NCBI GenBank assembly: GCA_002238605.1
Contig: MPMR01000032.1
Span: 1 to 44,548, forward strand
Length of the DNA: 44,548 nucleotides
DNA from: BD2-11 clade cluster bacterium bin43
GTDB taxonomy: Bacteria; Gemmatimonadota; Gemmatimonadetes; Longimicrobiales; Gaopeijiaceae
Direction: 5' to 3'
Within the stretch, counting starts at the first letter, position 1; every line of letters begins with the position of its first letter. Below the pieces are notes generated by a model that was given only the letters and a program-made list of their open reading frames with translations, made no database searches and was not told where the DNA came from. The position numbers were made by a program, and so were the translations under genes. This document shows positions 1-44,548 of the stretch, piece by piece.

Positions 1-219
1 CTCCTCTTCTCCGCCTTCGCCTCGATCCTCTTCGACGCCCTGCGCCGTGCGCTCCACGGCACGCGCCTGGCCCGCGCCACCGCCGGAACCCTCCGGCTCA
101 AGCTCCTCAAGATCGGTGCCCGCGTCACCGTCTCCATCCGGCGGCTCAAGGTCGCGATGGACTCCGCACACCCCTCCGCGACCGCCTTCGCCCGGGTCCA
201 CGCACGATTGCCAGCGTAG
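1..219 (+). CDS. IS1380-family transposase, C-terminal fragment
   Basis: The frame is open from the first base of the window and encodes the last 72 residues of a protein before a TAG stop. The peptide contains LFDALRRALHGTRLARA followed by GTLRLKLLKIGARVTVSIRR, which matches the characteristic C-terminal end of IS1380-family DDE transposases, where a helix with the conserved 'Thr-Leu-Arg-Leu-Lys-Leu-Leu-Lys-Ile-Gly-Ala' run closes the catalytic domain. The catalytic residues lie upstream, outside the window, so I cannot tell whether the element is intact. It shows that the left edge of the window is mobile DNA lying next to the glutamine amidotransferase gene. Confidence 0.8.
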   Translation, partial: LLFSAFASILFDALRRALHGTRLARATAGTLRLKLLKIGARVTVSIRRLKVAMDSAHPSATAFARVHARLPA

Positions 220-434
220 TTCCCACGCACTCCGGACATCCTCTCGGCAAGACCGCCGGGACCCGTGCGCCCCGCGAGCAGTGAAGACCCCTTCAGCCAG
301 CAGTTCTCCCCGTCTCTCGCCTCTTAGACGACGAAAACCGCGACCTTCCCGCCTTGCAACGCGGTTGACCCGCCCAACCACGGCCTCAATCCTTCATTCC
401 ACACCCGAATCCGCCACCCTGTGAGAAATCCGGG
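1..434 (+). mobile_element. right part of an IS1380-type insertion sequence
   Basis: The transposase tail ends at 219 and the following ~215 bases have no gene that I can support. The segment ends at about 418-434 in the sequence CCTGTGAGAAATCCGGG, directly abutting the stop codon of the next gene; short ends of this kind are usual for this family, so this is my candidate right terminus. The left terminus is outside the window, so neither inverted repeat pairing nor a target duplication could be checked. Confidence 0.45.
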
Positions 435-1259
435 CTAGACCGCCCCGCCTTCGTCCGCGCCGACGGACGACAGCACCCGCCCCCGCAGCAGCGCATCCAC
501 CTCCGTGATCCGAGGCTCGTCTTCCCCGGTGACCTCGATCACCGAGTGGGGCGGCACGACCTGCCATGCCGCATCCCCGTCCAGCCGCTCCGAGGCGATC
601 AGCGTGCCCCCGGGAGCGAGCGGATGCCGGCGGGCGACGTACAGCGAGTTGGTCTCGTCGAAGTTCGAGGTGCGGATCACGGCGAGACTCCGTCCGTCGG
701 CCAGGATCATGTTGAGTTTGCAGCGCACGTCCAGCGAGCCCGCGCGCGCCGCGGCCCGCGCCAGCGCCGCTCCGGCCGATGCCCCTTTCCAGACCTCCGC
801 GATCGCAAGCAGGAAAAGGGTCTCGGTGTCGGATGTCCCCCGGATCCGGTTGTAGAGTTCGTCAGGCAGCGTAGCGCGTAGCGCGCGCATTGCGTGGGTG
901 TGGAACCTGCGCACGTAGCCGTTGAGGCCGAAGGACCAGCGCTCGAACACGAACGGCGCCACCTCGCCCCGGTCCAGGGGGATGCCCGGGCTCGCGCTCC
1001 GAACGAGGGCCAGCGAACAGGTCGAACGCACGGACGAGAGCACATCCTCAAGGTCCGGATCGTGCCAGATGGGGCGCGCCTCGCGAATCCGCACCGGGCG
1101 TCCTTCGTGATACCAGCCCACACCGTACCCGTCGGCGTTGTGGACCCCGTGGCCCATCTCCCTGGCGTCGTAGCTCTGCCGGACGAGGGTGTGGCTGCCC
1201 CCGAACACGATCGGGTGGACGGGCGTCTTTTCGCCGGAGTAGCATACGAATCGGCACAA
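435..1259 (-). CDS. class II glutamine amidotransferase (EgtC/YafJ type)
   Basis: This is a 274-residue N-terminal-nucleophile amidohydrolase. It starts Met-Cys-Arg, so Cys2 becomes the catalytic nucleophile after Met removal, as in all class II amidotransferases. The motifs HNADGYGVGWY (about residues 40-50) and 'Arg-Pro-Ile-Trp' are typical of the stand-alone family that includes EgtC, which removes a gamma-glutamyl group in ergothioneine synthesis, and the uncharacterised YafJ. The aligned 'ALVRSAS' and 'GLNGYV' stretches continue the Ntn fold. No egtB or egtD lies nearby, so the substrate is not settled. The gene is monocistronic and converges on the IS1380 remnant, which touches its stop codon. 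The start is fixed by the required Met-Cys. Confidence 0.85.
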   Translation of the reverse strand: MCRFVCYSGEKTPVHPIVFGGSHTLVRQSYDAREMGHGVHNADGYGVGWYHEGRPVRIREARPIWHDPDLEDVLSSVRSTCSLALVRSASPGIPLDRGEVAPFVFERWSFGLNGYVRRFHTHAMRALRATLPDELYNRIRGTSDTETLFLLAIAEVWKGASAGAALARAAARAGSLDVRCKLNMILADGRSLAVIRTSNFDETNSLYVARRHPLAPGGTLIASERLDGDAAWQVVPPHSVIEVTGEDEPRITEVDALLRGRVLSSVGADEGGAV

Positions 1260-1340
1260 GGTCTTTTCTCTCCTCGAGGATGATGGGCAGCGCTGCCGCC
1301 GTCAGGAATGAAGTTTTCCCGGAGAGGTGGCGCGTGCAAC

Positions 1341-2429
1341 TCAGGACGGGGGCGCAACGCCTCCCGCGCGCTCAGGGTCCAGTATCTCCGCCAGCAGACT
1401 CGAGTCTACGTTCCCGCCCGAGACGATCACCCCGGCCGGGCCCGCGCCCAGGTCGGGAATGCGTCCGAACAGGAGCGCGGCCACCCCGGCCGCCCCCGCA
1501 GGTTCCACCACCATCCTGGTGGTCTCGGCCAGCGCGCGCACGGCGGCGGTGATCTGGGCATCGCTCACCCGCACGACATCGTCCACCAGAGCGCGTACGT
1601 GCAGGTATGTGATTTCGCCCGCCATGGGTGGGGCGAGTCCGTCCGCGACGGAGCCGACGCGGTCCAGACGGGCCGCCCGCCCGATGCGCAGGCTCTCGGA
1701 CATGGCCGCGGCCCCGCGCGGCTCCACGCCGAAGATGCGCACCTCCGGCCGCAGGCGCTTCAACGCCGCCGCCACCCCCGCGATCAGACCGCCGCCGCCC
1801 ACCGGCACCACCACCAGGTCCAGGTCCGCGGCCTGCTCGGCCAGCTCGAGCGCGGTGGTGCCGTGGCCGGCGATGACGGCGGGGTCGTCGAACGGGTGGG
1901 TGAAGAGCATCCCCCGGTCGCGCGCCAGGGATTCCGCCAGCTCGAAGGCCTGGTGCACGTCGTCGGCGACGACCACCTCCGCCCCGTAGCCGGCGCTCGC
2001 CCGCGCCTTGGTCTCGGAGGCGCCCGCCGGCATGACCACGGCACACGGCACATCCACGCATCCCGCCGCCCACGCCAGCGCCTGCGCGTGGTTCCCGGCC
2101 GACACCGTAACCACCCCGCGGCGGGCCGCCTCACCGGCAACCAGCACCTTGTTGAGCGCCCCCCGCACCTTGAAGGAACCGGTCTTCTGCAGGCTCTCCA
2201 TCTTGAGCCGAAGCGGTACGCCCGCCTGGTGGCTCAAGCGCCGCGACGACATCACCGGAGTCCGGTGCAGCCGGGCGCCGATGCGGGCCCGGGCCTCCTG
2301 GACGGCGTCCAGCGTTACGAGCGGTGCGATTCGGGGAACTCCGGGGACCGGGGGCACGGGGATCGGCGCGACAATCGGGGATGATGCGCCACGCCCGGCG
2401 CCCGCGCCAGTGAGTGAAGGGCCAGCCAT
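1341..2429 (-). CDS. ilvA: threonine ammonia-lyase / serine-threonine dehydratase
   Basis: This PLP enzyme (about 362 residues from the chosen ATG) deaminates threonine, or serine, to a 2-oxo acid. The lysine that binds PLP is in SFKVRGALNK, the phosphate-binding loop is GGGGLIAGVAAALK, and the C-terminal SGGN motif closes the catalytic fold. It stops soon after that motif, so the ACT-like regulatory domain of biosynthetic IlvA is missing; it is closer to the short catabolic or biodegradative form (TdcB). The frame stays open 370 bases upstream, but that extension is low-complexity and overlaps the divergent barrel gene. I chose ATG at 2429 because GAGG lies 6 bases ahead of it and the family N-terminus begins ~40 residues later. 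Confidence 0.85.
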   Translation of the reverse strand: MAGPSLTGAGAGRGASSPIVAPIPVPPVPGVPRIAPLVTLDAVQEARARIGARLHRTPVMSSRRLSHQAGVPLRLKMESLQKTGSFKVRGALNKVLVAGEAARRGVVTVSAGNHAQALAWAAGCVDVPCAVVMPAGASETKARASAGYGAEVVVADDVHQAFELAESLARDRGMLFTHPFDDPAVIAGHGTTALELAEQAADLDLVVVPVGGGGLIAGVAAALKRLRPEVRIFGVEPRGAAAMSESLRIGRAARLDRVGSVADGLAPPMAGEITYLHVRALVDDVVRVSDAQITAAVRALAETTRMVVEPAGAAGVAALLFGRIPDLGAGPAGVIVSGGNVDSSLLAEILDPERAGGVAPPS

Positions 2430-2583
2430 CCGAGCCTCAGCCGGAACAACCGTTGCCCGGCGGGATACTTGCGGCGCACGCCCCGATGCGGCCGATCGCC
2501 ACTCCGGGATCGCGGGCTGCGATTCCGCGTGCTCCTCCAAAGCGGCTCCTTCGGAGCGGGATCCGCACCACGGAGCCCCAGTC

Positions 2584-4890
2584 ATGCCGACCTCCCCGCA
2601 GTGTCCGCTGATCCCGCGGCCCCCGGCAGTCCCGCGACTCCCGGCACTTCCACCATGCCGGTTGCCGCGACGAGTCCCGCTCCTCCTTGCGCTGACATGG
2701 CTCGCGCTTGACCCGACGCCGCGGGCGGTCGAGGCCCAGGGTGTGTATTTCGAGCGAGGACCGCCCCTCGAGGCCGGACTGGTGCAGCGGGTGTTCATCG
2801 GGCCCCACTTGACGGACGCGTTCGCGGGCAGCCTCCTGCCGGTTGGCCGGGACCACGACCCGTGGACATGGACCCCGTTCTCGTTCCCGTATGGCCTTGG
2901 GCCTCCCCCGCGCGGCGACTCGACGGGTACCGAGGCGACGCTCTACGGGGGTGGGCGGGCGCTCGCGGGCGGGCGATTCCGGCATGCCGACCGGGTTGGG
3001 AGCGGTGCTCTCTTCGAGGCGGCGGGCCACTACCTGCGCGGTACCGACTGGCCGTTCGCGGACCCGGTCGAGGAGCGGCTGCGCGAGAACAGTGCGCTCC
3101 TCCCGGCGCGCGACGACCAGCTGGAGCGATGGGGCGCCGGGGTCCGCTACGACCTGCGCCCGGACGACCCCGAGGGCTGGGTCTTCGAGGGTGGCCTGGA
3201 CCGCTTGCGCGGCAACCAGCTCACCGAGGTCGGCGCCGCCTATGCCCGCAGCTGGACCCGCTGGCACGGGCTGGCGCGCTACCGCCGGGGCGGCCTGTCG
3301 GCCGACGCCCTGGTGCGCGGACGCGGGGCGGGGCAGGCCGAGTTCTACCGCACCGCCCGGGCGATTGAGGACGGGTCGCTGTCCTTTTCCGGCCGGATCG
3401 GTCACTCAACCCGCCTGGGCGACCGGCACAACGTTCGGTACGGTCTGGACGTCCGCGGCGTGCGCCCTTCCACGGGGGGCACGGTGACGGGGGTCCATGA
3501 GGACGCGGACGACATCCTGGTCGCCGGAGGCTACCTGGACGCCTTCACACGCATAACCAGTTGGCTGGACGTGGCGGGGGCCGTGCAGGTCGAGCGACAC
3601 TCCCGCGTCGAAGGTCTCAACCTGTCCCCGGTCGGGAGCCTGATCTTCCGGCCCGCGAGCGGCCACAGTTTTCTCGCGAGCGGCGCGCGCATCTCATTCA
3701 TGCCTTCGCCGGACCACCTCCTCCTGGATGTCGGCGCGGGGAGAATGACGGCCGGCGTGCTCATCTACGACATCCTCGCGCGCGGCGTCCCCCAGGGTGG
3801 CTTCACGTTCAACGACCGCTGCCCGGGAGGCTTCGGGGACATGTGCATGCGCTCGCCGCTTGCGCCCGGCGAGAAGCTGCCGGCGGATCCGGCGGTGCTC
3901 TGGAATACGCTGGTGGAGATCGCGGCGGCCAGCGACCCCCTGGCGCTTCGACCCCTGCGGCCGTTCTTCAGAGACCCGGAGCCGGGAGAGCTCCTGCCGC
4001 GGCTCCTCCTTTTCAATCAGAAGGAGTGGACCGCCGGCCGGCCTCCCTTCCTGGGGGAGGAGGTGCTGGGTCGCCCCATCGGCGTCGAACCCATCGATCC
4101 GCTCGAGCCCACCATCATCAACTCGCTCTCGCTCGAGTATCGGATCGAAGCCGCAGGACGGGGCCGCGTCTCGGCGACGATCGGGCGTTCCTCCATCGAC
4201 AACTTCATCGGCCCGCTCCGGGTCGAAACCCCGACCGTCTTCTTCGAGCCGGCGTCCACGCGCGCGTTCATCGAGAAGCGCGTGGAGCCGATGGTCAGGC
4301 TGGGGATCGTCTATCCCGAACTGCGGGACCTTCTGATTCACGACCTCACCAACCTGGTTCTGGAGCTCCCGGTCGGAACCATCATGCCGGACCAGATGAC
4401 GACGCCGGGCCTGCTGCTTACCTATCGAAACTACGGCAAGGTCGACTTCTGGACCGCCGGCCTCTCCGCGGAGGTCTCGCTGACCCCCACGCTCTCTCTC
4501 GAGGGCACGCACGCGCACTTCAGCGAGCAGTGCTTCGACTTCGTCGAGAATGCCGCGACCGACTGTTCGGACCTGGAGGACATCTCCCTCAACCTGCCGA
4601 AGACGAAGAGCAGCCTTTCGATTCGCTATGAGGGGGCGGACCCGGGCCTTTCCGCGGAGGCGCGCATGCGACGCCAGCGCGGCTTCTACGCCAACGCCGG
4701 CGTCTATGCCGGGGACGTGGAGGGGTACACGGTGCTCGATGTCCAGGTACGTCTTCCGGTTCCGGGCCTGCCGCGCGCAAGTGCCGCGCTCACCGGCACA
4801 AATCTCCTCGACGACCGTCACCAGGAGTTCATCGGGGCGCCCGAAATCGGCCGCCTGGTGGTGGCCAGCCTCACCTATGCCTTCCGTTGA
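2584..4890 (+). CDS. TonB-dependent-receptor-like outer-membrane barrel without plug
   Basis: The 768-residue product has an N-terminal signal sequence (basic residues, then LLLALTWLAL and a cleavage site near VEAQG) and then long runs of alternating amphipathic strands ending in aromatic Phe-Arg, as in outer-membrane barrels. The last part, 'ALTGTNLLDDRHQEFIGAP', is the standard C-terminal TonB-receptor strand pair. Only about 70 residues separate the signal peptide from the first clear barrel strand, too few for the ~130-residue plug, and I see no carboxypeptidase-like domain. It is therefore an outer-membrane channel or a degenerate receptor of unknown ligand. The start ATG has GGAG nearby; the open frame further upstream is a shadow of the divergent dehydratase. 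Confidence 0.75.
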   Translation: MPTSPQCPLIPRPPAVPRLPALPPCRLPRRVPLLLALTWLALDPTPRAVEAQGVYFERGPPLEAGLVQRVFIGPHLTDAFAGSLLPVGRDHDPWTWTPFSFPYGLGPPPRGDSTGTEATLYGGGRALAGGRFRHADRVGSGALFEAAGHYLRGTDWPFADPVEERLRENSALLPARDDQLERWGAGVRYDLRPDDPEGWVFEGGLDRLRGNQLTEVGAAYARSWTRWHGLARYRRGGLSADALVRGRGAGQAEFYRTARAIEDGSLSFSGRIGHSTRLGDRHNVRYGLDVRGVRPSTGGTVTGVHEDADDILVAGGYLDAFTRITSWLDVAGAVQVERHSRVEGLNLSPVGSLIFRPASGHSFLASGARISFMPSPDHLLLDVGAGRMTAGVLIYDILARGVPQGGFTFNDRCPGGFGDMCMRSPLAPGEKLPADPAVLWNTLVEIAAASDPLALRPLRPFFRDPEPGELLPRLLLFNQKEWTAGRPPFLGEEVLGRPIGVEPIDPLEPTIINSLSLEYRIEAAGRGRVSATIGRSSIDNFIGPLRVETPTVFFEPASTRAFIEKRVEPMVRLGIVYPELRDLLIHDLTNLVLELPVGTIMPDQMTTPGLLLTYRNYGKVDFWTAGLSAEVSLTPTLSLEGTHAHFSEQCFDFVENAATDCSDLEDISLNLPKTKSSLSIRYEGADPGLSAEARMRRQRGFYANAGVYAGDVEGYTVLDVQVRLPVPGLPRASAALTGTNLLDDRHQEFIGAPEIGRLVVASLTYAFR

Positions 4891-4971
4891 GTGTGCGCCC
4901 GTGGTAACGTTTGCGCGCAGCCGGAAGCGGGATCCGGCCTGACGCGAGCAACACCCGGCGGAGATCCGGCC

Positions 4972-5421
4972 TTGAGCGATTTCACCAGTCTGAGATGCGC
5001 GTTCTGCCGCTCCCTGAACCGGATCGATCTGGCGAAGGCGCGTACCGGGCCCAGGTGCGAAAACTGTTCGCGGCCGATCCTCATCGATCGGCCCGTCAAG
5101 GTCGAGACGGAGGACTTCGAGGCCACCGTGCTCGAGGCCGGCGTACCGGTGCTCGCGGACTTCTACGCGGACTGGTGCGGTCCCTGCAAGCTGGTCGTTC
5201 CCCTTCTGGACGAGATCGCGGCGTCGGAGCGGGGGAGGCTCCTGGTGGTCAAGATCGACAGCGACCGTTCGGTCGACCAGTGTCAGCGCTACGCCATCCG
5301 CAGCGTGCCGACGATCCTGCTGTTCCGCGACGGAGAAGAGGTCGGACGCAGCCTCGGCTTCGAGCCGGACGTCATTCGCGGGTTCGTCGCCGACGCCGTG
5401 GGGGCCGAGGCAAGCCCCTAG
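4972..5421 (+). CDS. trxC: thioredoxin 2 (zinc-ribbon thioredoxin)
   Basis: A 149-residue thiol-disulfide oxidoreductase of the cytoplasm. The N-terminus carries two CxxC pairs (Cys9/Cys12 and Cys29/Cys32) that form the zinc ribbon of TrxC. The active site is WCGPC at about residues 64-68, followed by the cis-proline region SVPTILLF. Length is close to that of E. coli TrxC (139). I selected TTG at 4972 because it places the first CxxC eight residues from the start and has GGCGGAG about 8 bases upstream; a GTG at 4891 would add 27 residues with no domain content. It lies 19 bases ahead of argG and may be co-transcribed with it. Confidence 0.88.
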   Translation: MSDFTSLRCAFCRSLNRIDLAKARTGPRCENCSRPILIDRPVKVETEDFEATVLEAGVPVLADFYADWCGPCKLVVPLLDEIAASERGRLLVVKIDSDRSVDQCQRYAIRSVPTILLFRDGEEVGRSLGFEPDVIRGFVADAVGAEASP

Positions 5422-5440
5422 TCACGAAGAGGGAAACACC

Positions 5441-6648
<1,208 letters not shown>

Positions 6649-6652
<4 letters not shown>

Positions 6653-8058
6653 CCGACCCCGGCGCGACAGGATCTGGCACATTCGGCCACGGGCTGTGGG
6701 GCGGCCGTTTCGCCGAGCCCATGGCCTCCGAGATGGCGCGCCTCAACCGTTCCCTGGACGTGGACTTCCGCTTCTGGCGCCAGGACGTGCGCGCCAGCCG
6801 CACCTGGGCGCGGGCGCTCGTGCGCGCCGGCGTCCTCACCCACGCGGATTGGCAGGACATCGACGCCGGCCTGGAGGTGGTGGCGACCCGCCTCGAGGGG
6901 ATCGATCCCGCCACGGTGGAGGACGAGGACATTCACTCCCTGGTGGAGCGGCTGCTCGTCGAGGAGGTGGGCGAGGCGGGCGCCAGGCTGCACACGGGCC
7001 GTTCGCGCAACGATCAGGCGGCCACCGACGTGCGTTTGTGGGGCATGGACGCTGTGGCTGCTCTCGACGGTCAGGTAGTCCGGCTGGGCAGCGTCCTGGT
7101 CGATCTCGCCGCCGAGTCGCAGGAGCTGGTGATGCCCGGCTACACGCACCTGCAGCGGGCGCAGCCGGTGCGCGCCGCCCACTGGGCGCTCTCGCACGTC
7201 TGGCCGCTGGTGCGCGACCGGACCCGCCTCCGCTCCGCCGCCGACGAGGCCGCCGTGCTGCCGCTGGGGGCGGGGGCCATCGGCGGGTGTCCCTTCGCGG
7301 TCGACCGCGCCGCGATGGCCCGCGAGCTGGGCTTCCGTTCCGTGACTCCCAACAGCATGGACGCGGTGGGCGACCGCGACTGGATCGTCTCCGTCCTGTT
7401 CGCGGGGGCGATGATCGGGGTGCATGTTTCGCGTCTGTGCGAGGATCTGGTGCTCTTCGCCTCCGAGGAGTTCGGGTTCCTGAAGCTCTCAGACGGCTAC
7501 TGCACCGGCTCGAGCCTGATGCCGCAGAAGAAGAACCCCGACGTGGCCGAACTCGCCCGCGGCAAGAGCGGGCGCCTGGTGGGCAACCTGGTTTCCATGT
7601 TGATCCAGTTGAAGGGGCTGCCGACCGGGTACAACCGCGACCTCCAGGACGACAAGGCCCCTCTTTACGACACGGTCGACACCCTGGAGCTCACCCTGCC
7701 GGCCGTGGCCGGGGCCATCGGCGGCGCGGCTTTCCGGCCCGCGCGCATGCGGGCCGCGCTGGATCCCGCGCTGCTGGCGACCGATCTGGCCGACTACCTG
7801 GTCAGGAAAGACGTGCCCTTCCGCACCAGCCACGAGGTCGTGGGGCGGGTGGTGCGCCGTGCGGAAGCGCTCGGCTGCTCGATCGCGGAACTGTCCACCG
7901 ACGTGCTCGCGGAGGAACACTCGGCGTTTGGTCCCGGAGTCGCGGAGGTTTTCGACCCGGTCCGGTCCGCGGACGCGCGCGGCGTGAGCGGAGGCACGGG
8001 CCGCGAGGCGGTGGCCGCGCAGCTGGAGCAGGCGCGGGACGCGCTCGGAGCGGATTGA
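6649..8058 (+). CDS. argH: argininosuccinate lyase
   Basis: It splits argininosuccinate into arginine and fumarate. The 469-residue protein belongs to the fumarase/aspartase superfamily: the signature loop is GSSLMPQKKNPD, and HTGRSRNDQ is the substrate-binding segment near the N-terminus. It starts with TTG inside the TTGA overlap with argG, which agrees with the N-terminal family alignment ('LWGGRFAEPMASEM' begins about 16 residues in). It completes the arginine branch encoded here; no argC, argB or argJ lies in the window. Confidence 0.97.
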
Positions 8059-8100
8059 TCGAGCATCTCACGCCTCGATCCTGACGACGGTTGTCAGCAG

Positions 8101-9123
8101 CTACAGCGCAACCAGCGTCCTTCCCGCAGCCTCCGCGAACGGGGCCAGCTGTCCCATCATCCGCTCGAACTCCCCGAAGTCCAGCGACTGGTCGCCGTCC
8201 GACCACGCGGATTCGGGATTCGGGTGCACCTCCACCAGGAGACCGTCCGCCCCGGCCGCGATGGCCGCGAACGCCAGCGCCGCCACCAGGTCGCGCCGTC
8301 CGCCCGCGTGGCTGGGGTCGGCGATCACCGGCAGGTGGGTCTCCTTCTTCAGGACCGGTATGGCGGCCAGGTCGAAGGTGTTGCGGGTGATCGTCTCGAA
8401 GGTGCGGATGCCGCGCTCGCACAGGATGACCTGGCTGTTGCCCTGCTGCATGATGTATTCCGCCGACATCAACAGATCCTTGATGGTGGCGGACATGCCT
8501 CGCTTCAGAAGGACCGGCCTGTGCACCCTTCCGACCTCGGTCAGCAGGTTGAAGTTCTGCATGTTTCGGGTGCCGATCTGGAGCACGTCGGCGTACCCCG
8601 CCACCATCTCCACCTGCCGGGTGTCCATGACTTCGGTTACGATCGGGAGCCCGTGGGTCTCGCGCACGTTCACCAGCAACTCCAGACCCGGCTCGCCCAT
8701 CCCCTGGAAGGAATAGGGTGACGAGCGGGGCTTGAAGGCGCCGCCGCGTATGCCGTGCGCCCCCGCGGCACGAACCCGCGCGGCGGTCTCGTGCAGCATG
8801 TCGGCGCCCTCCACCGAGCAGGGGCCGGCGACCACCACCACACCGCGTCCCCCGACCTCCACCCCGCCCAGGGGAATCCTGGTCGGATCCGCCGCGAATT
8901 CCCGCGAGGCCAGCTTGTAGGGCTTCATCACCGGGTGCGCGGCCACCACGCCCGGGATCGAGAGCAGGGGCACGTGCTGGAGACGCCCTTCGTCGCCGAT
9001 GCACCCCACGACGGTGAGCGTCTCGCCCCTCGACACGTGCGTGCGCAGCCCGAGCGACTCCACGCGTTCGCGGATGTGGTCGAGTTCTTCCTCGGTGATG
9101 CCCTTGCGGGTGACGAGAATCAT
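8101..9123 (-). CDS. aroF: 3-deoxy-7-phosphoheptulonate synthase (type I beta)
   Basis: It catalyses the first step of the shikimate pathway, condensing phosphoenolpyruvate with erythrose-4-phosphate. The 340-residue protein has an N-terminal ferredoxin-like regulatory domain (residues 1-70, beginning [17 protein letters not shown]), which is the feature of the beta subtype found in Thermotoga and Bacillus, followed by the KDO8P/DAHP barrel. Barrel motifs are [43 protein letters not shown] and the metal-binding [10 protein letters not shown]. It converges on argH and diverges from the aldolase gene. Erythrose-4-phosphate comes from the pentose phosphate route, whose genes follow. Confidence 0.95.
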
Positions 9124-9188
9124 CTGCTCTCCGATTCGAAGCCTGTGCCCGTGCCTGGTCGCGTGAGTGCCCGCGAACGAGGTTCCCG

Positions 9189-9226
9189 GGCGTCCGAATG
9201 CCTTTCCGCTTCTGTGGCGTCCGAAT
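9189..9226. repeat. direct repeat GGCGTCCGAAT in divergent intergenic region
   Basis: GGCGTCCGAAT occurs at 9189-9199 and again at 9216-9226 (27-bp period) between aroF and the aldolase gene. A TATAGT box at 9254-9259 lies 40 bases ahead of the aldolase start and is my candidate -10 element, with a poor -35. The pair could be an operator for either divergent gene. This is an inference from position only. Confidence 0.4.
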
Positions 9227-9298
9227 AGATTCCGGGCGCGCTCGGCGCCCCAATATAGTCAACCCGTCCGTCACGACAGCCCCCTTCACAACGATTCC

Positions 9299-10198
9299 AT
9301 GACGACGACCCGACCCTCGCTCCACGACCTCGACATCGACCTCGGCAAGCGCGCGCGCCTCCACCGGATCCTCTACCGCCACGGCCTCGGGAACGGCACC
9401 ATGCTCGCCCTGCCCATCGACCAGGGACTCGAGCACGGGCCGATCGACTTCTTCCCCAATCCTCCGTCGCAGGATCCCGAATTCCAGTGGCGGCTGGCGG
9501 TCGAGGGCGGCTTCAACGCGATCGCCTGCCACTACGGGCTCGCGCGCAAGTACATGCCGAAGTATGCGGGCCAGGTGCCGCTCATCCTGAAGCTGAACGG
9601 CAAGACCAACATCCCGCCGGCGGACAAGGCGCTTTCGCCGCTCACGTCCACCGTCGAGGACGCGGTGCGCATCGGGGCCGACGCGGTCGGCTACACGCTC
9701 TATGTGGGCACGCCGCGGCAGGACGACGACTTCGCCCAGTTGCGCCGGGTGCGCCAGGACTCCGAGCGCTTCGGGATGCCGCTGGTGGTCTGGTCGTATC
9801 CGCGCGGCGAGGCCATCGACGCGAAGGGAGGCGCGACCTCGCTCTACGCGGTCGACTACGCGGCGCGCACGGCACTGGAGCTCGGCGCCGACATCGCCAA
9901 GCTGGTGATCCCTCCGGCGATCGGCCCCAACCCTGCGCAGCCGGGCAAGTATGCCGAGATCGTCCACACCTACGCGGAGGGTGCGCGGCGCGTCTTCCGC
10001 TCCGCGGGCCGCACCATGGTGCTGGTGAGCGGTGGCAGCAAGCTCTCCGACGAGGACATGCTGGACAAGGTGAGGATCTCGATGGAGTCCGGGGCCACCG
10101 GGCTCATCTTCGGGCGCAACATGTGGCAGCGCCCCTTCGAGGAGGCGCTCGACATCGTGCGCCAGGTGAAGGAGATCCTGAGCCGGTTCCCGTCCTAG
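9299..10198 (+). CDS. class I fructose-bisphosphate aldolase, archaeal/DhnA type
   Basis: A 299-residue Schiff-base aldolase of the DeoC/FbaB group that cleaves or forms fructose-1,6-bisphosphate. The motif [13 protein letters not shown] near the N-terminus and [11 protein letters not shown], which carries the Schiff-base lysine, are diagnostic; [12 protein letters not shown] is the phosphate-binding end of the barrel. I chose the ATG at 9299, because the extra 44 residues that a more upstream start would add have no similarity to the family and cover the promoter region. It is followed by rpiA and rpe in the same orientation, giving a small sugar-phosphate cluster. Confidence 0.92.
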
Positions 10199-10281
10199 GC
10201 GAGCTCGCGTCCGGACGGTTTACTTCCGATCCGGACGACTTTCACTATCGACGACGCACAGCGAGGTCACGCATCCGGGAC

Positions 10282-10989
10282 ATGCCCGCCGAGACCGACG
10301 CCCTGAAGCGGGCCGCCGCCGCCCACGCGCTCGAGAACGTCCGCGACGGGATGGTGCTGGGGCTCGGGACGGGCAGCACCATCCGCTTCTTCCTCGACCT
10401 TCTCGGGGAGCGAGTGCGTGCGGGAGAGGTGAATGGCGTCGTGGGGGTGCCGACCTCCCGGCGCACGGCGAAGATCGCGCGCGGGCACGGGATACAGGTG
10501 TCGCGGCTGCGCGCACAGCCGCGCCTCGATCTGACCGTCGACGGCGCCGACGAGGTAGATCCCCGGGGCGACCTGATCAAGGGGCTGGGGGGTGCGCTGC
10601 TGCGCGAGAAGATCGTGGCGCAGGCGTCCGACCGGTTCATCGTGATCGTGGATGAGAGCAAGGTGGTCGAGCGGCTGGGCACCCGCAGCCCGCTGCCGGT
10701 GGAGGTGACCCGCTTCGGCTCGTCGCGGCACCAGGCCTTCGTGGCGGGGCTCGGGGCCGAGGTCACGTTGCGCCGCGCCGCCGACGGGAGTCGTTTCGTC
10801 ACGTCCAACGGCAACTACATTCTGGACGCGCGCTTCCCGGAAGGCATCGATGATCCGGCGGCGCTGGACGGGGCTCTGCGCGCGCGGGCGGGCGTCGTCG
10901 AGAACGGAATGTTTCTGGGGATGACCACCCGGGCCCTGATCGCAGCACCCGGCGGCGTGCGCACGATCGATCCGGGCGGGACGGGTTGA
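10282..10989 (+). CDS. rpiA: ribose-5-phosphate isomerase A
   Basis: It interconverts ribose-5-phosphate and ribulose-5-phosphate. The 235-residue product shows all family motifs in order: [11 protein letters not shown] (phosphate-binding loop), [12 protein letters not shown] (catalytic aspartates), [12 protein letters not shown] (catalytic Lys) and [11 protein letters not shown]. The ATG at 10282 is chosen because the family N-terminus follows within ten residues. It lies 83 bases after the aldolase gene and 133 bases before rpe. Confidence 0.96.
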
Positions 10990-11122
10990 TGGGCCTGCAC
11001 GGACCGCGCATCGGCATGCGGCCGCGGTGGAATACCGGAGGCCGGGGCATGCGGCATCGTGATGATGGCGGAGCGGGAGACGACTGCGGCGTCCAGGGAT
11101 ACACGCTGAGGAGGCAGCCGGC

Positions 11123-11797
11123 ATGAAGGTTCGCATCGCCCCATCCATTCTGGCGTCCGACTTCGGGCGGCTGGCCGAGCAGGTGGTGGAAGCCGAGGAG
11201 GCCGGCGTCGACTGGATCCACGTCGACGTGATGGACGGCCATTTCGTCCCCAACATCACCATCGGTCCGGCGATCACGGAGGCAGTGCGGCGGGCGACCC
11301 CGCTGCCCGTTGACGTGCACCTCATGATCGAGGCGCCAGACCGCTACATCCAGGCGTTCGCCGACGCCGGGGCGGATTACCTGACGGTGCACCAGGAGGC
11401 CTGTCCTCACCTGCATCGGACGATCCAGCGCATCCGCGCGGCGGGGGTGCGCCCGGGGGTGGCGCTCAACCCGGCCACCCCGGTGGACGCGGCGGCGCCC
11501 ATCCTTCCCGATATCGACCTGCTGCTGGTGATGTCCGTGAACCCGGGATTCGGGGGACAGGCCTTCATCCCCTCCGCGCTCGCCGCGCTGGCGCGGGCGC
11601 GCAAACTGCTGAACGCCTGCGGGGGAGAGGACACGGCGCTCGAGGTCGATGGCGGGATCGACGCCACGACGGCCCCCGGTGTCGCCCGCGCGGGCGCGGA
11701 CGTGCTCGTCGCCGGCTCGGCCATCTACGGGCATCCGCAGGGGGTGGCTGCCGGGGTCTCCGCGATCCGGAACGCCGTGGAAACCCCGCGCGGCTGA
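11123..11797 (+). CDS. rpe: ribulose-phosphate 3-epimerase
   Basis: A 224-residue TIM barrel that interconverts ribulose-5-phosphate and xylulose-5-phosphate. Motifs are APSILASDFGRL at the N-terminus, HVDVMDGHFVPN (metal ligands), VDVHLMI, VMSVNPGFGGQ and the C-terminal LEVDGGI. A strong ribosome-binding site (GAGGAGGC) lies upstream of the ATG. With rpiA and the aldolase it supplies pentose phosphates and erythrose-4-phosphate precursors. Confidence 0.96.
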   Translation: MKVRIAPSILASDFGRLAEQVVEAEEAGVDWIHVDVMDGHFVPNITIGPAITEAVRRATPLPVDVHLMIEAPDRYIQAFADAGADYLTVHQEACPHLHRTIQRIRAAGVRPGVALNPATPVDAAAPILPDIDLLLVMSVNPGFGGQAFIPSALAALARARKLLNACGGEDTALEVDGGIDATTAPGVARAGADVLVAGSAIYGHPQGVAAGVSAIRNAVETPRG

Positions 11798-11813
11798 TGC
11801 CGTAGCCACGATC

Positions 11814-13187
11814 ATGGCCATCTTCCGGCGCACCCATCGTCTGCCGCATCCGCCCGCGGAGGTGTTCGCGTGGCACATGCGCCCGGGCGCCCTGGAGCGT
11901 CTGCTTCCTCCGTGGGAGAATGTGCGCGTGGTGGCGCGCGAGGGCGGTATCGCCGATGGCGGCACGGTCACGGTACGGGCGGGACCCGGGCCGCTGAAGG
12001 TTGCCTGGACGGTCCGCCATACGGCGTACGAGGAGGATGTCCTGTTTCGGGACGAGCAGGTGCGCGGGCCCTTCGGCCACTGGGTGCACACGCATCGCTT
12101 CTCATCGGACGGCGAGAGCGGGAGCCGGGTAGAGGACGAGATCGACTGGGGTCCGCCGCTCAACGTGGACGCGACGCCGTTCGTGCGGAGGATCGAGCGC
12201 ATCTTCGATCGGGGCTTTGCCTTCCGGCATCAACGGCTGGCCAACGACCTCGCCCTGCACAGGCGCTATCGGCAGCGGCGGCCGCTCACCGTGGCCATCA
12301 GCGGAAGCTCGGGCTTTCTGGGGCGCAACCTGCGGCACTTCCTCACCACCGGCGGGCATCGCGTGCTGCGCCTGGTGCGCTCACGGAACAAGGCCGGCGA
12401 CGGCGCCGTGTACTGGAATCCCGCGCAGGGGAAGGTGGATCACGACGGGCTCCAGGGCGTGGACGCGATCGTGCACCTTGCGGGCGAGCCCCTGGTCGGC
12501 GCGCGCTGGACGGCGGCGAAGAAGCGGGAGATCCTGCGGTCGCGCAGGAACGGCACCGAGTGGATCGCCCACACCGCGGCTCGTCTTTCGCCGCCTCCGC
12601 GGGTCCTCGTGTGCGCCTCCGCGGTGGGATTCTACGGCAATCGCGGCGACGAGAAGCTGACCGAAGAGAGCCGGCCGGGCCGGGGCTTTCTGGCCGAAGT
12701 GTGCAAGGCCTGGGAACTCGCCGCGGCACCAGCGCGCCGCGCGGGGATCCGGGTCGTGCATCTGCGGCAGGGGGTGGCGCTGTCTCCGGATGGCGGCGCG
12801 CTCCAGTTGATGCTGCCTGCCTTTCGGGCCGGGGCGGGAGGTCGGTTGGGCAGCGGGCGGCAGTACTTCCCGTGGATCGGCCTGGACGATACGCTCGGGC
12901 TCATCCTGCACGCGATCGTCACCCCGCAGGTTCGCGGAGCCGTCAACGTTACGGCTCCATTGCCGGTCACCAACGCCACCTTCGCGAGCGCGCTGGGCCG
13001 AGTGCTCCGGCGGCCGACCCTCCTGGCGGTACCGTCGTTGGCGGTGTACGCCCTGATGGGCGAGATGGGCCGGACCGTGCTCCTGGGCGGGCAGCGCGCC
13101 CTCCCGGCAAAGGCGGAACGCACGGGATACGAGTTCCTGCACCCGTCCATCGAGGAGGCACTGCGGTTCGGGCTGGGGGTGGCATAG
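11814..13187 (+). CDS. SRPBCC domain fused to TIGR01777-type epimerase
   Basis: The 457-residue protein has two parts. Residues 1-150 form an SRPBCC ligand-binding domain (FRRTHRLPHPPAEVFAWH, then 'PFGHWVHTHRF'), and residues ~155-457 form an extended-SDR Rossmann domain of the YfcH/TIGR01777 type, starting TVAISGSSGFLGRNL and containing CASAVGFYGNRGDE with the family's Ser and Tyr. The C-terminal DUF1731-like piece ('VPSLAVYALMGEMGRTVLLGG') is present. The fusion is common in several phyla; the substrate is unknown, and the old label 'cell division inhibitor SulA-like' has no support here. It starts 16 bases after rpe and may be in its transcript. Confidence 0.88.
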   Translation: MAIFRRTHRLPHPPAEVFAWHMRPGALERLLPPWENVRVVAREGGIADGGTVTVRAGPGPLKVAWTVRHTAYEEDVLFRDEQVRGPFGHWVHTHRFSSDGESGSRVEDEIDWGPPLNVDATPFVRRIERIFDRGFAFRHQRLANDLALHRRYRQRRPLTVAISGSSGFLGRNLRHFLTTGGHRVLRLVRSRNKAGDGAVYWNPAQGKVDHDGLQGVDAIVHLAGEPLVGARWTAAKKREILRSRRNGTEWIAHTAARLSPPPRVLVCASAVGFYGNRGDEKLTEESRPGRGFLAEVCKAWELAAAPARRAGIRVVHLRQGVALSPDGGALQLMLPAFRAGAGGRLGSGRQYFPWIGLDDTLGLILHAIVTPQVRGAVNVTAPLPVTNATFASALGRVLRRPTLLAVPSLAVYALMGEMGRTVLLGGQRALPAKAERTGYEFLHPSIEEALRFGLGVA

Positions 13188-13261
13188 GCCGCGGAGTTCT
13201 GGCGGTCCCGCCGATTTCCGGGTTATCGTCCCCCTGCGGATTCCTCGAGCTGGAGCGTGCC

Positions 13262-15316
13262 ATGCAGCGGCTGACCGTCCTCGCGGTTTTGACCTTCCTG
13301 TCGACGTTCGCGTACGCGCCCGAGCGCGCATCCGCCCAAGCCGGCGCCGCGAGCGTCGTGCGGCTCGAGGCATCGCCGCCGTCGGTCGTCGTCATGACGG
13401 GTGAGGAAGTCCCGTTCGAGGTGCGCGCTCTCGACGCCCAGGGCCGCGTGGTGGCGGACGCCCAGGTGCGTACGGTGGCGCCCCGGGCTGCGGCGACCGT
13501 GCGCGGGGGCACGGTCCGCGGACGGACGATGGGCGAATACGAGATCGTGGCGACGCTGCTGACGCCGCCCGGATACGAAGGAACGCCGCCCAGCCTGCGC
13601 GTTCCGCTCACCGTGCTTGCTCCCGAGGTCGCCACTGTGGAGGTCACCGCCGAGCCGGGCCGCCTCTACCGGGGGACCACCCTCCGGCATACCGCTACCG
13701 CGCGCCACGTGGACGGATCGGTGCGGCCGGGCCCGGCCGTGTCGTGGTCCAGTTCCGATCCGTCCGTTGCCACCGTCGACCGTTTCGGCTACGTGACCGC
13801 CACCGGTACGGGTGCGGTCACCATCCGGGCCGACGTGGAGGGGACGGCCGGCACGGCCGCCTACGAGGTGGCCCCGTTCCCCGCGGTCTCGCTGGACATC
13901 ACCGGGCTGGCCGACGAGGTGCGCACCGGTGACGTGCAGCAACTCAGCGCGGTAGCGCGCGACGCGGCCGGCGAAGTGGTCGCCGACGTGCCCGTCACCT
14001 GGACCCACACGGCCGTGCCCGACGCGGACATGATCGCGCCCAGCGCGCCCGGCCAGATCGCGCGCGGCCGCTTCGTCGCCGACGTGCCGGGCGTGTACAC
14101 GATCGTGGCCAACGCGGGTCCGCTGTCGGCGCGCGCGACCCTCCAGGCGGTCGTCCGTGACGCGGTGCGCGAGCTCACGCTGGTGGGAACCGGGAGCACC
14201 GCCACGGTGCGCACCACGGACTTCTGGGTGTTCGAGGGGCTCGACGGCCGCGACTACGCGCTGACGGGCGCCAAGATGTCGGACGGGTACGCCTACGCGT
14301 GGGATGTCACCGACCCGGGCAACATCTTCAAGACCGACTCCCTCCAGGTGGACGCCCGCGCCGTCAACGACGTCAAGGTCTCCCCCGACGCCCGCTACGC
14401 CACCCTCACCCGCGAAGGCGCCTCCAACCGGCGCAACGGGGTGGTCTTCCTCGACCTGGCCGACCCGGCCCACCCCGTGATCGCCTCCGAGGTGGTCGGG
14501 GGGCTCACGGGCGGGGTCCACAACGCCTTCCCCGACGACGACTACGCCTACGTGCTCGCAGCCGGCGACAAGTACGTCATCATCGATGTCGCCGACATCT
14601 ACAACCCGCGCGTGGTCGGCGAGTACAACCATCCCGACAGCCGCCTCCACGACGTCTGGGTGCTCGACGGCATCGCCTACTCGGCCGAGTGGGAGAAGGG
14701 CATGGTGGCCGTGGACGTTGGCAACGGGCGCTGGGGGGGCACCCCGGAAAACCCGGTGCTCATCTCGGAACTGGCGGTGCCGACCGGCACGACCCACGCG
14801 ATCTTCCCCTACCGGTCGCAATCCAGCGACCGGTTCTACGTGTTCGTCGGGGACGAGAACATGCAGAGGAGGGGACTCGCCAACGCGGGCCCCCGGGGCG
14901 GCGGAACGTACCAGCTGCCGTATGACCCCGAGACCGGGATGAACGGGATACCGCTCGCGACCCAGGGCTACATCCAGGTGATCGATTTCACCGATCCCGA
15001 CAATCCGGAGATGGTCGCCCGCTACGAGGTCAGCGAGTACGGCACTCACAACATCTGGGTGGAGGACGACATCCTCTACCAGGCGTACTACGAGGGCGGC
15101 CTGCGCGTGGTCGACGTTTCCGGCGAACTGATGGGCAACCTGTACACCCAGGGCCGCGAAATCGCCGTGCACAAGTCCACGGACGTGAACGGCTGGGTGC
15201 CCAACTCGACCATGGTGTGGAGCGCGATGCCCTTCAAGGGCCACGTGTTCTTCTCGGACACCAATTCCGGGCTCTGGTCGGTGAAGGTGGAGCCGCCGGA
15301 TCGGCCGGTGTCGTAG
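13262..15316 (+). CDS. secreted Ig-like (BIG2) and LVIVD-repeat protein
   Basis: A 684-residue exported protein of unknown function. A signal peptide (MQRLTVLAVLTFLSTFAYA) is followed by two or three Ig-like modules (residues ~25-300); the second has the BIG2 signature VSWSSSDPSVATVD and 'GYVTATGTGAVTI'. The C-terminal 380 residues are a beta-propeller built of LVIVD repeats, recognisable from 'YAYAWDVTDPGNIF', 'VFLDLADPAHPV', 'VIIDVADIYNPRVVGEY' and 'IQVIDFTDPDNPEMVARYE'. Such proteins are frequent in Gemmatimonadota-like genomes. It probably acts at the cell surface or in the periplasm. GGAG lies ahead of the ATG. The next gene overlaps its 3' end. Confidence 0.8.
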   Translation: MQRLTVLAVLTFLSTFAYAPERASAQAGAASVVRLEASPPSVVVMTGEEVPFEVRALDAQGRVVADAQVRTVAPRAAATVRGGTVRGRTMGEYEIVATLLTPPGYEGTPPSLRVPLTVLAPEVATVEVTAEPGRLYRGTTLRHTATARHVDGSVRPGPAVSWSSSDPSVATVDRFGYVTATGTGAVTIRADVEGTAGTAAYEVAPFPAVSLDITGLADEVRTGDVQQLSAVARDAAGEVVADVPVTWTHTAVPDADMIAPSAPGQIARGRFVADVPGVYTIVANAGPLSARATLQAVVRDAVRELTLVGTGSTATVRTTDFWVFEGLDGRDYALTGAKMSDGYAYAWDVTDPGNIFKTDSLQVDARAVNDVKVSPDARYATLTREGASNRRNGVVFLDLADPAHPVIASEVVGGLTGGVHNAFPDDDYAYVLAAGDKYVIIDVADIYNPRVVGEYNHPDSRLHDVWVLDGIAYSAEWEKGMVAVDVGNGRWGGTPENPVLISELAVPTGTTHAIFPYRSQSSDRFYVFVGDENMQRRGLANAGPRGGGTYQLPYDPETGMNGIPLATQGYIQVIDFTDPDNPEMVARYEVSEYGTHNIWVEDDILYQAYYEGGLRVVDVSGELMGNLYTQGREIAVHKSTDVNGWVPNSTMVWSAMPFKGHVFFSDTNSGLWSVKVEPPDRPVS

Positions 15317-16980
15317 GCGACGACATCCTCGAGGCCGTCGTCATCGGCGGCGGGCCCGCCGGCTCGGCGACAGCCCGCCTGCTCGCGCTGTGGGGGCATT
15401 CCGTCGTTCTGCTCACGCGGCCTCCGACCGGCCATCCCGCTCTCGCGGAGTCCGTTCCTCCCAGCGCGCGCAAGCTCTTCACCCTCCTGGGCGTCGCGCA
15501 GAAGATCGACGAGGCGGGCTTCTTCGCGGCCCGCGGCAATCTCGTCCGATGGGCCGACGCCCCGCTCCGGCGCGCCGACTTTGCGCCCGGGACTGTGGGC
15601 CATCACGTGCTGCGCGACGCCTTCGATGCCCTGCTGTTGGACCTCGCGGAAGAAGCCGGAGCCGAGGTGCGACGGGACGCGAGGGTGCGGCGGGTAGTGC
15701 GCGCGGGCGCTGCCGGAGATGGAGGGGATCCGCGCCAGCGTGTCGAGTACGAGGACGCCCGCGGCGCCGGGGCCACCCTCCGAAGTCGCTTCGTCCTGGA
15801 CTGCTCCGGCCGCTCGGGGGTGATCGCCAACCCGGAGCTGCGCGTCCACGACCAGTCGAACGCCACCGTCGCCCTGGCCGGCATTTGGCGCTCGAACGCG
15901 GACGCGCCCCCCGCAGAGCCCTACACCCTGGTGGAGAGCTACCGTGACGGCTGGGCCTGGTCGATGCCGGTATCGGACACGCGCCGCTACCTGACCATGA
16001 TGATCGACCCCCGCCGGACGCGGCTGCTCAGGGGGAAGGGTCGCCGCCGCCTCTACCTGGCCGAGCTGGAAAAGACCCGGGAGGTGCGCCGCCTGGTGGC
16101 CGATGCCCATCTGGCCAGCGACATCAGCGGGCACACTGCCTCCCAGTACACCGCGTCACAGTTCGCCGGAGACGGGCTCCTCCTTGTCGGAGACGCCGGC
16201 AGCTTCATCGATCCGCTCGCGTCGGTCGGGGTCAAGAAGGCGCTCGCTTCCGCCTGGCTCGCGGCGGTTACCGTCCACACCTGCATTTCGACGCCCGACA
16301 TGCACGACGTGGCGCTCGAGTTCTTCGAGAGTCGCGAACGGGAGACCTGGCTCGCCCATCGGCGCCACACCGCCCGGTACTACCGCGAGGCCGCTGCGGC
16401 CCACGGCCACGGCTTCTGGAGCGCACGCGCAGAGGCCGCTGGCGGCATCCCTGCGCCCGCGCCGTCGGCGCAACTCACCCGCGCGTCCGGCGCTTCCGCC
16501 TCACACGTCCCGGCCGCCGGCGAGTCCGCGTCGACGGATCCGGGGCATGCTCCCGCTCTGGATCCGGCTCACACCCCAGCCCTCGACCTGTCCGCTGAAG
16601 TCCACATCCCGGTTCCGACCGAACCCGACATTGCCGCCCTGCGCCGGGATCCCGACGTCCTTCAGGCCTTCAGCGACCTTCGCGCCGCCCCTGCGATCCG
16701 CCTGCGCCCCGCCGCCGGCCTGCGTCGCCTGCAGCTTCCAGCCGTGCGCGGCCGACGGATCGTCCTCGACGAGCACCTCGCCTCGCCCGCGCTCCCCGAC
16801 GGCGTGCGCTTCCTTCGCGACATCGATCTCCCGCCGCTCGTTGCCATGGCCGGCCGGCACGACCAGGTCCCCGACCTGTACCAGGCCTATCTGGACCGCG
16901 TCGCCACCGTCTCCCTGCCGGACTTCCTCGGCGCCCTCTCCGTCCTCCTCGGCAAGGGGATGCTGAAGAACGATCTGTAG
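15217..16980 (+). CDS. qhpG: FAD-dependent monooxygenase, probable QhpG
   Basis: A flavoprotein with the dinucleotide-binding motif VVIGGGPAGSATARLL near the N-terminus and the second FAD motif LLLVGDAGSFIDP around residue 330, in the arrangement of FAD monooxygenases related to tryptophan halogenases. In Paracoccus, QhpG hydroxylates the tryptophan of the amine dehydrogenase gamma subunit on the way to the CTQ cofactor; with the qhp genes 2 kb downstream, that is the best reading. After a Pro/Ala-rich linker the last ~110 residues look like a small helical, winged-helix-like domain that could bind the gamma subunit. Start is uncertain: the only canonical in-frame start before the Rossmann motif is GTG 15217, which overlaps the preceding gene by 100 bases; CTG 15274 is an alternative. 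Confidence 0.62.
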   Translation: MERDALQGPRVLLGHQFRALVGEGGAAGSAGVVGDDILEAVVIGGGPAGSATARLLALWGHSVVLLTRPPTGHPALAESVPPSARKLFTLLGVAQKIDEAGFFAARGNLVRWADAPLRRADFAPGTVGHHVLRDAFDALLLDLAEEAGAEVRRDARVRRVVRAGAAGDGGDPRQRVEYEDARGAGATLRSRFVLDCSGRSGVIANPELRVHDQSNATVALAGIWRSNADAPPAEPYTLVESYRDGWAWSMPVSDTRRYLTMMIDPRRTRLLRGKGRRRLYLAELEKTREVRRLVADAHLASDISGHTASQYTASQFAGDGLLLVGDAGSFIDPLASVGVKKALASAWLAAVTVHTCISTPDMHDVALEFFESRERETWLAHRRHTARYYREAAAAHGHGFWSARAEAAGGIPAPAPSAQLTRASGASASHVPAAGESASTDPGHAPALDPAHTPALDLSAEVHIPVPTEPDIAALRRDPDVLQAFSDLRAAPAIRLRPAAGLRRLQLPAVRGRRIVLDEHLASPALPDGVRFLRDIDLPPLVAMAGRHDQVPDLYQAYLDRVATVSLPDFLGALSVLLGKGMLKNDL

Positions 16981-17100
16981 GCGGACCGGTACTCCCGCGG
17001 GGAGATTGCGCGGATGGCCGGATGCCGGACCTCTTGCAGATCAACGTTGTCCCAATGGAAGATCAGAGTGACGGGTGTCTCCAACCGGGGGAAGTCGGCG

Positions 17101-18135
17101 ATGATGATTCCAGCACGGGTCGGGTTCCTCATCCCGGGGGGCATGCTGGGCGTCCTTGCGCTGCTCGGCTGCGTGCGGCAGACGCATGCGCAGGAGCCGG
17201 AGCCGGGCACCGTCTTCCGGGATTGCGACGCGTGTCCCGAGATGGTCGTGGTGCCGCCGGGGGATTTCATGATGGGGTCTCCAAGGGCGGCGCGGGGCTG
17301 GTACACCGACGAGGGCCCGCGGCACGAGGCGACGATCGGATATTCTCTCGGGGTGGGAGTCTACGAGGTGACCTTCGCCGAATGGGATGCCTGCGTCAGC
17401 ACCCGGGGCTGCATGGGCCACCGGCCGGATGACGGCGGACTGGGCCGCAAAAGGCAGCCGGTGATCAACGTCAGCTGGGAGGACGCGCGGATCTACCTCC
17501 GATGGCTGTCGGAGGAGACCGGCGAGAGCTACCGCTTGCTGAGCGAGGCGGAGTGGGAATACGTCGCGCGCGCTGGGACGGAATCGGCCTGGTACTGGGG
17601 GGAGGACTCGTCGGACCAATGCCGTCACGCCAACGGATTCGACCGGGAACTGACCGAGCAGCTCGAGGCCGAAGACGTCAGGATCAGAGTCCGGCCCGCC
17701 TCCTGTTCCGACGGCTACGAGGGGGCGGCTCCGGTGGGATCGTTCGTGCCGAACGGTTTTGGACTCCACGACGTCTCGGGCAACGTCTGGGAGTGGACGG
17801 ACGACTGCTGGAACGAGAGCTACGCGGGCGCCCCGGCCGACGGAAGGGCCTGGACGGACGGCTATTGCGTCCCGCGAGTGGTGCGCGGCGGCTCCTGGAA
17901 CAACCCTCCCGGGCTCCTGCGCTCGGCCTTCCGCGACGGGATAGGATCGCGGGTTCAATATCGGCTTCCGCGTTGCCCGGACGATGAACTGAACTCCCTG
18001 AAGTTCACAGATCGTACCTGCGGAAGCGGCCCCGTCCCGGACGACGTCAGGCGGGATCCGCCGGTTCACCCGTGTAGAACGCGATGGTCCGCCTGGCCGC
18101 GGCCCGCGCCGCAGCGGGATTTGATTCGGCCTTGA
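17101..18135 (+). CDS. SUMF1-domain exported protein with C-terminal frameshift
   Basis: An N-terminal signal (GVLALLGCVRQTHAQ, with a possible lipobox at LLGC) leads into a SUMF1/formylglycine-generating-enzyme fold. Family motifs are MVVVPPGDFMMGSP, GVYEVTFAEWDAC, YRLLSEAEWEYVARAGT, GLHDVSGNVWEWTDDCW and VVRGGSWNN. The two catalytic cysteines of true FGE near the C-terminus are absent ('LLRSAFRDGIG'), so it is not expected to make formylglycine. After 17956 the frame loses similarity, but the +1 frame reads NIGFRVARTMN and stops at 17992, which is the normal family ending. One base therefore seems inserted, by mutation or assembly error, and the remaining residues to 18135 are spurious. A GGGGGAAG ribosome-binding site precedes ATG 17101. 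Confidence 0.75.
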   Translation: MMIPARVGFLIPGGMLGVLALLGCVRQTHAQEPEPGTVFRDCDACPEMVVVPPGDFMMGSPRAARGWYTDEGPRHEATIGYSLGVGVYEVTFAEWDACVSTRGCMGHRPDDGGLGRKRQPVINVSWEDARIYLRWLSEETGESYRLLSEAEWEYVARAGTESAWYWGEDSSDQCRHANGFDRELTEQLEAEDVRIRVRPASCSDGYEGAAPVGSFVPNGFGLHDVSGNVWEWTDDCWNESYAGAPADGRAWTDGYCVPRVVRGGSWNNPPGLLRSAFRDGIGSRVQYRLPRCPDDELNSLKFTDRTCGSGPVPDDVRRDPPVHPCRTRWSAWPRPAPQRDLIRP

Positions 18136-18688
18136 TCGCCGCCTGCCCCCATCCTTCACCGCTTTCCCGGATGAACGCCTTGCCGTCCCGCGACGTCGCA
18201 AAGGCCACCTCATCCGGTTTCGGCGCGTCCGGGTCCGCGAGGTGGAACGCCAGCCCCAGCAGACCCAACTCCCACCCCACGCCCGTAGCCCCCGGCCCGT
18301 ACTGGCTCCAGTGTTCCGACAACCCCTGCGTATGCGTCAGCGCAAGCCGCGCGTGGCCGGGTCCGTCTTGCGAGAAGCGCACCTCCACCCAGCTCACGTC
18401 CCCGCCGAACTCCCATGTGAGCGCGAGATGCCACGGGTGCCCGCAGGCCGTGATCACACCACCCGCGTTGCCCTCAAGCTGATAGCGGCCGCCGGGTCGG
18501 AGTTCACCGCTGACGGGCAGGAACCACCGGGGCAGGCGCTCGCTGTTGGTGACGGCGTCCCACAGGTCCTCGAGCGTCGTCGCGTAACGGCAGGAGAGGA
18601 TGACCGCGCGGGCGGGCTGTCCATCACGCTCCAGCACCGACACCGAGCGCTCCGTGGCGCCCAGGTGGTCTTCGACGTCGAAGTTCAT
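18047..18688 (-). CDS. SRPBCC (AHSA1-type) domain protein
   Basis: A 213-residue cytoplasmic protein with the START-like fold of AHSA1: RYATTLEDLWDAVTNSERLPRWFLPVSG begins the domain with the usual 'Leu-Trp-Asp-Ala-Val-Thr' helix, 'LRPGGRYQLEGNAGG' follows and 'WHLALTWEFGGD' continues the sheet. Function of such proteins is unknown. Its ATG overlaps the stop of the upstream ribbon-helix-helix gene by four bases (ATGA), so the two are coupled. Its 3' end overlaps the spurious end of the SUMF1 gene on the other strand. Confidence 0.82.
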   Translation of the reverse strand: MNFDVEDHLGATERSVSVLERDGQPARAVILSCRYATTLEDLWDAVTNSERLPRWFLPVSGELRPGGRYQLEGNAGGVITACGHPWHLALTWEFGGDVSWVEVRFSQDGPGHARLALTHTQGLSEHWSQYGPGATGVGWELGLLGLAFHLADPDAPKPDEVAFATSRDGKAFIRESGEGWGQAAIKAESNPAAARAAARRTIAFYTGEPADPA

Positions 18689-18954
18689 GCCTTTCTCCTC
18701 TGGCTCTGGTCAGCCTCGTTCTCGGCTCGGTGAAGCCTGGTTTCGCGCACCGCGATCGCCATCGCCGCCTCATCACTCAAGCCGGAGGTCGAACGCCCGG
18801 GAGCGACGATTTCGCGTACGGTTTCGGAAGGGAGGATACCCCTGAATTCGAGGCTTTGCTCGATGATCTCGCCCATTGAGCGTCCCTGCCGAGCCGCAAC
18901 GTCCTTCAGGGCGCGGTGCGCCCGGCTGGTCAATGTGATCGTAAGGCGTGGCAT
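18685..18954 (-). CDS. ribbon-helix-helix (Arc/CopG-type) DNA-binding protein
   Basis: A short 89-residue product: MPRLTITLTSRAHRALKDVA is a typical N-terminal beta-strand followed by the first helix of an Arc/CopG repressor, and RQGRSMGEIIEQSLEF the second helix. The remaining residues have no recognised domain. The long open frame upstream on this strand is a shadow of qhpA; the real start is ATG 18954, 108 bases from the divergent qhpA start. The gene overlaps the next one by four bases. It could autoregulate this pair or act on the qhp promoter; a toxin-antitoxin role is less likely because the partner is SRPBCC and not a nuclease or a RelE-type toxin. Confidence 0.72.
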   Translation of the reverse strand: MPRLTITLTSRAHRALKDVAARQGRSMGEIIEQSLEFRGILPSETVREIVAPGRSTSGLSDEAAMAIAVRETRLHRAENEADQSQRRKA

Positions 18955-18979
18955 GGCATGTCCGGTCGAATCTCCCTGT

Positions 18980-19008
18980 TTGTCTCCCTTCCCCGCAGGC
19001 GATATCAT
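18980..19008 (+). promoter_or_regulatory. candidate sigma70-type promoter of the qhp operon
   Basis: TTGTCT at 18980-18985 and TATCAT at 19003-19008 are separated by 17 bases, a good match to a housekeeping promoter. Transcription would start near 19015 and leave a 48-base leader before the qhpA ATG. The site lies in the 108-base region shared with the divergent ribbon-helix-helix gene, so a regulator bound here could control both sides. Confidence 0.5.
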
Positions 19009-19062
19009 CCCTATGCCGCATACACCGGTAAACAAGAGTTTCTCCAACTTCCGGGTCCCCGC

Positions 19063-20859
19063 ATGGTTCACCGCCCTCGATTGACCCGCGCGCGCCTCTT
19101 GGCGGGGCTCCTCGTCGCAGGTGCGTCCGTCTTCGCAGCCGGCGTCAGCGCCCAGAGCGACGAGGAAGGCTTCGCGATCGAGCACGAGACCATCCGCGCG
19201 CGCTGCGCGGCATGCCATCTGCCGGATTCGGAGGGGCGCATGTCGCGTATCTCCTTCGAGCGCAAGACGCCGGAGGGATGGCAGGGCTCGCTGCAGCGCA
19301 TGATCTCGCTCAACGGCGTGACGCTCGCGCCCGAGGAAGCCCGCGAGATCGTCAAGTATCTCTCGGACCACCAGGGGCTGGCTCCGGAGGAGCTGCGTCC
19401 GGGGCTTTTCGAGGTCGAGAAGCGGATGATCGACCACCGTTACGAGGCGGACACCGACGTCGAGTTCACCTGCATCCAGTGCCATTCGATGGGGCGGGTG
19501 ATCACGCAGCGGCGCACCCGCGAGGAATGGGAGCTCCTGATGTCCACGCACCGCGGATACTATCCGCTCGCGGACTTCCAGGCCTTCCTGCGCATGGGGC
19601 CCACGCCGGACCAGCCCGGCCCCGACGGCGAGCCGCCGGACACCCGACAGCCCATGGAGCGGGCCGTCGATCATCTCTCCGAGGTCTTCCCCCTCCACAC
19701 CCCCGAGTGGGCGGCGTGGTCGGCCACCATGCGGCCGCCCCGCCTGGAGGGCACCTGGGTTCTGTCCGGTCACCAGCCCGGGCGCGGCGCGGCTTACGGC
19801 ACGGTGACCATGGGGGACGGCGGGGAACAGGACGCGTTCGTCACCCGGGCCAGCTACACACATCCGGCCACCGGCGAGACCGTCACCCGGCGGGGCCGCG
19901 GGCTGGTGTACACCGGGTACCAGTGGCGGGGGCGCTCCTTCGAGTCCGATGAAGCCGATGGGGCGATGCGCGAGGTGATGGTCGTCGAGCGCGGCATGAA
20001 CGAGATCGCGGGCCGCTGGTTCCGCGGCGACTACGACGAGATCGGCATGGATGTGCGTCTTACGCGCCTGGCCGGCTCCCCGGTTGTCGCGGGTGTCCAT
20101 CCCCACGCCCTCCAGTTGGGTGGCGGCGAGCGGGAGGTCCGCATCTTCGGGGCCGGGTTCGCGGACGACGTCGGGCCCGGAGATGTGGATCTGGGCCCCG
20201 GCCTGACCGTCAACCGGGTGGTCAGCGCCTCCTCGGAGGAGATCGCCCTCAACGTGACGCTGGCGCCCGATGCGGTCCCCGGCGGTCGCGACGTTTTCGT
20301 CGGGGGCGCGAGCCTCGCGCAGGGCGTCGTCGTGCACGACGGCATCGACCGCATCCAGGTGCTTCCGCGCACGGGCATGGCCCGCGTGGGCGGCATCGTC
20401 TTCCCGAAAGGCTACCAGCAGTTCGAGGCGGTCGCCTTCGACGACGGACCCGACGGGCGCCCGAGCTCCGACGACGACTTGGAACTGGGGCCGATCGAGG
20501 TCGAATGGAGCCTTGAGGAATACGCGGCGACCTTCGACGACAACGACATCGAGTACGTCGGCTCGATCGACCAGACGGGACTCTTCGTTCCCGCGGTCGA
20601 CGGCCCCAACCCCGACCGTGACCGCAACCGCAACAACGTCGGCGACGTCTGGGTGGTCGCCACGCTGGCACAGGACGACAACGGCGATCGTCCCCTGCGG
20701 GCCCGCGCCCACCTGGTCGTGACCGTACCGCTCTACCTCCTTTTCGACGCGGGAGCGAACGTGAGTACGGGAGCGAGCCCGGATCCGGCGGCAAGTCCGA
20801 ACGGCCGAGGAAACCGAACCCCGGGACCGGGTCCCGGAATGGGAGGCAACCCGAAATGA
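19063..20859 (+). CDS. qhpA: quinohemoprotein amine dehydrogenase alpha subunit
   Basis: This is the diheme subunit of QHNDH, a periplasmic enzyme that oxidises primary amines to aldehydes and ammonia. The 598-residue precursor has a signal peptide (ARLLAGLLVAGASVFAAG, cleavage near VSAQ). The diheme domain holds two CxxCH sites, CAACH and CIQCH, which accept electrons from the CTQ cofactor of the gamma subunit; the rest comprises the beta-rich Ig-like domains seen in the Paracoccus and Pseudomonas enzymes (LVVTVPLYLLFDAG near the end). The C-terminus has a Pro/Gly/Asn-rich tail. The qhpD start overlaps its stop by four bases (ATGA). Other start codons upstream are less likely because they precede the promoter. 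Confidence 0.93.
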   Translation: MVHRPRLTRARLLAGLLVAGASVFAAGVSAQSDEEGFAIEHETIRARCAACHLPDSEGRMSRISFERKTPEGWQGSLQRMISLNGVTLAPEEAREIVKYLSDHQGLAPEELRPGLFEVEKRMIDHRYEADTDVEFTCIQCHSMGRVITQRRTREEWELLMSTHRGYYPLADFQAFLRMGPTPDQPGPDGEPPDTRQPMERAVDHLSEVFPLHTPEWAAWSATMRPPRLEGTWVLSGHQPGRGAAYGTVTMGDGGEQDAFVTRASYTHPATGETVTRRGRGLVYTGYQWRGRSFESDEADGAMREVMVVERGMNEIAGRWFRGDYDEIGMDVRLTRLAGSPVVAGVHPHALQLGGGEREVRIFGAGFADDVGPGDVDLGPGLTVNRVVSASSEEIALNVTLAPDAVPGGRDVFVGGASLAQGVVVHDGIDRIQVLPRTGMARVGGIVFPKGYQQFEAVAFDDGPDGRPSSDDDLELGPIEVEWSLEEYAATFDDNDIEYVGSIDQTGLFVPAVDGPNPDRDRNRNNVGDVWVVATLAQDDNGDRPLRARAHLVVTVPLYLLFDAGANVSTGASPDPAASPNGRGNRTPGPGPGMGGNPK

Positions 20860-22439
20860 GCAACATTGGCATCGCCTCCGCAGCTTCGTCCGCGACGGCG
20901 GGCGCCGCTCCGCCTGCAAACGGCGGCCCCGGGCCTGCAAACGGGGCTCCCGGGCCTGCAAACGGGGCTCCTGCCCCTGCGATCCCGGGAGCTGACGGTC
21001 CCGGCTCCGCGCCCGCCCCCGACGTCCTCACCCTGGGGGAGTTCCATTCCTTCCAGGCGGAGGATTCCACCTTCCTCTACCTGGTCCCGAGCGCGGCCAT
21101 CTTCCGGCTCGACGCCCCCTCTCGGGCGGTGCTCGAGGCGCTCGAGACGGCCAACCGCACGCCCGCCGAGCTGCTCGGCATGCTGGGGAGCCGCTTCCCC
21201 GCGGAAGAGGTCGCCAACCGCGTCGAGGAACTGATGGGGGTGCGCGCCATCGGCCTCCTCGGCAAGCCCGCCCCGGCCCCTCCCGACTTGCTGCCGCCCA
21301 AGGGCTTTCCGCTCACCACGATGGTCCTGAACGTCACCAGCAAGTGCAATCTGGCCTGCACCTACTGCTACGAGTACGGCGACGACCGCATCGTCGAAGC
21401 CGACTCCAAGCCGCGCTACATGGACCTCGAGACCGCCCGCGAGAGCGTCGACTTCATGTTCGAGCAGGGCGGCACCAACCGGCTCGTCCATCTCACTTTC
21501 TTCGGCGGCGAGACCCTCCTCAACTTCAAGCTGCTGAAGAGCACGGTCGCATACGCGCGCCAGCGGGCGAAGGAAGTCGGCAAGGAGGTCGACTTCAGCC
21601 TGACCACCAACGCGACCCTGCTCAAGCCCGAGATCGTCGACTGGCTGGCGGAATACCGGGTGGGCGTGACGGTCTCCATCGATGGTCCGCGCGAAGTGCA
21701 GGACGGACTGCGCGTCTTCTCCAACGGCATGGGCAGCTACGACATCATCCTGCCGAAGATCAAGGATCTTCTGGCGCGCCACCGCACCCGCCCCATCGGC
21801 GCGCGCGTGACCCTCACCAGCAAGAACCTCGACGTGAAGGAGATCTTCACCCACCTGACCGAGGAGATCGGTTTCTGGGAGGTGGGCTTCGCGCCGGTGA
21901 CCAGTTCGTCGTGCCGCGACTTCTCCATCTCGGATGCCGGATACGACCAGATGCTCGGCCAGTTCGAGGAGCTCGCGCGCGACTTCCTCGAGCACGCCTG
22001 CGCCGACCGCCATCACGGCTTCTCCAACGTCAAGGACACCCTGGAGGAGATCCACAAGGGCGTGAGCAAGGCGTACCCCTGCGGCGCCGGCCTCGGGCTC
22101 ATGGGGGTGGCGACCGACGGCGACGTGGCGCTCTGCCATCGCTTCGCCGGCTCCGACGAGCACAAGATCGGGTCGGTGTCGGAGGGCGTGGACACCGAGG
22201 TGCAGTACGACTACCTGAAGAAGCACCACATCAACAGCAAGACCGATTGCCACACCTGCTGGGCCCGTCCCATCTGCGCCGGCGGATGCTATCACGAAGC
22301 CCACACCCGGTACGGCACCACGGGAACCCCGAACCTCCATTTCTGCGAGTGGGTTCGGAGCTGGACCGACACCTGTCTTCGAGTTTATGGAGCCATCTCG
22401 GAGCGCAACCCGGCATTCCTGGCACGATTCGACGCCTGA
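20856..22439 (+). CDS. qhpD: radical SAM maturase of QHNDH gamma subunit
   Basis: QhpD makes the intra-peptide Cys-to-Asp/Glu thioether crosslinks of the gamma subunit. The 527-residue protein has a radical SAM CxxxCxxC motif in TSKCNLACTYCYEYGDD (~residue 165), which binds the first iron-sulfur cluster, and a SPASM-type cysteine-rich C-terminus (CHTCWARPICAGGCYHEAH and a later Cys) for the auxiliary clusters. Residues ~55-130 (FHSFQAEDSTFLYLVPSAA...) resemble the PqqD-like recognition domain that binds the substrate leader. The N-terminal ~50 residues are a Pro/Gly/Ala-rich extension with a PANGAPG repeat. Start ATG overlaps the qhpA stop. It is longer than the Paracoccus protein by roughly 50 residues, mostly in that extension. 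Confidence 0.92.
   Translation: MSNIGIASAASSATAGAAPPANGGPGPANGAPGPANGAPAPAIPGADGPGSAPAPDVLTLGEFHSFQAEDSTFLYLVPSAAIFRLDAPSRAVLEALETANRTPAELLGMLGSRFPAEEVANRVEELMGVRAIGLLGKPAPAPPDLLPPKGFPLTTMVLNVTSKCNLACTYCYEYGDDRIVEADSKPRYMDLETARESVDFMFEQGGTNRLVHLTFFGGETLLNFKLLKSTVAYARQRAKEVGKEVDFSLTTNATLLKPEIVDWLAEYRVGVTVSIDGPREVQDGLRVFSNGMGSYDIILPKIKDLLARHRTRPIGARVTLTSKNLDVKEIFTHLTEEIGFWEVGFAPVTSSSCRDFSISDAGYDQMLGQFEELARDFLEHACADRHHGFSNVKDTLEEIHKGVSKAYPCGAGLGLMGVATDGDVALCHRFAGSDEHKIGSVSEGVDTEVQYDYLKKHHINSKTDCHTCWARPICAGGCYHEAHTRYGTTGTPNLHFCEWVRSWTDTCLRVYGAISERNPAFLARFDA
20913..20975 (+). repeat. 21-bp tandem repeat inside qhpD
   Basis: CCTGCAAACGG recurs at 20913, 20934 and 20955, a 21-bp period giving three copies of a seven-residue unit close to PANGAPG. 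It sits in the disordered N-terminal extension of QhpD and so is the kind of site where unit number may vary between strains. Confidence 0.75.
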
Positions 22440-22480
22440 GCCGGGTTCTTCGCGACCGCGTAAGACGAGGAGAGAGACCT

Positions 22481-22897
22481 TTGGCACTGAAACCGATCAA
22501 CCGCAAAGCGGACCGGATGGTGACCTACCTGGCGAACCAGGGCGACGTGCCTCCGGCCGAGCAGATGGCCGGGCCCGTGGATCCCGCGGCGGCGAACGCC
22601 GGCGCTGACGAGAACGCGGAGGACGTCGTCGCACTCGGGGGGCGCCTCCCCGAGATCCCGGAGATCCCGCACATCCCGCTGGGCTGCTCGCTCGTCTTCG
22701 CGCCCGGCTGGGAGGTCGACGAGGCGGGCGGCACGGCCGGGCTCTGCCAGCCGGTGGAGCGCGACCTCTTCGATTGCCACCTGGCGTGTTTCTGGCCCGC
22801 CCATGTCCCGGATCAGCTGAACCACAGCCCGGACTGGACCGGCAAGTGCGCGGCGGCGCAGAACGACTGGCGCAAGCTGGAGATGATCTTCCCGTAG
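22481..22897 (+). CDS. qhpC: quinohemoprotein amine dehydrogenase gamma subunit (CTQ-bearing)
   Basis: This small subunit carries the cysteine tryptophylquinone (CTQ) cofactor and the thioether crosslinks. Compared with my recollection of the Paracoccus mature sequence, all crosslinking residues align: Cys then Glu nine residues later (GCSLVFAPGWE), Cys then Asp six later (LCQPVERD), and CHLACFWPAHVPD, where the first Cys and the Trp form CTQ and the second Cys pairs with the final Asp eight residues on. The residue before the CTQ Trp is Phe here and Trp in Paracoccus. The ~65-residue leader (MALKPINRKADRMVTYLANQ...) is longer than the 28 residues of Paracoccus and has no Sec signal. TTG at 22481 is preceded by GAGGAGAG. 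An extra Cys lies in 'DWTGKCAAAQ'. Confidence 0.93.
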   Translation: MALKPINRKADRMVTYLANQGDVPPAEQMAGPVDPAAANAGADENAEDVVALGGRLPEIPEIPHIPLGCSLVFAPGWEVDEAGGTAGLCQPVERDLFDCHLACFWPAHVPDQLNHSPDWTGKCAAAQNDWRKLEMIFP

Positions 22898-22926
22898 GCC
22901 GGAAACGTCCTTCCCATCGACCAAAC

Positions 22927-22962
22927 CTGACAAAATGGCAGACGTGTCTGACAAAATGTCAT
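22927..22962. promoter_or_regulatory. paired CTGACAAAATG sites between qhpC and qhpB
   Basis: CTGACAAAATG occurs at 22927-22937 and 22948-22958, exactly 21 bases apart, on the same face of the helix. Each copy is also a near-palindrome of form CTGnCA-AAA-TGnCA(G/T). A close relative (reverse strand of 44034-44050) occurs before the right end of the window. The pair suggests an operator or internal promoter for qhpB. No experimental support is available from sequence alone. Confidence 0.5.
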
Positions 22963-22967
22963 ACCTC

Positions 22968-24128
22968 ATGAAGGATTCCCGGCGCCGGACGGCCCCCGGA
23001 CCGCGGTCCGCGCTCCCGCGCCTGATGCGCCGCTGGCTGGTGGCGTCGGCATCGATCGCGCTGTTCCCGGCCGCCGCCGCCGCTCAGGAGGTCCGCTCGG
23101 GCGGCAACGGCACCATCTACATGGGGGCCTACAACGAGTCCGTCTACGTCATCGACGAGGCGACCCTCGAGGTCACGGAGCGCATCCCGGTCACATCCGG
23201 CATCCCCAACCTGATGCAGCTCTCCCCGGACAACCGCACCCTCTACGTGCGCGACGCCGCCATGGAGCACATCGAGGTGGTCGATCTGGCCGAGGGGCGA
23301 TCGGTCGACTCGTTCACCCTGAGCGAGGGCAACACCCGGGTGCGCATCCGCTCGATGGCCGTGGACCCGGGCGGGGAGTACGTCCTGCTCGGCGCGCGCA
23401 GCTACACCAAGCTGCTCGACCGCTTCGAGATCGGCGAGTTCTCGATCCTCCGCGTCGACCTCGACACGCACGAGGTGACCGACACGGTGCCGACATCGGT
23501 GGGCGAGCAGCGTCAGGGCGCCAACCTCATGTTCTCGCCGGACGGCGACCTCCTCTACTTCTTCGGCCGCGACATCATCGCCGTCGAGACCGAGAACTTC
23601 ACCGAGGTGGACCGCTGGGAGCTGTCGCAGCCGCTGGAGGAGGGGCTCGGGCGCATGAACATGAGCTTCCAGCGCAGCCCCTACGACGACGAGGGCATCT
23701 TCACGAATCTCTTCCGGATGACGGATCCCGTGCAGGGCCGCCAGATGATGGGCATCGCGCGCGTCAACCTGGCGGAGCAGGATGTCGACTTCTATACCCT
23801 CGGGCCCAGCGAGCGGGTGAGCTTCGCGCTGGCCCCGGACGGCCGCAAGGCGTACGGGCTGCGCTCGGAAATCGGCTTCTACGAGTTCTGGACCTTCGAT
23901 CTGGAGGGGCGCCGGGTCGAGAGCCGGGTCGAGTTCCCCGGACGTCCGCGCATGTCGCTGGCGCCGAGCTCCAACGGCGAACTGCTCTACATCTACAACG
24001 CGGGCAACACCATCGACGTCTACGACGCCGACACCCACGAGCTGCTCCGGACGGTGTGGCTGGACGCCGACATGACGCGCTTCCTGCTGGTGCCCGGGGA
24101 CGCGGCCAGCAACGGCGGCGGTTCGTAG
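22968..24128 (+). CDS. qhpB: quinohemoprotein amine dehydrogenase beta subunit
   Basis: This is the seven-bladed beta-propeller subunit of QHNDH, which packs against the alpha and gamma subunits at the active site. The product (386 residues from the chosen ATG) has a signal sequence (RRWLVASASIALFPAAAAAQ) and then propeller blades rich in 'Asp-x-Asp-Thr' turns such as 'VYVIDEATLEVTERIPV', 'ILRVDLDTHEVTDTV' and 'YIYNAGNTIDVYDADTHELLRT'. Starts are uncertain: ATG 22935 lies inside a repeated operator-like motif, ATG 22968 has no clear ribosome site, and ATG 23025 gives a compact signal peptide. It follows qhpC in the same order as in Paracoccus. Confidence 0.9.
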   Translation: MKDSRRRTAPGPRSALPRLMRRWLVASASIALFPAAAAAQEVRSGGNGTIYMGAYNESVYVIDEATLEVTERIPVTSGIPNLMQLSPDNRTLYVRDAAMEHIEVVDLAEGRSVDSFTLSEGNTRVRIRSMAVDPGGEYVLLGARSYTKLLDRFEIGEFSILRVDLDTHEVTDTVPTSVGEQRQGANLMFSPDGDLLYFFGRDIIAVETENFTEVDRWELSQPLEEGLGRMNMSFQRSPYDDEGIFTNLFRMTDPVQGRQMMGIARVNLAEQDVDFYTLGPSERVSFALAPDGRKAYGLRSEIGFYEFWTFDLEGRRVESRVEFPGRPRMSLAPSSNGELLYIYNAGNTIDVYDADTHELLRTVWLDADMTRFLLVPGDAASNGGGS

Positions 24129-24249
24129 GGTCGGGGCTTCCGGGCGCGCCCGCAACGAGTCCGCCGTCCGGACGCCGGGTGGCGGGCGGCCTCCCCAAGC
24201 CGGGTCCGACTCCTCCCCTGCGGGCCCCGGGAGGCATCTCTCGGGAGCA

Positions 24250-25974
24250 CTGATCGGCCGCGAGGTCCGCTGGGCCCTCGGCTTCGTCCGCCCCTACGCG
24301 AAGTGGCTGGTGCTGGTGCTCGCGGTGAGCCTGACGGGCACCGTGCTCTCGCTCTTCATCCCCTACCTCTCGAAGGACCTGGTGGACACCGCGCTCCTGG
24401 GGCGGGACACGGCCGCGCTCACCCGCATCGTGGCGCTGTTCGCGGGGATCACGGTGCTCTCCTTCGGGCTGAACGTGGTGGCGGGGATGCGCTACACGCG
24501 CACTTCGGCGGACATCCTCTTCGACATGCGACTGGCGCTCTACCGGCACCTGCAGCGCCTCTCGCCCCGCTTTTACGCGCGCACCCCGATCGGGGACATC
24601 ATGTCGCGCATCAACAACGACATCGGCGAGATCCAGCGCGTGGTCTCCGAGAGCCTGCTGGCGTGGCTGATGAACGGCGCGTACCTGGTGGGAACGGTGG
24701 CCATGCTGATCTGGCTGGACGCGCGGCTGTTTCTGGTGAGCCTGGCGGTCCTGCCGCCCTGCCTGTGGGCGCTGGTTCGCTATCGGAGGCGTCTCGAGCG
24801 CATCACCGGCGAGTTGCGGGAGCGGAGCGCCGAGATCGGCAGCTTCCTGATCGAGACCATCCTCGGCCTCAAGCTGACCGTGGCGTCGAACGCGCAGAGC
24901 CGGGAGCAGCGTCGCTTCCGGAAGAAGAACGACGGCTTCATCCGCACGCTGATGTCGATGCGGTTGCTGACCTATCTCGCCGGCGGGCTGCCCGGGCTGA
25001 TTCTGGCCGGTGGGGTCGCGGCCGTCTTCCTGTACGGGGGCCAGAGGGTGATCACGGAGGTGATCACGATGGGGACGTTCGTCGCCTTCATGGCCTATCA
25101 GATGCGGCTGCTCGGGCCCATCCAGGGGCTGATGGGGCTCTATGCGAGCCTGGCGACGGCGCGGGTCTCGCTCGGGCGCGTCCATGTGATTCTGGACAGC
25201 CCGGTGCACGTGCGGGACCCGGAGCGGCCGGCGAGCGCGGCGGGGCTGGGCGGGGAGCTCAGGCTGGAGGAGGTGAGCTTTTCGTTCGGGCGCGGGGAGC
25301 CGGTGCTGGACGGGGTCGACCTGGCGGTGGCGGAGGGGGAGGTGGTGGCGGTCGTGGGCGCGAGCGGGAGCGGGAAGTCCACCATCGTGGACCTGCTGTC
25401 GCGGCAGCTCGATCCGGACGCCGGCCGGATCCGGCTGGGGGGCCGCGACCTGCGCGTGCTGCGGCTCGAGGACGTGCGTGCGGCCGTGGTGCCGGTGGAG
25501 CAGGAGCCCTTTCTGTTCAACACCACTATCGCGGACAACATCCGTTACGGCCGGCCGGGGGCGTCGGACGGGGAGGTTGAGGCGGCCGCGCGCGCGGTGG
25601 GGCTGGACGCCTTCCTCGCCACCCTGCCGGACGGCCTGGAGACGCAGGTCGGGGAGCAGGGGCGGGAACTGTCGGCGGGGCAGCGCCAGCGGGTCGCGGT
25701 CGCGCGCGCCTTCCTGGCCGACCCGCGGGTGCTGGTGCTCGACGAGCCCACCGCGTCGCTCGACCCGGCCTCGGAGCGCGCGCTCATGGAGGGCTACCAG
25801 GCCGTGATGCGGAGCCGCACGACGATCCTGGTGTCCCACCGGCTTGCGCTCGCCCGGCGGGCCGATCGGGTGGTGGTGCTGGAGCGCGGCCGCATCGTGG
25901 AGGAAGGCACGGCCTCGGAGCTGCTTCGGCGGGGCGGAAGCTTCGCCCGGTTGTTCGGGGGGGAGGGGGGTTAG
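24250..25974 (+). CDS. qhpF: ABC exporter of QHNDH gamma subunit (QhpF)
   Basis: A half-transporter with an N-terminal six-helix membrane domain (LVLVLAVSLTGTVLSLFIPY is TM1) and a C-terminal ATPase. ATPase motifs are Walker A VGASGSGKST, the signature LSAGQRQRVAVARAF, Walker B VLVLDEPTASLD and the H-loop in ILVSHRLALARRA. In Paracoccus, qhpF encodes the transporter that moves the processed gamma subunit across the inner membrane, and it occupies the same position after qhpB there. No ATG, GTG or TTG lies between the preceding in-frame stop and GTG 24310, which would cut off the elbow helix; CTG 24250 is the best guess. The stop codon overlaps a 19-bp direct repeat described below. Confidence 0.85.
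   Translation: MIGREVRWALGFVRPYAKWLVLVLAVSLTGTVLSLFIPYLSKDLVDTALLGRDTAALTRIVALFAGITVLSFGLNVVAGMRYTRTSADILFDMRLALYRHLQRLSPRFYARTPIGDIMSRINNDIGEIQRVVSESLLAWLMNGAYLVGTVAMLIWLDARLFLVSLAVLPPCLWALVRYRRRLERITGELRERSAEIGSFLIETILGLKLTVASNAQSREQRRFRKKNDGFIRTLMSMRLLTYLAGGLPGLILAGGVAAVFLYGGQRVITEVITMGTFVAFMAYQMRLLGPIQGLMGLYASLATARVSLGRVHVILDSPVHVRDPERPASAAGLGGELRLEEVSFSFGRGEPVLDGVDLAVAEGEVVAVVGASGSGKSTIVDLLSRQLDPDAGRIRLGGRDLRVLRLEDVRAAVVPVEQEPFLFNTTIADNIRYGRPGASDGEVEAAARAVGLDAFLATLPDGLETQVGEQGRELSAGQRQRVAVARAFLADPRVLVLDEPTASLDPASERALMEGYQAVMRSRTTILVSHRLALARRADRVVVLERGRIVEEGTASELLRRGGSFARLFGGEGG
25956..25974. repeat. 19-bp direct repeat, left copy (qhpF stop)
   Basis: The sequence C-G7-A-G6-TTAG is at 25956-25974 and forms the last codons and TAG stop of qhpF. 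An identical copy occurs at 27703-27721. Together the copies bracket the hipBA pair. Beyond the 19 bases the flanks do not match. Confidence 0.8.
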
Positions 25975-25977
25975 TCG

Positions 25978-26047
25978 CCGTTCGCGGTCATTCAGCCGAA
26001 TGTCGCCGCTCGGTGACATTGCAATAATGTCGGCGAACGGATACACT
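25978..26047 (+). promoter_or_regulatory. hipBA promoter with nested operators
   Basis: TTGCAA (26019-26024) and TACACT (26042-26047) are 17 bases apart and form a good promoter. Overlapping it are a 20-bp near-palindrome ATGTCGCCGCTCGGTGACAT (26000-26019) and GACATT-GCAAT-AATGTC (26015-26031), which together give three ATGTC/GACAT half-sites. An outer pair, CCGTTCGC (25978-25985) and GCGAACGG (26033-26040), encloses them. This is what an autoregulated HipB operator would look like. Confidence 0.6.
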
Positions 26048-26079
26048 GGTTGGCGAGCAACCGCAACCCGAGAAACCCG

Positions 26080-26376
26080 ATGTTCGTCCGCACACCCGTC
26101 GATGTCGGCTTGATGATCCGCGAATCCAGGCGCACCCGCCGCATGACCCAGCACCAGCTCGCGCGCGCTGCGGGCGTTGGCCGCCAATGGATTGTCGCAA
26201 TTGAGGCAGGAAAGCCGCGTGCCGAGCTGGGCAAGGTGCTCCAGACCCTCGCGGCGCTCGACCTGTCACTGTCGATCCGGGGCGAGGGCATCCCCGATGT
26301 CTCGACCGGCGATGCCCCGATCGAGGCTGGCGATATCGACGCGGTTGTGGAAGCGCACCGACGAGCGCAGCCGTGA
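26080..26376 (+). CDS. hipB: HipB-like XRE-family antitoxin
   Basis: A 98-residue HTH protein: MIRESRRTRRMTQHQLARAAG and then VGRQWIVAIEAGKPRAELGKV form the classic Cro/CI helix-turn-helix, and 'LQTLAALDLSLSIRG' the dimer strand. It is the DNA-binding antitoxin of a HipBA module and should repress its own promoter. I chose ATG 26080 over TTG 26050 because the HTH aligns from there. The gene ends in a four-base GTGA overlap with hipA. Confidence 0.88.
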   Translation: MFVRTPVDVGLMIRESRRTRRMTQHQLARAAGVGRQWIVAIEAGKPRAELGKVLQTLAALDLSLSIRGEGIPDVSTGDAPIEAGDIDAVVEAHRRAQP

Positions 26377-27653
26377 CCGAGCGGCTCGTCGCGGTGGCGA
26401 GCCAACGCGTCATGGGGTACGTCACGCGGCAGGCTGGGGGCAGACTCTCCTTCGCGTACGACGCCGGCTGGCGGCTGGCGGAGAACGCATATCCGTTGTC
26501 CCTGTCGATGCCCCTCGCGGCCGCAGAACACGGTCACGACAAGATCGAACCGTGGCTGTGGGGATTGTTGCCCGACAACGAGAATGTCCTCGCGCGCTGG
26601 GGTCGCAAATTCCAGGTATCGGCGCGCAGCGCGTTTGCATTGCTGGGTGCGACCGGGGAGGACTGTCCGGGGGGAGTCCAGTTCGCCCGGCCTGATCGCG
26701 TTGAGCGGCTGCTAGGCGGCGAAGCCGAACCGGTGGAGTGGCTGACCGAGGCGCAGGTTGGGGAGCGCCTCGGCGCATTGGGCGAGGACGGCAGTGCGTG
26801 GCGGCTGCCGGGCGACGGGGGCCAATTCAGCCTTGCCGGGGCACAATCCAAGACGGCGTTGCTCCTGAAGGATGGGAGATGGGGCGTCCCGCGCGGGTCA
26901 ACGCCCACCACGCACATCCTGAAGCCGCCGATCCCCGGCTTCCCGGGCCACTGCGAGAACGAACACCTGTGTCTTACCCTGGCCCGCGCGCTCGGACTGC
27001 CGGCGGCCCGGTCGCGGGTGGCCCGTTTCGGGGACGAGACCGCGATCGTCGTCGAGAGGTACGACCGCATCACTACCCCTGATCGCCTGGCTCGGGTGCA
27101 CCAGGAGGACCTGTGCCAGACGCTGGGAATCCCGCCGACCAGGAAATACCAGAGCGACGGGGGCCCGGGGTGCGGACTGATTATCGATGCGATTCGGACA
27201 CATTCCCGCCGGCCCGGCCGCGATGCCCGTACCTTCGCGCGGGCCATTGCACTGAACTGGATCATCGGCGGTACCGATGCGCACGCCAAGAACTTCTCCA
27301 TGCTGATCGGGCCGAGCGGGCACGGGTCTCTGGCTCCCCTCTACGATGTCGCGAGTCTGCTACCCTATCCTGGCCACTATGCGCCAAGGCTCAAGATGGC
27401 GACCACGATCGGCGGCGAGGCTCGGCTCGGTTACATTCGAGCGAGACACTGGGAGCGGTTCGCCAAGGAGGCGGCGCTGGCACGAGATGAAGTGCTGGAC
27501 ATGTGCAGATCGCTGGCTGCGGAGATCCCGGACTGCTTTCGCAGTGTCGTCACGGCCGCCCGCTGCCAAGGCTTGGATCACCCGGTCGTTCCCGCGTTGG
27601 AGGACGCGGTCCTCGCCCGCGCCGGGGCGTGCCTGGCCAGTCTCGATGCCTGA
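26373..27653 (+). CDS. hipA: HipA-like serine/threonine kinase toxin
   Basis: A 426-residue HipA-family kinase, which in E. coli phosphorylates glutamyl-tRNA synthetase and induces persistence. The N-terminal HipA_N segment (VMGYVTRQAGGRLSFAYDAGW) is followed by GGQFSLAGAQSKTALL (the ATP-binding loop region with the autophosphorylation serine neighbourhood), CENEHLCLTLARALGLP, and the catalytic NWIIGGTDAHAKNFSML and LAPLYDVAS. All kinase residues appear present, so the toxin may be active. The GTG start is within the hipB overlap, with coupled translation. A 50-base non-coding tail leads to the right copy of the 19-bp repeat. Confidence 0.92.
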   Translation: MTERLVAVASQRVMGYVTRQAGGRLSFAYDAGWRLAENAYPLSLSMPLAAAEHGHDKIEPWLWGLLPDNENVLARWGRKFQVSARSAFALLGATGEDCPGGVQFARPDRVERLLGGEAEPVEWLTEAQVGERLGALGEDGSAWRLPGDGGQFSLAGAQSKTALLLKDGRWGVPRGSTPTTHILKPPIPGFPGHCENEHLCLTLARALGLPAARSRVARFGDETAIVVERYDRITTPDRLARVHQEDLCQTLGIPPTRKYQSDGGPGCGLIIDAIRTHSRRPGRDARTFARAIALNWIIGGTDAHAKNFSMLIGPSGHGSLAPLYDVASLLPYPGHYAPRLKMATTIGGEARLGYIRARHWERFAKEAALARDEVLDMCRSLAAEIPDCFRSVVTAARCQGLDHPVVPALEDAVLARAGACLASLDA

Positions 27654-27702
27654 AGTCGGGGTCGCCGTCGTGGGCTGCGGGCTGCCAGGCGGTGATGCGG
27701 GG

Positions 27703-27721
27703 CGGGGGGGAGGGGGGTTAG
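27703..27721. repeat. 19-bp direct repeat, right copy (vapC stop)
   Basis: An exact copy of the sequence at 25956-25974 (C-G7-A-G6-TTAG). Its TTA is the reverse-strand stop codon of vapC, so the repeat ends within the converging gene. The spacing between the copies is 1,747 bases and the interval contains only hipBA and its promoter. Confidence 0.8.
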
Positions 27722-28149
27722 CGACGGTCCGTCGAGCGAGGAGGCCGGAAGCGAGCGAACACCTCCACCCGAACCGGAAGCCGCGGCGCTCTGCCCAGAC
27801 GGGCATCCGTTGTAAGCAGGGGGGCATCGAGGCCTTCGGCGAGCGTTACGTATGCCGCATCGTACGACGTCAGGTTGTATCGCCAGGACCAGAGTCTCGG
27901 GATGATCGGTCCATGCGGGTGCCGGCGCATATCGAGATCGCTCAGATTGTCGATGGCCTGGGCAACGCGATCGGGCGGGACGATGTCTGCCAGTTCGTAC
28001 CGGCGGAGCGTGTTGAGGACCTCGATGTCCACGAGCTCGGGACTGTGCAGCGAGAGCTGCGGATGGGAGACTCGCCTTAGAATCTCCATCCCCGACCGGG
28101 TTCCGAGCACAAGCTCGATGACCGCGGAGGCGTCCAGGACGGCGATCAC
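27718..28149 (-). CDS. vapC: VapC-type PIN-domain ribonuclease toxin
   Basis: A 143-residue PIN domain: VLDASAVIELVLG gives the first acidic residue, 'PELVDIEVLNTLRR' the second, and LTSYDAAYVTLAEGLDAPLLTTDARLG the third and fourth. It is expected to cleave RNA. The start is GTG at 28149, six bases after the vapB stop, consistent with a co-transcribed pair. The stop lies in the right copy of the 19-bp repeat, and the gene converges on hipA. Confidence 0.9.
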   Translation of the reverse strand: MIAVLDASAVIELVLGTRSGMEILRRVSHPQLSLHSPELVDIEVLNTLRRYELADIVPPDRVAQAIDNLSDLDMRRHPHGPIIPRLWSWRYNLTSYDAAYVTLAEGLDAPLLTTDARLGRAPRLPVRVEVFARFRPPRSTDRR

Positions 28150-28155
28150 GTCGAG

Positions 28156-28386
28156 CTAACGGCTTTCCCGCTCCTCTCGCAGGACGTCGCTCGGAGGGGG
28201 ATCGAGTTCAATGGGCGGCAGCTGGGCGATCCTGGCGAACAGTTCCTCGCGCGTCGGCTTCTCGAGTAGTCGTTCGATCTCGCAGAGCACGTAGTCGGAC
28301 ATGGACATACCGAGATGTGCGGCGCGAGCCTTGAGCCGACGGTGGAGGCTGTCGGGGACATTCCGAATCTGAAGCATCTTGTACAT
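28156..28386 (-). CDS. vapB: VapB/FitA-type antitoxin
   Basis: A 76-residue ribbon-helix-helix antitoxin: MLQIRNVPDSLHRRLKARAAHLG is the FitA-like strand-helix and MSMSDYVLCEIERLLEKP the second helix. The acidic-proline C-terminus (PPIELDPPPSDVL) is the region that occupies the toxin's active site in FitAB/VapBC. ATG 28386 is used; ATG 28377 (Met-Leu-Gln) is equally plausible. If the proposed promoter is right, the message has almost no leader. Confidence 0.88.
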   Translation of the reverse strand: MYKMLQIRNVPDSLHRRLKARAAHLGMSMSDYVLCEIERLLEKPTREELFARIAQLPPIELDPPPSDVLREERESR

Positions 28387-28421
28387 GTGAACAGCATGGT
28401 TTCATGTGACTAACATGTCAA
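28384..28421 (-). promoter_or_regulatory. vapBC promoter and CATGTGA operator repeats
   Basis: On the minus strand, TTGACA (28416-28421) is followed after 17 bases by CATGCT (28393-28398), a weak -10. The vapB ATG begins six bases later, so transcription would start at or next to the start codon. CATGTGA occurs at 28384-28390 and 28403-28409 (19-bp period) and is the likely operator of the VapBC complex. Confidence 0.45.
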
Positions 28422-29247
28422 GGTGTTTCCGTCAGCTTGTGTGGTCGCCGGCGCTTCAACTCCATATCATCGACCTCATGTCACGAATGGAAGAATGGGA
28501 ACACCGCGAACTGCGGCTGGACGATGCCGCCTTGGCGGAGCGGAGGGGCGAGGGCATCCGCATCGCGGTGGTGGACAGCGGGGTTCACTCGCTGCATCCG
28601 CATGTGGGTGGCGTCGCGGGCGGGGTGGCGATCGGGCGGGACGAGACGGAAGCCGACGACTACCTCGACCGGCTCGGCCACGGAACGGCCGTCGCCGCCG
28701 CCATCAGGGAGAAGGCGCCCGGAGCCGAGTTGTTCGCCGTGAAGGTCTTCGGCGACCGCCTGGCGACCAGCTGCGGCGCCCTGGTGCGGGCCATCGAATG
28801 GGCGGCGGAGCACGAGGCGCGGCTCATCAACCTCAGCCTGGGGACGACGAATCCGGCGCATGAAGTCAGGCTCGCCGAGGCGGTGGCGGGCGCTGCGGAT
28901 GCCGGATCGCTCGTCGTGTCGGCACGTTCCGGCGGTGGCCGAACGGGAGAGGAGGGAACGCCGGAGGGCGAAGGCGTGCGCTGGCTTCCCGGATCGATCC
29001 CCGGCGCCATCGGCGTGCTGCTGGACTGGAGCTGTCCCCGCCATTCAGTGCGGGTGCGGACCGACCACCGGGGAGCCCCGGCGTTCCTCGCCTCGGGTTT
29101 TCCGCGGCCGATCCCCGGCGTCTCTCCCGCGCGCAACCTGGGCGGCATCAGCTTCGCGGTGGCCAACGTGACGGGCGTGCTCGCCCGGCTGCTGGAGGCG
29201 GAGCCGAAGGTGCGGAGCGCGAGCCAGGTCTTCGAGTCCGCCCGCCG

Positions 29248-30555
<1,308 letters not shown>

Positions 30556-30726
30556 TGCAGTCCCGGCGCGGCGCCGCCCCGGCCGCCCGTCCCCGCATCA
30601 TTGCGCCCGGCGCCGTCGGATCCCACCCGTCCGGTACCGGATTCACTCGTGTTCCTTGGAGTCCGTCGCATGGAGGGCCCGGGCGTGAATTCCGTCTCGT
30701 TCGACCATCCATAATACGCTTTTGGG

Positions 30727-30756
30727 TTGGACCGGCGACCCGCTCGGCAGTAGAAT
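30727..30756 (+). promoter_or_regulatory. promoter of the carbonic anhydrase gene
   Basis: TTGGAC (30727-30732) and TAGAAT (30751-30756) are 18 bases apart. Transcription from about 30763 would give a 40-base leader, with GGAGG just before the ATG at 30803. The rest of the 247-base region between the divergent permease and carbonic anhydrase genes shows nothing else I can name. Confidence 0.55.
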
Positions 30757-30802
30757 CGGCCTGTCGCAGATCGGCTTCGGCGAAGACAGCACGGAGGAAC
30801 CC

Positions 30803-31627
30803 ATGAGACATCATCATTCATTCCCGAGGACACTCGCCGCCGGCTTCGCGATGGCCTGCCTCGTCGGCGCCCAATACGCCTGCCAGGCGAATGCGCCGGG
30901 TCAGGCGGACGCGGAGGAGCAAATGGACGCAGAGCAGGCGCAGGAGGCGGAGGGCGGCGAGGTTCACTGGAGCTATGAAGGCGACACCGGCCCGGACCGG
31001 TGGGGCGGGCTCGACCCGTCGTTCGCCGTCTGCGACACCGGAGTTCAGCAGTCGCCGATCGACCTGGCGGGCGCGATTCCGGCGGGCGGCGGCGGGCTCG
31101 AAATCCAGTGGCAGCCCACGGACGGGGAGGTGGTCGACAACGGGCACACAATCCAGGTCAACATGGGGGCCGGGAGCTCCATCATCCTCGAGGGCAGGCA
31201 GTTCTCGCTCCTCCAGTTCCACTTCCATCTGCCGAGCGAGCACACGGTCGACGGCGGGGCCTACCCGATGGAGGTGCATTTCGTGCACCAGGCCGAGGAG
31301 GGCGACCTCGCGGTTATCGGGGTCTTCATGGATGCCGGCGGCGCCCATGCAGCCACACAGGCCATATGGGATGCCATACCCGGCGTCGACGAGGCGCCTG
31401 CGCCCCTCGCCGGCATCGACCCGAACGCGTTCCTCCCCGGAGGGCGCGCCTACTTCCGCTACGCCGGCTCCCTCACCACGCCGCCCTGCTCCGAGGTGGT
31501 CAGCTGGGTGGTGATGACCGAGTCCATCGCCGTGTCGCAGGGGCAGGTCGACGCCTTCGCGGCCCTTTATCCGATGAACGCGCGTCCGGTCCAGCCGCTC
31601 CATCGCCGGTTCATTCTGCTCAGGTAG
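30803..31627 (+). CDS. alpha-type carbonic anhydrase, exported
   Basis: A 274-residue alpha carbonic anhydrase that interconverts CO2 and bicarbonate. Zinc ligands are the histidines in LLQFHFHLPSEHTVDG (two) and MEVHFVHQAEEGD (the third); 'QQSPIDL' and 'GSLTTPPCSEVVSW' are the other family motifs. The N-terminus is a signal peptide (FPRTLAAGFAMACLVGAQYAC) with a possible but weak lipobox, followed by an acidic Glu/Ala/Gln linker. It works in the periplasm, perhaps helping CO2 capture or pH control. Promoter and GGAGG ribosome-binding site are visible upstream. Confidence 0.95.
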   Translation: MRHHHSFPRTLAAGFAMACLVGAQYACQANAPGQADAEEQMDAEQAQEAEGGEVHWSYEGDTGPDRWGGLDPSFAVCDTGVQQSPIDLAGAIPAGGGGLEIQWQPTDGEVVDNGHTIQVNMGAGSSIILEGRQFSLLQFHFHLPSEHTVDGGAYPMEVHFVHQAEEGDLAVIGVFMDAGGAHAATQAIWDAIPGVDEAPAPLAGIDPNAFLPGGRAYFRYAGSLTTPPCSEVVSWVVMTESIAVSQGQVDAFAALYPMNARPVQPLHRRFILLR

Positions 31628-31635
31628 CGGGTGAG

Positions 31636-32268
31636 TTGAGCAACGCGCCAAGGCCCGGCGAAGCGCGTCGCCGCCTCCCCGTGGTCGGGGTCATGGGGTC
31701 CGGCTCCGCCCCGCACGCCCATCTCGCCGAGCCGCTCGGGCGCGCCCTGGCGCGGATGAGCGTGCATCTGCTGACCGGCGGTGGACGCGGCGTCATGGAG
31801 GCCGTGTCGAAGGCGTTCTCGGAGGTATCCGGGCGCGAGGGGCTGGTTGTCGGAGTGCTTCCGGCGGGCGATGCACGCCCCGGCCGAGCCGATGCAGATC
31901 CGAGTCGGAGTGATGCATCCGTGAGTCGGACCGAGGCGAATCCGAGTCACGCCGCTGCGGATCCGGGAACTCCCCCCGGCTATCCCAACCCCTGGGTGGA
32001 ACTTGCCCTCCGCACCCACCTCGACGCCCGTGGCGACGACGGTTCCGGCATCCGCTCCCGGAACCACATCAACATCCTCTCCTCGGACGTCGTCGTCGCC
32101 CTTCCGGGATCCTCCGGCACGGCCTCCGAAGTCGAGTTGGCGATCCGCTACGGCCGACCGCTCGTCCTGCTGGGAGACACCGCCCGGGCGGAGCACCTGT
32201 CGGTCTCCGTACCGACTGCCGAGAGCGTGGACGAAGCCGTGCGATTCCTTCGCCGGGCCCTGCGCTAG
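31636..32268 (+). CDS. LOG-family (TIGR00725-type) Rossmann protein
   Basis: A 210-residue protein with a Rossmann fold of the lysine-decarboxylase-like LOG family. Motifs are VVGVMGSGSAPHAHLA, VHLLTGGGRGVMEAVSKAF and LPGSSGTASEVELAIRYGRP; in this subfamily the role is uncertain (some members are labelled molybdenum cofactor carriers). A hydrophilic insert of about 40 residues (GDARPGRADADPSRSDAS, with short repeats) interrupts the fold between the second strand and 'PNPWVELALRTHL'. It starts at TTG 31636, nine bases after the carbonic anhydrase stop, so the two are likely co-transcribed. Confidence 0.78.
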   Translation: MSNAPRPGEARRRLPVVGVMGSGSAPHAHLAEPLGRALARMSVHLLTGGGRGVMEAVSKAFSEVSGREGLVVGVLPAGDARPGRADADPSRSDASVSRTEANPSHAAADPGTPPGYPNPWVELALRTHLDARGDDGSGIRSRNHINILSSDVVVALPGSSGTASEVELAIRYGRPLVLLGDTARAEHLSVSVPTAESVDEAVRFLRRALR

Positions 32269-32374
32269 TTCTGCGCTAGCGAGGGGGCGCCGGAGCGGCC
32301 GGGCCCACCGGAGCGCGACGCGGCCACCGGGCTGTTAGCTTCCTGCGCACGCTTCCACCATCCAAGGAGCAAGA

Positions 32375-32788
32375 ATGCGCAAGCCATTTCGCGGTGTGCT
32401 CGCCCTGCTGGCGCTGACCGGCGTCGCATGCGCGGGCGATGAGTCCGGAGTGATCACTACCGACAGCGGTCTTCAGTACGAGGTGCTGCGACAGGGTGAC
32501 GGCCCGATGCCGACCATTGACGACCAGGTTGTCGTCCACTACCGGGGCACCCTCACCGACGGGTCCCAGTTCGATGCCTCCTATGACAGGGGCGAGCCCA
32601 ACACCTTCCCGGTAAACGAGCTCATCGAGGGATTCAGCGAGGCGCTCCAACTGATGTCGGTCGGCAGCCACATCCGCGTCACGATCCCGTCGGAGCTGGC
32701 GTACGGCGAGGCTGGCGCGGGTGCGGTGATCGGCCCCAACGAGACCCTGATCTTCGAGATCGAGCTGCTGGAGATCGTTGGGAGATAG
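32375..32788 (+). CDS. FKBP-type peptidyl-prolyl isomerase lipoprotein
   Basis: A 137-residue protein with a lipoprotein signal (LALLALTGVACAGDE, lipobox Gly-Val-Ala-Cys). Mature region is one FKBP domain: VVVHYRGTLTDGSQFDASYDR, VNELIEGFSEALQLMSVGSH, VTIPSELAYGEAGAG and ETLIFEIELLEI follow the family order. It should help fold periplasmic proteins by isomerising proline bonds. Clear AGGAGCAAGA ribosome site before the ATG. Single gene, followed by a convergent membrane protein. Confidence 0.93.
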   Translation: MRKPFRGVLALLALTGVACAGDESGVITTDSGLQYEVLRQGDGPMPTIDDQVVVHYRGTLTDGSQFDASYDRGEPNTFPVNELIEGFSEALQLMSVGSHIRVTIPSELAYGEAGAGAVIGPNETLIFEIELLEIVGR

Positions 32789-32838
32789 CGGCGTAGCCGA
32801 AGGTCCGAGGCGTTGCGAGGCTCCGGTTACGCGCGACC

Positions 32839-33294
32839 CTACAGATTCCCCGTCACCAGCCTCACCACGAACGCGACCATGAGCACGATCGTGGGGATGA
32901 CGAAGGCGACGCCCACCCCGAGGGTGAGCCCCGCCCGGAACAGCGCCGGCCCGACCGGGCGCAGGCTGCGCCCCCAGATCCTGTGCAGGACACCCTCGAC
33001 CATCCACCCGAGCGTGTAGCAGAGATTCGCCATGACCGCGAAGGGCAGGATCGCCGGGAGCGCCTGCACTACCTGCGAGAGGGGGTTCAGGGTGAGCAGC
33101 GCCATGAAGATGGTGCCCATCCCGGACCCGGCGAGCACCAGGTTGTAGGCCAGGCGCCGCTTCTCCCACCACTTGATGATCCTGCCGACCTTGCGCTCGG
33201 CGGGGGCGGGATAAAGGAACCGGACGAGCGCCGACTCCGCGGGGGCATCGCCCGCCGCATACTCCTCCAGGCTGATTGAATCGGATGGGGTCAC
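32839..33294 (-). CDS. small integral membrane protein, unknown function
   Basis: A 151-residue protein I do not recognise. An acidic N-terminal stretch of ~45 residues ends in ERKVGRIIKWWEKRRLAYN, after which there are three hydrophobic helices (LVLAGSGMGTIFMALLTL; ALPAILPFAVMANLCYTLGW; LTLGVGVAFVIPTIVLMVAF). It is the third gene of a minus-strand run, downstream of the TonB-dependent receptor by 70 bases. Charge pattern suggests the N-terminus is cytoplasmic. No enzymatic motif is visible. Confidence 0.65.
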   Translation of the reverse strand: MTPSDSISLEEYAAGDAPAESALVRFLYPAPAERKVGRIIKWWEKRRLAYNLVLAGSGMGTIFMALLTLNPLSQVVQALPAILPFAVMANLCYTLGWMVEGVLHRIWGRSLRPVGPALFRAGLTLGVGVAFVIPTIVLMVAFVVRLVTGNL

Positions 33295-33364
33295 GGGTCT
33301 CCTCGCTGGACGGTGGTATCCGTTGGATGCCCGCGCATATCCCGGAGTTGCCTCGGAGCCCGCC

Positions 33365-35611
33365 TCAGAAACGAGAGGTCACGGTCAAGCGGAAGCTTCG
33401 GGTGGCTCCCGGATTGCGTTCCTGGACGTCTACGTACTCCGCCTGCAGAAGGTTCTCCACCTTCGCCCGCACATCCATGTCCATGACTTCGAGCGCGAGC
33501 CGCAGATCCAGCAGCGTGATGGCCCCCCGTTCGTCGAGAGGATAGGCGAGAACGGTTTCCGCCTCGCTCCGGTGACGCACGTCCACCGCCACCAGATCGG
33601 CCCAGCCCGACAGGGTCGTCGTCAGGTTGTGGCGTGACCTGTACGCGAGCGGCCGGCCGGTGTCGAGATCCCGCGAGTCGATGAAGAGGTAGTTCGTGTG
33701 CAGGTTGAGCTTGCGGGGCACGACCCCCACGCGCACGCCGGCATCGAGCCCGCGCACCCGGGCCTCGGCCACGTTGCGGAACTGGAAGGTGAGCGGCTGG
33801 TTCGGGGCGCCCGTCACCTCGATCAGGCCGGAGTACTCGCTCCAGAAGAGTCCGGCGTCGAACCAGAGCCGTTCGTTCGGGACGACGGTGGTCCCCACTT
33901 CGCCGGCCCACGCCGATTCGCCCCGCAACTCGAGATTCGGCACGACCCGAAAGCCGAAGGTGGTGGTCCTGGTGAACTGCTCGGAGACGCTGGGCGACCG
34001 GTATCCCCGGCTCAGGGATGTCCGCAGGCTCATGTCCGGAGTGGCCTCGAAGACGAGCCCGATCTTGGGATTGAGCGTCAGATCGCCCTCCACCACCGAG
34101 GCCTTGTGCGAATCGAGCCGGATGCCGGCGGAACCGCGCAGTCGATCGGAGAAACCGATTTCGTCCTGGACGAAGAGCGCCAGATCGGTGACGTTCGGCG
34201 TCGGACTGAGAAAGTTGGACGTCACATCCGTGCGCGAGGCCTCCCCTCCCACCGTGACCGCGTGCCGCAGGCCGGAGAAGAACGAGAGCTGCAGGTCGGT
34301 GCCGTAGCGCGTGGAACGGTGGAAGTCCTCGTTGTCGTGGAAGTAGTTCTGGTTGCGCACGCGCTGCACCTGCGGCCGAAGCTGCAGCTTTAGCGTCGAG
34401 GTCACGACCGGAGTGGCCGTCATCCCGAAGACGAGATCCGAGCTGCGCTTCCAGTCGCCCAGGTCCGCGGGATCCACCTCGAGACGTCGCTCGGGGGACA
34501 GCCAGGTGAAGAATTCCTCCAGGTCTTCGCGCTTCCCGCTGACGAACACCTCCAGCGGCCTTGACGACTCGGCTCCGAACACGGCCTTGGCCCGCCACTG
34601 CCAGCGCTCCTGTCCTCCGTTCTGGCGAAAACCGTCGGATCCCTCGCGTCCGGCGAACACCGTGACGCCCGCGCCCCCGATCTGCCGCGCATGCTGGATC
34701 TGCAGACCTCGCATGCTCAGGCGCTCGTCGGTGAAGTCCAGGTTGCCCGGGGTGTCGAACAAGCCGTAGTAGCCGCGCACGGCGGTGCGCGGGGGGCCCA
34801 GGGGCGGGCGGGTGATCACGTTGACCACGCCGGCCATGGCGTTCGTGCCCCACAGGGTTGAGTTGGGGCCCTTGACGATCTCGACGCGATCCACGTCCAG
34901 GAGCGGCAGGATGCTGTAGTCGATCGCCGATTCCACGCCCGTAAGCGCACGGTGGCCGTCCAGCAACATCAGCACCCGGCTGCCGACGCCGCGGGCGATG
35001 CCGCTGGAGCCGCGAATATCCATGTGGCCCGCGTTGAAGGTCACGCCCTGGGCGAAGGGGAGGGCTTCACTGAGGTTGGTAACGTCGCGGCGCTGGAGCT
35101 CCTCTCCGCTCAGAATCGCGACGCTCACGGTCGCGTCGCCGGGACGCACCGTGGTCCGGCTCGCGGTGACGGTCAGGCCCGGGACATCGAAGAGCAGCGG
35201 CTCGAGCGGGATGCGGAGCGGCTCGGACGCGGTGCTGGCGGGATCGGCCGTGACCTCCGCGCTGCCGTAGCCGTCGGCGATGACGAAAAGCGTGTACGTG
35301 CCGCCGTCCGGCACCGACAGCTCGAAGCTGCCGTCCTCGCCCGTGAGCGCACGCAGTGGCGTCGACTGCACCAGCACGTCCGCGCCCATGACGGGGGTGC
35401 CTTCGTCGTCGTCCACCACGACGCCCCGGATGGTGGGCCCGGCCTGGGCGGCCAGCGGCGCGGGAGCGAGAAGAATGAAGGGTGCGAAGATCGCGACCGC
35501 GGCCGGGCGCCGTGGTGGGCCGATGCGTGCCGTTGAACGACGTACCCGGCCGGAGCGCCGGCTGCGCGCTTCCGACCTCTCGGCCCCCGCCGAACCGACC
35601 GCACCCGCCAC
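33365..35611 (-). CDS. TonB-dependent outer-membrane receptor
   Basis: A 748-residue receptor with full domain order: signal region (AAVAIFAPFILLAPAPLAAQ), a carboxypeptidase-like regulatory domain (IRGVVVDDDEGTPVMGADVLV), the plug (VTVSVAILSGEELQRRDV, 'VEIVKGPNSTLWGTNAMAGVVNVIT'), then the 22-stranded barrel ending in a terminal Phe (SFRLTVTSRF). It takes up siderophores, vitamins or other large solutes using TonB energy; the ligand is not readable. It follows a lipoprotein gene by two bases, and a small membrane protein follows it, suggesting one operon. GTG 35611 gives a long, basic N-terminus, and a start further in is possible. Confidence 0.93.
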   Translation of the reverse strand: MAGAVGSAGAERSEARSRRSGRVRRSTARIGPPRRPAAVAIFAPFILLAPAPLAAQAGPTIRGVVVDDDEGTPVMGADVLVQSTPLRALTGEDGSFELSVPDGGTYTLFVIADGYGSAEVTADPASTASEPLRIPLEPLLFDVPGLTVTASRTTVRPGDATVSVAILSGEELQRRDVTNLSEALPFAQGVTFNAGHMDIRGSSGIARGVGSRVLMLLDGHRALTGVESAIDYSILPLLDVDRVEIVKGPNSTLWGTNAMAGVVNVITRPPLGPPRTAVRGYYGLFDTPGNLDFTDERLSMRGLQIQHARQIGGAGVTVFAGREGSDGFRQNGGQERWQWRAKAVFGAESSRPLEVFVSGKREDLEEFFTWLSPERRLEVDPADLGDWKRSSDLVFGMTATPVVTSTLKLQLRPQVQRVRNQNYFHDNEDFHRSTRYGTDLQLSFFSGLRHAVTVGGEASRTDVTSNFLSPTPNVTDLALFVQDEIGFSDRLRGSAGIRLDSHKASVVEGDLTLNPKIGLVFEATPDMSLRTSLSRGYRSPSVSEQFTRTTTFGFRVVPNLELRGESAWAGEVGTTVVPNERLWFDAGLFWSEYSGLIEVTGAPNQPLTFQFRNVAEARVRGLDAGVRVGVVPRKLNLHTNYLFIDSRDLDTGRPLAYRSRHNLTTTLSGWADLVAVDVRHRSEAETVLAYPLDERGAITLLDLRLALEVMDMDVRAKVENLLQAEYVDVQERNPGATRSFRLTVTSRF

Positions 35612-35613
35612 CG

Positions 35614-36069
35614 TCAGTTACGCCTCCATACCGTGGTGGAGACATTGAGCGCGGGCTCGGTCACATCAACGGTCAGGATGCCGCTCTGAAGCGTGTAGGT
35701 TCCGAGGCCCTGCAGCAGCACGCCGGCCTGTTCCCAGGTCCCGTCGACCCGATTGACGTAGGTGCCCTGATCCTCAAGCATGGTTGTCCCGCCCAGACCG
35801 TCCGGAAGGGTGATGCTGATCATCGTTGTCCCTGAAGCCTCGGCACCGGTGACCGACATCTGCTGCACCGAAAATGAACCCGCCACGTCCGGCGGGGTCA
35901 GGGTTTGCCCACCGGTCACGATGGCGGACAGCGACTCCAGCGTGTAGGAGCCGGTGAGGTCGGGCGGCCTTTCGGGCTCGGGCTCAACGGGGTCCTCGCC
36001 TCCGCACCCCGCGAGCGCCACGAGGGCGATGAGAAGAGGAAAGAGCGGGGCTGGCCTGGAATGGAGCAT
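35614..36069 (-). CDS. hypothetical lipoprotein
   Basis: A 151-residue secreted protein of unknown function. The signal has a clear lipobox (LFPLLIALVALAGCGGED, Cys22 region) followed by a Glu/Pro linker. The mature part is mostly beta-strand ('LTGSYTLESLSAIV', 'YVNRVDGTWEQAG', 'LQSGILTVDV') and resembles the small lipocalin-like lipoproteins common in these genomes. It is the first gene of the receptor operon, with the receptor start two bases after its stop. It may be a surface partner of the receptor (inference). Confidence 0.75.
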   Translation of the reverse strand: MLHSRPAPLFPLLIALVALAGCGGEDPVEPEPERPPDLTGSYTLESLSAIVTGGQTLTPPDVAGSFSVQQMSVTGAEASGTTMISITLPDGLGGTTMLEDQGTYVNRVDGTWEQAGVLLQGLGTYTLQSGILTVDVTEPALNVSTTVWRRN

Positions 36070-36289
36070 TGCCTTCTCGCTGTTGACGGGACCGACACCA
36101 ACGATCTGACGGGCCGTCGCGACGCGGGCTCACCGCGCCCGGGCGCGCCCGGAACCAACGCACCATCCATGATAACCTATTGGCGGCCGGGGGTTCTCAC
36201 CAGACGAGGGCTCGCACGCGGCGGTTCGGACCTATGTGCCTTCCGTGTCCCGTGGACGACTGGCCGCCATGCCGCTGCTTCCGGCCGCT

Positions 36290-36318
36290 TTGTGGCTACC
36301 GGTTATTGAACCTAGATT
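36290..36318 (+). promoter_or_regulatory. promoter of the ABC importer operon
   Basis: TTGTGG (36290-36295) and TAGATT (36313-36318) are 17 bases apart; transcription from about 36325 would leave a 46-base leader before GTG 36371. The 301-base divergent region (36070-36370) otherwise holds only an A/T-rich patch around 36165-36180, which could serve the opposite operon. Confidence 0.45.
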
Positions 36319-36370
36319 GTCCGCGCCCTCGGGCGTACAACCCTTTTTCGCTCCGACACAGGACCAGCGC

Positions 36371-37480
36371 GTGACGACTCCGGCCGAGCCCCACGTCGAG
36401 TTCGAGGACATTGCCAAGAGCTACGATGGCCGGGTGATGGCCGTCCAGGGATTGAATCTCAGCGTGCGCCGGGGCGAGTTCCTGAGCCTGCTCGGGCCGT
36501 CGGGATCGGGGAAGACGACGTGCCTCATGATGCTCGCGGGGTTCGAGACTCCGACGGCGGGCGCCATCCGCATCGACGGCCGTTCGGTGCATGCCCTGCC
36601 GCCGCGCAAGCGGGGCATCGGCATGGTGTTTCAGGACTACGCCCTCTTCCCCCACATGACCGTCGAGGACAACCTGGCCTTTCCGCTCGACGTGCGCGGC
36701 ATCGAGCGCGACCGGCGCCGGAAACTGGTCGATCGGGTGCTCCGGCTGGTCCGGCTGGAAGGGTTCGAGAAGCGCCGCCCGGGGCAGCTCTCGGGCGGGC
36801 AGCAGCAGCGGGTGGCGATCGCGCGCGCGCTGGTTTTCGAGCCCGAACTCGTGCTCATGGACGAACCGCTGGGGGCCCTCGACCGCCACCTGCGCGAGGA
36901 ATTGCAGTACGAGATCCGGCGCATCCACCGGACGCTCGGCGTGACCGTCGTCTACGTGACCCACGACCAGCAGGAGGCCATGGTCATGTCGGACCGGATC
37001 GCCGTGCTGCGCGACGGCATGGTGGAGCAGGTGGCCGCGCCCGAAGCCCTGTACGAGGAACCGGAGCGCTCCTTTGTCGCGCGCTTCATCGGCGAGAACA
37101 ACCGGCTGCACGGGCGCGTGGCCGCGGTGCGCGACGACGTGTGCGATGTGATCGTGGGCGACCAGATGGTGCGTGGTTATCGCGTCGTGGACTGCCGGCC
37201 GGGGGATCCGGTCACGCTCTCGATCCGGCCGGAGCGAATCACGCTGCATCCGGAGCCGGGGCTGTTCTCCAACCAGTTCGACGCGGTCATCGGGCACATC
37301 ACTTTCGTGGGGGATCACCTGCGCATCCACATGGAGACCTGCGGGCGACCGGATTTCGTGGCGAAGATCTCGAACGTGGTGGGACAGGGCGCGGTTCTCG
37401 AGGGCGACGAAATCCGCGTGGGATGGACGGCGGCGGACTGCCGGGTCCTGGACTACGGCGGCGCGGAGGGCGCGGTGTGA
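36371..37480 (+). CDS. potA: polyamine-type ABC transporter ATPase (PotA-like)
   Basis: A 369-residue ATPase of the spermidine/putrescine, iron(III) and 2-aminoethylphosphonate class. Motifs are Walker A LLGPSGSGKTTCL, Q-loop GMVFQDYALFP, signature LSGGQQQRVAIARAL, Walker B LVLMDEPLGALD and the H-loop THDQQEAMVMSD; the C-terminal TOBE domain follows (LHGRVAAVRDDV). GTG 36371 is chosen because the ATPase domain begins about 10 residues later and a longer start would cross the promoter. It overlaps the binding-protein gene by four bases, and the other two components follow. Confidence 0.88.
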   Translation: MTTPAEPHVEFEDIAKSYDGRVMAVQGLNLSVRRGEFLSLLGPSGSGKTTCLMMLAGFETPTAGAIRIDGRSVHALPPRKRGIGMVFQDYALFPHMTVEDNLAFPLDVRGIERDRRRKLVDRVLRLVRLEGFEKRRPGQLSGGQQQRVAIARALVFEPELVLMDEPLGALDRHLREELQYEIRRIHRTLGVTVVYVTHDQQEAMVMSDRIAVLRDGMVEQVAAPEALYEEPERSFVARFIGENNRLHGRVAAVRDDVCDVIVGDQMVRGYRVVDCRPGDPVTLSIRPERITLHPEPGLFSNQFDAVIGHITFVGDHLRIHMETCGRPDFVAKISNVVGQGAVLEGDEIRVGWTAADCRVLDYGGAEGAV

Positions 37481-38595
37481 ACGGGCGCATCAGCGCCTGG
37501 CCGGGGGCACCGACCGTGACCCGCCGACTCGCCGCGCCGGCGCTCGCGGTCCTCAGTGCGGCCTGTGGCGGCGCCGGCGGCGATGCCCTGACCGTGGGCG
37601 CGTGGGGCGGGGCGTACACGCGCGCCTGCAAGATCGCCTACCACGAGCCGTTCACCGCCGAGACCGGCATCGTCATCCGAGACGCGCAGTACAACGGCGG
37701 CCTGGCCGAGGTTCGGGCGCAGGTCGATGTGGGACGGATTCACTGGGACGTCGTGCCCATGGAGATCGCCGATGCGGTGCGCGGCTGCGACGAGGGGCTG
37801 CTCGAGCCGCTCGATCCGGCGATGTGGGCTCCGGGCGCGGACGGCACGCCGCCCGAGGAGGATTTCTTTCCCGGCACCCTGACCGAGTGCGGCGTGGGCG
37901 CCGAGTTCTACGCGACCGTCATCGTATACAACCGGGAGAACATACCCGGCCCAAAGCCCTCGACCATGCAGGACTTCTTCGACCTGGAGGCCTTCCCGGG
38001 CCGCCGCGGCATGCGCCGCAAGCCCATGGGCAACATGGAGTTCGCCCTCATGGCCGACGGCGTGCCACCGGCGGAGGTGTACCAGGTGCTGGACACCCCC
38101 GAGGGGATCGAGCGCGCATTCCGAAAGCTGGACACCATCAAGGACCAGATCGTGTGGTGGGAAGCGGGCGCCCAGCCACCCCAGCTCCTCGCCGACGGCG
38201 AGGTGACGATGACCACGGCGTACAACGGCCGCGTCTTCAACGCACAGGTGCTGGAGGACCAGCCCTTCGAGATCATCTGGGACGGCCAGCTGCTGGATTT
38301 CGGCCAGATGGTGATCGTGGCCGGGACGCCGAACCTGGAGGCGGCGCTCGAGTTCCTCGCCTTCGCGACCACGCCCCGGTCGATGGCCCGGGTCAGCGCC
38401 AACATCTCCTACAGCCCGACGCGCTACTCCGGACTGCCGCTGGTGGGGACGCACGCCGAGGCCGGAATCGACATGCTGCCGCACATGCCCACCTACCCGG
38501 AGAACCTGGAGCGGGCGCTGCGCAACGACTGGGAGTGGTGGGTGAACCACACGGACGAGATGAACGAGCGCTTCAGCTCGTGGCTGGCCCGATGA
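37477..38595 (+). CDS. potD: ABC-transporter substrate-binding lipoprotein (PotD-like)
   Basis: A 372-residue binding protein of the PotD/PotF class. Signal with lipobox LAVLSAACGG; mature motif LTVGAWGGAYTRACKIAYHEPF is the family N-lobe, and the interlobe strands include WDVVPMEIADAVRGCDEGLLEPLD and TTAYNGRVFNAQV. PotD-like proteins carry linear polyamines or related cations to the permeases. The start GTG 37477 overlaps the ATPase stop; GTG 37516 would give a shorter, more typical signal peptide. Ligand unconfirmed: charged residues could also fit an amino-acid derivative. Confidence 0.85.
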   Translation: MNGRISAWPGAPTVTRRLAAPALAVLSAACGGAGGDALTVGAWGGAYTRACKIAYHEPFTAETGIVIRDAQYNGGLAEVRAQVDVGRIHWDVVPMEIADAVRGCDEGLLEPLDPAMWAPGADGTPPEEDFFPGTLTECGVGAEFYATVIVYNRENIPGPKPSTMQDFFDLEAFPGRRGMRRKPMGNMEFALMADGVPPAEVYQVLDTPEGIERAFRKLDTIKDQIVWWEAGAQPPQLLADGEVTMTTAYNGRVFNAQVLEDQPFEIIWDGQLLDFGQMVIVAGTPNLEAALEFLAFATTPRSMARVSANISYSPTRYSGLPLVGTHAEAGIDMLPHMPTYPENLERALRNDWEWWVNHTDEMNERFSSWLAR

Positions 38596-38626
38596 GGGGA
38601 GGCTCGATGGCGGGGGGCGCGGGACG

Positions 38627-39841
38627 GTGAGCCCGGAATCGATGCGGCGGGGACGCGACTGGCGGCCGCGCGTGCGGGCGGCGGGGCTGGCGCTGCCGCT
38701 CGTGGCCTTCGTCGGCGTAACCTTCGTGGCGCCTCTCGCGACGATGTTCAGCCGGAGCGTCTACGACGCGGTGGTGGCGGACGCGCTGCCCGAGACACTG
38801 GCCCTGCTGGAGGGATGGGACGGGGAGAGCGTGCCCGGCGAGGATGTCTTCGCCGCGGCCGCGGGCGAGCTGGCGCGCGCCCAGGAGGAGCGGGTGATCG
38901 GCCAGGTGGCCGGCCGTGTCAACCGGGTGCAGGGGGGGATGCGCAGCATCGTCGCGGTGACGGGGCGCCGACTTCCAGAGGCCCCCGACGGCTCCTGGCG
39001 CCAGACCCTCGTCGGGATCGAACCGGCATGGGCCGAGGTGAGCACCTGGCACGCGGTGCGCGCCGCCGGGGAGCGCTACACCACCCGTCACTACCTGGCC
39101 GCCGTCGACCTGCGGCGGCTCCCCGACGGATCGGTCGCGCGCCAGGAGGAGGACCGCCGCATATACCTTCGCCTGTTCGCGCGCACCTTTCTGGTCAGCC
39201 TGTCGATCACGGCGTTGTGCCTTCTTTTCGGCTACCCGCTCGCGCATTTCCTCGCGCATGCGCCGCCGCGCCGCGCCGGCCTGCTCCTGGCGCTGGTCCT
39301 GGTTCCGTTCTGGACTTCGCTGCTGGTGCGCACCACCTCGTGGATCGTGCTGCTTCAGGGCCAGGGGGTGATCAACGATATCCTGGTCGCGCTGGGGCTG
39401 GTCGCGGACGATGGCCGGCTGGCGCTCGTCTACAACATGACGGGCACGTTTGTCGCGATGACCCACGTCCTGCTGCCGTTCATGGTGCTGCCGCTGTACT
39501 CGGTCATGCGCGGAATTCCCCGCTCCCACATGGACGCCGCGGCGTCGCTGGGAGCCGGCCCGGTACAGGGCTTCCTGCGCGTCTACTGGCCGCAGACGCT
39601 CCCCGGGGTGGGGGCGGGGAGCCTGCTCGTGTTCATCCTGGCCATCGGGTACTACATCACCCCGGCGCTGGTGGGAGGGAGCACGGGACAGCTGATCTCC
39701 AACATGGTCGCGTACCACATGCAGACCTCCCTCAACTGGGGGCTGGCGTCCGCGCTGGGCGCGATCATCCTGGCGTGCGTGATCGGCCTCTACCTGCTGT
39801 ACGCGCGGGTGGCCGGGACCGAAGGCGTAAGGGTAACCTGA
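38627..39841 (+). CDS. potB: ABC-transporter permease (PotB-like)
   Basis: A 404-residue permease with a first membrane helix (LALPLVAFVGVTFVAPLATMF), then a ~120-residue extramembrane insert (residues ~50-170) before the remaining helices (FLVSLSITALCLLFGYPLAHFLA onward). The inner-membrane loop with the ATPase-coupling EAA-type motif is DAAASLGAGPVQGFLRVYWP. The insert, which typical PotB lacks, is known from a subgroup of such permeases and probably faces the periplasm. Start GTG 38627 is 32 bases after the binding-protein stop. Confidence 0.88.
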   Translation: MSPESMRRGRDWRPRVRAAGLALPLVAFVGVTFVAPLATMFSRSVYDAVVADALPETLALLEGWDGESVPGEDVFAAAAGELARAQEERVIGQVAGRVNRVQGGMRSIVAVTGRRLPEAPDGSWRQTLVGIEPAWAEVSTWHAVRAAGERYTTRHYLAAVDLRRLPDGSVARQEEDRRIYLRLFARTFLVSLSITALCLLFGYPLAHFLAHAPPRRAGLLLALVLVPFWTSLLVRTTSWIVLLQGQGVINDILVALGLVADDGRLALVYNMTGTFVAMTHVLLPFMVLPLYSVMRGIPRSHMDAAASLGAGPVQGFLRVYWPQTLPGVGAGSLLVFILAIGYYITPALVGGSTGQLISNMVAYHMQTSLNWGLASALGAIILACVIGLYLLYARVAGTEGVRVT

Positions 39842-39842
39842 C

Positions 39843-40670
39843 ATGCGCGCGCTGAGCAGGGCGGAACGGGCCGGAAGGACGATGCACGTCGCGTTCTGCG
39901 CGGCGGTGCTGTTTTTCCTGATGGCGCCCATCCTCGTGATCGTGCCGCTCAGCTTCAACGCAGAGCCCTACTTCACCTTCACGGAAGGCATGCTGAGGCT
40001 GGACCCGGAAGCCTGGTCGCTGCGCTGGTACCGGGAGATCGCGACGAGCGAAGCATGGCGGGGCGCGCTGGTCAACAGCCTGGTGATCGGCACAGCCGCC
40101 ACGGCGCTGGCCACCTTCCTGGGTACGCTGGCCGCCCTCGGCCTCTCCAGCCCCCACATGCCCGCCCGCCGCTTCCTGATGGGCTTTCTGGTTTCCCCGC
40201 TGGTGACCCCCGTGATCATCTCGGCCGCCGGGATGTTCTTCTTCTACTCCCGCATGGGGCTGGGCCAGACCCACCTCGGGCTGATCCTGGCGCACGCGGC
40301 GCTGGGGACGCCGTTCGTGGTGATTACGGTGACCGCCACCCTGACTTCCTACAACACCACCCTGAACCGCGCCGCGGCGTCGCTGGGAGCGGGACCGCTC
40401 CGGACCTTCGCCCGCGTGCAGCTGCCGCTGATCGCGCCGGGGGTGCTGTCGGGTGCCCTCTTCGCCTTCGCGACTTCGTTCGACGAGGTGGTGGTCGTGC
40501 TCTTCCTGGGCGGGGTGGAGCAGAACACCATCCCGCGCCAGATGTGGGCGGGCATCCGCGAGGAAATCAGCCCCGCCATCCTGGCCGTCGCGACCTTCCT
40601 GATCGTGTTCGCGGCGGCGCTGCTGTTTACGGTGGGGTGGCTGAGGAGGAGGGCGGCGGGGGCTGCCTGA
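39843..40670 (+). CDS. potC: ABC-transporter permease (PotC-like)
   Basis: A 275-residue inner-membrane permease with six helices (AFCAAVLFFLMAPILVIVPLSF first; 'FLIVFAAALLFTVGWL' last) and the EAA coupling loop RAAASLGAGPLRTFARVQLP. It completes a full ATPase-binding protein-permease-permease importer. One base separates its ATG from the preceding stop. Confidence 0.9.
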   Translation: MRALSRAERAGRTMHVAFCAAVLFFLMAPILVIVPLSFNAEPYFTFTEGMLRLDPEAWSLRWYREIATSEAWRGALVNSLVIGTAATALATFLGTLAALGLSSPHMPARRFLMGFLVSPLVTPVIISAAGMFFFYSRMGLGQTHLGLILAHAALGTPFVVITVTATLTSYNTTLNRAAASLGAGPLRTFARVQLPLIAPGVLSGALFAFATSFDEVVVVLFLGGVEQNTIPRQMWAGIREEISPAILAVATFLIVFAAALLFTVGWLRRRAAGAA

Positions 40671-40712
40671 CGAGGGAAGGGCGACGAGATCAAGACGGCC
40701 TCGCCTCGCCGA

Positions 40713-41735
40713 TTACAGGATCCCGGTGGCCTGTTCTTCGGCTTGAATCGTGCGGGCGACCCGAAATCCCCGAACGCCGCCGAATGCTGGGTGGTCGGAG
40801 CGGAAGTCGGGTCCGAGCCAGCCTCCACTTCGCCATGCCGCGCGCAGGGCCCAGGTGTAGCTTGCCCAATCTCCGCCCCGCCAGGTCGGCCGCTTGCATT
40901 CGCCTCCTTCCCACCAGGGTGACGCCTCCAGCACCGCGGAACCATTCAGGGGATGGCCCTCGTTGGTCGCGACCCAGCAGTCGGCGACAAGTTCGTTGAC
41001 GTTCCCGAGCATGTCGTGCAGCCCCCACGGGTTGGCCGCGTACGTTCCCACAGGCGCAGTCGATTTGTTGTCCCAATCACCGCCGCAGCCATCGCAGGAC
41101 ACGTTTCCGACGCCGATGTCGTCACCCCACCAGTAGGCGGTGCTCGTGCCGGCTCTGGCCGCGTATTCCCATTCGGAACTGGTCAGCAGCCGATACGGCT
41201 GGCCGGACACCTCGCGGAGCCAGGCCAGATAGGGGCGGACATCCACGCTGGACACGTGGATGACGGGCCGGTCCTCCCGGCCCCAGCCCCGATCGTCCGG
41301 CACATAGGTACACCCGCCATCCGCAACGCAGCGGTCCCACTCGTCGAAGGTCACTTCGAATTTCCCGACTGCGAAGCGGTATCGTATATCCACTTCAACC
41401 CGGGGCTTCTCGATGTCCTTCAGGCGACGAGGCCGTTGGCCGCCCCCGGCTTCGTCTGCCTCAAGCTCGGTGGCGCCCATCAGATAGGTGCCAGGGGGCA
41501 GTTCAACCATCAGGGGACAGGCTGCGCAGTCCCGAAACTCCCGCAAGCCAGCGGGATTGCCGGGGCCGCGCGCAAGACCGGGAGCGTCTGCCGAGGGCAC
41601 GCCCACGGAGTCATGTGTGATCGCGCTGCCCGGATCCTCCCCAGGCTCCGCATTGCACGCGGCGATGGACAGTACGGCAAGCGCGCTCCCCACGGCAGCA
41701 TTGCACGCGGCGAGGGGCGATTCGACAGGGGACAT
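40713..41735 (-). CDS. SUMF1-domain lipoprotein
   Basis: A 340-residue protein: a lipobox signal (ALAVLSIAACNAEPG) and a linker lead to a SUMF1 fold (LREFRDCAACPLMVELPPGTYLMG, KFEVTFDEWDRCVADGGC, YRLLTSSEWEYAARAGT, GLHDMLGNVNELVADCW, VRGFRVARTI). The C-terminal segment lacks the catalytic Cys pair of formylglycine-generating enzymes ('LRAAWRSGGW'), so it probably has a binding or structural role on the cell surface. The ATG at 41735 is preferred over an upstream ATG because AGGGAG lies nine bases ahead. It is a close relative of the SUMF1 part of the next gene, with which it diverges. Confidence 0.85.
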   Translation of the reverse strand: MSPVESPLAACNAAVGSALAVLSIAACNAEPGEDPGSAITHDSVGVPSADAPGLARGPGNPAGLREFRDCAACPLMVELPPGTYLMGATELEADEAGGGQRPRRLKDIEKPRVEVDIRYRFAVGKFEVTFDEWDRCVADGGCTYVPDDRGWGREDRPVIHVSSVDVRPYLAWLREVSGQPYRLLTSSEWEYAARAGTSTAYWWGDDIGVGNVSCDGCGGDWDNKSTAPVGTYAANPWGLHDMLGNVNELVADCWVATNEGHPLNGSAVLEASPWWEGGECKRPTWRGGDWASYTWALRAAWRSGGWLGPDFRSDHPAFGGVRGFRVARTIQAEEQATGIL

Positions 41736-41904
41736 CACTTGTTCTCCCTCGATCAGGTCAGGTGTTAGTGGTCGACCAGCGGCGAACCGCGAGATTCGCG
41801 AAGCTCTGGGCAGGGGCCTCATCATGTTGCGATCCTATCGACCATCGTTATATTGATCTCCGTTATGTAGAGTATCGACAATATGCGATGGAGGGAAGCC
41901 CAAC

Positions 41905-44022
41905 ATGCACAAGCGAACGCGAGCCATCACGCCATGCGCCGCCGCGCGCCGCCGCCCATCTCCAACAGCCACTCCATGGATCGCCGTCATGCTGGCGCTG
42001 GCCACCAGCTCGTGCGAGCAGCCGCCGCGCGACGTGCAGGCCGCACTTGTTCGCGATTCCGCGGGCATATCGGTTGTCGAGAACATCGGATCGGAGGAAC
42101 GGCTGGGCGTCCGAGCGGAGCGAATGATCGATCTCATTCCTCCCGACAGCGCGCTTACCGCGGTTCCGTGGGGCGTGGCCGCAGACCCGACGACAGGCCG
42201 GATCTACCTGGCCGACTGGACGGGGCAGCGAGTCGCGGCCTTCGACGCTTCAGGGGCCTACGCGGGCAGCTATGGACGCGCGGGGGACGGACCCGGAGAG
42301 TTTCGGAACTCATCCGCAGTCTCCATGGATCCGGACGGAATACTGACCGTGTGGGACACCGGCCGACAGATGCTGAGCCGCTGGTCAAGTGAGGGCGAAC
42401 TGCTGGGCGAGCAGCGACCGGAACTGACCTACTGGGGTCCGGGATTCGCGATGGGAAGCGACTGGGTGGCCACGGTGACGAGTACCACCTCGTCTTCGGG
42501 GACGGCTACGGAGCAGCGACTTGTCGTCGAGGGAGGACAGAATACGACGACGCTGCATGAAGTCACGATGGAACTGGCGACGATGGAGTTGGGCGGCGGC
42601 TCCATTCCGGCGCCTCGAGTGCTGGCTCCCTCGGTCGTCTGGACGCACCGGGGAGACTCCATCTTCTTCCTGAACGGGCCCGGTTACCGCATCGACAAGC
42701 ATGCCGGCGGCTCGGTGGTGGCGAGCATCAGATGGTCGGTGGATCCCATCGAAGTCACGCGCGAGATGGCTGTGAGGGGTGCGGAGTTCGGCCCCGGTCC
42801 CTATGGCACCTTCATGCGGCGCTTCGGGTTGGAGGCGGAGGACATCGTGACCGCGGTCGGATACGAGGAGCGGGTCTCGCCCGTGCTGTCGATGACGGCC
42901 GCACCCGGAGGCGATCTCTGGGTGACCCGCACTACGGACGGGATGACGCCCCGCTTCGTCGACATCTTCGACTCCTCGGGAGATTACACGGGTTCGTTCG
43001 ACGCACCCGGGATTCCGGTTGCGGTGCTGTCCGACTCGATCTTCGCGGGTCTTCGGCTGGAGTCGGTCGGAGAGACCGTCGTCTCTCTCTACCGCCTGCG
43101 CCGTGCGGATGCGGATGGGGCGCCGACGACCGAAGGCGGCGCTCCCATCAACCCGCGGATTCCGACTTCGTCTGGATTCCGGGAGTTTCGCGACTGTCCG
43201 GAATGTCCCTTGATGGTTGAACTGCCTCCAGGCGAATACGTGATGGGACGAGGTGCGCACGAGAAGCCGGATCCCGGGGACCCGCCGCAACCCGAGTGGA
43301 CGGTCGAGGCGCAGAACCCGCCCACGGAGGTGCGAATCGCGTATCCCTTCGCCATCGGAAAGTATGAGGTGACGTTCCGGGAATGGGACCTCTGCTTTGA
43401 CGCCGGAGGATGCACGTATGTGCCCGACGACAACGGCTGGGGACGCGGCGACCGGCCGGTGGTCAACCTCGCCCGTCCCGATGCCGACCAGTACGTCGCA
43501 TGGATCAGCGAGTTCACCGGTCAAACCTACCGACTTCCCAGCGAGGCCGAGTGGGAATACGCCGCGCGAGGCGGTACGACGACAACCCGCTATTGGGGCG
43601 ATGGACCCGGCGCCGGCATGGTAACCTGTGAAGGTTGCCCGGGGAATTGGGAACTCCGAACGACGACTCCCGCCGGGTCGTTTCCGGCCAATCCGTTCGG
43701 ACTCCACGACGTGCTCGGGAATGCGCGGGAATGGGTCGCCGACTGCTGGAATGACACCCATGAAGGGAATCCCGGCGATGGCTCAGCGAGGACGGAAGAT
43801 TCTCCATGGTGGCAGGATGGCACCTGCGTCCGGCCCGTAAGGCGAGGCGGTCATTGGTCATCCTCGTGGGCGGTGACGGCTGCCTACCGCCATTTCTCCC
43901 ACCCGGGCCCCTGGAGTGACCGCTACAACATGTTTGGTTTTCGCCTCGTTCGAGACATCACATTCAACCAGGCGGAAGAGTTGGAGTCCGAGGTTCACCA
44001 ACGGAGGCAGGATCAGCCATGA
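41905..44022 (+). CDS. beta-propeller / SUMF1 fusion lipoprotein
   Basis: A 705-residue protein: signal (WIAVMLALATSSCEQ, lipobox-like Ser-Ser-Cys), then a six-bladed beta-propeller (residues ~45-415; 'WGVAADPTTGRIYLADWTGQRVAAFDASG' and 'GAYAGSYGRAGDGPGEF' are typical blade repeats), then a SUMF1 domain (residues ~430-700: FREFRDCPECPLMVELPPG, FREWDLCFDAGGCTY, LPSEAEWEYAARGGT, FGLHDVLGNAREWVADCW, MFGFRLVRDI). The SUMF1 part lacks the FGE cysteine pair. Both domains occur separately in these genomes; their fusion is unusual. It diverges from the sister SUMF1 gene across ~170 bases and is probably surface-attached. Confidence 0.85.
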   Translation: MHKRTRAITPCAAARRRPSPTATPWIAVMLALATSSCEQPPRDVQAALVRDSAGISVVENIGSEERLGVRAERMIDLIPPDSALTAVPWGVAADPTTGRIYLADWTGQRVAAFDASGAYAGSYGRAGDGPGEFRNSSAVSMDPDGILTVWDTGRQMLSRWSSEGELLGEQRPELTYWGPGFAMGSDWVATVTSTTSSSGTATEQRLVVEGGQNTTTLHEVTMELATMELGGGSIPAPRVLAPSVVWTHRGDSIFFLNGPGYRIDKHAGGSVVASIRWSVDPIEVTREMAVRGAEFGPGPYGTFMRRFGLEAEDIVTAVGYEERVSPVLSMTAAPGGDLWVTRTTDGMTPRFVDIFDSSGDYTGSFDAPGIPVAVLSDSIFAGLRLESVGETVVSLYRLRRADADGAPTTEGGAPINPRIPTSSGFREFRDCPECPLMVELPPGEYVMGRGAHEKPDPGDPPQPEWTVEAQNPPTEVRIAYPFAIGKYEVTFREWDLCFDAGGCTYVPDDNGWGRGDRPVVNLARPDADQYVAWISEFTGQTYRLPSEAEWEYAARGGTTTTRYWGDGPGAGMVTCEGCPGNWELRTTTPAGSFPANPFGLHDVLGNAREWVADCWNDTHEGNPGDGSARTEDSPWWQDGTCVRPVRRGGHWSSSWAVTAAYRHFSHPGPWSDRYNMFGFRLVRDITFNQAEELESEVHQRRQDQP

Positions 44023-44033
44023 GTCACCGCCAC

Positions 44034-44050
44034 TCTGCCATTTTGGCAGA
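44034..44050. repeat. 17-bp inverted repeat TCTGCCA-TTT-TGGCAGA
   Basis: Perfect 7-base arms around a 3-base loop, 12 bases after the stop of the propeller/SUMF1 gene. No T-tract follows, so a terminator is unlikely. The reverse strand (CTGCCAAAATGGCAGA) matches the sequence at 22927-22942 near qhpB in 15 of 16 positions, suggesting a binding site shared by two loci. The remaining 44051-44336 bases hold no gene I can support. Confidence 0.55.
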
Positions 44051-44336
44051 TTGTCGGAGGCGCAAATCACGGCGAGGAATCGTATAAGTTGAACCAGGAC
44101 TGCACGATCTGCCATTCTTGCCGTTGGAGCGGATCTCACTCCAGCGTTCTGAAATAGGCGGAAGATGTACCTCGAATGGCGGGAATCCCGGTCGCATCAA
44201 GTCCATATGTCAGCCGCCACGAAACATGCTTGTTCCAAGCACAAAAGGGGTGCTCGTCGGCTGCTGCTCCGCAAAAGGTAGCGAAGCCTGCGCCCGGCCT
44301 CCGTGAAAGCGGGGGCAGGTACAAGCCGTCCGAAAT

Positions 44337-44548
44337 TCATCCATCTTGCTGCTTCAGCACTTTGGCTGTCGCCGCTTCCCAGTTCTCGACGAAGCGAGAA
44401 AACTCGGGACGAGAATCATCGCCTTCCGCAGCCCTTTCCGCGGCCCGAAGCGCCACCGCAGCCGCACCAACGACGGCTTCTGTTACTTGCTGAATCTCCC
44501 GCAATGAGCTGATCGTGTCACGAACAAACGACTCTAGGGATTCGTCAT
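44337..44548 (-). CDS. unknown protein, C-terminal part (runs off window)
   Basis: The reverse strand is open from the window edge (start lies outside) to the stop at 44337-44339 and encodes about 70 residues. The peptide (SFVRDTISSLREIQQ, 'VGAAAVALRAAERAAEG', 'SRFVENWEAATAKVL') is helical and charged and may form a coiled coil. I do not recognise a family, and the codon pattern supports coding only weakly. Confidence 0.4.
   Translation of the reverse strand, partial: DESLESFVRDTISSLREIQQVTEAVVGAAAVALRAAERAAEGDDSRPEFSRFVENWEAATAKVLKQQDG

Follow-up and report, generated by a model that had tools for sequence, protein, structure and literature searches.

QhpC of a Gemmatimonadota bacterium: conserved crosslinking residues and a probably modular leader

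The qhp locus and its qhpC gene

The window, i.e., the whole analysed stretch of 44,548 nt, contains a complete qhp locus with qhpA, B, C, D, E, F, and G all present; the coordinates of these genes and of their features refer to the forward strand. The qhpC gene (22481–22897) has a TTG start and encodes the 138 aa precursor of the gamma subunit. Its product matches PF08992 (E 9e-33, score 112.5; cut-off 25) and NF037958 (114.6 bits; cut-off 50), and QhpC is single-copy in the 4.47-Mb source genome. It is a genuine QhpC, the gamma subunit of quinohemoprotein amine dehydrogenase.

Upstream and downstream of qhpC lie the genes for the alpha subunit QhpA with two CxxCH motifs (18916–20859; TIGR03908, 478 bits), the radical SAM/SPASM maturase QhpD (20856–22439; TIGR03906, 556.5 bits), a divergent beta subunit QhpB (22935–24128), the ABC exporter QhpF (24310–25974; PF00664/PF00005), the subtilisin-like leader protease QhpE (28406–29278), and the FAD Trp dihydroxylase QhpG (15217–16980). 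The order qhpG-A-D-C-B-F-E is retained in relatives. QhpE reaches 153.5 bits against NF049966, just under the cut-off of 165, and QhpG 238.4 bits against NF049967 (cut-off 240; match to 7CTQ with E 4e-19). QhpB, which is found at its conserved place, scores 65.7 bits with TIGR03907 (cut-off 223), compared to 368 for QhpB of Paracoccus pantotrophus. Since these three proteins score under the NCBIfam cut-offs, we base their assignment on synteny and on catalytic residues, and automatic annotation may miss this branch.

Other genes are interspersed in the locus. A protein resembling FGE-sulfatase/PvdO is encoded between qhpG and qhpA (17014–18135), and other members of the genus have this protein in the corresponding region. 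Between qhpF and qhpE we observed a HipBA-like pair (26050–27653) and a VapBC pair (27718–28386); among the genus members read at this position, one (L123/L037) has VapBC and none has HipBA.

We gathered 177 related loci, corresponding to 108 distinct QhpC sequences. Of these, 96 belong to the branch of the window, which comprises Gemmatimonadota, Acidobacteriota, and one Novosphingobium, while the remaining 12 are of the Paracoccus type and stem from four genera (Paracoccus, Pseudomonas, Leisingera, and Cupriavidus). In G022, a genome from the same family, only the 3′ half of qhpC is present (L129:4262–4582, from ACFWPAHVPD on), preceded by unrelated sequence; this copy is degraded or misassembled.

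Start codon and N-terminus

A Shine-Dalgarno sequence (GAGGAG, 22467–22472) is located 8 nt before the TTG, and AGGAG is present 7–8 nt ahead of the TTG of qhpC in all ten genus members. Alternative starts, among them the ATG at M13 and the GTG at V14, have no Shine-Dalgarno sequence and would delete a block at the N-terminus that is conserved across phyla. Its motif LKPINxKA opens QhpC in Gemmatimonadota and Acidobacteriota and occurs in a variant form in Pseudomonadota. An alternative start that gives a short leader, which would have spoken against the reading made from the sequence only, is thus not supported. As judged from this conservation the TTG start is sound, and since both TTG and Shine-Dalgarno sequence are conserved in the genus, the long N-terminus of QhpC is real.

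Crosslinking residues of the core

The crosslinked core (22685–22894) harbours the residues for three thioethers, C69-E78, C89-D95, and C103-D111, and for the cofactor CTQ, C99-W105, as predicted by homology. In the gamma subunits studied so far the links are Cys7-Glu16, Cys27-Asp33, Cys41-Asp49, and the CTQ pair Cys37-Trp43 (numbering, PMC8172795). No gaps are needed to align residues 67–138 with the Paracoccus (1JJU) and Pseudomonas (1JMX) gamma subunits, and the four pairs of the window, with spacings of +9, +6, +8, and +6, respectively, are the counterparts of these links. All eight residues and their spacings are identical in 108 of 108 distinct relatives, a number that reflects co-occurrence and not an unbiased frequency, since the pattern used to find relatives demanded most of the crosslinking residues. 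The view of the sequence-only reading that all Cys to Glu/Asp and Cys-Trp spacings follow the Paracoccus pattern is confirmed by this alignment to family sequences.

By homology to the Paracoccus and Pseudomonas systems, QhpD would form the three Cys-to-Asp/Glu thioethers, and QhpG would dihydroxylate W105, which would then form CTQ with C99.

Leader organization and predicted cut site

In nearly every relative the QhpC leader has the same three parts, an N-block, a linker of 5–49 aa, and a short hydrophobic box; behind the box, 6–22 residues form an arm that reaches to the first Cys. In the window, the N-block comprises residues 2–18 (ALKPINRKADRMVTYLA; 22484–22534), is conserved across phyla and predicted to be helical (pLDDT of the QhpC structure model 46), and is presumably the segment recognized by QhpD. 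A low-complexity linker of variable length (residues 19–46; 22535–22618) leads to the box EDVVA↓L (residues 47–52; 22619–22636; the arrow marks the predicted QhpE cut after A51). The predicted mature subunit begins with LGGRLPEIPEIPHIPLGC, and its N-terminal arm (LGGRLPEIPEIPHIPLG; 22634–22684) has 17 aa, compared to 6–7 in the Paracoccus type.

The published QhpC leader has 28 residues (PMC7876137), which end precisely at EVVA↓M in the Paracoccus protein and at EVAA↓M in that of Pseudomonas. Across the relatives the box follows the consensus [DE]V[VIR][AG]↓[LM]. It was found in 85 of 85 leaders, while 0.56 were expected from shuffles. When only five sequences were aligned with MAFFT the box did not register, but it did so once intermediates were added, and V49 is invariant over a 50-sequence alignment with intermediates and the Paracoccus type. 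Within the genus there are no non-synonymous pair differences in the box, pN/pS is 0.004 for the core and 0.33 for the linker, and in-frame indels are confined to the linker. For the N-block, 9 non-synonymous and 9 synonymous pair differences are too few to gauge selection, so the evidence for its constraint comes from the comparison across phyla. Because the box aligns with the known cut, is conserved, and is under strict constraint, we predict that QhpE cuts at A51↓L52, leaving a leader of 51 aa and a mature arm of 17 aa. QhpE would remove these 51 residues and QhpF would export the product, followed by assembly with QhpA and QhpB.

The sequence-only reading had put the leader at about 65 residues versus 28 and considered it unusually long. 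The N-terminus is indeed long, with 68 residues to the first Cys compared to 34 in Paracoccus, but the box points to 51 and not to about 65 residues for the leader itself. Predicted leaders in the branch of the window range continuously from 20 to 64 aa (median 33; 13 of 95 have at least 51), while those of the Paracoccus type all have 28. The leader of the window therefore belongs to the long end of a continuous length distribution and is not singular.

Two other readings of this region were considered. The QhpE cut might lie some 6 residues ahead of the first Cys, so that the leader would have 62–65 residues and be read differently by QhpD and QhpE. The mature gamma subunit of Paracoccus has 6 residues ahead of Cys7, and a P[HN]xP[LM]G motif just ahead of the Cys is conserved in the branch of the window, which would fit such a position. 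However, no conserved motif resembling the known site is found there, while the motif of the known cut is located at residues 47–52, the most strictly constrained part of the whole leader, and we regard this reading as unlikely. Alternatively, the box may mainly represent a beta-strand bound by the RRE domain of QhpD, with the cut elsewhere. Leaders bound by RRE domains join them as an additional strand (PMC6231123), VVAL is strand-prone, and QhpD has an RRE-type domain. On the other hand, the known cut in Paracoccus and Pseudomonas falls inside the box (PMC7876137 together with our alignment), and the N-block offers another universally conserved leader segment. Although the box could be an RRE-binding strand instead of, or besides, a protease site, a cut at another position appears unlikely to us. 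The data are best explained by a leader made of an N-block, a disposable, disordered linker of variable length, and a cut box, and we have considerable confidence in this explanation as a whole.

Leader recognition by QhpD and QhpE

According to published work, QhpD binding requires the leader (PMC7876137). QhpD of the window retains the N-terminal RRE-type fold, CxxxCxxC, and all seven SPASM Cys. In its predicted structure the first 52 residues are disordered and are followed by a beta-beta-beta-alpha-alpha-alpha-beta unit (residues 58–134, pLDDT about 90), which corresponds to the RRE-type domain. Over its whole length, CteB residues 2 to 450, leader-bound CteB (5WGG) is matched by the model (Z 33.5, rmsd 4.9, 430 residues), and CteB binds its own leader via the RRE domain (PMC6231123). 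The RRE-type domain of QhpD would presumably bind the N-block (LKPINxKA...), the hydrophobic box would be the QhpE cut site, and the linker would be free to vary in length, so that the extra length of the leader would be linker and not a new recognition element.

The sequence-only reading had also proposed that QhpD and QhpE may read the longer leader differently. Altered recognition is not indicated by our data, because both conserved leader segments are kept and only the spacer has grown, and because leaders of 20–64 aa occur across the branch. The enzymes point in the same direction: the RRE-type domain of QhpD is retained, as are the Asp/His/Ser motifs of QhpE. In this reading, the comparison of leaders distinguishes the parts on which QhpD and QhpE would depend, i.e., N-block and cut box, from the linker that they would ignore.

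The disordered N-terminus of QhpD, about 52 aa, is rich in Pro, Ala, and Gly and is absent from a close relative (L035). A relation between this extension and linker length was considered and rejected, since the correlation is weak (r 0.28, by a crude measure) and L035 lacks the extension.

Phe104 and Cys123

The residue before the CTQ Trp is Phe in 92 of the 108 distinct sequences, Tyr in 4, and Trp in 12, and Trp at this position is confined to the Paracoccus/Pseudomonas/Leisingera/Cupriavidus type. Phe104, which had been pointed out in the sequence-only reading as a replacement of Trp, is present as described there, but it is the norm of the branch and not unusual. In the docking model of QhpG, Trp42 is placed against W74, L268, and F322 (PMC7876137). 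Comparison of the QhpG sequences suggests that this pocket is mostly kept in the branch of the window: W74 and L268 are retained (with L268 changed to Met in a few sequences), and F322 is mostly Phe, with Tyr in the window.

QhpG of this branch shows further differences. Arg70, which is essential in Ps. putida, is replaced by Asn, Arg314 varies, Ser stands opposite Arg47 in an alignment with ambiguous gap placement, and a long Ala/Pro-rich insert separates the FAD and C-terminal domains.

A feature not mentioned in the sequence-only reading, and worth testing, is a fifth cysteine, C123 (22847–22849). It is Cys in 96 of 96 distinct sequences of the branch and Ala in 12 of 12 of the Paracoccus type. 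The branch thus adds an invariant Cys to a subunit noted for the crosslinking of all its cysteines, and we found no description of a fifth QhpC Cys among open-licence papers. D129 (22865–22867), located +6 from C123 and invariant in both types, is a candidate acceptor of a fourth thioether, and position 134 is acidic (Asp/Glu) solely in the branch of the window. An inter-subunit disulfide was rejected: within the enzyme no partner for C123 was seen, because QhpA of the branch has heme cysteines only and QhpB has no conserved Cys. QhpD of the branch carries an invariant extra Cys as well, C507, which is outside of the seven SPASM Cys and is Gly in the other type. We do not consider C123 and C507 to be linked by real covariation, because both follow the same single deep split and the distant maturases of Embleya and Rhizobium have Cys and Ala, respectively, at the latter position.

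C123 may be a free thiol in the protein interior or serve there in packing, and we lean slightly towards this explanation. Replacing Ala by Cys is conservative where the site is small, and the search for partners in QhpA and QhpB gave none, although strict invariance across phyla, with Novosphingobium included, speaks against it. QhpD may instead form a fourth thioether at C123, most likely with D129, so that the gamma subunit would have five crosslinks including CTQ. The spacing of +6 equals that of the known Cys27-Asp33 link and is within the known reach of QhpD, C123 follows the branch without exception, the lack of an extra conserved Cys in QhpA and QhpB leaves no disulfide partner, and QhpD differs between the types by its extra C507. 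Several observations oppose this: D129 is equally invariant where the Cys is absent, the Cys/Ala difference tracks a single deep split, and the QhpC model, at low confidence, places residues 119–128 in a helix, which is unfavourable for an i,i+6 link. Moreover, the invariance of C123 is a weak argument by itself, because invariant positions make up about half of the columns of the core in the branch. As judged from these sequence comparisons, a fourth thioether is rather unlikely.

Comparison with known systems

QhpC of the window is probably an ordinary, functional member of a known system, whose branch differs consistently from the studied enzymes. Within the quinohemoprotein amine dehydrogenase family it likely represents a second branch, with a probably modular leader. 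With QhpC of Paracoccus denitrificans and Pseudomonas putida (1JJU, 1JMX) it shares the core length, the residues and spacings of the four crosslinks, the partner genes, the N-block, and the cut-site box. It differs from them by a leader linker of 37 aa versus 13, a mature N-terminal arm of 17 (predicted) versus 6 residues, Phe instead of Trp before the CTQ Trp, the fifth Cys C123, and Asp/Glu at position 134, and QhpB of the window is very divergent from its counterpart.

QhpD of the window has the RRE-type domain, radical SAM domain, and SPASM domain in common with QhpD-type maturases and with the SCIFF maturase CteB (5WGG). It differs in that its substrate is a whole protein subunit, and it has a Pro/Ala-rich disordered N-terminus of 52 residues and the extra Cys507. 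Another arrangement was observed on a plasmid of Rhizobium sp. CB3171 (L145:1360–5034), where genes for QhpD-like radical SAM and QhpG-like FAD enzymes adjoin two ORFs with weak likeness to split GoxA/LodA, one of them with LCSPWQNDYRECACYYWAASRPD, resembling the QhpC core; by their sequences, these ORFs possibly represent a LodA-type CTQ protein with a radical SAM partner.

QhpC of Candidatus Palauibacter, Longimicrobiales, and Bryobacteraceae shares the fifth Cys, the CFW/CYW motif, the PHIPLG arm, and the DVVAL/DVVGL box with the window, while linker length differs among the Gemmatimonadota and Acidobacteriota proteins, from 5 to 49 residues. The biochemically studied enzymes of Paracoccus and Pseudomonas represent one branch only, and the other one is common in Gemmatimonadota and Acidobacteriota.
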